DNA from: a candidate division FCPU426 bacterium
Lineage (GTDB): Bacteria; Oederibacteriota; Muellerivitia; Muellerivitales; Muellerivitaceae
Direction: 5' to 3'
Length of the DNA: 51,818 nucleotides
NCBI GenBank assembly: GCA_030041545.1
Contig: JASHNQ010000045.1
Span: 1 to 51,818 of the forward strand
Shown in pieces: positions 1 to 51,818 of the stretch. The position numbers and the translations under genes are program-made. The notes beneath the pieces were generated by a model. It did not search any database. It was not told where the DNA came from and was given only the letters and a program-made list of their open reading frames with translations. How positions within the stretch are numbered: position 1 is the first letter of the stretch; every line of letters starts with the position of its first letter.

Positions 1-948
1 CCCGCCGCCCCCGCCCCCGGCGTTGTCCCCCCCGCCGCTGCTGTCCGCCAATCCATTGCCTCCGTTGGCCCACAATACCCCGGTTCCGACGATGGTGCCC
101 GCCTGGATGAAGATGGCGCCGCCCGATCCAGCGCCGCTGGGGGCGCCGCTGCAGACGAAGCTTGAACTCCCATCCTCGCTGATCCAGCCGTTCAAGGTGG
201 CCGGCCCTCCGGCAACTCCAACGTAAAGGAAGCCGCCGCCATACGCCCCATAGTCGTTACCACAGTTCCGGAAGGCGCCCATGCTTCCCGGCAATGTGGG
301 AGCGGTTAGGCTGTCATAGGTGGACCCGCCGGCGTTTCCAAGCCCGTCGCTGCCGCCAGCCCCGCCGTGGCCCGCTCCCGCGCTGGCGGAAGTATTGGAG
401 GGGGTGCCCGACGTGCTTTCGCCGGTGCCGTCACCGATAAAGGTGGCCCCGCTATCCACGGCGAAGTATTGTGAAACAAGGATGCTGATGGGCCCGCCCG
501 CGGCGGCCTCCAAAATGCCCCCCGTGTGGATATGCACGTACGAATACTGGTAGGTTCCGGCTACGATCGTCGTGGGGGCGCCCGCCGAATAGATATCGAG
601 TCCGGTCAGCGTGGCGGAGGGAGTGGCGGAAGGGGTGGAGGTCGGGGTCCCCGTGGGGCTGTTGGTCGGCGTGCCCGTACAAGTGGCGGTAGGCGTACCT
701 GCTGCCCCGGTGTTGGTGGGTGTTGCGGTCGGCGTAAGGGTGGCGGTTGTTGGCAATGTTGGGGTGGGGCTGTTGGTCCTTGTGCCCGTACAAGTGGCGG
801 TAGCCATGGGCGTGGCTGCCGTCCCGGTGCTGGTGGGTGTTGCAGTGGGCGGCGCCAAAGGAGATGAGGGCGAATAAGGTCTCTGACAACCTGAAATGGA
901 AACCAAAGCACCTGAAAACAGCGCCAAAATCATACCTAACCGCTTCAT
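1..948 (-). CDS. Secreted T-P-T linker lipoprotein with glycine-rich beta-helix-like domain (C-terminus cut by window edge)
   Basis: The reading frame is open from an ATG at 948 to the left edge (316 codons). A strong AGGAGG ribosome site lies six bases before the ATG. Residues 1-21 form a lipoprotein signal ending in I-S-G-C, so Cys21 is the probable lipidated residue. Residues about 33-115 are a low-complexity linker rich in T-P, N-T and C-T-G-T. From about 118 on, short beta-strand-like and Gly/Ala/Ser-rich stretches (for example GSGGAIFI and GTGVLWANGG) resemble passenger domains of parallel beta-helix surface proteins. Role inferred: surface-anchored or outer-membrane lipoprotein, perhaps adhesive; no catalytic motif is visible. 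Other T-P-T proteins lie at 2793, 36914 and 41790. The C-terminus is outside the window. Confidence 0.75.
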   Translation of the reverse strand, partial: MKRLGMILALFSGALVSISGCQRPYSPSSPLAPPTATPTSTGTAATPMATATCTGTRTNSPTPTLPTTATLTPTATPTNTGAAGTPTATCTGTPTNSPTGTPTSTPSATPSATLTGLDIYSAGAPTTIVAGTYQYSYVHIHTGGILEAAAGGPISILVSQYFAVDSGATFIGDGTGESTSGTPSNTSASAGAGHGGAGGSDGLGNAGGSTYDSLTAPTLPGSMGAFRNCGNDYGAYGGGFLYVGVAGGPATLNGWISEDGSSSFVCSGAPSGAGSGGAIFIQAGTIVGTGVLWANGGNGLADSSGGGDNAGGGGGG

Positions 949-1024
949 AAGGAACCTCCTTAAAAATACCTTTTTCACCCTCATTAACTAGTGTTCGTCA
1001 GCTCCATTTATTCCCTGGATATTT

Positions 1025-1167
1025 GAGATTTACCACGCCTCAACGATTTGGCCCGTCCACCGCCCAACGGCATGAACTATGGAAGGGGGTTTTCACCCGT
1101 AACCGCAGGCCCAAGCTGGCCGCCTACCGGCTGCGCGAGTTTTGGGGTTTGAAAAAACGCCGATGAT
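1025..1167 (+). pseudogene. Degenerate C-terminal remnant of a glycoside hydrolase family 2-like gene
   Basis: Two adjacent frames here give pieces that together look like the extreme C-terminus of beta-glucuronidase/beta-galactosidase proteins. One frame carries LNDLARPPPNGMNYG. After a one-base shift the next carries GVFTRNRRPKLAAYRLREFW and ends at a TGA near 1163-1165. The G-[VI]-F-T-R-x-R-x-P-K-x-A-A pattern is typical of family GH2. A stop in the upstream frame and the lack of any upstream domain mean it cannot be functional. The match rests on memory of the family motif only, so it could be chance. Confidence 0.35.
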
Positions 1168-1227
1168 TTTGAATACTTAGTCGTTTCCAAGTTTGCCTAA
1201 TTTTCAAACTCCTGGGAGATACAGTCC

Positions 1228-1755
1228 ATGAAAAAATTTTTAGCGGGGGTCGTCGCCGCTTGGGTGGTCCTGGTCATTGGAATTTATGCCTTTGTTTCTT
1301 TTGGATGCCTGCCAGCCAATGCCGATAGCAAGCCTCCCATCATTGAAAGATGGATGGCCCACACCTCCCTCCGGGCTTCTATCCGGCGGGAGGCCCCCCA
1401 GGGCCCGGTTCCGGTCGCCTTGACCGACGCCAACCTGGAGGCCGGGGTGAAACTTTACGCGGCTAATTGCGCCGTCTGCCATGGCGCCTCCGACGGCGAG
1501 CCTTCCAACATTGCCCAGGGCCTCTACCAACACGCGCCCCAACTGGCGCAGGATGGGGTAGCGGACGACCCGGAGGGAGTGATTTATTGGAAAGTCAAGC
1601 ACGGCATCCGGCTGACGGGCATGCCCGCCTTCAGCCCCACCCTGACGGAGGAGCAGGTTTGGCAGGTGGTGCTTTTCCTCAAGCACATGGATTCCCTGCC
1701 CGCGGGCGTGGAAAAAACATGGAAGTCCGTTCCCAGCGCCAAAACAGCGGATTAA
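1228..1755 (+). CDS. Membrane-anchored mono-haem class I cytochrome c
   Basis: 175 residues. Residues 4-26 form a hydrophobic segment that acts as signal peptide or membrane anchor. The haem-binding CAVCH motif is at 81-85, with a likely axial Met in TGMPAF (Met132). The region after it (LTEEQVWQVVLFL) is the C-terminal helix usual in class I cytochromes c. It would carry electrons in the periplasm; the partner is not evident. A GGGAGA ribosome site precedes the ATG at 1228. It stands alone on the plus strand, followed by an inverted repeat and an alpha/beta hydrolase. The link to menaquinone-based respiration encoded elsewhere in the window is inferred. Confidence 0.85.
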   Translation: MKKFLAGVVAAWVVLVIGIYAFVSFGCLPANADSKPPIIERWMAHTSLRASIRREAPQGPVPVALTDANLEAGVKLYAANCAVCHGASDGEPSNIAQGLYQHAPQLAQDGVADDPEGVIYWKVKHGIRLTGMPAFSPTLTEEQVWQVVLFLKHMDSLPAGVEKTWKSVPSAKTAD

Positions 1756-1790
1756 CCCTATTAATCCCTTACAAAAATCAAAACCAATTT

Positions 1791-1905
1791 GAACCACAAA
1801 GGCACAAAGGGCACAAAGAAAGGTTAAACAAAATGTTTGGCTTACGTTGTTTTTTTCATTCTTACCTCTCGAAGTTCTTCGTGCCCTTTGTGCCTTCGTG
1901 GTTCA
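1791..1905. repeat. Intergenic inverted repeat, CCACAAAG family
   Basis: The left arm (from 1791, GAACCACAAAGGCACAAAGG) and the right arm (1870-1905) are reverse complements with a few mismatches. They enclose a spacer of about 45 bases. Further copies lie at 8719-8804 and 45754-45844 as pairs, and at 12324, 16073, 29421 and 37874 as single arms. It lies between two genes and may form a long hairpin in transcripts. Confidence 0.75.
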
Positions 1906-1930
1906 ATAAAGTCTTTATTGGAAGTTTTAA

Positions 1931-2785
1931 ATGAAACAACTGCGGCTGATCCTCATCCCCTTGGCCTTGGCCTACCTGACGATCGAGGGGGCTTACGTCC
2001 TATTGCAACGTCACCTGGTTTTCCACCCCGTGGGCCTGACCGGCGCGACGCCGGCTGATGACCACCTGAAGGATTACAAGGACGTTTCTTTCCCATCCTA
2101 TGACGGCGTCACCTTGACGGGATGGTGGATGGAACACCCGGACCATGACCCCAAACGGCCCGTCCTCCTGTATTGCCATGGGAACGCCGATTGCGTTTCC
2201 CAATTGGCCCAGGTCGCCAAGATTTTTTACGACTTCGGGTTCGATGCCCTTATTTTCGATTACCGAAGCTATGGAGGCAGCCAAAAGGCGCCTTTGAGTG
2301 AAAAAGCCGTGGACGGCGACGCGCTGGCCGCTTACCAGTGGTTGAGGGCCAAGGGCATTCCGGACAACCGGATGATGCTTTGGGGCCATTCCCTGGGTTC
2401 CTCGGTGGCGGCCTGGCTGTCCGCCCAAACCCGTCCCGGCGGGCTGATCCTGGAAGGGGCTTTCCCCTCCATTTGCGCGGTCAGCCGTTTCCGCGACCCC
2501 TGGTTGCTGGTGTTCCCTTTCATGATCTGGGACAAATTCGAGACGGGAAAATACGTGACGGAGCGGTCCTGCCCCCTGCTGGAAATCCACGCGGAAAAAG
2601 ACACGGTCATTCCCATCGAGCTGGGTCAAAGGGTCTTCCGCGATGCGCGGGAGCCGAAGCGGTGGATCACCATCAACGGTATCAACCACAACGACTTTCC
2701 CAGCGTGGCCTACCAGTATGAAAAACCCATTCAGGATTTCGTGAGGGAATGCTTGAAAAAGCCACTCGTCACTTTTTCAAAATGA
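1931..2785 (+). CDS. Membrane-anchored alpha/beta hydrolase (serine hydrolase, ABHD13/BEM46-like)
   Basis: 284 residues. Residues 4-25 are a hydrophobic anchor. An alpha/beta-hydrolase fold follows: oxyanion-loop CHGNAD (82-87), nucleophile elbow GHSLG with Ser154, acid Asp224 in HAEKD, and His253 in INHND. The layout matches the BEM46/ABHD13 group, whose substrates are mostly undefined esters or thioesters. The active domain would face the periplasm. The gene starts just after an intergenic inverted repeat, and no operon partner is apparent. Family assignment is firm; substrate is unknown. Confidence 0.85.
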   Translation: MKQLRLILIPLALAYLTIEGAYVLLQRHLVFHPVGLTGATPADDHLKDYKDVSFPSYDGVTLTGWWMEHPDHDPKRPVLLYCHGNADCVSQLAQVAKIFYDFGFDALIFDYRSYGGSQKAPLSEKAVDGDALAAYQWLRAKGIPDNRMMLWGHSLGSSVAAWLSAQTRPGGLILEGAFPSICAVSRFRDPWLLVFPFMIWDKFETGKYVTERSCPLLEIHAEKDTVIPIELGQRVFRDAREPKRWITINGINHNDFPSVAYQYEKPIQDFVRECLKKPLVTFSK

Positions 2786-2792
2786 AAATCGC

Positions 2793-3026
2793 CTAAGCCG
2801 GTGTGTTGGTGGGAGTGGGGGCGTTAACAACGATCGTCGGTTTGGGGCTTGAAAGAATAGGGGTCGCCGTGGGTGTGGGCGTGGGCGTCATGGATAAAGG
2901 GATGGCGGTGAGCCACGGCCCAAAGGAAGCCGGCACCACCGGGTCTCCTTTGGTGCAACCGCCTGTTTCGATAGCCATGGCCAATGGCAAGAACAAAAGA
3001 AAGACGACTGCCGTTTTCTTCCACAT
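2793..3026 (-). CDS. Short T-P-T lipoprotein of unknown function
   Basis: 77 residues. Residues 1-24 form a lipoprotein signal peptide ending in T-G-G-C (Cys24). About 20 ordinary residues follow, and then a T-P-T-P-T-rich tail ending P-T-N-T-P-A. A GAGG ribosome site lies just before the ATG. There is no folded domain, so this looks like the N-terminal module of the longer T-P-T proteins in this window without the C-terminal domain. It may be a truncated paralogue or a small surface lipopeptide. It converges with the alpha/beta hydrolase gene, ending 8 bases from its stop. Confidence 0.6.
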   Translation of the reverse strand: MWKKTAVVFLLFLPLAMAIETGGCTKGDPVVPASFGPWLTAIPLSMTPTPTPTATPILSSPKPTIVVNAPTPTNTPA

Positions 3027-3221
3027 AGGTCCTCTGCGGGGAACATTCGCCTGTTGTTGGAGATAGCGTACTGCTGTTTCCCTTGCCCTTCAATCGGTTG
3101 TCTTTCGATCGATCATTTTTTGGAAAACATTAACCCTGCGGAGGCGAAAAGGTCTTTTTTGAAATTGGAATGGCAAAATTTCGGGGGAAGCCGTGGGTAA
3201 AGTTACGTTTGCGGGAAAAAG

Positions 3222-3809
3222 TCAGCTTTGAACCAAAGCGGCACGCTTTATGCCATCGATTTTTTCTAAAACGTGAATGAGTGGCGCGTCCAAAAAAGAA
3301 TCCAGTTTCATGTCCGCCTGGCCGTCCACGCCCGGCGGCATGCCCACGCAAAAGATGCCCGCGGCCTTGGCGGCCTGAACGCCTTCCAAGGTCGTTTCAA
3401 AGGCGACCGCCCTCCAGGATTTCACTCCCAGCATATCCATGGAAAGTTGGTGCATTTCGGGGGAAGGTTTCACTTCCTTGACGTCATCGAAACAGCGGAT
3501 ATTGTCGAAATCCTCCGCCAAGTTGAGTTGGTGGAGGACTAGCGCAATCTCGTTGTTTTTGCGGTTGGAGGTCAGGGAAAGCCGGATCTCGTAGCTGCGC
3601 AACGTACGGAAGCAATCCTTCAAGGCCGTAAGGGGCGTCGGGTCCCCGTAATCCGTCTTGTTGTAGTTGGGGTTCTTGGATTCGGCGATGACCCAATCAA
3701 AGTCGAACAGCAGGGCCTTGGTCAGCCAAAAGCTCTCCGGCACCGGCCCCGCAAAGGGGGTTCCGCGGGGGTTGACGACATCGGAGGGGCCGTAGGAAAC
3801 AGGGCTCAT
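3222..3809 (-). CDS. HAD-superfamily hydrolase (phosphoglucomutase-like subgroup) with altered motif IV
   Basis: 195 residues. HAD motif I is FDFDWVIAES (Asp36 nucleophile, Asp38 acid, with Trp where Gly is usual). Motif II is SLTSNR near 78-83, Lys114 in KPSPEM is motif III, and motif IV reads FETTLEG (137-143), where FEDS..G is the family norm. The second metal-coordinating Asp is therefore Thr. Members dephosphorylate small sugar or nucleotide phosphates in the cytoplasm. Substrate unknown, and reduced or altered metal binding is possible. It lies beside, but not overlapping, the PIN/CopG toxin-antitoxin pair. Confidence 0.75.
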   Translation of the reverse strand: MSPVSYGPSDVVNPRGTPFAGPVPESFWLTKALLFDFDWVIAESKNPNYNKTDYGDPTPLTALKDCFRTLRSYEIRLSLTSNRKNNEIALVLHQLNLAEDFDNIRCFDDVKEVKPSPEMHQLSMDMLGVKSWRAVAFETTLEGVQAAKAAGIFCVGMPPGVDGQADMKLDSFLDAPLIHVLEKIDGIKRAALVQS

Positions 3810-3839
3810 TTTATTCTTTCGCTTCCGGTTTCATTGTTT

Positions 3840-4250
3840 TTAATCGTCCCCACTTTTCCGGAGGACCTCCCAAAAACCCCTTGGTTGGAGAATGAGGGTT
3901 CCTTCGAATTTTTTTAAGGACCATAAATCCCTGTCTCCGGAAACGATGTAATCCGCTTGGGAAGCCAAAGCCAGCCCAAGTACGTGGAGGTCTTTGGGAT
4001 CGCCACAGGAATGGGGCGGTACATCAGCGGGAACTTCCATGCGGCCATCGGCCTTGATCGAATTGATGAATTCTTCAGCCAAGGCGGCGGACATTCCAAA
4101 CTTCCGGATAAAACCCCTCCGGGTCTCCTCGATTAAGCCTTCCGACAAAATGATTTCGTGCTTCACTAGGCAGGCCCTATAAATTTCAACGCAAAGCCCC
4201 CTAGAAGTGAAGGCGGAAATTAAAACGTTCGCGTCCAACACAATGTTCAA
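3840..4250 (-). CDS. PIN-domain ribonuclease toxin (VapC-like)
   Basis: 136 residues. The PIN fold is shown by LDANVLISAF at 5-14 (first acidic residue Asp6), an acidic IEETRRG stretch near 40-46, and the C-terminal block DPKDLHVLGLA...VSGDRDLWSL carrying the remaining metal-binding Asp residues. The family cleaves RNA and is held inactive by a partner. The start is a TTG whose TTGA overlaps the stop of the upstream CopG-type gene by four bases, a coupled arrangement usual for antitoxin-toxin pairs. It is the second gene of that two-gene operon. Confidence 0.85.
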   Translation of the reverse strand: MNIVLDANVLISAFTSRGLCVEIYRACLVKHEIILSEGLIEETRRGFIRKFGMSAALAEEFINSIKADGRMEVPADVPPHSCGDPKDLHVLGLALASQADYIVSGDRDLWSLKKFEGTLILQPRGFWEVLRKSGDD

Positions 4251-4468
4251 GATTTGAGGGCCTTGAAAACATCCTCATCGGTATAAATTCCCCTGGCCTC
4301 GGCGTAAGGGATGGCTTTCGCCCGCAACTGCTCGAAGCGGCGGAGGGCGACGTAGCGTCGGATGGATTCCCGGACCACATTGCTGACGGGGACATGGTCG
4401 TACTTGACGACTTTCTCAAGCTCCTTGCTCAATTCCTTGGGAAGCCGGACGGTAATGGTCTGTTTCAT
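4247..4468 (-). CDS. Ribbon-helix-helix (CopG-type) antitoxin
   Basis: 73 residues. The N-terminal strand KQTITVRLPKELSKELEK and two helices with VSNVVRESIRRYVALRR form a ribbon-helix-helix DNA-binding domain. The C-terminal part (about 48-73) would wrap the PIN toxin encoded immediately downstream. An AAGGAG ribosome site precedes the ATG, stronger than any signal at the toxin start, as expected when the antitoxin must be in excess. Such proteins usually repress their own promoter; no operator could be defined by eye. Confidence 0.85.
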   Translation of the reverse strand: MKQTITVRLPKELSKELEKVVKYDHVPVSNVVRESIRRYVALRRFEQLRAKAIPYAEARGIYTDEDVFKALKS

Positions 4469-4789
4469 GGGGGGCTCCTTTGTCTTACAACGTATTACAT
4501 TAGGGCTGATCCGTCAAGTAGCCCGGGCAGGGGGTGGTGCATCAGTTTGAGATCCTGGCCCTCTCACGCCCCGTCCCATCTCCCCAAAAGCTCTCACAGG
4601 GAGAAGCCCCTATGTACCCTCAAAACCAAGGCGTCAAGGGAGAGGGGTAACCTCGCAAAAACCCTCACCCAAATGGAGCCCCACGGGCAGAGCCCGTGAA
4701 CCACAAGGGGTCAGGCCTATAGAATATACTTTAATATAAATCACTTGGTGATGCAGGTTTTATTGACAAGGCGAGGGGAAAGGTTTTGG
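4469..4789. other. Gene-free spacer with decayed CCCTC-type repeat and a small hairpin
   Basis: No coding sequence is supported here. Positions 4557-4670 contain degraded arms of the CCCTCTCCC/CCCTCACCC repeat family seen better preserved at 15923-16018 and 46006-46093. A perfect 7-bp hairpin (CACGGGC, loop AGA, GCCCGTG) lies at 4682-4698. The A+T-rich stretch at 4719-4745 is unassigned. Confidence 0.6.
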
Positions 4790-5011
4790 TTACCGGGCGC
4801 CCCAACGAAAATGAAGCGTCTTATGATGAAGGGCGCAATCGCGCAGATAGAGATTAATGAGGTTTTGATAAGGCATTCCCACTTGGGGTGACAGGCTTTT
4901 GAAATAATTGATGGTGTCTTTTTCCAAGCGGATGGTAATGGTCTGTTTTAAAAGCTTCGTGTAAGGATTGCGGCGGCCTTTCATTTTTGAAAAATCATAA
5001 TGAGTTCTCAT
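4790..5011 (-). CDS. brnA: Internal in-frame start giving free BrnA antitoxin
   Basis: An ATG at 5011 lies in the same frame as brnT (codon 99). It is preceded at 5021-5027 by AGGAGGT, nine bases away, the best ribosome site in this region. Initiation here would give a 73-residue BrnA of normal size with a ribbon-helix-helix DNA-binding fold that neutralises BrnT and represses the operon. The encoded product is therefore probably made both as a free protein and as the C-terminal half of the fusion. Confidence 0.6.
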   Translation of the reverse strand: MRTHYDFSKMKGRRNPYTKLLKQTITIRLEKDTINYFKSLSPQVGMPYQNLINLYLRDCALHHKTLHFRWGAR

Positions 5012-5305
5012 GGTGGTTTTACCTCCTAAATAGCCTTCCCGTTCCTTTTTATCAGCTTTTCGAGCCGAGATGATCCGAATGACGGATTCCTCCTCCCGAT
5101 AGCAGTGGCACACGACCAAGATATTCAAGCGGGCGCTTAAACCCAAAAGGATAAACCTATCCTCATCCTCCGAATGGTCCGGATCATCATATTGAACAGC
5201 TTGGGGGTCGTAAAATACAGTCCGGGCCTCTTCGAATCCAACCCCATGCTTCTTGAGGTTCACCTTGTCCTTTTGAGGGTCCCACACGAAGCGAATATCT
5301 TTCAT
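4790..5305 (-). CDS. brnT: BrnT toxin fused in frame to BrnA antitoxin
   Basis: 171 residues. Residues 1-95 are a BrnT ribonuclease domain: WDPQKDKVNLKKHGVGFEEA, then DRFILLGLS, and RIISARKADKKEREGY. Residues 99-171 begin MRTHYDFSKMKGRRNPY, a normal BrnA start, followed by a ribbon-helix-helix region (KQTITIRLEKDTINYFK). In known systems these are two genes. Here no stop codon separates them, so translation from 5305 gives one toxin-antitoxin polypeptide. The antitoxin part retains its own ATG and ribosome site (see 4790-5011). It is part of a toxin-antitoxin patch with PIN/CopG and HicB. Family calls are firm; the two-product interpretation is inferred. Confidence 0.8.
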   Translation of the reverse strand: MKDIRFVWDPQKDKVNLKKHGVGFEEARTVFYDPQAVQYDDPDHSEDEDRFILLGLSARLNILVVCHCYREEESVIRIISARKADKKEREGYLGGKTTMRTHYDFSKMKGRRNPYTKLLKQTITIRLEKDTINYFKSLSPQVGMPYQNLINLYLRDCALHHKTLHFRWGAR

Positions 5306-5335
5306 AAATATATTGTAAATACAAAGTAATGGTTG

Positions 5336-5629
5336 TCAATGGCACAAGGCGGAATAATCCGTACAACTGATTGTCCACGACGGGGACCCGTCGTGGACAA
5401 CCTTTGAACAGGGCGCTGGCGACTCCGCCAAGAATACTTCCAAAATAGGAGAATCCATTTCCAACGCTTCCGGGCCAAAAGACTCGACATGAAAACGAAT
5501 GGCCGATTTCACATCTTGAAGAGCTTCCTCGTAGGTATCCCCTTCGCCAACCACAACGCCCTTGAGCCCAAGCGGGTAGGCGACATAGCCTTCCGGATGT
5601 TTTTCGATCACCAGCTTTACGGATTCCAT
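5336..5629 (-). CDS. HicB-type antitoxin, orphan, with repeat-derived C-terminus
   Basis: 97 residues. Residues 1-70 match the HicB partial RNase-H-like fold: LVIEKHPEGYVAYPLGLKG, VVGEGDTYEEALQDVKSAI, and SPILEVFLAE. Residues from about 76 on (VVHDGSPSWTISCTD) are encoded by a palindromic repeat at 5371-5400, so the natural C-terminus appears replaced. No hicA toxin gene lies next to it. An AGAAGG ribosome site precedes the ATG at 5629. It could be a solitary regulator or a decaying antitoxin. Family assignment is good; function in this form is uncertain. Confidence 0.75.
   Translation of the reverse strand: MESVKLVIEKHPEGYVAYPLGLKGVVVGEGDTYEEALQDVKSAIRFHVESFGPEALEMDSPILEVFLAESPAPCSKVVHDGSPSWTISCTDYSALCH
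5371..5400. repeat. Perfect 30-nt palindrome (TTGTCCACGACGG family)
   Basis: The arms TTGTCCACGACGGG and CCCGTCGTGGACAA are exact reverse complements around GA. The element lies inside the 3' end of the hicB gene. A second near-perfect copy is at 46918-46947, an imperfect one at 49419-49444, and half copies occur at 47481-47495 and 47871-47887. Confidence 0.85.
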
Positions 5630-5670
5630 AAAACCTTCTTGAAGAAACTATTATAGCCCCAAAGAATTCT

Positions 5671-7122
5671 TTATGAATCGAGCTTCTTCTTCAAGATTTC
5701 ATTCACCAGTTTGGGGTTGGCCTTGCCCTGGGAAGCCTGCATGACCTTGCCCACCAGGAATCCAATCACACCCTGCTTGCCGCCCTTGTAATCGGCCACG
5801 ACGCTGGGGTTTTCGGCCAAGACCTTGTCCACCGCGCCCTCAATGGCCTTAGGGTCGGAGACTTGGGCCATGTCGCGGGACTTCACCACCTCGGCCGGCG
5901 AAACGCCCGCGTCAAACATCTCCGCGAAGACTTCCTTGGCCTGCTTGCTGTTGATCGTCCCTGCGTCGATCAAGTCCACCAATTCGCAAAGCTTTTTCTG
6001 GTCGAACTTCAGGTCTTTGAGTTCCTTTTCCTGTTCCTTCATCTTGGCGGCCATGTCGCCCATGATCCAGTTGGCCAGGCCCTTGGGATTCTTGGTATGC
6101 TTCGCGCCCTCCTCAAACCACTGGGCCAGTTCCTGCTCCGAGGTCAAAACACCGGCGTCATAAGGAGTCAATCCGTACTTGGAGGCGAACCTTGCCCGTT
6201 TGGCGCCCGGCAGTTCGGGCAACTGGCCCTTGAGCTTTTTCACATAATCCTCCGAAAGGACGATGGGCACCAAGTCCGGCTCCGGGAAATAACGGTAATC
6301 ATGGGCTTCTTCCTTGGAGCGCATGGGCTTGGTCTTGTTCTCGGTCACGTCCCACAGGCGGGATTCCTGCACCACCCGCTCCCCTTTTTCCAGCAGGGCG
6401 ACCTGGCGCTTGATCTCGTATTCGATGGCTTGTTTGGCGAAGCGGAAGCTGTTCATGTTCTTGATCTCGGCCTTGGTGCCGAATTTCTCCGTCCCCTTGG
6501 GCCGCACGGAAACGTTGGCGTCGCAACGCAGGGAGCCCTCTTCCATGTTGCAATCGGAAACGTCGATATAAAGAAGTATATTTTTGAGTTCGGTCAGGTA
6601 GGCATAGGCCTCGTCCGCGCTGCGGATGTCGGGCTCGGAGACGATCTCAACTAAAGGAATTCCGCCCCGGTTGTAATCGGCCAGGGAATAATCGGAGGAA
6701 TCCAAGCGCCCGGCCTTGCCGCCCGCGTGCACCAGCTTGCCCGCGTCCTCTTCCAAATGGGCCCGGGTGATGCCGATCCGCTTCATTCCTTCTTTGAGAG
6801 GCACTTCCAAATAGCCCGCGTAATTGAGGGGCTTGTCGTATTGGGAAATCTGGTAGGCCTTGGGCAGGTCGGGGTAGTAGTAATTCTTGCGGTCCATCTT
6901 GGAGTATTTGGAGATGGCGCAGTTGAGGGCATGGCCGATCTTCACCGCGAATTCCACGGCCTTGGCGTTCATGACCGGCAGGGTGCCGGGCAATCCGAGG
7001 CAGATGGGGCAAACCTGGGTATTGGCCTCGTTGCCGAACGTGGTCGGGCATCCGCAGAAAAGTTTGGTCTTGGTTTTTAATTCGCAGTGGACTTCAAGCC
7101 CGATGACTGGTTCGTATTCCAT
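5671..7122 (-). CDS. gatB: Aspartyl/glutamyl-tRNA amidotransferase subunit B
   Basis: 483 residues, normal length. It starts YEPVIGLEVHCELKTKTKLFCGC and holds the GatB kinase-domain signatures (FCGCPTTFGNEANTQVCP, MDRKNYYYPDLPKAYQISQY, VSEPDIRSADEAYAYL) and a C-terminal YqeY/tail domain (from about 330). GatB phosphorylates and transamidates mischarged Glu-tRNA(Gln) and/or Asp-tRNA(Asn) with ammonia delivered from GatA. It is the third gene of gatC-gatA-gatB. A GGAGAA ribosome site precedes the ATG. It is separated from gatA by 110 bases with two hairpins, which could affect its expression. Confidence 0.97.
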   Translation of the reverse strand: MEYEPVIGLEVHCELKTKTKLFCGCPTTFGNEANTQVCPICLGLPGTLPVMNAKAVEFAVKIGHALNCAISKYSKMDRKNYYYPDLPKAYQISQYDKPLNYAGYLEVPLKEGMKRIGITRAHLEEDAGKLVHAGGKAGRLDSSDYSLADYNRGGIPLVEIVSEPDIRSADEAYAYLTELKNILLYIDVSDCNMEEGSLRCDANVSVRPKGTEKFGTKAEIKNMNSFRFAKQAIEYEIKRQVALLEKGERVVQESRLWDVTENKTKPMRSKEEAHDYRYFPEPDLVPIVLSEDYVKKLKGQLPELPGAKRARFASKYGLTPYDAGVLTSEQELAQWFEEGAKHTKNPKGLANWIMGDMAAKMKEQEKELKDLKFDQKKLCELVDLIDAGTINSKQAKEVFAEMFDAGVSPAEVVKSRDMAQVSDPKAIEGAVDKVLAENPSVVADYKGGKQGVIGFLVGKVMQASQGKANPKLVNEILKKKLDS

Positions 7123-7144
7123 TGGAAATTCTCCATGCGTCTTT

Positions 7145-7221
7145 CGCTTTCAAACTTCTTTTGTTTGAAAGCGGGCAAAAAATGAAATTTTCAATGCACT
7201 GATGCTGTTTTGCATCAGTGC
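7145..7221 (-). promoter_or_regulatory. Two perfect hairpins in the gatA-gatB spacer
   Basis: On the transcribed (minus) strand, GCACTGATGC pairs with GCATCAGTGC (7196-7221, loop of 6) and then CGCTTTCAAAC pairs with GTTTGAAAGCG (7145-7173, loop of 7). A T-rich stretch lies between them. This could be an intra-operon processing site or a partial terminator that lowers gatB expression. No known riboswitch pattern was recognised. Confidence 0.5.
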
Positions 7222-7232
7222 GCCATCTTCCT

Positions 7233-8705
7233 TCATTCCTCTTTCAACGCAGGCTTTTGCTTGTGCCACTCCGTCGCCTGTTCATAAGCCCACGCAGTCC
7301 TCAACAAAGTGGCCTCGTCAAAGGCCTTTCCGATCAGTTGCAAACCAATGGGAAGGCCGCTTTTGGACATGCCGCAAGGCACCGACAATCCAGGCAGGCC
7401 GGTGATGTTGATGGACACGGTGAAGATATCCTCCAGGTACATGGAAAGCGGGTCGCCGGTCTTCTCGCCGAAGCGGAAGGCCGGGTTGGGGCAGGTGGGG
7501 GTCGCGATCACGTCCACCTTCTCAAAGGCCTTGTCGTAGTCCTGCTTGATCAGGCGGCGCACCTTAAGGGCTTTGACATAGTAAGCGTCGTAATAACCGG
7601 AGGAAAGGGCGTAGGTACCCAGCATGATGCGGCGCTTGACCTCGGGGCCGAAACCCGCCGCGCGGGTCTTGGAATACATTTCCACGATATTCTCGCCGGG
7701 GATGCGCAGGCCGTAACGGACCCCGTCGTAGCGGGCCAGGTTGGAGGAGGCCTCGGAAGGCGCCAACACGTAATAGGCGGCCAGGCCATAAGGGGACGAA
7801 GGCAGTGAAACCTCGACGGTTTCCGCGCCCAGGCTTTTCAGTTGGGCGATGGCATCCTTGACCGCTACCGACACTTCCCGGTTCATGCCCTCTGGGAAGA
7901 ACTCCTTGGGTATTCCGATCTTTAACCCTTTGATTCCCTTTTTGGCTTCGGCCGCGTAATCGGGCACCGGCACATCCGCGGAGGTGGAATCCATTGGGTC
8001 GTGGCCCGCGATGGCGCCCAGCATGATCGCGCAATCCTCGACGTCCTTCCCAAAGGGACCCACCTGGTCGAGGGAGGAGGCAAAGGCGATCAACCCATAG
8101 CGCGAAACACGTCCATAGGTGGGCTTGAGGCCCACGATGCCGCAAAGGGCGGCCGGCTGGCGGATGGAACCGCCCGTGTCCGAACCCAGGGAGGCAAAAG
8201 CCTGGCCGGCGGAAACGCAGGCGGCGGAACCGCCCGAGGATCCGCCCGGCACGCAATTGAGGTTCCAGGGGTTCTTGGTCTTCTTGTAAAACGAGGTCTC
8301 GGTGGAGGAGCCCATGGCGAACTCGTCCATGTTGGTCTTACCCACGGAAACGGCGCCCGCTTGGTAGAGTTTTTCCACCACGGTCGCGTCATAAGGCGGC
8401 TTGAAGGTTTCAAGCATCCTGGAGGCACAGGTGGTGCGGATGCCCTTGGTGCAAAGCAGGTCCTTGATGGCGATGGGAACGCCGGTTAAGGGGGTGACGT
8501 CCTTGCCGGAAGCGAGGCGTTTGTCGGCCTCCGCCGCCCGCCTCAAGGCCTCGTCCCGGGTGATGGTGATGAAGGACTGAACCTTGGGTTCGATCTCTTC
8601 CAGGTAGTCCAAGGCGGCCTTCGTAAGCTCCACCGAGGAAACCTTCTTGGCTTTCAGGTCCGCCGAGACCTCGTGGATGGTTTTTTCGAGCAGTTCGTTT
8701 TTCAC
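7233..8705 (-). CDS. gatA: Aspartyl/glutamyl-tRNA amidotransferase subunit A
   Basis: 490 residues, an amidase-signature enzyme. The catalytic Ser-cisSer-Lys triad is readable: Lys81 in AIKDLL, Ser156 in GGSSGGSAA, and nucleophile Ser180 in [11 protein letters not shown]. GatA hydrolyses glutamine and channels ammonia to GatB for tRNA-dependent amidation of Glu or Asp. The middle gene of gatCAB. The 108-base gap to gatC is filled by an intergenic inverted repeat (8719-8804). The ATG at 8705 gives the usual N-terminus. Confidence 0.97.
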
Positions 8706-8718
8706 ACAAAACCCTTAT

Positions 8719-8804
8719 AACCACAGAGACACGGAGGCACAGTAACGACAAATCCATGTTTAAAACTTTGATTTGTTTCAGCTGTGTCCCTGTGCCTCTG
8801 TGGT
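8719..8804. repeat. Intergenic inverted repeat between gatC and gatA, CCACAAAG family variant
   Basis: The left arm AACCACAGAGACACGGAGGC and the right arm (8782-8804, ending CTCTGTGGT) are near reverse complements. It is a CAGAG variant of the family at 1791 and 45754, and it sits inside the gatCAB operon rather than between operons. Confidence 0.7.
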
Positions 8805-8813
8805 GAAATTGTT

Positions 8814-9098
8814 TTACATAATCTTGGGCACTTTGAAGTGCCCGCTTTGGGGTTCCGGCGCGTTGGATAGCACTTCCGCTTGCGTGAGGCAAGGCCTCAG
8901 CTCATCGGCCCGGAACACGTTCTTCACGTCCAAGGGATGGGTCAAGGGCTCCACGTTGGAGGTATCGAGCTTGTTCAGTTGCTCGACGTACTCGAGGATG
9001 TTCGCTAGTTGCTGGGTATACTTGGCCACTTCCTGGTCGGTGACTTCCAGGCGGGCCAGCTTTACGACGTATTGGACGTCTTTTTCGGATAAGGCCAA
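8814..9098 (-). CDS. gatC: Aspartyl/glutamyl-tRNA amidotransferase subunit C
   Basis: 94 residues, the usual size. EKDVQYVVKLARLEVTDQEV at 5-24, then LANILEYVEQLNKLDTSNVEP and DELRPCLTQAEVLSNAP, are standard GatC motifs. GatC wraps around GatA and stabilises the GatAB interface. The start appears to be a TTG (9098) preceded by GGAG at suitable spacing. First gene of the gatC-gatA-gatB operon. Confidence 0.95.
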   Translation of the reverse strand: MALSEKDVQYVVKLARLEVTDQEVAKYTQQLANILEYVEQLNKLDTSNVEPLTHPLDVKNVFRADELRPCLTQAEVLSNAPEPQSGHFKVPKIM

Positions 9099-9203
9099 TG
9101 AAAAACTCCGTAAAAAGGGCTGAAGAGAGCGGATATCTTGCCAGAATCGGGGGTTCTTTTCCAGCGAGGAAAGACGAGGGCGGTGTCTCGGTTTGATTTA
9201 ATC

Positions 9204-9329
9204 CGTCATTGCGAGGAGCCCTAAGGTGTTTTGGGGCGACACGGCAATTCATAAACTCCACAAAACCGCAGTTTTTGGATTGCTTGGATTGCTTCGCCAC
9301 CTCGTATTTCGAGGTTCCGCGCAATGACG
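9204..9329. repeat. Intergenic element with CGTCATTGCG/CGCAATGACG ends
   Basis: The element begins CCGTCATTGCGAGGAGC and ends CGCGCAATGACG, with GGATTGCTTCG inside. A second member with the same inverted ends lies at 30961-31163. Each occupies a gap between minus-strand genes. It resembles the REP-like repeats common in uncultured bacteria. Confidence 0.7.
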
Positions 9330-9356
9330 TCAAATGGAGTCCCTACGAAAGGACGT

Positions 9357-10064
9357 CTACGCTAAATGGGCTTTGAAGAATCCCAGGGTCATGGCCCAGG
9401 CCGTGGTGGCCGAGGCGGCGTGGTAGGCCGGCCGGTCGTCGCAGTTGAAGGCGTGCCCCGCCTCGGAAAAAACCGCCTGGATGTAATCCTTCCCCTTGAG
9501 GGCATTGGCCAGTTCAGTCAATTTTTCCGGCGGCGAGCTTTGGTCTTTCCCGCCCCAAAGGAGCATGAGCGGCCCCTTTTGTTCCGGCGCTTGGTCGAAG
9601 CTCTGCATGATGCGGCTGCCGTAAAAGGAAACTGCGGCCTTCAGGGGCAGGTGGCTGTTGGCCGTGAAGGAAGTGGAGCCTCCCATGCAAAAACCCACGC
9701 AGCCGATCTTGTCGGATTTCAGTTCCTCTTTGAGCCAATGGTAGGCGGCTTGGGTGTCCGCGAGGGTGGCATCCTTCGTAATGGCGTTGAAATGCGCCAT
9801 GATGGCGGAAAAATCGTTGTTGGTGGGGTAGGCGATCTCGCCGCCCGCCGCCAGGGTCCGGTGGAAAAGCTCCGGGGCGATGGCCAGGTAGCCTTCCCGC
9901 GCCACCCGGCGCGCGACTTCCTTGATATGGCCATTCACGCCGAAGGCCTCCTGGAAAACCATCACGCCCGCCCTGGGCGATCCTTCGGGCTTGACCACGA
10001 AGGCCTGCATTGGGGTGCCGTCGGAAACCTTGAGTTGGACCGTGCTTTCCTTGATCTTCGACAT
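9357..10064 (-). CDS. Cytoplasmic dienelactone hydrolase family protein
   Basis: 235 residues without signal peptide. Alpha/beta-hydrolase with a cysteine nucleophile: GFCMGG with Cys126, Asp174 in GGKDQ, and His204 in EAGHAF. The family opens dienelactones in aromatic degradation, but most genomic members act on unknown esters or lactones. A related exported enzyme is encoded at 43351, with about the same triad. It follows the uvrD/pcrA gene on the minus strand with an 18-base gap, so co-transcription is plausible. Confidence 0.85.
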   Translation of the reverse strand: MSKIKESTVQLKVSDGTPMQAFVVKPEGSPRAGVMVFQEAFGVNGHIKEVARRVAREGYLAIAPELFHRTLAAGGEIAYPTNNDFSAIMAHFNAITKDATLADTQAAYHWLKEELKSDKIGCVGFCMGGSTSFTANSHLPLKAAVSFYGSRIMQSFDQAPEQKGPLMLLWGGKDQSSPPEKLTELANALKGKDYIQAVFSEAGHAFNCDDRPAYHAASATTAWAMTLGFFKAHLA

Positions 10065-10082
10065 TCAAACCCTCCTGAAAAA

Positions 10083-12296
10083 TTATTCAACCTTTTCTAA
10101 ATTTGCGATTTTAGCCAGCAATTGCTTCTTACCGTGGTTGGGGAAGGAAACCGTCACCTTCAAATCCTCCCCCGACCCTAAGACCCCTATCACCATCCCC
10201 TTCCCGAACTTCTTGTGCTTCACCGTGTCGCCCAGGTGGTAGGGGGTCACCGCCGGTTCGTCGTCCCAATCCGGGTCCTTCAGCTCGTCGAACTCCTTCT
10301 TTTTGACGTCCTTGACCTCGTAAAGTCCCCCCTGGGTGGCCACAATGGAGGCCGCCTTGCCGGTGACCTGGACCATATCCTTGGGAATTTCCGATAAAAA
10401 ACGGGAAGGCGCCCGCCACTGGGGGCTGCCGTAAACGGTGCGGCAGGCCGCGCCCGTTAAATAAAGGATGTCCATGGCCCGGGTCATGCCCACGTAACAG
10501 AGCCGGCGTTCCTCCTGGACGTCGTCATCCTCTTCCATGGAATTGTTGTGGGGAAAGAGTCCCTCCTCCATGCCCGTGATGAAAACAATGGGGAATTCCA
10601 GTCCCTTGGCGTTGTGCATGGTCATCAGGGTCACGCAATTTTTCTTGTCCTCCAGCTTGTCCACGTCCGCCACCAGGGAAACCTGGTCCAGGTAGCCCTC
10701 CAGGGTGGGTTTTTCATTGCCCTTCTCGTAATCCACCACCGAGTTCACCAATTCCTTCAGGTTCTCGGCCCTCATCTTGGCTTCCAGGGTGTCCTCGGTG
10801 GCCAAATCCGTCAGGTAGCCCGACCTTTCGAGAACATGTTTCACGAACTCGGAGGGTTTTATCAAGTCCCTTTCGGAGATGAGGCCGTCCATCATGGCCA
10901 CGAAGTTGGCCAGCGCCTGGGTGGCTTTTTTGGGGAATTCGCCGCTGGTGGAAGCCTGCCGGGCCGCCTCCAGCATCGTGAGGTCCTGCCGCTTGGCGTT
11001 TTCCTCCAGCTTGGCCACGGTACCGCCGCCGATACCCCGGATGGGCGTGTTGATCATGCGCCGAAGGGACACCGAGTCCTTGGGGTTGACCAGCACGCGC
11101 AGGTAGGCCAGGAGGTCCTTCACTTCCTTGCGGTCGTAGAATTTGAGCCCCCCCACGATGATGTAAGGAATGTTATGCCTGCGGCAGGCGTCTTCCAGCA
11201 CCCGCGACTGGGCGTTGGTGCGGTAAAGCACCGCCACGTGCCGGTAGGAACGGCCGGGCTGGGCCAGCCGCTCGTAAAGGGTCCTCACCACGAATTCCGC
11301 CTCGGCCTTGTCGTCCTCGGCCTGGTAATAAACGGGAGTTTCCCCCATTTCCCTGAGGGAAAACAACTCCTTTTCCTTGCGCTGGGAGTTGTTGCGGATG
11401 ACCGACTGGGCCGCCTGGATGATGGACTTGGTGGAGCGGTAGTTTTGCTGCAGTTTGAAGATCCTGGCGCCCGGGAAGTCGTGCTCGAAGCGCAGGATGT
11501 TGCGGATATCCGCGCCCCGCCAGCCGTAGATGGACTGGTCCGGGTCGCCCACCACGTAGAGGTTGTTCAGGGGATGGGCGACGGCGGCGATGAGCTGGTA
11601 TTGGGCCGTGTTGATGTCCTGGTACTCGTCCACTTGGATGTACTCGAAGCGGCGCCGGTAGCCCTCCAGGATGTCCGGGCGCTGTTTCATGAGAAGGACG
11701 GCGTTAAAGAGCAGGTCGTCGAAGTCCATGGCGTTGTTTTCCCGGAGCTTTTGCTGGTAGCGGGGGTAAACCTGGGCCACCCTTTCCTGGAAAACGCCCG
11801 CCACCAGCTCCTCGTACTCCTTGGGGCTCTTGAGCTCGTTCTTGGCCGCGCTGATGTGGGAATGCACCGCGTAGGGGTGCACCTGCTTCTCGTCCCACTT
11901 CAGGTCCCACAGGCATTCCTTGATGACCGCCTTTTGGTCCGGGTCGTCGTAAATGGTGAACCCGGGCTGGTACCCCAGTTTGTCCGCGTGAAGCTTGAGG
12001 ATGGTCAGGCAAAACCGGTGGAAGGTGCCGATAAAGACCTCCCGGGCCTGCTGGAAGCCGGCGAGGTTGGCCACCCGGTCCCTCATTTCCTGGGTCGCCT
12101 TGTTGGTGAAGGTGACCGCCAGGATGCGGAGGGGAGAAACCGTGAGTTCCTCGATGAGCCGGATGATGCGGTAGGTGATGACGCGGGTCTTGCCTGACCC
12201 GGCCCCGGCCAGGATGAGCGCGGGCCCGGCGTTGTGGGCCACCGCCTCGCGCTGTTCCTCGTTTAAGTCCTGGTAAGTGCGTTTCATGGATTCCAT
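10083..12296 (-). CDS. pcrA: ATP-dependent DNA helicase UvrD/PcrA
   Basis: 737 residues, superfamily 1A helicase. Q-motif region LNEEQREAV (11-19), Walker A GAGSGKT (31-37), motif Ia VTFTNKAT, motif II DEYQD, motif III GDPDQSIYGWRGAD, motif IV QNYRST, motif V VTLMTMHNAKGLEF, motif VI RRLCYVGMTRA. The C-terminus (about 675-737) is a Tudor-like RNA-polymerase/DNA-binding domain with GDTVKHKKFGKG. Roles: nucleotide excision repair, mismatch repair and removal of obstacles from DNA. Start is ATG at 12296 or possibly 12287. Confidence 0.95.
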   Translation of the reverse strand: MESMKRTYQDLNEEQREAVAHNAGPALILAGAGSGKTRVITYRIIRLIEELTVSPLRILAVTFTNKATQEMRDRVANLAGFQQAREVFIGTFHRFCLTILKLHADKLGYQPGFTIYDDPDQKAVIKECLWDLKWDEKQVHPYAVHSHISAAKNELKSPKEYEELVAGVFQERVAQVYPRYQQKLRENNAMDFDDLLFNAVLLMKQRPDILEGYRRRFEYIQVDEYQDINTAQYQLIAAVAHPLNNLYVVGDPDQSIYGWRGADIRNILRFEHDFPGARIFKLQQNYRSTKSIIQAAQSVIRNNSQRKEKELFSLREMGETPVYYQAEDDKAEAEFVVRTLYERLAQPGRSYRHVAVLYRTNAQSRVLEDACRRHNIPYIIVGGLKFYDRKEVKDLLAYLRVLVNPKDSVSLRRMINTPIRGIGGGTVAKLEENAKRQDLTMLEAARQASTSGEFPKKATQALANFVAMMDGLISERDLIKPSEFVKHVLERSGYLTDLATEDTLEAKMRAENLKELVNSVVDYEKGNEKPTLEGYLDQVSLVADVDKLEDKKNCVTLMTMHNAKGLEFPIVFITGMEEGLFPHNNSMEEDDDVQEERRLCYVGMTRAMDILYLTGAACRTVYGSPQWRAPSRFLSEIPKDMVQVTGKAASIVATQGGLYEVKDVKKKEFDELKDPDWDDEPAVTPYHLGDTVKHKKFGKGMVIGVLGSGEDLKVTVSFPNHGKKQLLAKIANLEKVE

Positions 12297-12370
12297 TCAA
12301 GGGGATATAACAAGGCCAATATTGAACCACAGAGTTCACAGAGGGCACAGAGAGAAGCATGAAAATAAAA

Positions 12371-12399
12371 AATCCCAACCCCTTGGGGGGATTGGGATT
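12371..12399 (-). terminator. Rho-independent terminator after the PilZ gene
   Basis: On the minus strand the stem AATCCCAATCC / GGTTGGGATT is followed by a TTTTTT-A-TTTT run at 12361-12370. It lies about 30 bases beyond the PilZ stop and before uvrD/pcrA, separating the two. A very similar hairpin follows rpsI at 16577. Confidence 0.8.
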
Positions 12400-12429
12400 C
12401 GGGATTGTCTTATAACTAAAGGCTAAAAG

Positions 12430-12798
12430 CTACTTGGTTTTTTCCACGAAACCGCGGATGATGCGGCGGATTTCCTCATCCGCCACGATGAATTGAAGGC
12501 CCAACTGTCCGTTGCCGTTCCAGGCCAGCTTGGAGTAAACGTCCATGGGTTTGTCTTTTTGGATCTGGAAGTTCAGTTTGAAGATTTTGCTGGGGGTGGC
12601 GACCTTGCCCACTTCCAGGCGGATGCCGCCCTCGCTTACATCCTGGGCCTGGACCACGAGGGGATTCCCTTGGACTTCGAAAACGTTTCCGGATTTCGAC
12701 TCCACCACGCTGTGGACCACGACGGATTCTTTGAACCTGACCCGGGGATATTTCCTTCTTTCAACCCTGGAATCCTTGGGATCTTTTTTTCTCTCCAT
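12430..12798 (-). CDS. PilZ-domain c-di-GMP binding protein
   Basis: 122 residues, a single PilZ domain. The c-di-GMP binding signatures are both present: RRKYPR (R14-R19) and D-x-S-x-x-G in DVSEGG (53-58). A beta-barrel follows (KIFKLNFQIQ, YSKLAWNGNGQLGLQF). Such stand-alone domains act as cytoplasmic adaptors that pass the c-di-GMP level to motility, secretion or polysaccharide machinery; the target is not visible here. GGAGAAGTAG precedes the ATG. It is followed by its own terminator, so it is a single-gene unit. Confidence 0.9.
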   Translation of the reverse strand: MERKKDPKDSRVERRKYPRVRFKESVVVHSVVESKSGNVFEVQGNPLVVQAQDVSEGGIRLEVGKVATPSKIFKLNFQIQKDKPMDVYSKLAWNGNGQLGLQFIVADEEIRRIIRGFVEKTK

Positions 12799-12967
12799 CT
12801 ACTTCTCCATCTTTTGAAAAAACATTTTTTGAGCTATTAAGTTTATCGTTTTTATATTCGCGGTAAACGAATAATACATCCATTTTGCGCGGATGTTAAA
12901 TCGTTTCGATATTGGTTAAGAAAAATATATTTAAAATCGTTTTTAGAAAAGTGCCTAAAAACACAGT

Positions 12968-15109
12968 TTATTTTTTAGCCTTATATATTTCCAAATAAAA
13001 AGCGCCTGGAATCCACGAAAAAACAAGGTTGTTTTTGGCCCATTTAAAATGCACTTTTGTTTTCAGGACTTGGCCGTTCACGTCCAAAGCCCGTACCCGC
13101 AGCTGGGGATCGGCCTTGTACCGAAACAGGGCGATCTTGGCCTGAAAAGGTTCCATGAGGATGGGCGCCTTCCCTGCCGAAATCAGTTTGGTCTTGTCGG
13201 CGTTGTAAACCTGGCCGGTGTTTTCCATGCGGGCTGCGCCGGTTAAAAGCATGTGGTCGGAGGCCCAAAGGTTCGTCTTCGTCAACGAAACAAGGGAGAG
13301 GCTCGCGAAGAAATTCGGGGATTCCACCTGCCAAACCGGGCTCGCCAATTTCTGGTGGCCTAAGAAGCCAATGATGGCTTGGAAACGGGGACTGGAAATT
13401 TGGATTAGCCCCACGTTGCCCCGCCAGGCGATCTGGCCGCTGTCGCTCACGAAGCTTTTGATTTTCGGCTGGAGCTTGGCCTTCAAAAGGCCGGCTGCGT
13501 CCGTCTTGAAGCCGTCCCTTTCCCCGCGAATCCCGGAGTAGTGGGCCAAGGCTTGGAGCGCCCCGGCCATGTCCATTGGGGAGCCGGGGGTTTCAAGGTC
13601 ATAAAAGCGTCCTTGCTCCAGGTCGCCCCTTAAATAAACCAGCGCCGCAACCGGCCATTGAGCCGAAAGCATGGGTTTGTCGTTTAAATCAGGACCCGGC
13701 CCCAAAACCGTGCCTTCCTCCTCCGGTCCCATGCCCATCCCCACGCAGGCCCCCCAGTCCTCAAAATCCCCGTAAGCCGAAGTTAAAAGGGGGCCTTCGC
13801 CCAAGTACTCGTTGGGCCACCCAACCCCCCACTGCGCCCGGAAGGGGACCCCCAAGGAACGCCCCGTGATCAACCGGAAAGGGATGCTTTCTTCCGGTCG
13901 CAAAACCATGGGGCTGTCCTCGAAGGTCAGTGGCTCGGAAGGGGACCCAGGAGGTTCGTTGGGGAAGGCCTTGCCGCAGGTCCATGGGCCGGGCGGCGCC
14001 AGGACCGCCGGATCGCCGGCCAGGTCCGCCGGCACTTGGGTTGGATCCAGCTGGGTCAAGTCCAGGTAGATACCCTTGGGCTTGAGGATTTGGGCCAAGG
14101 CCTCCAGCCGGCCCGTGACCGCGCTATTCGGCGTGTCCTTCACCGCTAGCAAGTCACAACCGTCAACCGCCAGGCGGTCCGCGATTTGGGAAAGCTGTTC
14201 GTCCGTCAGGTTCCACCAGTCATCGGCCAGCCGGGTGCCCCAAAAACGGGCCTTGGTTCTATCCCCAAAAACCAATTTTCCATTTTGGGCCATTAAAGCC
14301 CCGTGTTTCCCGGCGGGTGGATCCAAAAGGGAACTCATGTCGATGGCCGTTCCGGCGGGGAAGCCTTCGGGGGGCTGGAAGGGGATCCATCCCCGGGTGT
14401 CGGTCTGGAAGGTCTTTTCCGGTTTGGGGGAAACCGGCGAGACGGGAAGCGCGGTATCCGAGGCGGTAATGGCGAAAAGCATGGGCACGGGCATTTTACC
14501 CAGCGACTTGAACAGGATAGTCTGGATGGGGACGTCGGGGCGGGGGTTCTGCCAGGGGAAAAGGCTGATGCCCATGTCGGTGTTCTTGTACTTGTGCCAC
14601 CAGGCCAGGTCGCTGGCGGGCGTATCGTCCGCGCCCGTGAAATTGGTGATTTCCATCCCAACCCTTAACGGGATCACCTCAACCTGTCCGTCGCCGTAAA
14701 TGACGTCGTACTCGGCCACCGTGACGTTGGGCGCCGTCCCCCCCCACCGGCAGGAATGGAGGAAATAAAGGTAGCCGGCCCTCAAATCCCCGGCGGAAAC
14801 CGCCACGGCCTGCGGGAAACCGGCCTGGCGCTTGCCCTTCAGGACCACAAAGGAACGGCCTTGGTTCTGGGTGGAATCCAGGAGAAGGAAAGGAACTCCC
14901 CGGAGGGTTTGGGGGCCCTGGGGAATGTTGGCCAGGCCTTCCTTTTCCTTCAGGTCTTCCCCGCCCGTAACGGCGCCGTCGAAGGATTGGGCGGGGCCCA
15001 TGTCGGCGGCCCGGGAAAGGTCCAGGAAGGTGGTGGCGGCAAGGGCCGGCTCGGGTCCACGGGCCAGCAGGAGGGGGAAAAGGAACCCAAACGCCCAGGG
15101 ACGCCGCAT
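12968..15109 (-). CDS. Secreted glycoside-hydrolase-like protein with N-terminal carbohydrate-binding-like domain
   Basis: 713 residues from the ATG at 15109. A signal peptide (about 1-26) ends ALA-A. Residues 30-190 look like a jelly-roll carbohydrate-binding region (GVPFLLLD, LYFLHSCRWGG, YDVIYGDG). After a proline-rich linker, residues 265-380 resemble the start of GH5-like barrels (GKHGALMAQNGKLVFGDRTK, RFWGTRLADDWWNLTDEQ). The later barrel with acid/base glutamates is not recognisable, and the C-terminal 150 residues form another beta-rich domain. It may bind rather than cut polysaccharide. An earlier in-frame ATG exists but overlaps the LOG gene by 150 bases and hides the signal peptide. 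Downstream of LOG by 8 bases, likely one operon. Confidence 0.6.
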   Translation of the reverse strand: MRRPWAFGFLFPLLLARGPEPALAATTFLDLSRAADMGPAQSFDGAVTGGEDLKEKEGLANIPQGPQTLRGVPFLLLDSTQNQGRSFVVLKGKRQAGFPQAVAVSAGDLRAGYLYFLHSCRWGGTAPNVTVAEYDVIYGDGQVEVIPLRVGMEITNFTGADDTPASDLAWWHKYKNTDMGISLFPWQNPRPDVPIQTILFKSLGKMPVPMLFAITASDTALPVSPVSPKPEKTFQTDTRGWIPFQPPEGFPAGTAIDMSSLLDPPAGKHGALMAQNGKLVFGDRTKARFWGTRLADDWWNLTDEQLSQIADRLAVDGCDLLAVKDTPNSAVTGRLEALAQILKPKGIYLDLTQLDPTQVPADLAGDPAVLAPPGPWTCGKAFPNEPPGSPSEPLTFEDSPMVLRPEESIPFRLITGRSLGVPFRAQWGVGWPNEYLGEGPLLTSAYGDFEDWGACVGMGMGPEEEGTVLGPGPDLNDKPMLSAQWPVAALVYLRGDLEQGRFYDLETPGSPMDMAGALQALAHYSGIRGERDGFKTDAAGLLKAKLQPKIKSFVSDSGQIAWRGNVGLIQISSPRFQAIIGFLGHQKLASPVWQVESPNFFASLSLVSLTKTNLWASDHMLLTGAARMENTGQVYNADKTKLISAGKAPILMEPFQAKIALFRYKADPQLRVRALDVNGQVLKTKVHFKWAKNNLVFSWIPGAFYLEIYKAKK

Positions 15110-15117
15110 GGAGGCTT

Positions 15118-15852
15118 TTACAGCTTCTTGTAGCGGTAATACTGGGTGATGATCTTCACCGCTTCCTCGGGTTTGTCCACCACGTGGAAGATGCCCATAT
15201 CGCCCTTGTCGATGTAGGAGCGGTTGCCCAGGACGGTGTCGCGGATCCAATCGGTCATGCCTTTCCAATATTCCTGGTCCATGAGGATGATGGGCATAGG
15301 GTCTATTTTATGGGTCTGCACCAGCGTCAGCACCTCGAATAGTTCGTCCATGGTGCCGAACCCGCCGGGCATGACGATGACGGCCGAGGTATAGCGCAAA
15401 AACATGACCTTACGGATGAAAAAATAGTGGAAGTTCACCGGCAGGTTGATATAGGGGTTGGGTTTTTGCTCGAAAGGCAGCTCGATGTTGCATCCCACCG
15501 ACCTTCCCCCCGCCTCATGGGCCCCCAGGTTGGCGGCTTCCATGATGCCCGGCCCGCCGCCCGTGATGATGGAAAAGCCCTTTTGGGACATGCTGTAGGC
15601 GATCAGACGGGCCAGCTGGTAGTCCTCCGAGTTCTGGAGCGTGCGCGCCGATCCAAAGAGGGTGACCGCGGGCCGGATGTTGCGAAGGGCCTCGAAGCCT
15701 TCCACGAACTCGGACATGATGCGGAACATCCGCCAGGTGTCCTGCTCCTTGAAGTCGTTGGCGATGTAGGGGCTTTGGGAGGCGCCGTTCTTGGGCCGCG
15801 CCACCACCCGCCTTTCCACGAGGGGTTTGGATTTAGGTTTGGACTTCGACAT
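15118..15852 (-). CDS. LOG-family protein (TIGR00730, nucleotide 5'-monophosphate phosphoribohydrolase-like)
   Basis: 244 residues. Rossmann-like fold with GGGPGIMEAAN near 98-108 and the family signature PGGFGTMDELFEV near 161-173, containing the catalytic Glu and nucleotide-binding glycines. LOG enzymes release the base from AMP-type or cytokinin nucleotides; bacterial members are also called PpnN-like or (wrongly) lysine decarboxylases. The basic N-terminus (SKSKPKSKPLVERR) is an extension. AAGGTG precedes the ATG. It is followed closely by the secreted glycosidase-like gene, with no obvious functional link. Confidence 0.88.
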   Translation of the reverse strand: MSKSKPKSKPLVERRVVARPKNGASQSPYIANDFKEQDTWRMFRIMSEFVEGFEALRNIRPAVTLFGSARTLQNSEDYQLARLIAYSMSQKGFSIITGGGPGIMEAANLGAHEAGGRSVGCNIELPFEQKPNPYINLPVNFHYFFIRKVMFLRYTSAVIVMPGGFGTMDELFEVLTLVQTHKIDPMPIILMDQEYWKGMTDWIRDTVLGNRSYIDKGDMGIFHVVDKPEEAVKIITQYYRYKKL

Positions 15853-15922
15853 GGTTCACCTTCCATAAAAATTTTACGGAACTATTCACTTGGCACACCT
15901 TGGATGTTAAGCCTTTGCTTTT

Positions 15923-16018
15923 CCCCCTCTCCCTTGATGGGAGAGGGCCGGGGTGAGGGTGATTTTCGGGAATTTAAGCCCCCCTCACCCTACCCTCTCC
16001 CGCAAGGGGCGAGGGTTT
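15923..16018. repeat. Intergenic inverted repeat, CCCTCTCCC/CCCTCACCC family
   Basis: CCCCCTCTCCCTTGATGGGA opens the element, which contains GGGGTGAGGGTGA, a spacer, and CCCCTCACCCTACCCTCTCC in the second half. The two halves are inverted relative to each other. A second well-kept copy is at 46006-46093, with decayed or rearranged relatives at 4557 and 41494. Confidence 0.75.
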
Positions 16019-16114
16019 TTGGTAAGTTATGCCAAGTGCATAGTTCCGAAATTTTAATTAAACTTCTTGCCTTTCTCCGTGTCCCCCGTGAACTCCGTGG
16101 TTCAAATGGGGTTT

Positions 16115-16561
16115 TTACGCGATTATCGCCTCAGGCCGGTTTTCCCAGGCGTCCCGGATGCGCTGGGCGTGGTCGGTGATCAAGGGCGGCAGTTGCCCCA
16201 CGTTGAAGTACCGGATCTCGCTGGTTTCCTCGCTGGGCTTGGGGCTTCCGCCCGTCACCTTGCAGAGGAAGGAAACCCGCACCGTATGCCACTCGGGTCC
16301 CTGGGCGATGTGGAGGGATCCCCGGGTGTCCGAGTAGACCCCGGCCAGCCGGATGATTTCGGCCTCCAGGCCCGTTTCCTCGTGAAGCTCCCTGAGGCAG
16401 GCCCGGCTGAGCGTTTCCCCCAAATCCACGTGGCCGCCGGGGATGCACCAAAGGCCGTTGTCCGTGCGTTTGGCCAGGAGCACCTCGCCCTTGTCGTTGA
16501 AGACCACCGCGTTCACCGCGATTTTGGGCGTCACCTGGGGTTTATGTTCTTTTTGATCCAT
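16115..16561 (-). CDS. Nudix hydrolase
   Basis: 148 residues from the ATG at 16561. The Nudix box G-x5-E-x7-R-E-x-x-E-E-x-G-x is complete at residues 43-65 (GGHVDLGETL...RELHEETGL). The family hydrolyses nucleoside diphosphates linked to another moiety, such as oxidised dNTPs, NADH or sugar nucleotides; the substrate here cannot be assigned. An upstream in-frame ATG at 16636 would place the rpsI terminator inside the gene, so the internal start is preferred. It is downstream of rpsI on the same strand but separated by that terminator. Confidence 0.88.
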   Translation of the reverse strand: MDQKEHKPQVTPKIAVNAVVFNDKGEVLLAKRTDNGLWCIPGGHVDLGETLSRACLRELHEETGLEAEIIRLAGVYSDTRGSLHIAQGPEWHTVRVSFLCKVTGGSPKPSEETSEIRYFNVGQLPPLITDHAQRIRDAWENRPEAIIA

Positions 16562-16576
16562 GGCCTTTAAACAAAA

Positions 16577-16606
16577 AATCCCACACCCCTTGGAGGGCGT
16601 GGGATT
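16577..16606 (-). terminator. Rho-independent terminator of the rplM-rpsI operon
   Basis: On the minus strand AATCCCACGCCC pairs with GGGTGTGGGATT and is followed by a T6 run (16573-16578). It lies 45 bases after the rpsI stop. The loop and stem closely resemble the terminator at 12371-12399. Confidence 0.85.
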
Positions 16607-16650
16607 GTGGTTTTCGGACCCGCCCCGATCGAGCAAAGCGAGTCGAAGGG

Positions 16651-17046
16651 TTAGCGTTTCGAGAACTGGAAGCGCCGGCGGGCCTTCTTGCGCCCGTATT
16701 TCTTTCTTTCCACCATGCGGGGGTCGCGGGTGAGGAAACCGGCCACCTTGAGGGGCTTGCGCATTTCGGCGTCCACCTTCAGGAGCGCGCGGGCGATGCC
16801 GTGGCGAAGGGCCTCGGCCTGGCCGGTGACCCCGCCGCCGGTCAAATTGGCGAAGACATCGTACTTGTTCAGGGCGGAAACGGTTTCCAGGGGGGAGCGC
16901 ACCACGGCCAGCTTCATTTCGGGAAAGAACTTCTCCACCGGCTTTCCATTGACCGTGATCTGCCCCTTGCCCGGCCTTAGGATCACCCGGGCGATGGAAG
17001 TCTTGCGGCGTCCGGTGGCGGCGAATTGTTCCTTGGCGGCGGGCAT
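16651..17046 (-). CDS. rpsI: 30S ribosomal protein S9
   Basis: 131 residues. [20 protein letters not shown] at 10-29, [19 protein letters not shown] in the middle and the basic tail ending RRRFQFSKR are the S9 hallmarks; the terminal Arg contacts the P-site tRNA. The ATG (17046) overlaps the rplM TGA by one base, the usual coupled rplM-rpsI pair. A terminator follows at 16577. Confidence 0.98.
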
Positions 17047-17503
17047 CAGGCGTCTCCTCTTTTGGCGTTATAGGGCAGGTTGAGCGGCTGGGGCTTCTGG
17101 GCCGAATGGGGATGGGTTTCGCCCTTGTAGATGTTCACGCGGCCGAACATCTTTTCTCCCTGGGAGGTTTTGGGCAGCATTCCCCGGATGGCGTATTCCA
17201 AAATCCGCTCCGGGCGGGTGTGGCGGATGTGTTTGTATTCCTCGGTGGACAAGCCCCCCGGCCGGCCCGAGGTGCGGTGGTGGGCCTTGGTTTCCCACTT
17301 CTTGCCGGTCAAGACGATCTTCTCGGCGTTGACGATGACCACATGGTCCCCGTTCTCGACGTGCGGCGTGAAGTTGCGCTTGTGCTTTCCCCCAGGATGG
17401 CGGCCACCTGGGAGGTCAGCCTTCCCAGAACCTGGTCCTTGGCGTCCACGATCCACCATTGGCGGCGGATGTCCTTAGTCGTTGCGAGCATTGTCTTTTG
17501 CAT
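17046..17503 (-). CDS. rplM: 50S ribosomal protein L13, frameshifted in this sequence
   Basis: Start at 17503 gives [20 protein letters not shown] and reads correctly to AAILG. It then shifts frame and would stop after about 64 residues. The neighbouring frame continues with [20 protein letters not shown] and runs to the normal end. The join falls in a run of five C (five G on the coding strand) at 17389-17393, where six would restore one 152-residue L13; the total span is 458 bases, one short of a multiple of three. L13 is essential for 50S assembly, so a single-base sequencing or assembly error is the most likely cause. Coupled to rpsI. Confidence 0.92.
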
Positions 17504-17683
17504 GTCAGCGAACCCTAACTCTTTCCTCCAAACATCGTGGCCCCATGGGGGACAAGGGCCTGAATTATAAGGGTTTTCGATGAGGTGTCAAGGCTTAAAG
17601 GCGGCTGTCAGGTTCCAGATCTTGGCCGAAGAAAGGCATAAAGCCGTTCCTGACACCTAATACCTGACAACGGATACCTGCCC

Positions 17684-18946
17684 TTATGTCAGCCGCAGCC
17701 GAGGTTCCCCCTGCACCATGGCAAAGGAAACTTTGCCCCGGTACCGCAAAACCTGGTCGAAGGGATCCGCGGCCTTGGGTCCCTTTCGTTGGGAAAGGGG
17801 GATGCCGATCAAATCCGCCAAGTAACCGGGTTTGATGCGGCCCAATTGGTGCCCCAGCCCCAAAGCTTGGGCGGGTTTGACGGTGACCATGGACAGGATT
17901 TCCTCCGCTTGCACTTGGGGCTGGTTTTTCTTAAAAATCCTCATTTCCCGGAACAAGGAGAGGGCCTTGTTGCTGGCCAGGCTGTCGGTGCCCAGGCAGA
18001 CGGGGACGCGGTGGCCCCGCAAGGGGCCGTACCGGAAGGGTGGATGACCGAAGTATTCGTGGCTACCGGGGCAATGGACCACCGTGATACGGTTTTTGGC
18101 TAAAAGCGCCATGTCCCTCCGGTCTACCGTGTTTAAATGCACTCCCAAATCCAGTTTGGGAAGCCAGCCGCATTCGTTGAGGTATTGCACCGGCGTGGTG
18201 TGCCGGGGGATATTCCAATCCGGGTTAAGCGCCCGGATGCGGTTGGCCATGGGGCCGGAGCCCTTCCGGAAATAGCGCCATTCTTCCCGGCTTTCCCCCA
18301 TGTGGACGGTAGTGGGGATGTCGCGGTGTGTCCCGACATATTTCCCGGCCAATTCCAGCAACTCCTTGGAAACCGTAAAGGGCGTATGGGGGCTCAAGCC
18401 CCACCGGCAAGTGGGGGTTGGCGGCGCCTCGTGTACCAGGACCCGGAGCCTTTCCTGGAATTGCCTGAAATAGGCCTTCGGCGAGGGCTTCCCCAGGTCG
18501 ATCATTTCAAAGAACACAAAAGCCCTGAGGCCCGATCCGCGCAATAGCCGGTAGCTTTCCCAGCTGGTGGAAATGTCGCAAAGGGTGGTGGTGCCGTAAT
18601 CCGCGCTTTCCTGGACGCCTTTCTGGACGGCTTTCCTAAACTCGGAGGGGGAGGTTCCGCGGGTTTTGACCGCCATTTTCCGGAGCCATTCCCGGAAGCC
18701 GCCCCGGCAACGCACGCGGCCCTTCAAGTTCGTGAAGTCCAAGTGGCAATGGGCGTTGATGAACCCGGGCATAAGGATGGTATCGCCCAGGTCCAACAGG
18801 CGGACGGAGGGGAGGAAGTAAAGCTCCTTGCGTTTTCCCACCTGGAGGATGCGGGAGCCATGGAGGAGAACGAAACCATCCTCGATGGGCTGGGGCTTGT
18901 CCATGGTGAGGATGTACCTGGAAAAAAGGACGAGGCGCTGGCTCAT
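17684..18946 (-). CDS. Amidohydrolase, candidate aminofutalosine deaminase
   Basis: 420 residues, metal-dependent amidohydrolase of the SsnA/chlorohydrolase group. Metal ligands are readable: His66 and His68 in NAHCHLDF, His215 in VHMGES, His270 in GVHLN, Asp321 in GTDSLASN, and the CPGSHEYFGHPPF block at 292-304. Relatives deaminate S-adenosylhomocysteine, methylthioadenosine, guanine or 6-amino-6-deoxyfutalosine. The window encodes MqnE, whose product is aminofutalosine, so a deaminase role in menaquinone synthesis is attractive, but the gene lies about 4 kb from the mqn cluster and the substrate cannot be read from the motifs. Confidence 0.75.
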   Translation of the reverse strand: MSQRLVLFSRYILTMDKPQPIEDGFVLLHGSRILQVGKRKELYFLPSVRLLDLGDTILMPGFINAHCHLDFTNLKGRVRCRGGFREWLRKMAVKTRGTSPSEFRKAVQKGVQESADYGTTTLCDISTSWESYRLLRGSGLRAFVFFEMIDLGKPSPKAYFRQFQERLRVLVHEAPPTPTCRWGLSPHTPFTVSKELLELAGKYVGTHRDIPTTVHMGESREEWRYFRKGSGPMANRIRALNPDWNIPRHTTPVQYLNECGWLPKLDLGVHLNTVDRRDMALLAKNRITVVHCPGSHEYFGHPPFRYGPLRGHRVPVCLGTDSLASNKALSLFREMRIFKKNQPQVQAEEILSMVTVKPAQALGLGHQLGRIKPGYLADLIGIPLSQRKGPKAADPFDQVLRYRGKVSFAMVQGEPRLRLT

Positions 18947-19054
18947 GGCCTATTAGGGTAACACCGGCCCAAAAATCGATATAGCCCATTTTGGCGCTAA
19001 CCGCCAGCTAAGCCTTGACCCTGGCGGTGGGGTTCCTTAAAGTAGCCGGGCATT

Positions 19055-20359
19055 ATGCTCGACAACAAATTCCAAAAGTTCCTGTTCCACCTCACCAGCG
19101 TGGCCACCACATGGTTTCCCCGGGGTGGGGCCTGGTTTTTCGATCACACCCTTCCCCCACTCCTGGGAAATAAATTATTGGTGAATCAGCTCTTCCGGAA
19201 AAACCTGCGAATCATCCAAAAAGTTCGGCGGTTTGAGAGGATCCTGGTGATCCCCGATATCCATATCGGGGACGCGATCATGCTGCAGGGGGCCGTGCAT
19301 GCCTTCCGGGACTTCTTCCCCGACGCCCGCGTCGATTACGTCATAAAAAAATCAGTGGCTTGCCTGATCGAGGGCAATCCCGCCATTTCCAACCTTTATC
19401 CCCTCTTTACCGGGTCGGTTTTTCCATCCCCCTCGGACATCGAAGGTGTAAAACAGCTGGTGGCGGAAAACCATTATGACCTGTGTTTCAACTGTTCCCC
19501 TTTTTTCGAGAATAGCCGGCTTTTCCCCAAAGGCCAGGCCATCCTCAACCTCATGACGGTGGCCCCCCAGATCGTGCGCAACGACCTCGACCGGAAAGGC
19601 CTCAACCACTTCCTTTACCAAAGCTACCAACTCCCGGAGCGTTTATTGCGCAAGACCGTTTCTGCGGTTCCCCCTAAGCCTTTCCAGGGGGTCCCGGTAA
19701 CGCTTTCGGATGAGGCTTACGAAAAAGCCAAGTCGCTTTTGCGGGGCTTAAGCGTTCCCGCGGACAGTCCCCTGGTGCTCTTGAACCCCGACACGGCTTC
19801 ACCCTATACCTTGATCCCCTTTGAGTATCAGTCCCAACTGCTCAAGCGGTTATTGGCCATGGACTGTACGGTCCTTTTAGGGGCGGCCTATACCTTCAAG
19901 GATATGGACGAAAAACTTTGGGGCATCCTTTCGGAGGATGAAAAAAGGAGGGTTTTCATGCTGCCGGCGGCATTGCCCATTGACGCTTACGCGGCCCTGG
20001 TGGATTTCACCGATGTTTTCATCTCCGGCGACACCGGTCCCCTTCATATCGCGGCGGCCCGCAAATGCTCCCGGAGCGGCAACGTGAGGTTCAAGAACCG
20101 GACCTTTGTGATCTCGGTCTTCGGCGCGACGCCGGCCCGCATGTCGGGATACGATTCCACCGACCCGCTCTTCCCGCCCGCGAACCAGGACGTGTGGTCC
20201 AAAACCTACGTTTCAGAAAGCCCCTGCCGCAACATCACCTGCGTGAACAAGATGGCCAAAACCTGCCGGAAGGTCCTTTGTTACGACAGGTTGGACGTGG
20301 GGGCCATTACGGGGGATATCCAGCGGCACCTGGAGAAGCTCAAGTCATCCGCGGCCTAA
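19055..20359 (+). CDS. Glycosyltransferase family 9 (heptosyltransferase-like)
   Basis: 434 residues. ERILVIPDIHIGDAIMLQGA at about 61-80 is the N-terminal GT9 nucleotide/acceptor motif (usual form R-x-D-x-[IL]-G-D). The C-terminal domain has FISGDTGPLHIAAA near 322-335, the ADP-heptose binding signature. Such enzymes add heptose to the lipopolysaccharide inner core at the cytoplasmic face of the inner membrane, which supports a Gram-negative envelope. The length is about 80 residues above the usual 350, mostly from an N-terminal hydrophobic extension (1-55) and a cysteine-containing C-terminal tail. It converges on the next gene, overlapping its end by four bases. Confidence 0.85.
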   Translation: MLDNKFQKFLFHLTSVATTWFPRGGAWFFDHTLPPLLGNKLLVNQLFRKNLRIIQKVRRFERILVIPDIHIGDAIMLQGAVHAFRDFFPDARVDYVIKKSVACLIEGNPAISNLYPLFTGSVFPSPSDIEGVKQLVAENHYDLCFNCSPFFENSRLFPKGQAILNLMTVAPQIVRNDLDRKGLNHFLYQSYQLPERLLRKTVSAVPPKPFQGVPVTLSDEAYEKAKSLLRGLSVPADSPLVLLNPDTASPYTLIPFEYQSQLLKRLLAMDCTVLLGAAYTFKDMDEKLWGILSEDEKRRVFMLPAALPIDAYAALVDFTDVFISGDTGPLHIAAARKCSRSGNVRFKNRTFVISVFGATPARMSGYDSTDPLFPPANQDVWSKTYVSESPCRNITCVNKMAKTCRKVLCYDRLDVGAITGDIQRHLEKLKSSAA

Positions 20360-20802
20360 GCGCGCTTGTCCTTCCTCCGCTCGACTAATTTCCATATTTC
20401 CGCGTCGATGTTATCCATCGCGTCGTTGCGTTTCTTGTTCCAGATGGAAACCTGGTCTGCGGCTTCTAAACGGATCTTATCCGCCAGGCTTTTATTCCGT
20501 CTCGTGTCCTCGATATTCCACAGTTGGATGTTGGATTGGATGAGGTTCTGGATGGCCTTGGCCAACCCCTCGGATTGATCGATCCGGTTGTCCTGATGGG
20601 CGTAGTTTTTCAGCTTGGGCTGCTTGATCGTCCATTCATCGCGAATTTGGCCGCTTAATGCCTTGGAAACGATCTCATTCATTTCGCTTTTCAGCCGTTC
20701 AGCCGTTTCGTTCAAAATCCGGATGGATTCAGGGTCCTGGGTGTGGTCCTTCCGGATCTCCAGGATCGAGAGTTTGTCGACGAGGCTTCCGATAGTGTCC
20801 AT
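20356..20802 (-). CDS. Small DUF4254/DUF6165-like protein
   Basis: 148 residues from the ATG at 20802, with AAGGAA before it. An upstream ATG would add 33 unconvincing residues that run into a repeat. The N-terminus TIGSLVDKLSILEIRK and the C-terminal NKKRNDAMDNIDAEIWKLV match the pattern of small helical proteins found beside lipopolysaccharide glycosyltransferases in other bacteria. It has no known activity. The convergent overlap with the GT9 gene agrees with an envelope-sugar context. Family match is from memory of the motif only. Confidence 0.5.
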   Translation of the reverse strand: MDTIGSLVDKLSILEIRKDHTQDPESIRILNETAERLKSEMNEIVSKALSGQIRDEWTIKQPKLKNYAHQDNRIDQSEGLAKAIQNLIQSNIQLWNIEDTRRNKSLADKIRLEAADQVSIWNKKRNDAMDNIDAEIWKLVERRKDKRA

Positions 20803-20901
20803 TTTGCGTTCCTTATCGCTTTCATGAACAACGCGGCTACAATGCCGCCCAAAGGACGGGTTCTGCGAAAAGCCGCACCTTGAAACGTTCGCTTCGGACA
20901 T

Positions 20902-20987
20902 CTACGGATGTTTGCATTAGGGAGTGACGCCGGACGCTTTTCCAGATATGGCGTTTGGTGTCACACATAATATGTGAACATCGGTAG
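20902..20987. repeat. Long imperfect hairpin element, copy 1 of 2 (86 nt)
   Basis: Ends CTACGGATGTTTGCAT and ATGTGAACATCGGTAG are near-complementary. Inside, GAGTGACGCCGGACGC faces GCGTTTGGTGTCAC, so almost the whole element can fold into one stem. The sequence agrees with the copy at 34862-34946 at most positions, and differences occur mostly in matched pairs. It lies between two genes. Confidence 0.8.
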
Positions 20988-21028
20988 AAACCATCACGGG
21001 GGTCCAAGCCGCCGGACGCGGCCGGGAC

Positions 21029-21928
21029 CTACCGTGTAACGTATTTTTCCATCTTCTCAAACTTGTCGAAAGGCCTTTGATCCGTGGAAATGCGGCCCCT
21101 TGCCTTCAGCACTTTCAATTCCTCTTGGGTGGGCTGGACCAGGTAGGTCGAAGGCGTGAAATAATCGAAGGTGGTTCCTTGTTTTTTCATTTTCCGGATG
21201 TTGCTTTCCATTAATGGGATCGAAATGGGCGAAGCGGAGGCCATACGGTAGGTCCAGCCCATGCCGAAGCAGGGCATGTCCACCCGGGCGGTAAGGATGT
21301 TGGGGAAAACCGAACGGAAAGTCTTATAGATGGTGGCGAAGGATTCGGGAAAGAGGTAGTAATTGTCCGTGTGGATGGCGATCACGCCGCGGTGGTTCAG
21401 GCGTTTTTTGCAGAGCCGGTAGAATTCCTGGGTATAGAGCATTTTGGAAGGTCCGTGGGGCTCGGTTAAGTCAATGACGAGCACGTCGAAGGATTCCGGA
21501 TGGTCCAGGAGCCATTTGCGGGCGTCCTTATAAATAACTTCCACCCGTTTATCCTTCAGGCATTTCCCGATTTCCACGTAGTTCTTCCGGCAAAAATCCA
21601 CCACCCCCTTGTCGATCTCCACCATCAAAATGCGCTTGAGGCTCTTGAACTTGACGGCTTCCTCGATGGCAAAACAATCTCCCCCGCCGATGATGCAGAT
21701 GCTTTGGGGGTTGCGGTGGGCCAAAAGTGGCGCCGAGACCAGGTATTGGTGGTAGCGGTTCTCGTCGCCGTCGGAAATTTGGATCTTGCCGTCCAGGAAT
21801 AAAAGGGTTCCGAAGGTCTGGTTCTCAAAGATTTCCATGGATTGAAAGGGGGTTTTGCCCTTGTAAAGGGTCCGGCCTTTGTAAACGTGGCCGAAAGTGT
21901 TGGTGGTCCATTCGGTTTTGAGGGCCAT
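21029..21928 (-). CDS. speE: Spermidine synthase-like aminopropyltransferase
   Basis: 299 residues. N-terminal beta-domain with FQSMEIFENQTFGTLLFLDG, then the Rossmann domain with ICIIGGGDCFAIEEAVKF and VLVIDLTEPHGPS. Spermidine synthase moves an aminopropyl group from decarboxylated S-adenosylmethionine to putrescine. The usual GGGDGG is GGGDCF here and D-x-T-D-P-x-G-P is D-L-T-E-P-H-G-P, so the substrate-pocket acid is Glu. This leaves open another polyamine or a different acceptor. AAGGAG precedes the ATG. No speD or other polyamine gene is nearby. Confidence 0.8.
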   Translation of the reverse strand: MALKTEWTTNTFGHVYKGRTLYKGKTPFQSMEIFENQTFGTLLFLDGKIQISDGDENRYHQYLVSAPLLAHRNPQSICIIGGGDCFAIEEAVKFKSLKRILMVEIDKGVVDFCRKNYVEIGKCLKDKRVEVIYKDARKWLLDHPESFDVLVIDLTEPHGPSKMLYTQEFYRLCKKRLNHRGVIAIHTDNYYLFPESFATIYKTFRSVFPNILTARVDMPCFGMGWTYRMASASPISIPLMESNIRKMKKQGTTFDYFTPSTYLVQPTQEELKVLKARGRISTDQRPFDKFEKMEKYVTR

Positions 21929-22012
21929 GGGGCGCTCCTTGGGGTTGTTGGAGGACGGGGGGGATTATAGCCGAAACGGGAAAAATCCAAAGGGGGGAAC
22001 GGAAACGAATGC

Positions 22013-22423
22013 TTATTTGTTGAAGGTATAGTAGGTCTGGATATAAACAGGGGTGCCGATGGGTTGGGCCTCGGCTTCCACCGGGCGTAGGGGGATGTCG
22101 AGGGTCCCTGTCTTCAGTTCATCGACGATTTTCACAAGTTGGGGGTTGTTCGGTTTAATTTTGAGGCTTTCGGTGAAGGCTTTGAGGGCTGCGTCCTTTT
22201 CCCTCAACTCAAAATAGCAATAACCCACCATCTGATAGGACTGCCAAAAGTCCCAATTACCGTCGATGGCCAATTGGAACCGCACCAAGGCCGCTTCATA
22301 ACGGCCTTTGGCGTAAAGATTCAGTCCTACCCGATAGTCATCGTCGGACTTGGCGTTGGAGCCGGCCCAGGTGAAAATCGGCGCCAGAGCCGCCAAGAAA
22401 AAAGCTAATTTAAAAATTTTCAT
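22013..22423 (-). CDS. Exported TPR protein
   Basis: 136 residues. The signal peptide MKIFKLAFFLAALAPIFTWA is followed by about two and a half tetratricopeptide repeats (RVGLNLYAKGRYEAALVRFQ, SYQMVGYCYFELREKDAALK). The tail is short and polar. TPR scaffolds mediate protein-protein contacts, here in the periplasm or outer membrane; the partner is unknown. Single-gene unit between the aminopropyltransferase and the queF terminator. Confidence 0.75.
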   Translation of the reverse strand: MKIFKLAFFLAALAPIFTWAGSNAKSDDDYRVGLNLYAKGRYEAALVRFQLAIDGNWDFWQSYQMVGYCYFELREKDAALKAFTESLKIKPNNPQLVKIVDELKTGTLDIPLRPVEAEAQPIGTPVYIQTYYTFNK

Positions 22424-22540
22424 CCCAATCCATCCGTAAGGCCCAAGCTGAAAACGTTTTAATGAAATTTTAGTCTTTTACCGATTTTAACGCTTATGGG
22501 GGAGATCATACACCCCTCAGATTCATTTGTAACCCCTTTG

Positions 22541-22595
22541 AAAAAAACCGGCTTTCACCGGCCTTATCAGCCTTTAGACGGCCATCAGCCGGTTT
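22541..22595 (-). terminator. Probable terminator downstream of queF
   Basis: On the minus strand AAACCGGC (right edge) pairs with GCCGGTTT at the left edge, with a smaller GGCCGG-containing structure between, and is followed by T7 (22541-22547). It lies about 26 bases after the queF stop, at the end of the menaquinone/queF gene run. Confidence 0.65.
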
Positions 22596-22620
22596 AATCC
22601 ATGGATTTTCAAGGTCTGGA

Positions 22621-23013
22621 TTACCTCTTTACCGGCTTTCCATAAAGGGCCGTAATGGTGGAATGCATGCCGCCCCGGGTGGCAAACTGCCCTGTAACCC
22701 GGCACCACTTGGGCTTGGCGGCGGCCACAAAGTCCCGCAACATGCGGTTGACCGCGTTCTCATAAAAAATGCCGATATTCCGGTAGGCGAGGATATAACC
22801 CTTGAGGGATTTCAATTCCAGGACGTGCTTCACGGGCTCGTATTCCAGGAGGATGGTGCCGAAATCCGGCAGTCTGGTCTTGGGACAAACCGCCGTGTAC
22901 TCGGGAATCTCAAGGCGGATGGTGTAGGCTGGGAACTGATTGGGAAAGGTCTCAATAAGGGGAAGTTTTATCTTCAACCCGGATTTAGCGTGTTGTTCGT
23001 TGTAGTCAGGCAA
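22621..23013 (-). CDS. queF: NADPH-dependent 7-cyano-7-deazaguanine reductase (QueF, unimodular)
   Basis: 130 residues, the short QueF type. The active-site Cys43 in TAVCPKT forms a thioimide with preQ0. Asp50 is in LPDFGT. ELKSLKGYILAYRN holds the NADPH-binding E-[SL]-K-S-x-K motif, and VTGQFATRGGM the C-terminal signature. It reduces preQ0 to preQ1 in queuosine tRNA modification. The likely start is TTG (23013) with GGAG upstream. Last gene of the long minus-strand run that carries the mqn genes; other queuosine genes are not in the window, and no preQ1 riboswitch was seen. Confidence 0.93.
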   Translation of the reverse strand: MPDYNEQHAKSGLKIKLPLIETFPNQFPAYTIRLEIPEYTAVCPKTRLPDFGTILLEYEPVKHVLELKSLKGYILAYRNIGIFYENAVNRMLRDFVAAAKPKWCRVTGQFATRGGMHSTITALYGKPVKR

Positions 23014-23086
23014 ATGGTTTCTCCAAATTCAAAATTCAATTGGCGTTTTTTGCCAAATTTTGAATGATTGAGAATTCAATGGGGTG

Positions 23087-24163
23087 TCAGTTCACCAAAT
23101 GGTAGAAGGTGTCGCGCTGATGGGGTTCGTAGCCCATTTCCCGGATGAGGCGCCTCATTTCTTCCAGGCTCATCAGGTACCGGAGGCCCGTGGAAGCCAC
23201 CACGTTTTCTTCCAGCATGATGCTTCCCAGGTCGTTGGCGCCGTACTTCAAGCCTAATTGGCCGATCTTCTTGCCCGGGGTGACCCAGGAAGCCTGCAGG
23301 TTGGGCAGGCAGTGGTTGAGGATGACGCGCGAAAGGGCCAGCGTTTTCAGGTACTCCTGGCCGCTGGCGCTTTTTAAACCCAAGCTCTCATTGCCCGGCT
23401 GGTAGAGCCAGGGGATGAAGCCGAGGAAACCGCCGGTTTGTTCCTGGAGCTCGCGGATGCGGAAGACATGCTCGACGCGGTCCTCGATGGTTTCCACGTG
23501 GCCGAACATCATGGTGGCGGTGGAGCGCATGCCCAGGGAATGAACGTCTCGCATGACCCCCAGCCATTCCTCGGTGGAGGCCTTGAGGGGCGCGATTTCC
23601 TTGCGCACCCGATCCACCAGGATTTCGGCTCCCCCGCCCGGCATGGAATCCATGCCCGCTTCCTTGAACTTTTTGAGGATTTCAATCGCCGGCATGCCGA
23701 AAAGGCCGGAGAAATGCACCAGTTCGGGGGGTGAGAAGGCGTGAAGGGTGATGTCCGGATGGGCTTTTTTCACCTTGGAAAGCAGGTTCAGGTACCAATC
23801 CAGCGTCAAGTCGGGGTGGTGTCCGCCTTGCAAGAGGATCTGGGTGCATCCCTTTTGCTTGGCTTCGGTGATCTTGTGGATGACCTTGTCCGCTTCGTTG
23901 ACGTAGCCTTCCTGGGTATCGCCGGGCTCGCGGTAAAAGGCGCAGAACTTGCAGTAGGTCACGCAGACATTGGTGTAATTGATGTTGCGGTCGATAAGGT
24001 AGGTGGCGATCTTGTCGCCCTTAGTCCGGGCCTTCAGGGCGTCCGCGATGGCGCCCAGTTCGTTCAAGGTGGAACCCTGGAAGAGCTCCAGAGCCTCCTC
24101 ACGGTTCACAATATGACCATCCAAGACTTTTTCCTGGAGTGTTTCAACGTTAGCAACCGGCAT
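23087..24163 (-). CDS. mqnC: Cyclic dehypoxanthine futalosine synthase (MqnC), radical SAM
   Basis: 358 residues from the ATG at 24163; GGAG seven bases before it favours this over an in-frame TTG two codons upstream. The radical-SAM cluster C-x3-C-x2-C is in CVTYCKFCAFYR (Cys67, 71, 74). ILLQGGHHPDL and HAFSPPELVHF are MqnC signatures. It cyclises dehypoxanthine futalosine to the spiro precursor of 1,4-dihydroxy-6-naphthoate, with S-adenosylmethionine as radical source. Follows mqnA after a 120-base gap that contains a hairpin. Confidence 0.95.
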   Translation of the reverse strand: MPVANVETLQEKVLDGHIVNREEALELFQGSTLNELGAIADALKARTKGDKIATYLIDRNINYTNVCVTYCKFCAFYREPGDTQEGYVNEADKVIHKITEAKQKGCTQILLQGGHHPDLTLDWYLNLLSKVKKAHPDITLHAFSPPELVHFSGLFGMPAIEILKKFKEAGMDSMPGGGAEILVDRVRKEIAPLKASTEEWLGVMRDVHSLGMRSTATMMFGHVETIEDRVEHVFRIRELQEQTGGFLGFIPWLYQPGNESLGLKSASGQEYLKTLALSRVILNHCLPNLQASWVTPGKKIGQLGLKYGANDLGSIMLEENVVASTGLRYLMSLEEMRRLIREMGYEPHQRDTFYHLVN

Positions 24164-24180
24164 AAACAAACTCCGTTAGT

Positions 24181-24284
24181 TTCAAGTTCTAAGTTTGTAG
24201 TTCGAAGTTAAGGAAGTTTCTCAAATCGAAGATTTGAGAAACATACATTAACCACGCACTTCGAGCTGCGGACTTCGAACTTCC
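24181..24284. repeat. Hairpin-rich repeat in the mqnA-mqnC spacer
   Basis: A perfect 12-bp hairpin (GTTTCTCAAATC, GAA, GATTTGAGAAAC) occupies 24217-24243. It is flanked by arms containing GTTCGAAGTTAAGGAAG and ACTTCGAACTTCCTTAA. The T/G-A-A-G-T-T composition matches the spacer repeats at 27310-27412 and 35560-35600. Confidence 0.65.
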
Positions 24285-25259
24285 TTAAAGAATTAAGCCT
24301 TCTTCTTTCAGTAGGTTTTGGAACTCCAGCTGGCCCTGGACTTCCTTGGCCGTGTAGGAATAGTCGATGTTCTTTTCCAGGTATTCCTTGGCCTGGGACC
24401 GGTGGAAGGTCCAGATGCCGTGGTAGTTTTCGGCGATTTCGGCGAGGTGCTTGAGGCCCTCGGTCTTGGCGGCCAAAAGGTCCATTTCGATCTCCCGGGC
24501 TACCTCCACGTTGCGGGCCATCCAGACGGCGAAAATGAAGGGTTTCTGGGTTCGGAAAAACCACTCCTCGCCCAGGTCCGTCACGGTCATACCGGTGGGC
24601 GCCGATTCCAAGGCCATGTCCCCGAACTGCAGGGAGGCCTCCCAAGGCTTGGTCTGGTTGGGTTTGAAGTTTTCCATGTCCACGCTTTTAACATCCGCTT
24701 TCTTGACGCCATACCACTTTTGGAGGATGAGGCGGGCCAGTAAAACTGAGGTTTGGGAGCGTGTATCGGCGTAAATCCGGGTGACCTGGTGCAAGGGAAG
24801 GTGGGACAGCAGGCGGACGCTTTTCACCGGCCCTTTGCAGCCGACGGCGGCAACCGGAACGATCTGGAGCTCCGGGTTCAGGAACTTCGCCACGATGGGA
24901 GCGATGGCCACGTCCAGTTGGCCTTTTTTGAGCAAGGAAGCCATCTGGCTGGGCGGGGCCGGAAACAACTTGTGGTGGTTTTTCATGTCCCAAATCAAGG
25001 GTTGGATATTGAGGAAGTTAAAAACCCCAATGTTCATGGGTTTGGCGATGAATTTGACCGGGGTGGCCTGCGGTGAGCTTGTCGAACCGGGGGGCGCGGC
25101 TGTGGCCGCCGGTGCGGGTTTGGCTGTGGCTGGCGCGGGTGCCGCTGAAGGCGTTGCCACCGGCTTGTCCGACGAAGCCTTGGCGGGGCCGGAAGCAGGC
25201 GCGGCCGTCGCGGGCTGGGAAGTCGGTTGCGGCTGCGGAGTCGCGGTTGGTTCTGGCAT
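24285..25259 (-). CDS. mqnA: Chorismate dehydratase MqnA with long Ala/Pro/Thr-rich N-terminal extension
   Basis: 324 residues from the ATG at 25259 (AAAAGGA upstream). Residues 1-74 are low complexity (P-T-A-T-P-Q-P, A-P-A-P-A-T-A-K), with no signal peptide. The catalytic domain starts at about 75: MNIGVFNFLNIQPLIW, GQLDVAIAPIVAKF, KSVRLLSHLPLHQV, DTRSQTSVLLARL, WEASLQFGDMAL. The fold is a periplasmic-binding-protein type domain that dehydrates chorismate to 3-enolpyruvylbenzoate, the first futalosine-pathway step. MqnA proteins normally begin at the catalytic domain, so the leader is exceptional. Between mqnE and mqnC in the operon. Confidence 0.88.
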   Translation of the reverse strand: MPEPTATPQPQPTSQPATAAPASGPAKASSDKPVATPSAAPAPATAKPAPAATAAPPGSTSSPQATPVKFIAKPMNIGVFNFLNIQPLIWDMKNHHKLFPAPPSQMASLLKKGQLDVAIAPIVAKFLNPELQIVPVAAVGCKGPVKSVRLLSHLPLHQVTRIYADTRSQTSVLLARLILQKWYGVKKADVKSVDMENFKPNQTKPWEASLQFGDMALESAPTGMTVTDLGEEWFFRTQKPFIFAVWMARNVEVAREIEMDLLAAKTEGLKHLAEIAENYHGIWTFHRSQAKEYLEKNIDYSYTAKEVQGQLEFQNLLKEEGLIL

Positions 25260-25299
25260 TGTTGTTTGTCCTTTTAGCCTCAAAAATTAGAACCCAAAA

Positions 25300-26424
25300 T
25301 TATTTTGTTAAGGCCGGTTCTTGGATCCTCTTGAGTTCCTTGTACAACGTGTCCCGTTCCACGGGGGTCCGGCCCGCTTCGCGGATCAGGCGCCTCAATT
25401 CCCCAACGGTCATGATCTCCGGGGTGTCCGCGCCCGCCATATGATAAATCTTTTCCTCAATGACCGTGCCGTCAATGTCGTCCACGCCGTAGGAAAGGGA
25501 GAGTTGGGCCAGCCTCACGCCTAGCATGATCCAGTAGGCCTTGATATGGGGAAAATTATCGAGGTAAACCCGGCCGATGGCCAGGGTTTTCAGGTCTTCC
25601 ATTCCGCTGGGCCTGGCGAAATGGTCCATGGCCGTGTGGTCGGGGTGGAAGGCCAGGGGGATAAAGGTCTGGAAGCCGCCGGTCTCGTCCTGCAGTTCCC
25701 TTAAACGCCGCATGTGGTCCACGCGGTGCCCGTATGTCTCGATATGGCCGTAAAGCATGGTGGCGTTGGTCTTGAGCCCCAGCCCGTGGGCGGTGCGGTG
25801 CACCTCGATCCATTGGTCCGCCGTGGCCTTGCCGGGGCATATCTGCTCCCTCACCTCGGGGTGGAAGATTTCGGCGCCGCCCCCGGGCATGGAATCCAGC
25901 CCCGCGGCCTTCAGCCGCGACAGCACTTCCCCATAAGGCATGTTGTATTTGTCGGCAAAAAAATTGATCTCCACGCCCGTGAAACACTTCAGGTGGACGC
26001 TCGGCACGGTTTTCTTCAAAAGTCGAAGCATGTCCTCGTACCACTCGAAGCCATAGGTGGGATGAAGCCCGCCCACGATGTGCAACTCGGTAATGTGCTC
26101 CCGTTCAAAGGCTTCTTTGGCTTTCTGGGCGATCTGCTGGTGGGTGAACTCGAAGGCGCCTTCCTCGCCCTCAAAGCGGGAAAATGCGCAAAACTTGCAG
26201 GTGGTGGCGCAAACGTTGGTGTAATCAATGTGGCGGTTGATGTTGTAGTAAGTGTCGTTGCCATTTTTCCGCTCGCGCGCCAGGTTGGCCATGGCGCCCA
26301 GGACGTAAAGGTCGTTGGTCTGGTAAAGGCGCAGGGCGTCCTCTTCGGTGACACGAACCCCTTGCTCGACCTTTTCGTAGATGTCCTTGAGGGATGACTG
26401 GTTTAAAAGCCTTTTGAGAACCAA
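25300..26424 (-). CDS. mqnE: Aminofutalosine synthase (MqnE), radical SAM
   Basis: 374 residues from a TTG at 26424, which has TAGGAG seven bases upstream; an in-frame ATG at 26466 lacks a good site and would overlap the previous gene by 64 bases. Cluster motif C-x3-C-x2-C in CATTCKFCAFSR (Cys72, 76, 79). HIVGGLHPTYGFEWYEDM and LDSMPGGGAEIF are MqnE/MqnC family motifs. It adds the adenosyl radical from S-adenosylmethionine to 3-enolpyruvylbenzoate, giving 6-amino-6-deoxyfutalosine. The start still overlaps the upstream prenyltransferase by 22 bases, implying translational coupling. Confidence 0.93.
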   Translation of the reverse strand: MVLKRLLNQSSLKDIYEKVEQGVRVTEEDALRLYQTNDLYVLGAMANLARERKNGNDTYYNINRHIDYTNVCATTCKFCAFSRFEGEEGAFEFTHQQIAQKAKEAFEREHITELHIVGGLHPTYGFEWYEDMLRLLKKTVPSVHLKCFTGVEINFFADKYNMPYGEVLSRLKAAGLDSMPGGGAEIFHPEVREQICPGKATADQWIEVHRTAHGLGLKTNATMLYGHIETYGHRVDHMRRLRELQDETGGFQTFIPLAFHPDHTAMDHFARPSGMEDLKTLAIGRVYLDNFPHIKAYWIMLGVRLAQLSLSYGVDDIDGTVIEEKIYHMAGADTPEIMTVGELRRLIREAGRTPVERDTLYKELKRIQEPALTK

Positions 26425-27284
26425 ACCGTGACTCCTACGACGCCGAAGTAAAGGATGGAGATCCATCCGTTCATTTTCATCATGGAAGGGGAAAGGGTAA
26501 ACCGCGGCCTGCCTTCGCCGGGTTCCAGTCGATAAGCGTTTTTATGCTGGTAAAGCAGGACCGCCCCGATGATGCCGATTCCCCAGTAATAAGCGGGGGG
26601 AAAACCGGCCTGGACCCCGAATCCGGTCAGGAATCCTAACATACAGGCATGGAAGAATCGAGAGGCTTTGAGGCTGTTGGGAAGGCCCCAACGCACAACC
26701 CAAGATTGAAGCCCTTCTTTCTTGTCAAACGCCTCATCCTGCGTGGCGTACAAAATATCAAACCCCGCCAGGAAGCATATGACGGCCATCATAAGCCAGA
26801 AAGGTTCGGGCGCGAAGGCACCCGTGGCCGCGATCCAAGCTCCGACAGGCGCCACCCCCAGTGCCAATCCCAAAAATAAGTGGGAGGTCCAGGTAAAGCG
26901 CTTGGTATGGGAATAAAAAAGGACGATGACGAGGGCGGGGATGGACAGCTTCGCGGCGAGCCAGTTTAACTGGGTGGTAGCCAACACGAAACTTAGGCCG
27001 CAAACCCAAACGATCACCCGTACCTGCCAAACCTTAATGCGCCCCGCAGGAATATCCCTGTTTTTCGTGCGGGGATTCTTGGCGTCGATATCCGCGTCCG
27101 CCAGACGGTTATAGGCCATGGCGGTCGTGCGGGCCAGGACCATGCAGACGATGACCCAAAACAGGACGCGCGGGGAGGGCCGGCCATGGGTGGCGGTCAA
27201 AAGGCTGGCCAACGCGAAGGGCAGGGCGAAGACCGAGTGAGGTAAAACTACCAAACTGCTGAAGGTTTTTAGTTTTTCTAGCAT
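26403..27284 (-). CDS. mqnP: UbiA-family prenyltransferase, probable MqnP
   Basis: 293 residues from the ATG at 27284. About eight hydrophobic segments. The first Asp-rich motif is NRLADADIDAKNPRTKNRDIP, and the second is DILYATQDEAFDKKEG. These bind the prenyl diphosphate through magnesium. In the futalosine pathway the acceptor would be 1,4-dihydroxy-6-naphthoate (or its decarboxylation product); the same family also acts on 4-hydroxybenzoate. Position between ubiX and mqnE supports the menaquinone role. A TTG seven codons upstream is possible but has no clear ribosome site. Confidence 0.88.
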   Translation of the reverse strand: MLEKLKTFSSLVVLPHSVFALPFALASLLTATHGRPSPRVLFWVIVCMVLARTTAMAYNRLADADIDAKNPRTKNRDIPAGRIKVWQVRVIVWVCGLSFVLATTQLNWLAAKLSIPALVIVLFYSHTKRFTWTSHLFLGLALGVAPVGAWIAATGAFAPEPFWLMMAVICFLAGFDILYATQDEAFDKKEGLQSWVVRWGLPNSLKASRFFHACMLGFLTGFGVQAGFPPAYYWGIGIIGAVLLYQHKNAYRLEPGEGRPRFTLSPSMMKMNGWISILYFGVVGVTVWFSKGF

Positions 27285-27309
27285 GTTTTGCTTTTGGACA
27301 AACAAGTGA

Positions 27310-27412
27310 GGAGTTAGCGGTTAGGAATTAGGAGTTATGGAAATTTTTGAAATTCCAAAATGGAATTTCAAAACTACAAAAACTTCTAGCTCTTCACTCC
27401 TCACTTCTAACT
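27310..27412. repeat. Inverted repeat spacer between UbiX and MqnP genes
   Basis: GAGGAGTTAGCGGTTAGGAA on the left faces CTCCTCACTTCTAACTT on the right, with an inner hairpin around GGAAATTTTTGAAATTCC. The right arm overlaps the end of ubiX and encodes its last residues (KKVRSEE). Confidence 0.6.
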
Positions 27413-27966
27413 TTCTTTTCTTCTTCCCTCCACCGTTTGGAGACCTCCGCTTGGATGCCCGCGTGGTCGTAAACCCGGGCAATGACCGTATCCACCACGT
27501 CCTCGATGGTCTTGGGGTTCCCATAAAAACTGGGGGTCGCCGGGATGACATGAGCTCCGGCCAAGGTGAGCAGTTCCATATTTTTGATTTGGATGAGGGA
27601 AAGGGGCGTTTCGCGCGGCACCAGGATGAGTTTGCGGCGTTCCTTGAGGAAAACCTCGCCGGACCGGGTGATGAGGTTGTCCGCGATGCCATGGGCCAGT
27701 TTGCCCAGGGTGGTGGTGGAACAAGGGATGACCACCATGGCTTCGAACTTGTTGGAGCCGCTGGCAGAAGGGGCGGTCAGGTCCTTCTCGTCCCATTCCC
27801 GCACGTGCGGGGGCAAGTTGAGTCCGCCCTCGTGGGACGCCACGATCCGGGCGGATTCGGAAACCACCGCGTGCGCTTCCCAGTCGTCATAGGGAAAGTG
27901 CTGGAAAAACCTTCGGGCGTAAATGGTGCCCGAAGCGCCGGTTACCGCCACCATTATTTTTTTCAT
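27394..27966 (-). CDS. ubiX: Flavin prenyltransferase UbiX
   Basis: 190 residues. GASG at 10-13 near the N-terminus binds FMN. PCSTTTLGKLAHGIADNLI and VPRETPLSLIQIKNMELL are UbiX signatures, and PSFYGNPKTIEDVVDTV the C-terminal one. UbiX prenylates FMN to prFMN, the cofactor required by UbiD decarboxylases such as the one encoded at 29493. AAGGG precedes the ATG. The last seven residues and the stop lie in an intergenic repeat, so the native tail has been altered slightly. A toxin-antitoxin pair separates it from menG. Confidence 0.95.
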   Translation of the reverse strand: MKKIMVAVTGASGTIYARRFFQHFPYDDWEAHAVVSESARIVASHEGGLNLPPHVREWDEKDLTAPSASGSNKFEAMVVIPCSTTTLGKLAHGIADNLITRSGEVFLKERRKLILVPRETPLSLIQIKNMELLTLAGAHVIPATPSFYGNPKTIEDVVDTVIARVYDHAGIQAEVSKRWREEEKKVRSEE

Positions 27967-28023
27967 GGTTTTCCCTTATAGCACCTGAAAAAGCCATAAT
28001 TTTTTTCGACGTGAGAAACCGCG

Positions 28024-28248
28024 TCAATGATATTTGGCGGGTTTTTCACTGGCTTTAGCAATTTTTGGTGGATAAGCCTTATAGGGCCTTTTGGCCAAAT
28101 AGGCGAATGGGCCCGCCAAAGCTTTTTGGTGGTAATAATTGACTTTTTCTTCCCAGGTCATTCCTTTGGTGACTTGATACAAACGTTTTTGAACTTTCTC
28201 CTTAAACGCCAAGGCATCAAAACTAGCCTTTTTTTTTCTTTTTTTCAT
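28024..28248 (-). CDS. Small basic protein, probable partner of the PIN toxin
   Basis: 74 residues. Lys-rich N-terminus, then SFDALAFKEKVQKRLYQVTKGMTWEEKVNYYHQKA. The pattern F-D-A-x-x-x-K-x-x-x-Q-x-x-x-Y followed by M-[ST]-x-E-E-x-x-x-Y recurs in unnamed small proteins next to PIN-domain genes. Its ATG overlaps the stop of the upstream PIN gene (ATGA), so the two are coupled. It is therefore likely the antitoxin, though here it follows the toxin rather than precedes it. Local G+C is lower than in the surrounding mqn genes. Confidence 0.6.
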   Translation of the reverse strand: MKKRKKKASFDALAFKEKVQKRLYQVTKGMTWEEKVNYYHQKALAGPFAYLAKRPYKAYPPKIAKASEKPAKYH

Positions 28249-28700
28249 ATCTCAACTTCTTTCGGGGTCACGATGTTTAAGTAGCCATAGCCCCATTTTA
28301 AGTTCACCTCATTATATGCCCTCATTTTTCCAAGTTGAACTATATGCTTAAAATTCCATGAAACAATGGCATCCGATGTCGCCAGGGTCGCCATCGCGAC
28401 ATGAGCCGCGTCGTTTTGCGAAGAGAGCGTTAAAATCCCAGCCCTCAAATAGGCGTCCTTTAAGTTTTCGACTTCCTTGGTAAGTGGAAGCATTTCAATC
28501 GATGACGCTGGAATCTTTTCCAAAATGCGTTGGACTTTCTCAGGAGACCTTGTTAACTCTTCCAATACTAAATCCGATAAGAGAAAAATAACCTTCCGGG
28601 CGATGGCGCCATGAATGAGTTTTCTGGATTCTTTCTCGAAAACCTTATCGTAATAACCTCCGATCACTGATGTATCGACGTAAAGGCGGAGTTTCTTCAT
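28245..28700 (-). CDS. PIN-domain toxin inserted in the menaquinone gene run
   Basis: 151 residues. PIN signatures: LYVDTSVIGGYYD (Asp9), DLVLEELTRSP with a conserved Glu, and NDAAHVAMATLATSDAIVSWNFKHIV with the late Asp residues. A metal-dependent RNase of the VapC class, held by the 74-residue protein whose start overlaps its stop. It begins 8 bases after menG ends, so it may be transcribed with the menaquinone genes. Its A+T-richer codons suggest later arrival. Confidence 0.8.
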   Translation of the reverse strand: MKKLRLYVDTSVIGGYYDKVFEKESRKLIHGAIARKVIFLLSDLVLEELTRSPEKVQRILEKIPASSIEMLPLTKEVENLKDAYLRAGILTLSSQNDAAHVAMATLATSDAIVSWNFKHIVQLGKMRAYNEVNLKWGYGYLNIVTPKEVEI

Positions 28701-28708
28701 AAACTCTT

Positions 28709-29398
28709 TTATTTTCTTATCCCCACTAAGCTAACGGCAACGCCCATGGTCTTGCTTTCCACCGAAAGATCCTTGAAACCGCATTTTTCCATGAGCCTCA
28801 TGAATTCATCAAGGGAAGCGAAATTCTTGGCCGATTTTTGGAGGTAGTCATAGGCCTGTTTATTGCCCGAAATCGCCCCGCCCCTCATGGGGACAATGGC
28901 GCCCACATAAAAGGCATGGGCCAGCCGGTTCAAAAAGCCGGTCGGCTTGAAGAATTCCAGGATCGCCACCCGTCCCCCCGGCTTTAGCATCCGCGCGATT
29001 TCCTTCAAACCCGCTTCCAAGTTATCCAGGTTGCGGACGCCAAATCCGCAGACCACCGCGTCAAAGGCCATATCATGGAATGGAAGTTTTAGGGCATCCG
29101 CCCCCAGGATTTCAAAACCTCCCGCCACACCCGTCTTTTTCTTGGCCAGGAGCAGCATGGCCTTGGAGAAATCAGCCAGGACCACCTGGGCTTCGGGCGC
29201 CTGCGCCTTGACCGCCAGGGCGAAATCCCCGGTTCCGGCGCAAAGGTCCAGGACGCGGTTGGGTTTGAAGCCGTCCTTCAGTATTTGCCGGACTGCGTCC
29301 TTTCGCCATTGGACGTCCTTGTTGAACGACAAGGCGTGGTTAGCCTGGTCATAAGTCGGCGCGATATTCGAAAACATCGTCTGGATTTGCTGGCTCAT
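28709..29398 (-). CDS. menG: Demethylmenaquinone methyltransferase (MenG/UbiE family)
   Basis: 229 residues from the ATG at 29398, preceded by AAAGG; a start 16 codons earlier would be encoded by a CCACAAAG repeat and is rejected. YDQANHALSFNKDVQWRK is the UbiE/MenG N-terminal motif. The S-adenosylmethionine site is VLDLCAGTGDFAL (49-61). DAVVCGFGVRNLDNLEAGLKE and PGGRVAILEFFKP are the second and third family signatures. It methylates demethylmenaquinone in the last step of menaquinone synthesis. It lies between the UbiD-like gene and the PIN pair. Confidence 0.93.
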   Translation of the reverse strand: MSQQIQTMFSNIAPTYDQANHALSFNKDVQWRKDAVRQILKDGFKPNRVLDLCAGTGDFALAVKAQAPEAQVVLADFSKAMLLLAKKKTGVAGGFEILGADALKLPFHDMAFDAVVCGFGVRNLDNLEAGLKEIARMLKPGGRVAILEFFKPTGFLNRLAHAFYVGAIVPMRGGAISGNKQAYDYLQKSAKNFASLDEFMRLMEKCGFKDLSVESKTMGVAVSLVGIRK

Positions 29399-29420
29399 TT
29401 GAAACCTTTCAAAACAGTTT

Positions 29421-29451
29421 GAACCACAAAGACACGAAGGGCACAAAGAAA
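29421..29451. repeat. Single arm of the CCACAAAG repeat family upstream of menG
   Basis: GAACCACAAAGACACGAAGG and following bases match the left arm of the inverted repeats at 1791 and 45754. No facing arm is visible nearby. Its position just upstream of menG explains a spurious N-terminal extension of that frame. Confidence 0.65.
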
Positions 29452-29492
29452 AGATTAACTTCCTAACCTTTTAAACCTTTAAACAAACCCTG

Positions 29493-30944
29493 TTATTTCA
29501 CCAATCCGTATTTTTTGAGAATCGGCAACACCCGTTGTTCCACGCTTGGATCCATCACCAATTCCTCAGGCCATTCCCTATTAAAACCCTCTTCCTTCCA
29601 CTTTTTCGTCGCGTCAATGCCCATCTTCCCGCCCCATGCCCACATGGGCGAGGTATGGTCCAGAACGTCCAAGGGTCCCTCGGTCACCACCACGTCACGC
29701 TTGGCGTCCATGCAGTTCCCCACCCGCCAAAGCACCTGGCCGTAATCGTGGACGTTAGTGTCCTTGTCCACGATCACCAGGATTTTATTGAGCATCATCT
29801 GCCCCAGCCCCCACAAGGCGAACATGACTTTTCGGGCATGCTGGGGATACTGCTTGTCGATGGACACGATGGCCAGGTTGTGGAAGATGCCTTCCACGGG
29901 AAGTTCAATATCCGTGATTTCCGGAAGCATCTTCTGCATCAGCGGCAGGAAAAGTCGCTCCGTGGCTTTTCCCAGGTAGCCGTCCTCCATGGGCGGTTTG
30001 CCCACGAGGGTGGTGGGGTAGATGGGATTCTTGCGGCGCGTAATGCAGGTCACGTGGAAAACCGGGTACTGGTCCGCGAGGCTGTAATAGCCGGTGTGGT
30101 CGCCGAAGGGCCCTTCCAGGCGGCGCTCCCCGGCTTCCACGTAGCCTTCCAGCACGAAATCCGCGTCCGCGTGCACCCGCAAGTCCACGGTCTCGCACTT
30201 CACCAATTCCACCGATTTCTTCCGCAGGAAACCCGCGAAAAGCAGCTCGTCGATGCCTTCGGGCAAGGGCGCCGTGGCCGCGTAAGTCAGGGCCGGGTCG
30301 CCGCCCAAGGCCACCGCCACTTCCAGGCGCTTCCCCATTTTTTCCGCCTTGCGGTGGTGCCCCGCCCCTCCGTGGTGAACCTGCCAGTGCATGCCCGTGG
30401 TGGCGGCGTCGTAGACCTGCATACGGTACATGCCGATGTTGCGCGCTCCCGTTTCAGGGTCCTGGGTATAAACGAGGGGGAAAGTGATGAACCGGCCGCC
30501 GTCCTGGGGCCAGCATTTGAGCACAGGCAAGGCGGTCAAATCCGGCCTGGTTTCCACCACTTCCTGGCAGGCGCCTTTCCCCGCCTCGGTGGGCGGGAAC
30601 TTGGCGATGTCGGCCAGCTTGGGAAGGAACTTCAGCTTTTCCACGAAACCCTTGGGCGGTTTCAATTCCATTAATTCCCGGATCGCCCCGGCGTGTTCCT
30701 CCAGGTTTTCCACTCCCAAAGCCCAGCTCATCCGCTTGTAGGAGCCAAAGGCGTTGATGAGGACAGGATAGGGGCTCCCCTTGGGCTTCTCGAAAAGGAG
30801 GGCCTTTCCGCCTTGGGGGGACTTGGAAACCTTGTCCGCGATGGCCGTAATCTCCAGGACCGGGTCCACCTCGTCCTGGATACGCACCAGTTCGCCTTTT
30901 TTCTCGAGGAATTCGACGAATTCATTGAGGGATGAGTAGGGCAT
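29493..30944 (-). CDS. mqnL: UbiD-family decarboxylase, probable menaquinone pathway MqnL
   Basis: 483 residues. UbiD family: SLNEFVEFLEKKGELVRI at the N-terminus, then DPETGARNIGMYRMQVYD, and EGPFGDHTGYYSLADQYP, which carries conserved acidic/prFMN-site residues, with TTLVGKPPMEDGYLGKATER and DHTSPMWAWGGKMGIDATKK later. Using prFMN from UbiX, it would decarboxylate the prenylated carboxy-naphthoate of the futalosine pathway. A 4-hydroxy-3-polyprenylbenzoate substrate (ubiquinone route) is possible by family but unlikely in this context. AAAGG precedes the ATG. First gene of the cluster by direction of transcription. Confidence 0.88.
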   Translation of the reverse strand: MPYSSLNEFVEFLEKKGELVRIQDEVDPVLEITAIADKVSKSPQGGKALLFEKPKGSPYPVLINAFGSYKRMSWALGVENLEEHAGAIRELMELKPPKGFVEKLKFLPKLADIAKFPPTEAGKGACQEVVETRPDLTALPVLKCWPQDGGRFITFPLVYTQDPETGARNIGMYRMQVYDAATTGMHWQVHHGGAGHHRKAEKMGKRLEVAVALGGDPALTYAATAPLPEGIDELLFAGFLRKKSVELVKCETVDLRVHADADFVLEGYVEAGERRLEGPFGDHTGYYSLADQYPVFHVTCITRRKNPIYPTTLVGKPPMEDGYLGKATERLFLPLMQKMLPEITDIELPVEGIFHNLAIVSIDKQYPQHARKVMFALWGLGQMMLNKILVIVDKDTNVHDYGQVLWRVGNCMDAKRDVVVTEGPLDVLDHTSPMWAWGGKMGIDATKKWKEEGFNREWPEELVMDPSVEQRVLPILKKYGLVK

Positions 30945-30960
30945 TTCAACCTTTAAATAC

Positions 30961-31163
30961 TGTCATTGCGAGCCTCGAATTTTGAGGCAGGCTTGAAGTA
31001 GTTGGCCTGAAATTCAGGCCAACCATCCTTGGCCGTAGGCCAAGGACAACCTCAGTTCATGGGTGGTTTTCGTTTGATCAATGTCTCGTTCAAACAGCTT
31101 ATTAAAACTGGGGTTGCTTCGTCATCAACGCCCGTCTATTCGACGGGCATTACTCGCAATGAC
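30961..31163. repeat. Intergenic element with TGTCATTGCGAG/CTCGCAATGAC ends
   Basis: It begins TGTCATTGCGAGCCTCGAAT and ends TCGCAATGAC, so the termini are inverted. Internal short palindromes include GGCCTGAAATTCAGGCC and CCGTCTATTCGACGG. Same family as 9204-9329. It fills the gap upstream of the UbiD-like gene. Confidence 0.7.
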
Positions 31164-31193
31164 CCCTAAAATGAATTTTAAAAGTGGGCCATT

Positions 31194-31784
31194 CTACGCT
31201 ACTTGGGAGGCGGCCTCAACCTTGAGCTGGCGGGAAATCCAAAAGGCCCCCAGGGCCGCCAAAAGGCCGCCCACGGCTGGCGCCCAGAGCCATTTCAAGG
31301 CGGGCTGCAAGAAAAGGTTGAACCAGGCCATGTAGCTGACCGCCCAGGCCACGGCCATCAAAAATAGGGCCGAACGTTCCCCCCACCGGGGGCTCATCCA
31401 GCCCATGGCATAGCCCGCCATGGCGAAACTCACTCCGAACAAGTGCAGGTAGGCGGTGTGCTTGATGTACATCTCCGAGCTGTCGCCCATGTTCATCATT
31501 TTGGCCAGCCACACGAAGCACCAGAGGATCAGCCAAAGCACGGCGATGAGGGCCGCGCCGTGGGCGAAGAACATCAAGTTGCGGCTGTTGCCCTTAAGCC
31601 AGGAATACCGGACGCAAAAAAGGAGAAGCCCGGCAAGGCCCGCGAAGCCGAACAGGATGGCGACCCCCAACCAGGAGGAGGCGTCCTGCCTTAGGGAACC
31701 GGCCAAGGGATCCTCGAACAAAACGGCCATGGACAGGAGCACCCCCAGGGCCCCAACCCGGTAAATCACGAGGGACAGTTTCAT
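31194..31784 (-). CDS. Five-helix membrane protein of unknown function
   Basis: 196 residues with about five or six hydrophobic segments (around 8-22, 38-58, 72-92, 112-130, 138-156, 164-184). No catalytic motif is recognised. A HTAYLHLFGVSFAMAGYAMGWMSP stretch with a His pair and Met residues might bind a ligand or cofactor. The ATG overlaps the truA stop by four bases, so it is third in a DUF2723-truA operon with tight coupling. Function unknown. Confidence 0.7.
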   Translation of the reverse strand: MKLSLVIYRVGALGVLLSMAVLFEDPLAGSLRQDASSWLGVAILFGFAGLAGLLLFCVRYSWLKGNSRNLMFFAHGAALIAVLWLILWCFVWLAKMMNMGDSSEMYIKHTAYLHLFGVSFAMAGYAMGWMSPRWGERSALFLMAVAWAVSYMAWFNLFLQPALKWLWAPAVGGLLAALGAFWISRQLKVEAASQVA

Positions 31785-32572
31785 TCCCCTTCCCCCCGGG
31801 CCTTACGCTTCTTCACGGGCGGGAAGGTTTGGGGATAGGACACCTTCACCATAAAAAGCCCGTTGGGCGGAAGGGTGGGCCCCGCCTTCTTGCGGTCCCT
31901 GGATTTCAGGATGGAGGGGATATCCCCCGGCGCGATCTTGCCCGTGCCCACATAGACCAGCGTGCCGCTTAAGATCCGCACCATTTGGTGCAGGAAGGAC
32001 TCTCCCGTGAATTCCAGCAGGACGTCCGGACCCTTTTTTTTGATTTCGATTTTCATCAAGGTCCGCTTGGGGTTGGCCCGCTTGCCCAGGGTTCCCCGGA
32101 AGGAAGTGAAGTCGTGGGTGCCCACCAAATGCCGTGCGGCTCGGCGCATGGCTAAAAGGTCCAAGGGCAGGCGCAGGTGATGGTAGGTGTGGCGGTCGAA
32201 AACCGTGTAGTCCTTCGCGTTGCGGATCACGTAACGGTAGAGTTTGGCCAACGCGTGGTAGGTGGCGTGAAAAGTCGCGGGAACTTCCTGGGCCTTCACG
32301 ACGCGGATGTCGTGTGGCAAAAGTTGGTTCAATACCCGGTGGATGCGCTTGACCGGCAGGGGGGAGGAAGTGTGGAAATTGGCCGCCTGGCCCAGGGCAT
32401 GGACCCCGGCGTCCGTGCGTCCCGCCACCAGAAGGTCCACCGGGTGGCCGCAGATGAGTTTCAACCGGTCCTCCAGGACCCCTTGCACCGTGGGAGCCTG
32501 GGGCTGCTTTTGCCAGCCCGAATAAGCCGTTCCGTCGTATTCGACGGTGAGGCGGATGTTGCGGCAGCTCAC
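31781..32572 (-). CDS. truA: tRNA pseudouridine(38-40) synthase TruA
   Basis: 263 residues. Catalytic Asp54 in AGRTDAGVHALGQ, with EYDGTAYSGWQKQP at 11-24 and LYRYVIRN and FTGESFLHQMVRI later. It isomerises uridines 38-40 in the anticodon arm. The start is GTG, and the GTGA overlaps the DUF2723 stop. The C-terminus (KKRKARGEGE) is a basic tail. Middle gene of a coupled three-gene operon. Confidence 0.95.
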   Translation of the reverse strand: MSCRNIRLTVEYDGTAYSGWQKQPQAPTVQGVLEDRLKLICGHPVDLLVAGRTDAGVHALGQAANFHTSSPLPVKRIHRVLNQLLPHDIRVVKAQEVPATFHATYHALAKLYRYVIRNAKDYTVFDRHTYHHLRLPLDLLAMRRAARHLVGTHDFTSFRGTLGKRANPKRTLMKIEIKKKGPDVLLEFTGESFLHQMVRILSGTLVYVGTGKIAPGDIPSILKSRDRKKAGPTLPPNGLFMVKVSYPQTFPPVKKRKARGEGE

Positions 32573-34797
32573 CGGGGAGAAGTTCCCGGCGCCCCGTTCG
32601 GCATTTCGCGCTTTTGTTCCTGCTGATTAAGAAGCTGGAGTCCATCGAGGGCTTCCTTCTGCTGGGGATTCAGTTGGAGGGACTGGTGGTAGCACGTATC
32701 GGCGTTGGTGAAATCGTTCATGAGGCGGTAGCCGTCGCCCATGCGGGCCAGGATATAGGGAATGCCCGGATTGTGGGTGTCGCGTTTCAAGGATTCCTGG
32801 TAGTCGTTCACGGCCGCGGGGTAATCCCCCAAGGTCATATAGGTTTCGCCCAGCATCATATAGATGCGCCCCAGGGTCTGGGGCTGGCGGTACTGGAGCG
32901 CGTTATTGAAGCACCAAAGGGCCAGGTCGGGCATCTTGTTCATGTAGGCGAAATAGCCGGAAAAATCGAAGCCGATGCCGTAAGAGTCCTTCATGACGTC
33001 CGTGTACTCGTCCCAATAGCCCCGCGCCGGCGCGTCCATGTCCCTCAAGCGGTAGGTGTCCCAAAGCAGGTTGAGCCGCTGGGACGTGAAGGGGTAGTTG
33101 AGGTCCTTGGTGGTCACGATGCGCCACAGGAACCCCTCGGGAAGGGCCTGGTTCTTCTGCCGCATCCAGGGCGCGGTGAAGATATTGGTGAAGTAAAAGG
33201 ACCGGTCCTTGGCGTGCTGCTCGATCATGTCCTGCACCACGGTCTCGGGCCGGATGTCGTCCCGGCCGTAGATGTCCTTGCGCAGGGGCACCTCCAGGAA
33301 GGGCCAGCGTTGGAACAGCGGGTTGCGGTACCAGTCGTAGGGAATGAGCTGCATGGTGAAGCTGACCACCTCGGGCCTTTTGCCCTCCACGAACTGGAGG
33401 TACCAGAGCGGGAGGATGTCGATGTCGCCGTTGCAAAGGATGACGCCGTCGCGGTTGACGGTCTTGAGCATGTTGATGCCCTCGTCATAGGAGCTGATAT
33501 AACGGCTTTGGTCGTCCAGGCGGTAATTGAGGATGAGCGGCATCAGGGCCAGGGACAGGCAGAAGGACGAGGCGAAAAGCATCGCCTGCCCCCGGGGGAA
33601 ACGCCGCCAAACCCATTGCAGGAAGGACGCGATCCCGACCGCCGCGAAAATCGACATGACCAGGAAGACCGTGGCGAAGAAATTGTCCAGGGTCCATTGG
33701 TACCCTTCCAGGGGCGAGCAGTAAACGAAGACCCCCAGCAGGATGAAAAAAGCCATGAGGAAAAAACCCACGGAAGTCGCGGCCTGGCGCCTCAAAAGCC
33801 ACCAAATGCCCCAGAGGCACAGGAGGACCACCAGCACGGTGAAAACCGCGCCGTATTGGTCCTGGGCGTGGTAAAGGAACCGTTTGGAGTTGCGCACCAG
33901 GCGCACGGGGATGCTTTTTTCGCCGATGTCCTGGTACCCCAGGCGCTCGATGGTCCCCCAGAGCCGGACGAAATTATTGGGGTTCCACCAGTTGACGAGG
34001 GGGTGCTGGATAGCCCGCAGCGGAAGGTACAAATAAACCGAAACGGCGATGACACCCAGGCAAAAGGCGCGGATCAGGTTGACCAGCCCGATGGCGGACA
34101 ACATTTTGGAGGCGTTCTCCCAAAGGTCGAAGGGCCGCAGCAGGGACTTGAAGAAATCGGAAACGGCCACCCGCCTCTGGGCCACCAGGAACAGCATGAA
34201 ATAGCCGGGCGTGAAGGCGATCTGGTCGTGCAGGTGGTGGGCCAGCCCCAGGCCGTAAATATAGACGATGATGAGGAAGCCCTTGATGAACCAGCCGTTC
34301 TCCCTCATCTTGAAAAGGAAATAAAGGATCAGCACGAAAAACAGGGTGTTGAGGGTGTACACCCCGCCCTTGGCGCCGCCGGCCTGGAACCAATGCTGGT
34401 AGGAAAAGGCGAAAACCAGGGTCCCGAACAAGGCCGGCGCCTCCCAAAGCCAGGGAGAGGGCGTTTCCCCCTCCGCCTCCGGGGTGGCGGCCCCACCCGG
34501 GGCCGGAGCGGCCGCGAGGCCCTTGAACATCAACCGTAGCGCCTGGTAGAGCACCACCATCGAGAAGCTGGCGGTGAGCATGGAGGCGAAGGTCACCCGC
34601 AGCATGGGCTGTCCCAGGGGCAGCAGGCAGTTCACCCTTCCCCAGAGGCTGTGCAGGGGATAGCCGGGCGAGTGGCTGACGGTTAAAAGGTCGCACACCA
34701 TGATGGTCTCGCCCGAGTCGTTGATGTTGAAGGTGGCGCAATGGGTCAACAGGTAGATTCCAAAGACGGATAAAAAAAGAATAACCGAAGCGATCAT
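32569..34797 (-). CDS. DUF2723 multi-span membrane protein with C-terminal TPR
   Basis: 742 residues. The N-terminal half has about 11-12 membrane segments. NINDSGETIMV at about 23-33 and HSPGYPLHSLWGR at 41-53 match the DUF2723 signature (usual form G-D-S-G-E and H-P-P-G-Y-P-L), in the GT-C glycosyltransferase superfamily. Residues 430-600 form a soluble domain, and 600-740 contain TPR repeats (QTLGRIYMMLGETYMTLGDY). It would transfer a sugar from a lipid carrier to proteins or lipids in the periplasm, by analogy with the protein O-mannosyltransferases; not proven. First gene in the operon with truA. In the first signature Gly is Asn here. Confidence 0.78.
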   Translation of the reverse strand: MIASVILFLSVFGIYLLTHCATFNINDSGETIMVCDLLTVSHSPGYPLHSLWGRVNCLLPLGQPMLRVTFASMLTASFSMVVLYQALRLMFKGLAAAPAPGGAATPEAEGETPSPWLWEAPALFGTLVFAFSYQHWFQAGGAKGGVYTLNTLFFVLILYFLFKMRENGWFIKGFLIIVYIYGLGLAHHLHDQIAFTPGYFMLFLVAQRRVAVSDFFKSLLRPFDLWENASKMLSAIGLVNLIRAFCLGVIAVSVYLYLPLRAIQHPLVNWWNPNNFVRLWGTIERLGYQDIGEKSIPVRLVRNSKRFLYHAQDQYGAVFTVLVVLLCLWGIWWLLRRQAATSVGFFLMAFFILLGVFVYCSPLEGYQWTLDNFFATVFLVMSIFAAVGIASFLQWVWRRFPRGQAMLFASSFCLSLALMPLILNYRLDDQSRYISSYDEGINMLKTVNRDGVILCNGDIDILPLWYLQFVEGKRPEVVSFTMQLIPYDWYRNPLFQRWPFLEVPLRKDIYGRDDIRPETVVQDMIEQHAKDRSFYFTNIFTAPWMRQKNQALPEGFLWRIVTTKDLNYPFTSQRLNLLWDTYRLRDMDAPARGYWDEYTDVMKDSYGIGFDFSGYFAYMNKMPDLALWCFNNALQYRQPQTLGRIYMMLGETYMTLGDYPAAVNDYQESLKRDTHNPGIPYILARMGDGYRLMNDFTNADTCYHQSLQLNPQQKEALDGLQLLNQQEQKREMPNGAPGTSPR

Positions 34798-34861
34798 CGA
34801 TCAAATCCCTTGAAATTCAGGTTTCAGGCATAAGGGCCCACACGCCAGGTGAACCTTGAAC

Positions 34862-34946
34862 CTACTGATGTTTGCGTTATTGAGTGGCACCGAACGCTTG
34901 TCCAGGTATAGCGTTGGGTGTCACCGTAATATGCGAACATCAGTAG
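34862..34946. repeat. Long imperfect hairpin element, copy 2 of 2 (85 nt)
   Basis: CTACTGATGTTTGCG at the left end pairs with CGAACATCAGTAG at the right, and GAGTGGCACCGAACGC pairs with GCGTTGGGTGTCAC, leaving a small loop around TTGTCCAGGTATA. Outside, AGGTG and CACCT extend the stem. It is homologous to 20902-20987, and lies between tpx and the DUF2723 gene. Confidence 0.85.
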
Positions 34947-34969
34947 CACCTGCCACCTGGGGCCCGCCG

Positions 34970-35482
34970 TCAGGCGTCGGCTTTCGCGGCCGCCAGCGCC
35001 TTGTCGTAATCCGGGTGGGTGGTGACTTCCTTCACGTATTCGGCGTGCTTGATTTTACCATCCTTCCCCACCACGAAAAGGGCCCGGGCTTCCAGGCGCA
35101 ATTCCTTGATATGGGTGCCGTAAGCGTCGCCGAAGTTCATATCCCGGTGGTCCGAAAGGGTCTGGATTTTGATGTTCTCGGCCCCGCAAAAACGGGCCTG
35201 GGCGAAGGGCAGGTCCGCCGTGATGGTCAGCACCTCCACCGAGGAAGGCAGGTTGGCGGCTTCCTTGTTGAACCGCTGGGTCTGCAAGGAGCAAACGGGC
35301 GTATCCAGCGAGGGGGCCACCGAAAGGATGAGGGTTTTCCCCTTGAAGTTGTCCAGGGTCACCTCTCCCAGGCCGTTGTTCAAAACCTTGAAATTCGGGG
35401 CCTTGTCCCCCGTCTTGACTTCGGGCCCGATCAGCGTCAGCGGCCCTCCCTTGAACGTAATGACGCCTTTTCTCTCCTGCAT
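34970..35482 (-). CDS. tpx: Thiol peroxidase Tpx (atypical 2-Cys peroxiredoxin)
   Basis: 170 residues from the ATG at 35482; the longer frame upstream is a read-through of the asd region and is not used. Peroxidatic Cys64 in SLDTPVCSLQT and resolving Cys99 in FCGAENI fit the Tpx spacing. LPFAQARFCG and TITADLPF are Tpx signatures. It reduces hydrogen peroxide and lipid peroxides with thioredoxin. A G-rich site (GGGGGA) precedes the ATG. No visible OxyR-type operator. Confidence 0.93.
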   Translation of the reverse strand: MQERKGVITFKGGPLTLIGPEVKTGDKAPNFKVLNNGLGEVTLDNFKGKTLILSVAPSLDTPVCSLQTQRFNKEAANLPSSVEVLTITADLPFAQARFCGAENIKIQTLSDHRDMNFGDAYGTHIKELRLEARALFVVGKDGKIKHAEYVKEVTTHPDYDKALAAAKADA

Positions 35483-35539
35483 GGAATCCCCCTTTGGGTG
35501 AATTTTAAATTTTGAGCTGTAAATGGCTGAAGATTTTCG

Positions 35540-35600
35540 GCCCTGGCCGAAAATCCACGTCAACTCCTCACTCCTAACTCCAAACTCCCAACTAAATATA
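35540..35600. repeat. Hairpin and repeat between tpx and asd
   Basis: GATTTTCGGCC pairs with GGCCGAAAATC (35532-35556), and CAACTCCTCACTCCTAACTCC follows in two blocks, similar to the spacer at 27310-27412. It is located in the spacer between asd and tpx and may be a transcript end for asd. Confidence 0.5.
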
Positions 35601-36671
35601 GTTTTTATGTGCCAGGTACTCGGCCACCAGCATTCCGCCCTTGGCGGCTCCCATCTTCGTATTGTGCGACACCAGCATGTACTTGACGCCGTTGGGCAGG
35701 GCGTGGTCGGCCCGCACCCGGCCCACCGAAGTCGCCATCCCCCCTTCCCGGTCCCGGTCCAGCCTGGGCTGGGGCCGGAAAGGATCGTCCGACACCTCAA
35801 TGAGACGGGGGGGGCAGGACGGGAACTTCATCTTCACGAAATCCTTCCCATAATCCCGCATCACCTTCTTCACCTCGTCCACCGTGGCGTGTTTCCGCAG
35901 GGAGACGTAAACCGCCTCGGTATGGCCCTCCAGCACCGGAACCCGTGTGCAGGTGGCCGAGACCGGAAAAGGCGCCGGCGCCACCTTGCCGTCCACGATG
36001 GCGCCCAGGATCTTCTGGGTTTCCTTTTCCACTTTTTCCTCTTCCTTGGGGATGTAGGGGATCACGTTGTCCAGGATGTCCAGGCCGATGACGCCGGGTG
36101 AGCGCCCCGCGCCCGAGCAGGCCTGCAGGGAGGTCATGAGGACCTGGAGGATGCCGAAGGCGTCGTATAACGGCTTCAAGGTCATGGCCAGCCCCATGGT
36201 GGTGCAGTTGGGCACCGGCGTGACGAAACCCTTCCAGCCGCGGTTCTTCTTTTGGACCGCGATGAGCTTGTCGTGGTCCAAGTTGACGCCGGGGATGAAG
36301 ATGGGCACGTCCTCCTCGTGGCGGAAGGCCGAGGCCGTGGAAACCACCGGGGTGGTCTTGGCGTAGCGGGACTCCAGTTCCTTGGCCGCGTCCGACTCCA
36401 CGGCCGTGAAGACCACATCCAGCTTGGAGGCGTCCAGCTTGGAGGCGTCCTCCACTTGGATCTTGGCGAAGGCGGGGTCGAGCGGTTCCTGGCAGTACCA
36501 GCGGAAAGCGCCGTTGGCGTCGGTGATGGCGTCCTTGAGGGGCTTGCCCGCGGAGCGTTCGCTGGCCGCCAGGGCCGTGACCTCGAAAAAGGGGTGACCC
36601 GAAAGGGAAGCCAGGAATTGCTGGCCCGCCACCCCCGTGGCGCCGATGACGGCGACTTTCTTCTTTTTCAT
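35592..36671 (-). CDS. asd: Aspartate-semialdehyde dehydrogenase
   Basis: 359 residues, of the archaeal/fungal-type subfamily. GATGVAGQQF at 10-19 binds NADP. Catalytic Cys156 in VPNCTTMG and His250 in VLEGHTEAVYV are in place. It reduces aspartyl phosphate to aspartate semialdehyde for lysine, methionine, threonine and cell-wall diaminopimelate. An exact duplication DASKLDASKLD occurs at 75-85. AAGGA precedes the ATG. lysC and dapA are not nearby; asd stands alone here. Confidence 0.94.
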   Translation of the reverse strand: MKKKKVAVIGATGVAGQQFLASLSGHPFFEVTALAASERSAGKPLKDAITDANGAFRWYCQEPLDPAFAKIQVEDASKLDASKLDVVFTAVESDAAKELESRYAKTTPVVSTASAFRHEEDVPIFIPGVNLDHDKLIAVQKKNRGWKGFVTPVPNCTTMGLAMTLKPLYDAFGILQVLMTSLQACSGAGRSPGVIGLDILDNVIPYIPKEEEKVEKETQKILGAIVDGKVAPAPFPVSATCTRVPVLEGHTEAVYVSLRKHATVDEVKKVMRDYGKDFVKMKFPSCPPRLIEVSDDPFRPQPRLDRDREGGMATSVGRVRADHALPNGVKYMLVSHNTKMGAAKGGMLVAEYLAHKNYI

Positions 36672-36767
36672 GCTCTCAATCCTTGAAAATGAAGGGGAAA
36701 ACCGGTTTTTTAGAGGGGAAAGGATAGCACATTAGTGGGACGCAAAAAAAGATTTTTGCGGCCGCTC

Positions 36768-36797
36768 ACCCCAAAGCTTCCGAAGGAAGCGTGGGGT
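36768..36797 (-). terminator. Hairpin downstream of the T-P-T/FlgD-like gene
   Basis: ACCCCACGCTTCC / GGAAGCTTTGGGGT on the minus strand form a stem with a three-base loop. A T-rich stretch (AAAAATCTTTTTTTG) follows after a GC-rich stretch of about 15 bases. It is a weaker terminator candidate because the T-run is not adjacent. Confidence 0.4.
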
Positions 36798-36913
36798 CGC
36801 CACCCATGGCGTCGATTGTAAAAGTCGTTCTTTTCGGCATTTCCAATCAGCTAGGGGTGAGGCGGGATTCAATGCGGCAAAAACCCGGAAACCTTTGTGG
36901 ATTTATACAACTC

Positions 36914-37738
36914 TCAAGGAATGGCCGTTTTGCCGCTGGCCTCATAGGTGTTCTTCTCGGCGGACACGGAAACAAAACAAAGATAGGTGTCGGGCGGCAT
37001 GGGCCGGCCCTCGTCATCCTTGCCGTCCCACGTCGTCTCATGGGTACCGGCCGTCAGGTAGTCGGGTTTTTCCTTTTTATTGAAGTTCGCCTCCCAAACC
37101 AGGCGGAAGCCGCTGGTGTAAACCCTCAGGTAAGTCTCCTTGGCGTGAAAGGTGGCGCCCCAGCTGAAATGGATCAAGCCATCCTCGGCCGGCTTGGGTG
37201 AAACCACGAACTTGAATACCCCCGGCGTGGAGGTGGCGGTAGGCGTGGTGGTGGGGGTCTGGGTGGCCGTTTTGGTGACGGTGAGGGTGGGGGTGAAGCT
37301 GGGCGTGAACGTGAGGGAAGGCGACAGCGTTCCCGTGGGTGAATTGGTGGGGGTGTAGGTGATGGTGGGCGTATAGGTAATCGTGGGCGTGAGGGTGAGG
37401 GTGGGAGTTTTGGTGGGCGTGGCGGTGTACCAAGTGCCGGTGGGGGTCACGGTAAAAGTATCGGTGGGAGCGGTGGTAAAGGTGGGCGTTTGCGTGAAGG
37501 TTTTGGTGGAAGTAGCGGAAGGCGTAAAGGTAAAGTTAGGAGTTGGGAGCGCGGAGCCCGCGGTGAGGGTCGCCGCAGGCGACATCGAACCGTTAGGAGT
37601 TAAGGTGGGCGACGGGGTGTTGGTAGGAGAAGCGGTAGGAGTGAGGCTTTGGGCGTTTAAGGCGCCGGCAAAACCCAATATCACCGCGAAGACGCGCGCC
37701 GCTCTTCCATCGAATCTGTTACTCAAAGGGAGCGGCAT
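36914..37738 (-). CDS. Secreted T-P-T linker protein with FlgD-like C-terminal domain
   Basis: 274 residues from the ATG at 37738. The signal peptide ends ALNA-Q at about 30. Residues 32-172 are an extended T-P-T/T-F-T/T-Y-T linker. Residues 175-274 form an Ig-like FlgD-type domain ([52 protein letters not shown]), which in other phyla sits at the end of exported surface proteins. There is no lipobox. The upstream ATG at 37861 would bury the signal peptide and is not used. Probable exported structural protein. Confidence 0.7.
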
Positions 37739-37911
37739 GGCCCAGGCCCCTTGCCTTCGGCAAGGGAGGGCAAGTCGGCGAAAGAAATGAACTTTCTTTA
37801 TTGCTAAGTTTCGACCTAAACTTGAAAAACTTCCTGATCTGTTTCGATAAAAACATTCCATTATTTTGCCTTAGTTGTTCTTCGCGATCTTTGCGCCTTC
37901 GCGGTAAATTT

Positions 37912-38982
37912 TCATCTTATTTCTTTTACAACCGCGTCGCCCATTTCCCTGCAGGAAACCGCCTTTTCGCCCTTTTTGGCCAAATCCGCGGTTCGAAACC
38001 CGTCGTTGAGCACCTTTTCCACGGCCTTCTCCACCGCTTCCGCCTCTTTTAGAAGTTTGAAGCTGTATTGGAGCATCATGGCCACGGACAGGATCATGGC
38101 CAGGGGGTTGGCCTTGCCGGTTCCAGCGATATCCGGCGCCGATCCGTGGGAAGGCTCGTAAAGCCCCACCTTACCGCCCAAGGAAGCCGAAGGCAACATG
38201 CCCAGGGACCCGGTCAGCATGGAGGCCTCGTCCGAGAGGATGTCCCCGAACATATTGGTAGTCACCAGGACGTCGAATTGCCTGGGTTGGAGAATGAGCT
38301 GCATGGCCGCGTTGTCCACGATCTGGTGCTCAAAGGCCACATCCGGGTGCTTCTTGGATACTTCCTCGGCCACGTCGTGCCAGAGCCGTGAGGATTCCAG
38401 CACATTGAACTTGTCCACGCTGGTGACCTTTTTGCGGCGCAATTTCGCCAGCTCAAAGGCCAGGCCCACGATGCGCTCCACTTCCGGGGCGCGGTAGATT
38501 TCGGTGTTGACCCCGTAACGGTCCTTCCCTTCCCCGTGGATGCCGCGCGGCTCGCCGAAATAGATGCCGGAAATCAGCTCCCGCGCGATCAGCATATCCA
38601 CCCCGTCAATGACCTCGGGCTTCAGGGTGGAAGCTTGTTTGAGCGCGTTGAAAAGCCTCACGGGCCTCAAGTTGGCGTAGAGGTCCAACCCCTTGCGCAG
38701 GCCCAAAATGCCGGCTTCCGGCCGCTTCTTGTTCTCGATCTTGTCCCACTTGGGCCCGCCCATGGGCGCCTTCAGGACGGCGTCCGCCGCCTGGCAGGCC
38801 TTCAGGGTGTGGTCCGGCAAGGGGGTGTCGTACTTGTCGATGGCGATCCCGCCCGCGTCCTGGGGCTCGTATTCGAACTTGTGCCCGAACACTTCCCCCA
38901 CGCGGTTGAGGACCTTCTTGGACTCCTCGCAGATTTCCGGCCCGATGCCGTCTCCCGCGAGCACGACGATATGGAAGTTCAT
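37912..38982 (-). CDS. leuB: 3-isopropylmalate dehydrogenase
   Basis: 356 residues from the ATG at 38982 (AAGGAA upstream). LAGDGIGPEI at 8-17, LLKAPMGGPKW, LRKGLDLYANLRPV, TEIYRAPEVERI, and the NAD/metal block TNMFGDILSDEASMLTGSLGMLPSASL with YEPSHGSAPDIAGTGKANPLA identify LeuB over the isocitrate enzyme. It oxidises 3-isopropylmalate in leucine synthesis. No leuA, leuC or leuD lies beside it. It marks the left edge of an A+T-rich island. Confidence 0.93.
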   Translation of the reverse strand: MNFHIVVLAGDGIGPEICEESKKVLNRVGEVFGHKFEYEPQDAGGIAIDKYDTPLPDHTLKACQAADAVLKAPMGGPKWDKIENKKRPEAGILGLRKGLDLYANLRPVRLFNALKQASTLKPEVIDGVDMLIARELISGIYFGEPRGIHGEGKDRYGVNTEIYRAPEVERIVGLAFELAKLRRKKVTSVDKFNVLESSRLWHDVAEEVSKKHPDVAFEHQIVDNAAMQLILQPRQFDVLVTTNMFGDILSDEASMLTGSLGMLPSASLGGKVGLYEPSHGSAPDIAGTGKANPLAMILSVAMMLQYSFKLLKEAEAVEKAVEKVLNDGFRTADLAKKGEKAVSCREMGDAVVKEIR

Positions 38983-39058
38983 GGCTGATGGTTCCTTATC
39001 AAAATTGGTTGGGTAGTTTAACCGAGCGGGCAAAGGATGACAAATGGAAGGAATCGCC

Positions 39059-39075
39059 GGTAGTGTTACAGTTTG
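39059..39075. repeat. 17-bp direct repeat, left copy
   Basis: GGTAGTGTTACAGTTTG occurs here and, in the same orientation, at 41468-41484. The two copies bracket a 2.4-kb A+T-rich segment with a protease gene and a truncated transposase. Confidence 0.7.
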
Positions 39076-39133
39076 AATTTTGGAGCTGGTTTTACGGTCT
39101 ATTCTACCATTAGGCTTGTGTCATAATTAATCC

Positions 39134-39370
39134 ATGCCAAAAGGACCGCAAGGACAAAAAAGACCCGCTGATACCGTTCAGGCCGCCATGATGATAGCTA
39201 AGATAGCAACTGGCGAAATTAAAGACCAAAAACCACTTGTAGGATTAGAGTATGCTCAAAAAGGTGGTTTAAAAGGCGGGAACGCAAGAGCTAAAAAACT
39301 GTCGGCCAAACAAAGAAAAGCTATTGCTCAAAAAGCCGCCAAAATGAGATGGACTGCTCAATCGGATTGA
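39134..39370 (+). CDS. Small basic protein, island gene
   Basis: 78 residues. Starts MPKGPQGQKRPADTVQAAMM, then a Gly/Ala/Lys-rich part GGLKGGNARAKKLSAKQRKAI and KAAKMRWTAQ. This pattern (K-R-P-A-D then A-R-A-K-x-L-S-x-x-x-R-x-x-I-A) recurs in small unnamed bacterial proteins and looks like a nucleic-acid binding peptide. No clear ribosome site. Its end overlaps the convergent protease gene by 13 bases. Function unknown. Confidence 0.65.
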   Translation: MPKGPQGQKRPADTVQAAMMIAKIATGEIKDQKPLVGLEYAQKGGLKGGNARAKKLSAKQRKAIAQKAAKMRWTAQSD

Positions 39371-40341
39371 GCCCCTGGTAATTGGACTGGCATTTGCATC
39401 ATTGCGATTCCGCCCATTGGCGGCATAGTCATTTGCTTTGAAAAACAGATTCCATTTTGATTTTCTATTAGTTTGAATGCATTGGTGTTCATTAATGCAT
39501 GCATATAACAATGATGGACCGTTAACACTAATTCTTGAAATTCGGGTTCCGACTCTATCCGGCTAATTTTCAAACCCATTTTTTCACACTCTTCAGCATG
39601 AATGGGCCGATCATGCCCTTTATTTTTTCTGTAGTCCGTTAAACTCTTAACAATGTGTTTGGCTTTTTTATTTGCTTTAGGATCATCTTTAAACATCACA
39701 CTCTTTAATTGATTTGTAACAAATAAATTAGAACGGTTTTTGGCATTTTCACATTCATTTAAAAATGTCGGATGATACTTGCCTATTATTTGTTGCCACA
39801 TACTTGTCTTACTTGGGTCTGCTTTTACTTCTTTGCAGGCTCTTTTAAATTCTTCGATAACACCATATGCGGCTACGCCGCGCGCTTGAGGGTCTATCGG
39901 ACCTAAATTAGAGTGCTTTGCCATAAATATCTCTCGACATGAACAAGCAATCATAGTGCCAGCTGACATCGCTATTTGAGGAACAATAGCCCTTATATTG
40001 TCTTTAAACATCTTGCGAAGATAGTTCACAAGAGATTCGGTTGCTGAAATTTGGCCGCCAGGAGTATGGAGGATTAAATCTAAACCTAGATTACGATCTA
40101 ATCTATGAATGGCCATCATAAAACCATTTTTGTCCTCGTGAGTTATTTCGAGGCCAAAAACCGGTGGTTTAGAAAGCCATCCCGAATAATAAGCAATTAT
40201 ATTTCGATTAGTTTTTTGATGAAGTTGGAGAAGATATTTTTGCCGCACTCTATCAAAACAACGACTTGCTTCTTGCGGATCGGTTATGTGATCCTGTCGA
40301 TATTGATTAATTTCATTAAGTATTTCGACCCAGTTGCCCAA
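39358..40341 (-). CDS. ClpP-fold serine protease of the SDH_sah type
   Basis: 327 residues. HTPGGQISATESLVNYLR near 92-109 forms the oxyanion region, the nucleophile is Ser126 in AMSAGTMIAC, and NLGPIDPQ follows. This is the serine-dehydrogenase-proteinase/SppA-like clan with a ClpP fold. No signal peptide or membrane helix is present, so it would work in the cytoplasm. The start is TTG (40341), with AGGGA overlapping the stop of the preceding small gene, so the two are coupled. A+T-rich codon use contrasts with the host core. Substrate unknown. Confidence 0.8.
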   Translation of the reverse strand: MGNWVEILNEINQYRQDHITDPQEASRCFDRVRQKYLLQLHQKTNRNIIAYYSGWLSKPPVFGLEITHEDKNGFMMAIHRLDRNLGLDLILHTPGGQISATESLVNYLRKMFKDNIRAIVPQIAMSAGTMIACSCREIFMAKHSNLGPIDPQARGVAAYGVIEEFKRACKEVKADPSKTSMWQQIIGKYHPTFLNECENAKNRSNLFVTNQLKSVMFKDDPKANKKAKHIVKSLTDYRKNKGHDRPIHAEECEKMGLKISRIESEPEFQELVLTVHHCYMHALMNTNAFKLIENQNGICFSKQMTMPPMGGIAMMQMPVQLPGAQSD

Positions 40342-40344
40342 AAG

Positions 40345-40548
40345 TTATCCCTGAGTTTGGTAAGGACTGGCGGTAGTTTGGGTGGGAACGTATTGATAAA
40401 AAGGTGGTTGAGCTAAAGATTCAGTGTCTTTATAAGCCACTGATGAAGAATCGGAAAAATTTCCAAAAAGTTTTTTATATTCTTTTTGAAGTAGTGCCGA
40501 CTCCGAAGTGTCTTCCTTCTTCATTTCTTTTTTGATTTCCTTTTTCAT
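40345..40548 (-). CDS. Small charged protein coupled to the ClpP-fold protease
   Basis: 67 residues. The N-terminus is KKEIKKEMKKEDTSES and the C-terminus is rich in Gln, Pro and aromatic residues (PPFYQYVPTQTTASPYQTQG). AGGAGG lies at good spacing before the ATG at 40548, the best ribosome site in the island. Its stop lies three bases before the protease TTG start. It may be an adaptor, substrate or cofactor for the protease. No homologue is recognised. Confidence 0.6.
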   Translation of the reverse strand: MKKEIKKEMKKEDTSESALLQKEYKKLFGNFSDSSSVAYKDTESLAQPPFYQYVPTQTTASPYQTQG

Positions 40549-40782
40549 TAACTTAACCTCCTCGTCAAAGTTAAGCTTTTGATTCCGTGGAGTCTAGTAT
40601 ACCCGGTATCTAACGACAATAATTATCTTCGCTTAACTCCTCTTTTTTGACCGGCAAGTTTTAGTGCAATTTAACTCCAATTTTATCACATTAGTGGCTG
40701 TTGCATAAATCCCGATAATTTTAGGGAAATCCCGAGGATTTTTTGGTAAGAAGAAGGCATTCTTGCAAAAAGCGAGGGGAAA
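40549..40782. other. A+T-rich spacer and probable left end of an IS1182-type element
   Basis: The promoter-proximal region of the small gene and protease lies here. From about 40694 the sequence TGGCTGTTGCATAAATCCCG resembles the outer end of IS1182-type elements. The matching right end was not found, because the transposase is cut short. Confidence 0.4.
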
Positions 40783-41472
40783 GTGGCCTACAACTTTTAC
40801 CGGCTAGACCGGGAGCAGATGTACCTGATGCCGCCGAGTTTGAGGGAATGGCTTCCGGAAGGGGATTTGGCGTGGTTTGTGTTGGATGCGGTGAGGCAGA
40901 TGGATTTGGATGTGTTTTGTGAGGCGTACCGGGAGGATGGAAAAGGGGCCACCGCTTACCCGCCGGAAATGTTAGTAGGGTTGATGTTGTGGGCCTACTG
41001 CCAAGGGGTGAGGTCGTCGCGGATGATCGAGCGGATGTGCGAGAGGGACGTGGCCTGCCGGGTGATGACAGCCAACTTCAAGCCGGATCACACGTCCATC
41101 GCACGGTTTCGGAAGGATTTCGAGGGGGAATTGGAAAGAGTGTTCGTGAAAGTCTTGAAGCTGTGCAAGGAAGCGGGGATGGTAAAGATGGGGATGGTGG
41201 CGCTGGATGGGACCAAAATCAAGGCGAATGCGTCGTTGGAGGCGAACCGGACGAAAGGAAGCATCGAAGCGGAAGTGAAGCGGATGCTTCAAGAAGCGGG
41301 GAAAGTGGATGAGGAAGAAGATGAGAAATATGGCAAGGACCGGCGAGGGGATGAGTTGCCGGAGGATTTGAGAAGGCCGGAAGAAAGGTTGAAGCGCTTG
41401 AGGGAATGCCAGGAAAGGCTTGAAAAAGAGGAAAAACAAGCGCGGGAAGCCCAGGAGCGGAAGATCGGGTAG
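40783..41472 (+). pseudogene. Truncated IS1182-family transposase
   Basis: 229 residues from a GTG at 40783 (GAGGGG upstream). YRLDREQMYLMPPSLREWLPEGDLAWFVLDAV is the DUF772-like N-terminus typical of IS1182/IS5-group transposases, and VALDGTKIKANASLEANR holds the first catalytic Asp. Normal members have about 450-500 residues with a second Asp and a Glu. Here the frame ends at a stop that lies within the 17-bp repeat at 41468, so the C-terminal half and right inverted repeat are missing. Inactive remnant. Confidence 0.85.
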
Positions 41473-41484
41473 TGTTACAGTTTG
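41468..41484. repeat. 17-bp direct repeat, right copy
   Basis: GGTAGTGTTACAGTTTG, identical and in the same orientation as at 39059-39075. It coincides with the premature end of the transposase. Confidence 0.7.
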
Positions 41485-41493
41485 CCTAAAGGA

Positions 41494-41624
41494 TCACCCT
41501 CACCCTACCCTCATTTATCCATTTTCAATCGGGCAAAGCCCGAATGGGAAATGAGGGTGACACTGTTCTCCTTATTCGGGCCGAAGGCCCGATTTTATGG
41601 AGGAACAGCGTAGGGTGAGGGGTG
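41494..41624. repeat. Three-way-junction repeat with two internal hairpins
   Basis: The outer arms CACCCTCACCCTAC (41495-41508) and GTAGGGTGAGGGGTG (41610-41624) pair. Inside, one hairpin spans 41511-41554 (TCGGGC, AAA, GCCCGA at its tip) and another 41563-41608 (TTCGGGCC, GAA, GGCCCGA at its tip). The outer arms belong to the CCCTCACCC repeat family. The 317-base gap between transposase and lipoprotein gene (41473-41789) contains this and no gene. Confidence 0.7.
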
Positions 41625-41789
41625 TCTGAATCTGAAAACCAAACTGATACGCCACCGAATCGCCCGCCCTTGCCCCGCGCCGATTCAATTTTCCGGCACC
41701 CTGTTGGTCCTTTTTGTGTTTTCCAATATAATTCCTGCCAATCCATTCTTTTCCACACCCCTCATTTCTTCATTTCCCGGGAGGCAATC

Positions 41790-43262
41790 ATGAAATCCAA
41801 CCTATGGCTGACCTTGGGTATTTTGGTCTTTTCAAGCGTGGCCCTCACGGGCTGTCCCGGCAAAAACTCTCCGTCCACACCCGGCGCGGCTCCTACCAAC
41901 ACCCCGGCGCCGCAATCCCCATCGGTGACCACCACCGTGACCCCCACGGCCACGGCAACCGTCACTTCCACCCCAACCTTGACGGTCACGTCCACTGCCA
42001 CACGCACGCCGACTTCCACCGCCACAACGGCGGTTTCGATGACGCCTACGTCTTCGCCGACGAACACTCTCACGGCCGCCGGAACCGCGACGACGCCGCC
42101 GACATCGACACCCTCGGGCACGCCTACGCTCACGGCCACCTTGACGGCCTCGGGAACGCCGACCTCCACTCCCACCGTCACGGCGAGCTACACCCCTTCC
42201 TGGAAGCCCGTGGGCACGGTTGGATTTTCCGGAGTCGAGTCCATTTCCACGATGCTGTTCGTGGACGACAGTAACGACCCCTATGTGAGCTTCGAGGATA
42301 ACGGCTCGGGGAACAAGCCGATGGTCATGGAATACACCGGGGGCGCCTGGACCACCGTGGGCGGCGGCGTGGCCTCCTCCCATGGGGGCTCGGAACCCTC
42401 CATGACCGTTTCCAGCGGGGACGTTTACGTGGCTTCCTACGACCAAAGCGACATTGGAATCCAGGTGGACGAGTACAACGGCAGCAGTTGGTCGCAACTG
42501 GGCAGTGAGTTCGGCCCGGGCGCCTCCTATCCCTCGGTCCAGGTTTACGGCGGAACGCCCTACGTGGCCTACCAGGACGGGGGAGGCGGCGGCGACGCGG
42601 CCATGGCGGTGGATTACGTGAGCGGGGCCTGGGCCACGGTGGGCGCGGCGGATTTCTCGGCCGGGTCGATCACCTATCCTACCCTTTCCATTTCCCAGGT
42701 GGCCAACGGCTCCATCCCGGCGGGCACGCCCTATGTGGCCTACGAGGACGGGTACAACAGCGAGAACTACGCCACGGTCATGGCCTATGTGTCGGGCGCC
42801 TGGGCGACCATCGGCAACGCTTCCTTTTCGGGCGCCATCGCGGTGGACACGGACATCTTCGTGGACCCGTCCACGGGCACGCCCTACGTGTCCTTCATCG
42901 ACGGCACGGGCGGCACGGAAAAGGCCACGGTGATGGAATGCAGCGGCTGCGGGGTCACCACCGGCACCTGGACCGTGGTGGGAAGCCGGGGCTTTTCCTC
43001 GGGCGAGGTGGCCACCCCCTCGCTTTACGTCTACAACGGCACGCCTTACGTGGGGTTCCAGAGCACGGGCGACGGGGAGACCACGGTGATGGAATACACG
43101 GGCGCGGGAAGCACGGGCTGGGTGGACGTGGGGAGCCCCAATTTCTCCTCCAACCAGGGCACCGCCCAATACACCTCGCTCTCGGTGGCGGGCGGCATCC
43201 CCTACCTGGCCTACATGGACGGCGGCAACAGCGACTACGCCACCCTGATGGAGTACCACTGA
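41790..43262 (+). CDS. T-P-T linker lipoprotein with propeller-like repeats
   Basis: 490 residues from the ATG at 41790 (GGGAGG upstream); the longer frame upstream has no signal and is rejected. Lipobox ALTGC, Cys22. Residues about 28-145 are the T-P-T/T-V-T linker. Residues 150-490 carry six repeats of about 50-60 residues with the pattern G-T-P-Y-V-[AS]-[FY]-x-D-G...A-T-V-M-x-Y-x-x-G-A-W-x-x-V-G, as in beta-propellers. It would be a surface-anchored propeller for binding or display. Plus-strand single gene followed by a dienelactone hydrolase gene. Confidence 0.75.
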   Translation: MKSNLWLTLGILVFSSVALTGCPGKNSPSTPGAAPTNTPAPQSPSVTTTVTPTATATVTSTPTLTVTSTATRTPTSTATTAVSMTPTSSPTNTLTAAGTATTPPTSTPSGTPTLTATLTASGTPTSTPTVTASYTPSWKPVGTVGFSGVESISTMLFVDDSNDPYVSFEDNGSGNKPMVMEYTGGAWTTVGGGVASSHGGSEPSMTVSSGDVYVASYDQSDIGIQVDEYNGSSWSQLGSEFGPGASYPSVQVYGGTPYVAYQDGGGGGDAAMAVDYVSGAWATVGAADFSAGSITYPTLSISQVANGSIPAGTPYVAYEDGYNSENYATVMAYVSGAWATIGNASFSGAIAVDTDIFVDPSTGTPYVSFIDGTGGTEKATVMECSGCGVTTGTWTVVGSRGFSSGEVATPSLYVYNGTPYVGFQSTGDGETTVMEYTGAGSTGWVDVGSPNFSSNQGTAQYTSLSVAGGIPYLAYMDGGNSDYATLMEYH

Positions 43263-43350
43263 GGCGGCCTCACGAAGGCTTTGCGTGGGGTATTGCTTTT
43301 AGCCTGAACAGCGATTAAAAAAACCTCATGGACCCAATGGGGAGGAAAAA

Positions 43351-44121
43351 ATGAAAAAAAACTTAATGGCTGTTTTGGTTTTGTGCGCTTGGGGCGGGCC
43401 CGCTTTCGCGGGGATCGTCACCCAAACGGTGGACTACAAGGACGGCGGCGCGGTTTTGGAGGGTTACCTGGCTTACGATGATTCCATCCAAGGAAAGCGC
43501 CCGGGCATCCTGGTGGTGCACGAATGGAACGGCCCTGGGCATTACGTCGAGGGGCGCTGCCGGCAATTGGCCCAGCTGGGTTACGTGGCCTTCGCCGCGG
43601 ACATTTATGGGAAAGGCGTGAGGCCCCAATCCATGCAGGACTGCCAAAAGGAATCCTCCAAGTACAAGTCCAACCGCGCCTTGATGAGGGAAAGGGCCCG
43701 GGCGGCGCTCTCCCAACTGCAAAACAACGAGAGGGTGGATGCCTCCAAGATCGCGGTCATCGGTTATTGCTTCGGGGGGACGGTGGCCCTGGAACTGGGC
43801 CGCGGCGGGGCCCCGGTCTTGGGCATCGTCAGTTTCCACGGCGGATTGGACACCCCCACCCCGGCGGACGCCCAAAACATCAAGGGGAAGGTTCTGGTTT
43901 GCCAGGGCGGGGCGGACAGCCACACCCTTTCCCAGATCCCGGGTTTTGAGAAGGAAATGAAGGACGCCAAGGTGGATTACAAGATCATCACTTATCCCGG
44001 GGCGACCCACGGCTTCACCAACCCGGACAACAAGGGGCCGGCGCTGAAATACGACCCCCAGGCGGATAAGGACTCCTGGCGGGCCATGAGGGACTTTTTT
44101 GACAGGATTTTTAAGTCGTAG
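43351..44121 (+). CDS. Exported dienelactone hydrolase family protein
   Basis: 256 residues. The signal peptide ends PAFA-G at about 20. Alpha/beta-hydrolase with Cys140 in IGYCFGG, Asp189 in GGADSH and His220 in GATHGF, the dienelactone hydrolase triad. HEWNGPGHYVEGRC gives the oxyanion loop. GGGGA-type ribosome site before the ATG. Paralogous to the cytoplasmic enzyme at 9357 but periplasmic. Substrate unknown. Confidence 0.87.
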   Translation: MKKNLMAVLVLCAWGGPAFAGIVTQTVDYKDGGAVLEGYLAYDDSIQGKRPGILVVHEWNGPGHYVEGRCRQLAQLGYVAFAADIYGKGVRPQSMQDCQKESSKYKSNRALMRERARAALSQLQNNERVDASKIAVIGYCFGGTVALELGRGGAPVLGIVSFHGGLDTPTPADAQNIKGKVLVCQGGADSHTLSQIPGFEKEMKDAKVDYKIITYPGATHGFTNPDNKGPALKYDPQADKDSWRAMRDFFDRIFKS

Positions 44122-44127
44122 TCCCGT

Positions 44128-44457
44128 TTATTTCTGGGGGTTCGAATCCTGCTGCTGGTTTTGGCCGTCGGAACCGCCATGGCCGTACATGTGCCCCTGG
44201 TGGGACCAACCGCCGTCGCCATGATGATGCCAACCGCCGTCCCATCCCTGCCGGTGATGGTGGAAAAAGAAACCTAAGATCAGGCAGACCAGGACCCCCA
44301 CGAGGAGCCCCCTCCAAAATCCGCCCCGGTGGCAGCCGTAGCCTCCGCCCCATCCGTAACCGCGGCCCCCATGTTCCTTCTTTAACTGGCTTTTCGTCTC
44401 AAACCGAAGTTTTTCCTCGGCGATGATCCGGTCTTTTTCTTCCTGGGATAGTTCCAT
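44128..44457 (-). CDS. Single-span membrane protein with His/Gly-rich tail
   Basis: 109 residues from the ATG at 44457, preceded by AAGGAG; an upstream in-frame start lacks this. An N-terminal charged coil (ELSQEEKDRIIAEEKLRFET) and a Gly-rich stretch lead to a membrane segment at about 50-66 (GLLVGVLVCLILGFFF). The tail holds 12 or so His residues (FHHHRQGWDGGWHHHGDGG). His clusters suggest metal binding. It follows the LysE/GAP-like and cytochrome genes, which could form one operon for metal or haem handling. Function unknown. Confidence 0.65.
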   Translation of the reverse strand: MELSQEEKDRIIAEEKLRFETKSQLKKEHGGRGYGWGGGYGCHRGGFWRGLLVGVLVCLILGFFFHHHRQGWDGGWHHHGDGGWSHQGHMYGHGGSDGQNQQQDSNPQK

Positions 44458-44546
44458 TTTTGTCTCCTTCACCTCAAACTTTAACAACAGTCATTGAAAA
44501 TATGGACATGAATTTTAGACGCCCCCCTGGGTGCGGAAGTACCGCC

Positions 44547-45272
44547 TTAAAAAAACCGTCCCTTGATCAAGGCCTGGCCCGTGGCGAAGTAAAAGGCCGC
44601 GTCCGCCATGGAAAAGAAGCCCAATCCCACGAGGGTCAAGGTATTGAGGTGGACGTTCAGCTTGTCGGCATTTTCATGCAGCGAATGGTGGAGCCCCTCG
44701 GTTTTTTCGAGGAAAAAGGCATAGCCGATCCAAATCAGCGCCATGGGCAGGGCGTAACCCAGGTTGTAAAGCAGGATCAGCGCGATGACCGCCGGCAGTC
44801 CTTGTCCCAGCGCGGCGTATTTGGCCAAGGCCAGGAGATAGGGGGTGGAGGCCGGGAAAGAGGAGATGGAAATAAAGGCGCCGATCAAAAAGGCCGTCAA
44901 GGGCTTCATGCTGTCCAGCCGCGCCCGCACCCAATTTTCCAGCCGGCTTTTTTGGGCTTTCCGGCTCCGGAAAAAATAAACGGCGCCCAGGGCCACCAGC
45001 GCCAGGCCCGTGAGGAACTCGGACCGGTAATAAACGGCGTCAGGGATTTTATCGAGGCCAAACGCCCCCTTCAAAAACCGCCTTAAGTCATCGATCACGA
45101 AGTAACCCGCGAACCCGCAGGCGAAATAAAATCCGCTCAAGCCCGCCAGGTAGCCGGCCGCGTGGCGGTGCGGCTGGGCCGTGGTCAACAGCAGGACGAA
45201 AACCACAATTTGAACCGTGGTCGTGAGGCTGTCCACCAGCGACATCCCGAGGGTGAAGAGGATCAGGTCCAT
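44547..45272 (-). CDS. Six-span membrane protein, LysE/GAP-like
   Basis: 241 residues with about six hydrophobic segments. SSFPASTPYLLALAKYAALG and LYNLGYALPMALIWIGYAF resemble the GAP/LysE transporter superfamily (and more distantly the CcdA/DsbD fold, whose Cys pair is absent). It lies 37 bases after the exported cytochrome c gene on the same strand. A role in exporting a small molecule, or in supporting cytochrome maturation, is inferred from context only. Confidence 0.55.
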   Translation of the reverse strand: MDLILFTLGMSLVDSLTTTVQIVVFVLLLTTAQPHRHAAGYLAGLSGFYFACGFAGYFVIDDLRRFLKGAFGLDKIPDAVYYRSEFLTGLALVALGAVYFFRSRKAQKSRLENWVRARLDSMKPLTAFLIGAFISISSFPASTPYLLALAKYAALGQGLPAVIALILLYNLGYALPMALIWIGYAFFLEKTEGLHHSLHENADKLNVHLNTLTLVGLGFFSMADAAFYFATGQALIKGRFF

Positions 45273-45309
45273 TTACGGTTTTTTCCGAACGAACGGCATG
45301 GGGCGGCTT

Positions 45310-45735
45310 TTATTTTGGAGCGTTCTGGAGCTGGGCCAGCCAGGCCAGCAAGGTGCTCCGGTCTTGGGCCGACAGGGGCGAGCCCAAGCCGAGCTTGGCC
45401 TGGGATTTCGGGGGCATGAAGCCCTTGGATATCACCTTTTGCATATGGGCGATCTGTTTGGCCGGGGACTGGTCATTGGGAAAGGGGAAGCTGCCGCCCA
45501 TGGCGAATCTTTCCACGGCGCGGTCCATCTGGTTTTGGGCCTTCTTGGCCAGGGCCGGGTCGGCCGGCAGGGTCACCTTAGTTCCGCTGACATGGCAGGC
45601 GAAACAGCTGTTTTGCAGGATGGGCAGGACCGTTGCCTTGAAGTCGATGGTCGCGGCGGGAGTGGCGTCGTCCGCCAGGGCGGGGGCAAGAAGCCCCAGG
45701 GACAGGAAACCCGCGGCCAGGAGGCTAGAGGCCAT
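45310..45735 (-). CDS. Exported mono-haem cytochrome c
   Basis: 141 residues from the ATG at 45735; the frame is open upstream but that part is encoded by an inverted repeat and is rejected. Signal peptide ends PALA-D at about 21. Haem site CFACH (44-48), probable axial Met in KGFMPPKSQ. A long helix LAKKAQNQMDRAVERFAMGG follows. The pattern resembles haem-binding domains of periplasmic c-type cytochromes with DUF1924-like or P460-like neighbours. It is the first gene of the cytochrome-LysE/GAP-His-rich set. Confidence 0.75.
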   Translation of the reverse strand: MASSLLAAGFLSLGLLAPALADDATPAATIDFKATVLPILQNSCFACHVSGTKVTLPADPALAKKAQNQMDRAVERFAMGGSFPFPNDQSPAKQIAHMQKVISKGFMPPKSQAKLGLGSPLSAQDRSTLLAWLAQLQNAPK

Positions 45736-46136
45736 TTCAAAACCCAAACTCTTACCACAAAGGGCACGAAGTACACAAAGTGAATCAAAATTACGGTGAA
45801 AAACCATCGGTTTTACTTCGTGGTCTTCGTGTACTTCGTGGTTAATAGAGGTTTTGAAACAGGTTCTAGTCTTTTTCAAAGTGTATTTCATGGCATCTCC
45901 TTTTTTTCTTGGCCTGTTCGTTTTAGACGCAATGGATTATATACGAGGGTCATTTAAATTTATCCAAGGGTAGTGTCTCCGTTCCATTTTTAAAAACTTA
46001 AAGATACCCCTCACCCTACCCTCTCCCACAAGGGGCGAGGGTTTTCGCGGATTTTCCCCCTCTCCCTTGACGGGAGAGGGCGGGGTGAGGGTGAACCAGA
46101 CTTTATTTTTCAAACCGATGCACTACCGGATGAATG
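45736..46136. repeat. Gene-free spacer with CCACAAAG and CCCTC repeats
   Basis: Contains the inverted CCACAAAG repeat at 45754-45844, and the CCCTCACCC/CCCTCTCCC element at 46006-46093, each with facing arms. The rest is A+T-rich. No coding sequence is supported. Confidence 0.75.
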
Positions 46137-46886
46137 TCAGCCCAGCAGCACGACCCAGTTGGGAAGGGCCTGGAGCAGGAAGCCCAGGATGATCAGGAAC
46201 ACACCGATGGCCGCCAGCCACCTTTGGGACATCCGCTCCACCCAATATTCCACCCAGGGCGCGAAAAACCCCACTAAGAGGCTGGTGCCGCCGATGGCCA
46301 GGCCGAACCGCCAGGGGGGTCCGATGGTCACGAAATTTTCCCCCACGCCTTGTTCCGCCAGATAGCACGCAAACCAACTGCTAAGGCCCCTGGTCAAGGA
46401 AGCCCAGAAAATCCTATGGTATTGATCCATCAGCCTAGAGGAGTGGATACGGATGTCGGCCGGTGCGAAACCCCACAGGTTCAATGCGGAAATCAGGATC
46501 GACTGGAGTGGAAAAAGCAGGAGCGCCACCTTGAGGTCCGTAATGGCCCCAAAGGCCAGCGACACGAAGAAGGAACGGCCGATCCCGATGGCCAGTACCA
46601 CGGGCCGGGGCTGGGGCTTGTTGCGGGCCGCCTTGGGCCGGCGCGAGGCCAGGTAGAATTCGGTGCCCAATAGCACGCCCATCCCCAGGCAGGCGATCAG
46701 GCCGAACCTCAAGCCCAGGCTCGCGGTATAGCCGAAGCCGAAGATAACCATGTAGGTGACGCTTCGCGTCATGCCCGCCAACGGCCCGTTTTCCCCGCCG
46801 ATGATGTCGTAGGCCAGGAAAAAACCGCCCAGGAGCCCCAGGAGCGAGCCGATCAAGTTGCACCAGGCATCCCAATGCTGGATCAT
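46137..46886 (-). CDS. Polytopic membrane protein of unknown function
   Basis: 249 residues with about six hydrophobic segments (8-28, 38-75, 98-115, 120-140, 187-207, 222-245). No known motif. A Tyr/Phe-rich loop and a SSRLMDQYHR stretch lie between segments 4 and 5. The start codon at 46886 is just downstream (by transcription) of the palindrome at 46918-46947. Role unknown. Confidence 0.65.
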   Translation of the reverse strand: MIQHWDAWCNLIGSLLGLLGGFFLAYDIIGGENGPLAGMTRSVTYMVIFGFGYTASLGLRFGLIACLGMGVLLGTEFYLASRRPKAARNKPQPRPVVLAIGIGRSFFVSLAFGAITDLKVALLLFPLQSILISALNLWGFAPADIRIHSSRLMDQYHRIFWASLTRGLSSWFACYLAEQGVGENFVTIGPPWRFGLAIGGTSLLVGFFAPWVEYWVERMSQRWLAAIGVFLIILGFLLQALPNWVVLLG

Positions 46887-46917
46887 TTGTTCCCTTCAAT
46901 TAATCATTTGTCCACGA

Positions 46918-46947
46918 CGGTTCCCCATCGTGGACAACCCCGGCTCG
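46918..46947. repeat. Palindromic repeat TTGTCCACGACGG family, copy 2
   Basis: TTGTCCACGACGG and CCATCGTGGACAA form near-perfect arms around TTCC. Homologous to 5371-5400. It lies between two membrane-protein genes. Confidence 0.8.
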
Positions 46948-46953
46948 CCGCCT

Positions 46954-47469
46954 TCAGTCTTGGCGGCCTTTCACTGGCCGCCAAAGAAGGTTAGAATCAT
47001 AGAGGTAACAAGATTTGGGTTTATCCGGGTTCACCAAAAGGATGGCCGGGCTATCCACCTCTGCGCCCGGGAACCCCGTAACTGTTTTTAAAAAACTTTC
47101 TCCCTTGTATTCGTATCGAACCTGCCATTTATCGACCTTAACGGTACGCATACTTTCTTTCCACGCTTTCTCCACCTTGCCGGTAATTTTTTCCCAATCC
47201 CGGACCATTTTCATTTGGGAATAGGCGTAAAAGCCGAATAAACCGAACAACAGGCAGAGGGATATGGCGACGACCATCACTGTGTGGACCGGGTCGGCCG
47301 ACAGCCCTGAAAAACCCACCACCGGCAAGGCGATAACGGCAAAACACGCAAAGAGAAAAATGATAATAACCGGCGTTGCCCCACCCGTCCTCAACTTTAA
47401 ATTTCGTGGGACCTTCTCGCCAAGTTCTTCCGATAACACCCGGTAGATTCCTAAATAGGATTGATTCAT
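46954..47469 (-). CDS. Two-span membrane protein with C-terminal beta domain (DUF3592-like)
   Basis: 171 residues. Hydrophobic segments at about 32-53 and 63-83. The C-terminal part has WQVRYEYKGESFLKTVTGFPG and AILLVNPDKPKSCYL, as in DUF3592-type domains that follow a pair of membrane helices. The ribosome site GGGGAGG belongs to a half copy of the TTGTCCACGACGG repeat. Function unknown. Confidence 0.65.
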   Translation of the reverse strand: MNQSYLGIYRVLSEELGEKVPRNLKLRTGGATPVIIIFLFACFAVIALPVVGFSGLSADPVHTVMVVAISLCLLFGLFGFYAYSQMKMVRDWEKITGKVEKAWKESMRTVKVDKWQVRYEYKGESFLKTVTGFPGAEVDSPAILLVNPDKPKSCYLYDSNLLWRPVKGRQD

Positions 47470-47500
47470 GATTAATACGCCTCCCCGTCGTGGACTGGCC

Positions 47501-47860
47501 CTACATTAAACCATCGAAATAACCTTTGGAGTCGGCGCCGGTCGAGGGCTGTTCCATTGCTTTTCTCCAACTTTGATAAACCCGATTCACTTCATCTGGT
47601 CCAACGGAAATATATTTCGGCCACTCTTTCATCATGTTATGGGGATAACCCAAAAGATTATTGATCGAATTATTTACCGCCAGAATCACGTTTTGATCCG
47701 ACCAATCAATATGGGGCCAGTCCGCGACGACCTTTTCTACTTCCTTTCTACCAAGTCCCAAAAGAGTGGAAAATTCCCAATCGGGGAAAAAAGGGCCCAA
47801 AGCCGCGGCCTTTAGGCATTCCAAAATGACCCGTTTGTCTTTTTCGGGAATATGAATCAC
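47501..47860 (-). CDS. Small soluble protein of unknown function
   Basis: 119 residues from a GTG at 47860 with GGGGAGG eight bases upstream; a longer frame includes repeat-derived residues and is rejected. Begins IHIPEKDKRVILECLKAA. WHIDWSDQ-like loops (WPHIDWSDQNVILAV) and a helical C-terminus follow. No membrane segment. Resembles small immunity or adaptor proteins in size only. The G+C is lower than that of the core genes. The ribosome site again lies in the repeat. Confidence 0.6.
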   Translation of the reverse strand: MIHIPEKDKRVILECLKAAALGPFFPDWEFSTLLGLGRKEVEKVVADWPHIDWSDQNVILAVNNSINNLLGYPHNMMKEWPKYISVGPDEVNRVYQSWRKAMEQPSTGADSKGYFDGLM

Positions 47861-47907
47861 TCGAAATGCCTCCCCATCGTGGACAACTCGGCAAGCACTC
47901 ATAAGGA

Positions 47908-49299
47908 TTATCGGATTTTTTGGCTCACCAAAGCACAAACCCTAAACCTGAAATCATAATCCCCCAACAATTTGTATTTGCGGCCACTCCGTCCGATCAA
48001 CCACAAGAGAATGTAAGAAGTATTTGACCCCATCTGCGGCTGAAACCATTCGACCCGTTCGACTTCACCCCACGGTAAAAATACCTTCCCGATTGGGCGA
48101 TGTAGGGTGATGCCCTCTGCATTCAAGGTAACTTGCTCAAACTGCTGAAACTTCATATAAATCAAATAACCGAACAATGCAGGGAATACCAATGCCATCA
48201 ACCGGCCGTTTTCAACGTTGCCAGGAATAGAGGGATTGGCGTGGAGACCACCCCATGTCATCAGCCCCCCCACAAGGATCGAAAATGCCAAAGCTATCCC
48301 AAGTCTCAACACCGGTATTCTGCCTAGGGCCACGGGAAATGGCGGGGTCTTGAGATGGCTCATGAATTCCTCGTAAATGCGTTCCATGAGTTCATCGCGT
48401 CTTTCATAACCATCGTAAATAGGAATGGCCTTATTGCCCGACAGATCCCGGATAACGATGGGCTTAACCAAATCTCCGCGCTTGAGGCTCGCAATTTCAT
48501 TCCATCTAATAGAAATCCTGGAATCTTCCCCATCTATTTGGGTGATACCGTCCGCATTTACAATCAGGCGTTTGTGGCGGAATTCTAACCCGTTACGAAT
48601 GAAATAAATCCCACCCGGAAAGCCAATCAAGCCAGCGAATATAGAAACAACAATTAGGGCTTTGGGATGTGCCATCTTGAGCAATTCACCGTCCACATAT
48701 AGCCCCACTACAGAAACCATCAACCCGACGATCAAAAAAAATAAGACTCCGCCAATCACCCAATATTGCATCCACCCTGCGGAGGTCGGAGCATAGACGG
48801 TGCCGCCTGGTTCCTCTTTTCCGTGCCTTTTTTGGTATTCCTCCAGCACCCGCTGGACCACCTCTTTGGCCCAACCCATGTGGCCCGGGATAAAAATTCT
48901 CTTGCGGACAGTCGGCGCCTCGATGGTGAGGCGCCTAACGCCCTTACCCATCGTGACTTTTTCAATCTCGTCCCAACGGATGAAAACGCTGGTACCGTTG
49001 CGTTCGATCCTCGCAATACCCTCGGAGGTGATTTCAATCTTCTCGGGCAGCTTGTCGCTGGCCTTGGAGAGAATGTAATAAAGATAAATCCAAATTCCGA
49101 TCATCCATATGGCGGTATTCTGGAGGCGGTGGAGGGACGACCCGATATCTCCGTTATGTCTTTGGACCACCCAGATTTGGAAAACCTGAAAGAGAATGGA
49201 AATGGCTACCAAAAGAAGGAAAGGCCCAATCGCAGGGTTTTTGAGCCTTCCGACGGAATAAACGTGGGTCTCGTCGTTAGATACGGTGCTTTGGACCAT
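47908..49299 (-). CDS. Multi-span membrane protein with three PH-like (DUF304-type) domains
   Basis: 463 residues from the ATG at 49299 (AAGGAA upstream); the longer frame is rejected. Three similar units alternate with membrane segments: GIARIERNGTSVFIRWDEIEKV, GITQIDGEDSRISIRWNEIASL and GITLHRPIGKVFLPWGEVERV. The unit I-[ST]-x-[DEN]-G-I-x-x-x...W-x-E-[IV] matches bacterial PH/DUF304 domains. Six or so membrane segments. Proteins of this type occur in envelope and secretion loci but mostly lack assigned function. Follows 49461-51194 in the same direction. Confidence 0.65.
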   Translation of the reverse strand: MVQSTVSNDETHVYSVGRLKNPAIGPFLLLVAISILFQVFQIWVVQRHNGDIGSSLHRLQNTAIWMIGIWIYLYYILSKASDKLPEKIEITSEGIARIERNGTSVFIRWDEIEKVTMGKGVRRLTIEAPTVRKRIFIPGHMGWAKEVVQRVLEEYQKRHGKEEPGGTVYAPTSAGWMQYWVIGGVLFFLIVGLMVSVVGLYVDGELLKMAHPKALIVVSIFAGLIGFPGGIYFIRNGLEFRHKRLIVNADGITQIDGEDSRISIRWNEIASLKRGDLVKPIVIRDLSGNKAIPIYDGYERRDELMERIYEEFMSHLKTPPFPVALGRIPVLRLGIALAFSILVGGLMTWGGLHANPSIPGNVENGRLMALVFPALFGYLIYMKFQQFEQVTLNAEGITLHRPIGKVFLPWGEVERVEWFQPQMGSNTSYILLWLIGRSGRKYKLLGDYDFRFRVCALVSQKIR

Positions 49300-49418
49300 T
49301 GAAATTCCTTTTACCATCATTTCAAAGGATTGAACCGGTAGGTTCGTTTCTCGACGATCATCAGGTGCGTTGGCTCTGACAGCCGATGGAACTCCAGGCC
49401 CCATTATCCACAATCCCT

Positions 49419-49444
49419 ATCCACGACAGATCCCCGTCGTGGTC
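49419..49444. repeat. Imperfect copy of the TTGTCCACGACGG palindrome
   Basis: ATCCACGACAGATCCCC followed by GTCGTGGT, a diverged copy of 5371-5400, between two genes of unknown function. Confidence 0.6.
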
Positions 49445-49460
49445 AGAAAATTTTAAGCGC

Positions 49461-51194
49461 TTACTCAAACCCGTAAAATGAATAAGGAACCGACTTGGAA
49501 TCCTTCACCGTACTGTTGACGTAAACCGTGCCGGAATTGCTGTCGTAGAGCCAACCCGTGCCGCTTCCCGTGGGGGTTTGTCCTTTCGGGGCCATGGTGA
49601 CGTTATTCCCTTCTGGGTTTTGGACGCCCGCGACAAAAGCGCCGGTGACCTGGGCCATAGGAATGTCCTGAATCCTGGGTGCAACTCCGCTGTCCACCAT
49701 CGCCTGTTCAAAGTCCTGGGACGAAGCCGGCCAGCGATGATGTTTTTGATGGTAGGAATGAATTCCAACATAAATTTCCAGCAAATCGCATTTGGTACAG
49801 GATTCGTTTGTTTTTTCGATCATTTGGGAAAAACGGAACACGCCCATTGAACTTATCAACCATAGTTTTTTACGGAAACCGTCGATGACGTGGTCAGCGG
49901 CGACCGGGCCCTTTGGGAGGGCTTTCATGAATTGGATGCCATACTCATACTGCGAGGCCTCGTCGAATGGCAGAAAGGGCCAATAAACAATTCCAAATAT
50001 CTTGTTGGCGGCATTGATTTCATGCGAATCGTAGGTTACAAATCCCCACCAGCTTAATCGGTCGAAATCCACCAAATAATTTTTGAAAAGATCTTTTTGA
50101 ATGTCGCTAGAGAATTCGGTTTTGATCCTTTCCGGCCGGATGAATGGAAGTAACTCCCTTCCCCCTTTTCCATGAGTCTCCAAAAGCGGCAAGGCCCGCC
50201 TAGCTGGAGCCGTCATCATTCCAGCCACGGGCACGTCGATCATCACCCCGACCAAATCATGGACTTGACCGGCCATATCCGCCAATTGGAACCCCTCCTT
50301 GAGGCTGCGGACCGCACCCTTGGCATCGCCATCCAGGGCTTGCGCGGTTGCCTGAAAGCGCATCAAACGCCCCAGGGACAACAAATGCACCACTTGGGGA
50401 CTGGGTATTTTCCAGGAGGGCTTGTTGTTCCAGTCGATTCCCCAATCCACGCCCTTACCATCGAATGCATGGTCGATCAAACCGAAGGCATCTTGATGTT
50501 CTTTCAACAACTTCCGGGCATAGGCCCTGTCCCTGGCATTCACTAGGCCCAGCGAAGCTTGGTGGATGAAATAAATCACGAAGTCATCTTCAGGCATCTT
50601 CCCGAAAAAGGGCTGGTTGGTCAGGTTGGGCTGATTCGTAAGATGCCCATATTTCCGTGTGTTGTCGGCGAACCTGCCGTTGGGCGTAGGTTCGTCATAA
50701 ATGGCCGAGAGCCCTCCAAACTTGCGCATGGAAGGCGAGTTCCAGGCTTCATTGACGAGGACGACGGCGTTTTGATCGTCCGGCAAAACGGGCGCATTGG
50801 ACGGGGGCGCCAGGCTATACCCGTCCTCCCGGACGTCGTTTTGGGCCTTGTCCAGGATGATCTGCCCCATGTACCGCCAGAAATAGCCGCCCGCCACATA
50901 ACCAAGGACCATGAAGAACAAAACCGGAAGACTGGAAGCGGCGAGGGGCCGGATACCTTTTTGTCTTTTACGGGGCTTGGGAAAGGATTTCTTCCATAGC
51001 CAAAAAAGAACAAATACCGTTGCCGCCAAAATTGGAAGGGTGACTCCCCAAAGCCAAAGGAATTTGGGACCGGACCAAAGATCAAAACCCGACCAAGGCA
51101 GGACTTTGCCCATCCAAAAACCCGGCACGGTCACTAATAAAAACCAGGTTGTCGCTGGCCGCCAGGCCGTTTCCAAAGAGGACCTCAAATTCAT
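49461..51194 (-). CDS. Large membrane protein with pseudopilin-like C-terminus, unknown
   Basis: 577 residues from the ATG at 51194 (GGAG upstream). Three hydrophobic segments lie within about the first 110 residues, and then a long soluble part. The C-terminus has LLEIYVGIHSYHQKHHRWP, PKGQTPTGSGTGWLYDSNSG and TVYVNSTVKD, a pattern like the beta region of type II pseudopilins (G-W-x-Y-D-x-x-x-G-x-[VI]-Y-x-N). The middle has no recognised motif. Such proteins occur in Planctomycetes-like genomes with unknown roles. Immediately downstream of the partial group II intron. Confidence 0.6.
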   Translation of the reverse strand: MNLRSSLETAWRPATTWFLLVTVPGFWMGKVLPWSGFDLWSGPKFLWLWGVTLPILAATVFVLFWLWKKSFPKPRKRQKGIRPLAASSLPVLFFMVLGYVAGGYFWRYMGQIILDKAQNDVREDGYSLAPPSNAPVLPDDQNAVVLVNEAWNSPSMRKFGGLSAIYDEPTPNGRFADNTRKYGHLTNQPNLTNQPFFGKMPEDDFVIYFIHQASLGLVNARDRAYARKLLKEHQDAFGLIDHAFDGKGVDWGIDWNNKPSWKIPSPQVVHLLSLGRLMRFQATAQALDGDAKGAVRSLKEGFQLADMAGQVHDLVGVMIDVPVAGMMTAPARRALPLLETHGKGGRELLPFIRPERIKTEFSSDIQKDLFKNYLVDFDRLSWWGFVTYDSHEINAANKIFGIVYWPFLPFDEASQYEYGIQFMKALPKGPVAADHVIDGFRKKLWLISSMGVFRFSQMIEKTNESCTKCDLLEIYVGIHSYHQKHHRWPASSQDFEQAMVDSGVAPRIQDIPMAQVTGAFVAGVQNPEGNNVTMAPKGQTPTGSGTGWLYDSNSGTVYVNSTVKDSKSVPYSFYGFE

Positions 51195-51818
51195 ATTCCC
51201 GCTCCACATAAATTTTCCTGTAGAGTAGAGCACTGGCGCGATGGTGTGCAGAGGGACCCTTGATCTGTTTCCCCGTTTCCGGTTCCGTGCCCCAACGAGG
51301 TTCCCTCATCACTTCGTTTCCAGCGCCCCCTCTTCAAACCGTACGTGACCTTTTCGATCATACGGCTTTCCGACAACCTCTCCTCCGGCGGCTTACGGAT
51401 TTCTCTTGGCCGCCCGGCATAGTGCCTGTTGAAGATTACGCGCTTTTGTCCTTCAGAGTTGTTAGCCGTTTCCGGCATTCTCCAGCGCCACCCTTCTTGA
51501 ACGCACGCGGTTGAAGCAGGGGACCTTCCCTCGGGAAAGGTTTTGTTGTCCTCTCCCTCTAAGCGGTACTATTTCCCCCTCCGACTTCCTCCCGCCACGC
51601 CTCCCTTTCGGTCGCCCTTATAGAAGCCGCTCTTTTAACGGGTAGGATCTCCCAGGTTGATGTATCAGCCTTTCCTACATTCCGATCCCCATACGCCGGA
51701 GGACTTGCCTCACCCAATCCCGTTTCAGGATGAGATTGTTGCCTTCGCCAGTGGACACGCGGCTCGGCATCCTCTGTAGCCTTTCGGCGGACTCTTCACG
51801 ACGCGGCAGGATTCACTT
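51195..51818 (-). mobile_element. Partial group II intron, ORF-less as far as visible (5' part beyond right edge)
   Basis: No protein is supported in this 624-base stretch. On the minus strand, blocks near the right edge (GAGGCAAGTCCTCCGGCGTAT, interrupted here; CCTCCGGCGTAT and CATCCTGAAACGGG) match my memory of group II intron domain I. A domain V hairpin (AAGCCGTATGATC, GAAA, GGTCACGTACGGTTT) lies at 51336-51368, followed by a domain VI-like stem. No reverse transcriptase gene lies between them. The 3' end is likely near 51250; the 5' end lies outside. Boundary and class are uncertain. Confidence 0.6.
51336..51368 (-). ncRNA. Group II intron domain V
   Basis: A 33-base hairpin AGCCGTATGATC / GGTCACGTACGGTT with a GAAA tetraloop and the AGC of the catalytic triad at its base, matching the domain V consensus (A-G-C-C-G-U-A-U-G ... 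C-G-U-A-C-G-G-U-U). This is the catalytic centre of a self-splicing group II intron on the minus strand. Confidence 0.7.

What the first reader, a model, noticed from the sequence alone, without database searches (positions are those of the whole stretch)
4790..5305. BrnT toxin and BrnA antitoxin in one reading frame with an internal antitoxin start
Directly seen: no stop codon between a BrnT domain (1-95) and a BrnA domain (99-171). AGGAGGT lies nine bases before the in-frame internal ATG at codon 99. Known systems have two genes. This could make both a fused pair and a free antitoxin from one message, a built-in excess of antitoxin and a cis-neutralised toxin. Loss of the stop may also have created a harmless fusion.
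Basis: partly seen in the sequence, partly recalled or inferred. Interest (0 to 1): 0.7.

Follow-up and report, generated by a model that had tools for sequence, protein, structure and literature searches.

The report
Single-case fused BrnT-BrnA toxin-antitoxin gene
A bacterial toxin gene and its antidote gene, normally two neighbouring genes, run together here as one reading frame, most likely because a small slip in the short join between them moved the toxin's stop signal out of frame; about 30 such fusions are already known, so this is a minor new example.

Summary
The minus strand at 5305-4790 is one 171-codon frame with BrnT (PF04365, E 1e-28) and BrnA (PF14384, E 5e-6). AGGAGGT lies nine bases before an in-frame ATG at codon 99. 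"Known systems have two genes" is out of date: 28 prokaryotic and 4 eukaryotic BrnT-BrnA fusions were reported in 2025 (PMC11980606). The internal ribosome-binding site is not new: 89 of 95 related brnA starts have one. Among 95 BrnT-BrnA pairs only the window is fused. In the closest relative (77%/83% identical) the toxin's TAA stop is part of AGGAGGTAA; the window keeps that string, but a net one-base length difference puts the TAA out of frame. Promoter, four of five reported RNase residues and both domains are preserved. The module sits in a ~1.86 kb toxin-antitoxin cluster absent at this site from a same-genus genome. Most likely: a junction frameshift that still yields free BrnA plus a probably self-neutralised fusion. 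A local sequence error is not excluded. Side result: in this family brnT appears leaderless while brnA is Shine-Dalgarno-led, so a bias towards antitoxin already exists in the two-gene form.

The parts
4790..5305 (-). fused brnT-brnA open reading frame, 171 codons
5030..5305 (-). BrnT toxin domain, codons 1-92; D9, K12, R50 and E88 match Brucella BrnT D6, K9, R41 and E78, reported as important for RNase activity
   Evidence: residues from PMC5086665
5012..5029 (-). junction, six codons LGGKTT; a TAA follows AGGAGG here as in L019 but is out of frame
5021..5027 (-). AGGAGGT, ribosome-binding site of brnA, inside the fused frame
4790..5011 (-). BrnA antitoxin domain with its own ATG (codons 99-171 and stop)
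5312..5317 (-). -10 box TACAAT, six bases before the brnT ATG, so the transcript should start at or next to the ATG
   Evidence: start site inferred
5334..5339 (-). -35 box TTGACA, 16 bases before the -10 box

Best explanation
An ordinary mobile brnTA type II toxin-antitoxin module whose short junction changed length by a net one base, moving the brnT stop out of frame and joining toxin and antitoxin in one frame. Expected products (inferred): from a leaderless transcript, a BrnT-BrnA fusion whose toxin domain is probably held inactive by its attached antitoxin and by free BrnA; and free BrnA from the retained AGGAGGT/ATG start, which can still bind the operator and neutralise. Because free toxin is no longer made, the module has most likely lost or weakened its addiction function and is either on the way to decay or surviving as a repressor/antitoxin. 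Shown: frame, domains, conserved promoter and start site, stop in the nearest relative, absence of other fusions in the sample. Inferred: all protein products and their activity.
For: 95 distinct BrnT-BrnA pairs: 56 with a 4-base overlap, 15 with a 4-base gap, 10 in the same frame with a stop, the rest otherwise separated; only the window is fused. Nearest relative L019 reads AGG AGG TAA before its brnA ATG; the window has the same AGGAGGTAA string in another frame. Promoter TTGACA-N16-TACAAT six bases before ATG intact and shared in kind with L019. Strong purifying constraint on both domains against L019. Four of the five reported RNase residues are kept; the fifth is a variable position in this family. 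The cluster lies between gatB and a HAD gene that are 5 bases apart in same-genus genome G001, i.e. a lineage-specific acquisition. AlphaFold model keeps the BrnT fold (7vd7 E 8e-8, 3u97 E 2e-4) and two C-terminal helices as in a ribbon-helix-helix domain.
Against: No second genome of the same species was available, so age and fixation of the change are unknown. The nearest relative is only 70-71% identical in DNA, so the exact event cannot be reconstructed. No sign of decay in either domain, which would also fit a maintained fusion.
Confidence: 0.68

Rival explanations
1. A maintained, functional fused module: cis-neutralised toxin plus extra free antitoxin from the internal start, as the first reader proposed and as in the published BrnTA fusions or EzeT. 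Activation would need cleavage of the linker or loss of antitoxin.
For: Both domains, promoter and internal start intact; published fused TA modules, some of which act in phage defence (PMC11980606); EzeT shows an antitoxin domain acting in cis (PMC4826407).
Against: Single occurrence; no fused relative in 95 pairs nor among the listed plasmid matches; short linker (LGGKTT) with no conserved counterpart; internal start not special to the fusion.
Confidence: 0.17
2. A one-base error in the assembled contig; the genome really has the usual two-gene module.
For: A one-base change in length is enough to produce the fusion; the contig belongs to a 115-contig draft genome.
Against: The junction holds no homopolymer longer than four bases; neighbouring long genes (gatB, gatA, a 737-aa UvrD/Rep-type helicase) are unbroken.
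Confidence: 0.13
3. The ribosome shifts frame at the junction, helped by the internal AGGAGG, so that some ribosomes end in the nearby stops of the other two frames and free BrnT of normal length is still made.
For: Both other frames have a stop within the junction; an internal Shine-Dalgarno sequence is a known stimulator of frameshifting (prfB, own knowledge).
Against: No classical slippery heptamer; no conservation to test; nothing else in the family uses this.
Confidence: 0.02

Closest known systems
Bicistronic brnTA type II toxin-antitoxin modules (PF04365/PF14384; Brucella abortus BrnTA)
   Same: Both domains, gene order toxin-antitoxin, four of five RNase residues, close junction with a ribosome-binding site for brnA inside the end of brnT
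   Different: No stop between the two; six-residue linker
BrnT-BrnA single-gene fusions (Gerdes 2025, PMC11980606: 28 prokaryotic, 4 eukaryotic)
   Same: BrnT domain followed by a ribbon-helix-helix BrnA domain in one frame
   Different: Direct comparison was not possible (supplementary table not available); the paper's main text does not mention internal starts or frameshifts
EzeT (Escherichia coli)
   Same: Toxin held by an antitoxin domain in the same polypeptide
   Different: Zeta-type kinase toxin, antitoxin at the N-terminus, unrelated families

Membership tests
BrnT toxin (PF04365) | Profile match over the curated cut-off | tested here: met
   99.6 bits against 34.5, profile 1-77 of 77
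BrnT toxin (PF04365) | Residues reported as important for RNase activity (Brucella D6, E7, K9, R41, E78) | tested here: met
   Four of five identical (D9, K12, R50, E88); E7 is P10, a position where the family varies (residues from PMC5086665)
BrnA antitoxin (PF14384) | Profile match over the curated cut-off and C-terminal ribbon-helix-helix | tested here: met
   27.4 bits against 26.1; two helices 129-142 and 146-159 in the model
Canonical bicistronic brnTA | Two separate genes, stop between toxin and antitoxin | tested here: not met
   No stop between codons 1 and 171; 94 of 95 compared pairs have separate frames or a stop
BrnT-BrnA fusion modules (PMC11980606) | BrnT and RHH-type BrnA in one open reading frame | tested here: met
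BrnT-BrnA fusion modules (PMC11980606) | Fusion maintained across related genomes (not a defining feature in the paper, but needed to call it a functional module) | tested here: not met
   Only instance in 95 pairs; no other fused form in the own genome, its phylum sample or other relatives
Functional toxin-antitoxin system | Toxin inhibits growth, antitoxin neutralises | not testable with these tools
   Needs expression assays

The most novel reading that the evidence does not exclude
A stable one-gene toxin-antitoxin module that makes a self-neutralised fusion from a leaderless start and extra free antitoxin from an internal start, under selection in this lineage.
Probability: 0.12. Interest if true: 0.5.

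Novelty: new member of a known kind. Interest (0 to 1): 0.25.

Why it matters
It shows how fused toxin-antitoxin genes of the kind already catalogued can arise in one small step: the antitoxin's ribosome-binding site already lies inside the end of the toxin gene, and in the nearest relative the toxin's stop codon is part of that site, so a one-base shift joins the two genes while the antitoxin keeps its own start. It also cautions that some catalogued fusions may be singletons of this sort. The side observation that brnT lacks a leader while brnA has a strong Shine-Dalgarno sequence gives a simple testable reason for antitoxin excess in the ordinary two-gene modules.

Tried and rejected
Searched for other fused forms: own genome, 59 relatives, 45 phylum genomes with the BrnT family model, two other phylum samples, 80 loci from genome contigs, 768 plasmid records with a match, of which only the best 40 were listed, viral contigs. 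Long open frames that looked like possible fusions (G018/L129, G136/L184) are BrnT genes with out-of-frame neighbours. Plasmid hits that looked like single pieces or lacked one annotated gene (H16, H15, H26) carry separately annotated BrnT or BrnA genes, not a fused one. Looked for a solved BrnA relative: none by sequence. The Brucella BrnTA paper (PMC3320955) is not held. Considered a distinct family-wide fusion lineage and rejected it: all relatives are split.

Full report
OBSERVATION. The frame exists, on the minus strand, 5305 to 4790: 171 codons from ATG to TAA. Pfam finds BrnT at residues 8-88 (E 1.2e-28) and BrnA at 102-156 (E 4.5e-6). Codon 99 is ATG (5011-5009), and AGGAGGT (5027-5021) stands nine bases before it.

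RELATIVES. A scan of one genome per species gave 80 loci with relatives; relatives of the own genome and phylum samples gave more. Among 95 distinct BrnT-BrnA pairs the antitoxin lies in another frame in 84 and in the same frame in 11; of those 11, ten have a stop and the window alone is open. The commonest arrangement (56) is a four-base ATGA overlap. Under a neutral junction of this length roughly a quarter of modules would be fused by chance (one frame in three, six codons without stop; inference), so near-absence of fusions suggests the stop is usually kept by selection, with the caution that the loci are related and not independent.

THE JUNCTION. The closest relative is L019 (an Elusimicrobia metagenome-assembled genome), 77% identical over BrnT and 83% over BrnA. 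There the toxin ends AGG AGG TAA: the stop is part of the antitoxin's Shine-Dalgarno region. The window has the same AGGAGGTAA, but the distance from the conserved tyrosine codon (92) to the antitoxin ATG is 18 bases instead of 17, and the TAA falls out of frame. The simplest reading is that stop and ribosome-binding site were inherited and a small length change joined the frames. DNA identity is only 70-71%, so the exact event is not reconstructed here.

INTERNAL START. A Shine-Dalgarno-like sequence precedes 89 of 95 related brnA starts. The internal start is therefore an inherited feature of the two-gene module. What is special is only that it now lies inside a continuous frame.

TOXIN START. 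In 71 of the 80 closest brnT genes a -10 box ends exactly six bases before the ATG, against 16 of 4000 random stretches; 77 of 80 have a -35 box at the right distance, 55 of 80 carry the palindrome GTACA-n-TGTAC or a close form of it over the -10 box, and only 3 of 80 have a Shine-Dalgarno sequence (background 12%). The expected transcript starts at or beside the ATG, i.e. the toxin is leaderless (inference; no start site was mapped). PMC8485053 notes that toxin-antitoxin transcripts in M. tuberculosis are mostly leaderless, and that E. coli translates leaderless transcripts with low efficiency. A weakly translated toxin and a Shine-Dalgarno-led antitoxin would already give a bias towards antitoxin without any fusion. 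The window keeps this promoter (TTGACA-N16-TACAAT-N6-ATG).

INTEGRITY. Against L019 pN is 0.14 (BrnT) and 0.11 (BrnA) with saturated synonymous sites. Four of five residues reported as important for Brucella BrnT RNase activity are present; the fifth is at a variable position. AlphaFold on an alignment of 75 sequences gives mean pLDDT 82 and pTM 0.68: the BrnT fold, a poorly defined linker, and two C-terminal helices; Foldseek finds only the two solved BrnT toxins, 7vd7 and 3u97, with good E-values. The model does not say whether the antitoxin covers the toxin within one chain.

CONTEXT. In same-genus genome G001, gatB and the HAD-type phosphatase gene are separated by five bases. In the window 1.86 kb lies between them, carrying a HicB-like gene, the brnTA fusion, a stretch of dispersed repeats, and a PIN/RHH toxin-antitoxin pair. 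L019 lies beside histidine biosynthesis genes (assigned by eye from the translations), so the module moves between sites. The own genome has at least six further brnT genes elsewhere and one degraded remnant on contig C46.

KNOWN STATE. Gerdes (mBio 2025, PMC11980606) lists 28 prokaryotic and 4 eukaryotic BrnT-BrnA fusions, with an RHH domain in 31 of 33 (the paper's table and text differ by one). The premise that known systems have two genes is therefore out of date. EzeT shows that an antitoxin domain can act in cis (PMC4826407).

VERDICT. Real reading frame, correctly described; a new, so far single, member of a known kind. Best explanation: junction frameshift in an acquired module, with fusion and free antitoxin as likely products. 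A maintained functional fusion and a local sequence error remain possible.

Noticed in passing
upstream of brnT in 80 closest relatives; window 5306-5339 (-): Conserved promoter with the -10 box exactly six bases before the toxin ATG, usually under a palindrome GTACAaTGTAC, and no Shine-Dalgarno sequence: brnT looks leaderless across this family, whereas brnA has a Shine-Dalgarno sequence.
   Followed up: partly
window 3810-5670: A 1.86 kb cluster of toxin-antitoxin genes (PIN/RHH pair, brnTA fusion, HicB-like gene) lies between gatB and a HAD gene that are adjacent in same-genus genome G001.
   Followed up: yes
window 4569-4736: Pieces of this intergenic stretch recur in about 40 places of the own genome in several modules of 25-75 bases: dispersed repeats of unknown type.
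   Followed up: no
window 5336-5629 (-): HicB-like gene (weak family match) without an adjacent HicA; its reading frame runs through a strong inverted repeat (TTGTCCACGACGGG...CCCGTCGTGGACAA) close to the brnT promoter.
   Followed up: no
L185 (own genome, contig C46 16426-16849): Degraded brnT remnant with a stop inside, next to an intact-looking BrnA-like gene: another toxin lost while the antitoxin is kept.
   Followed up: partly
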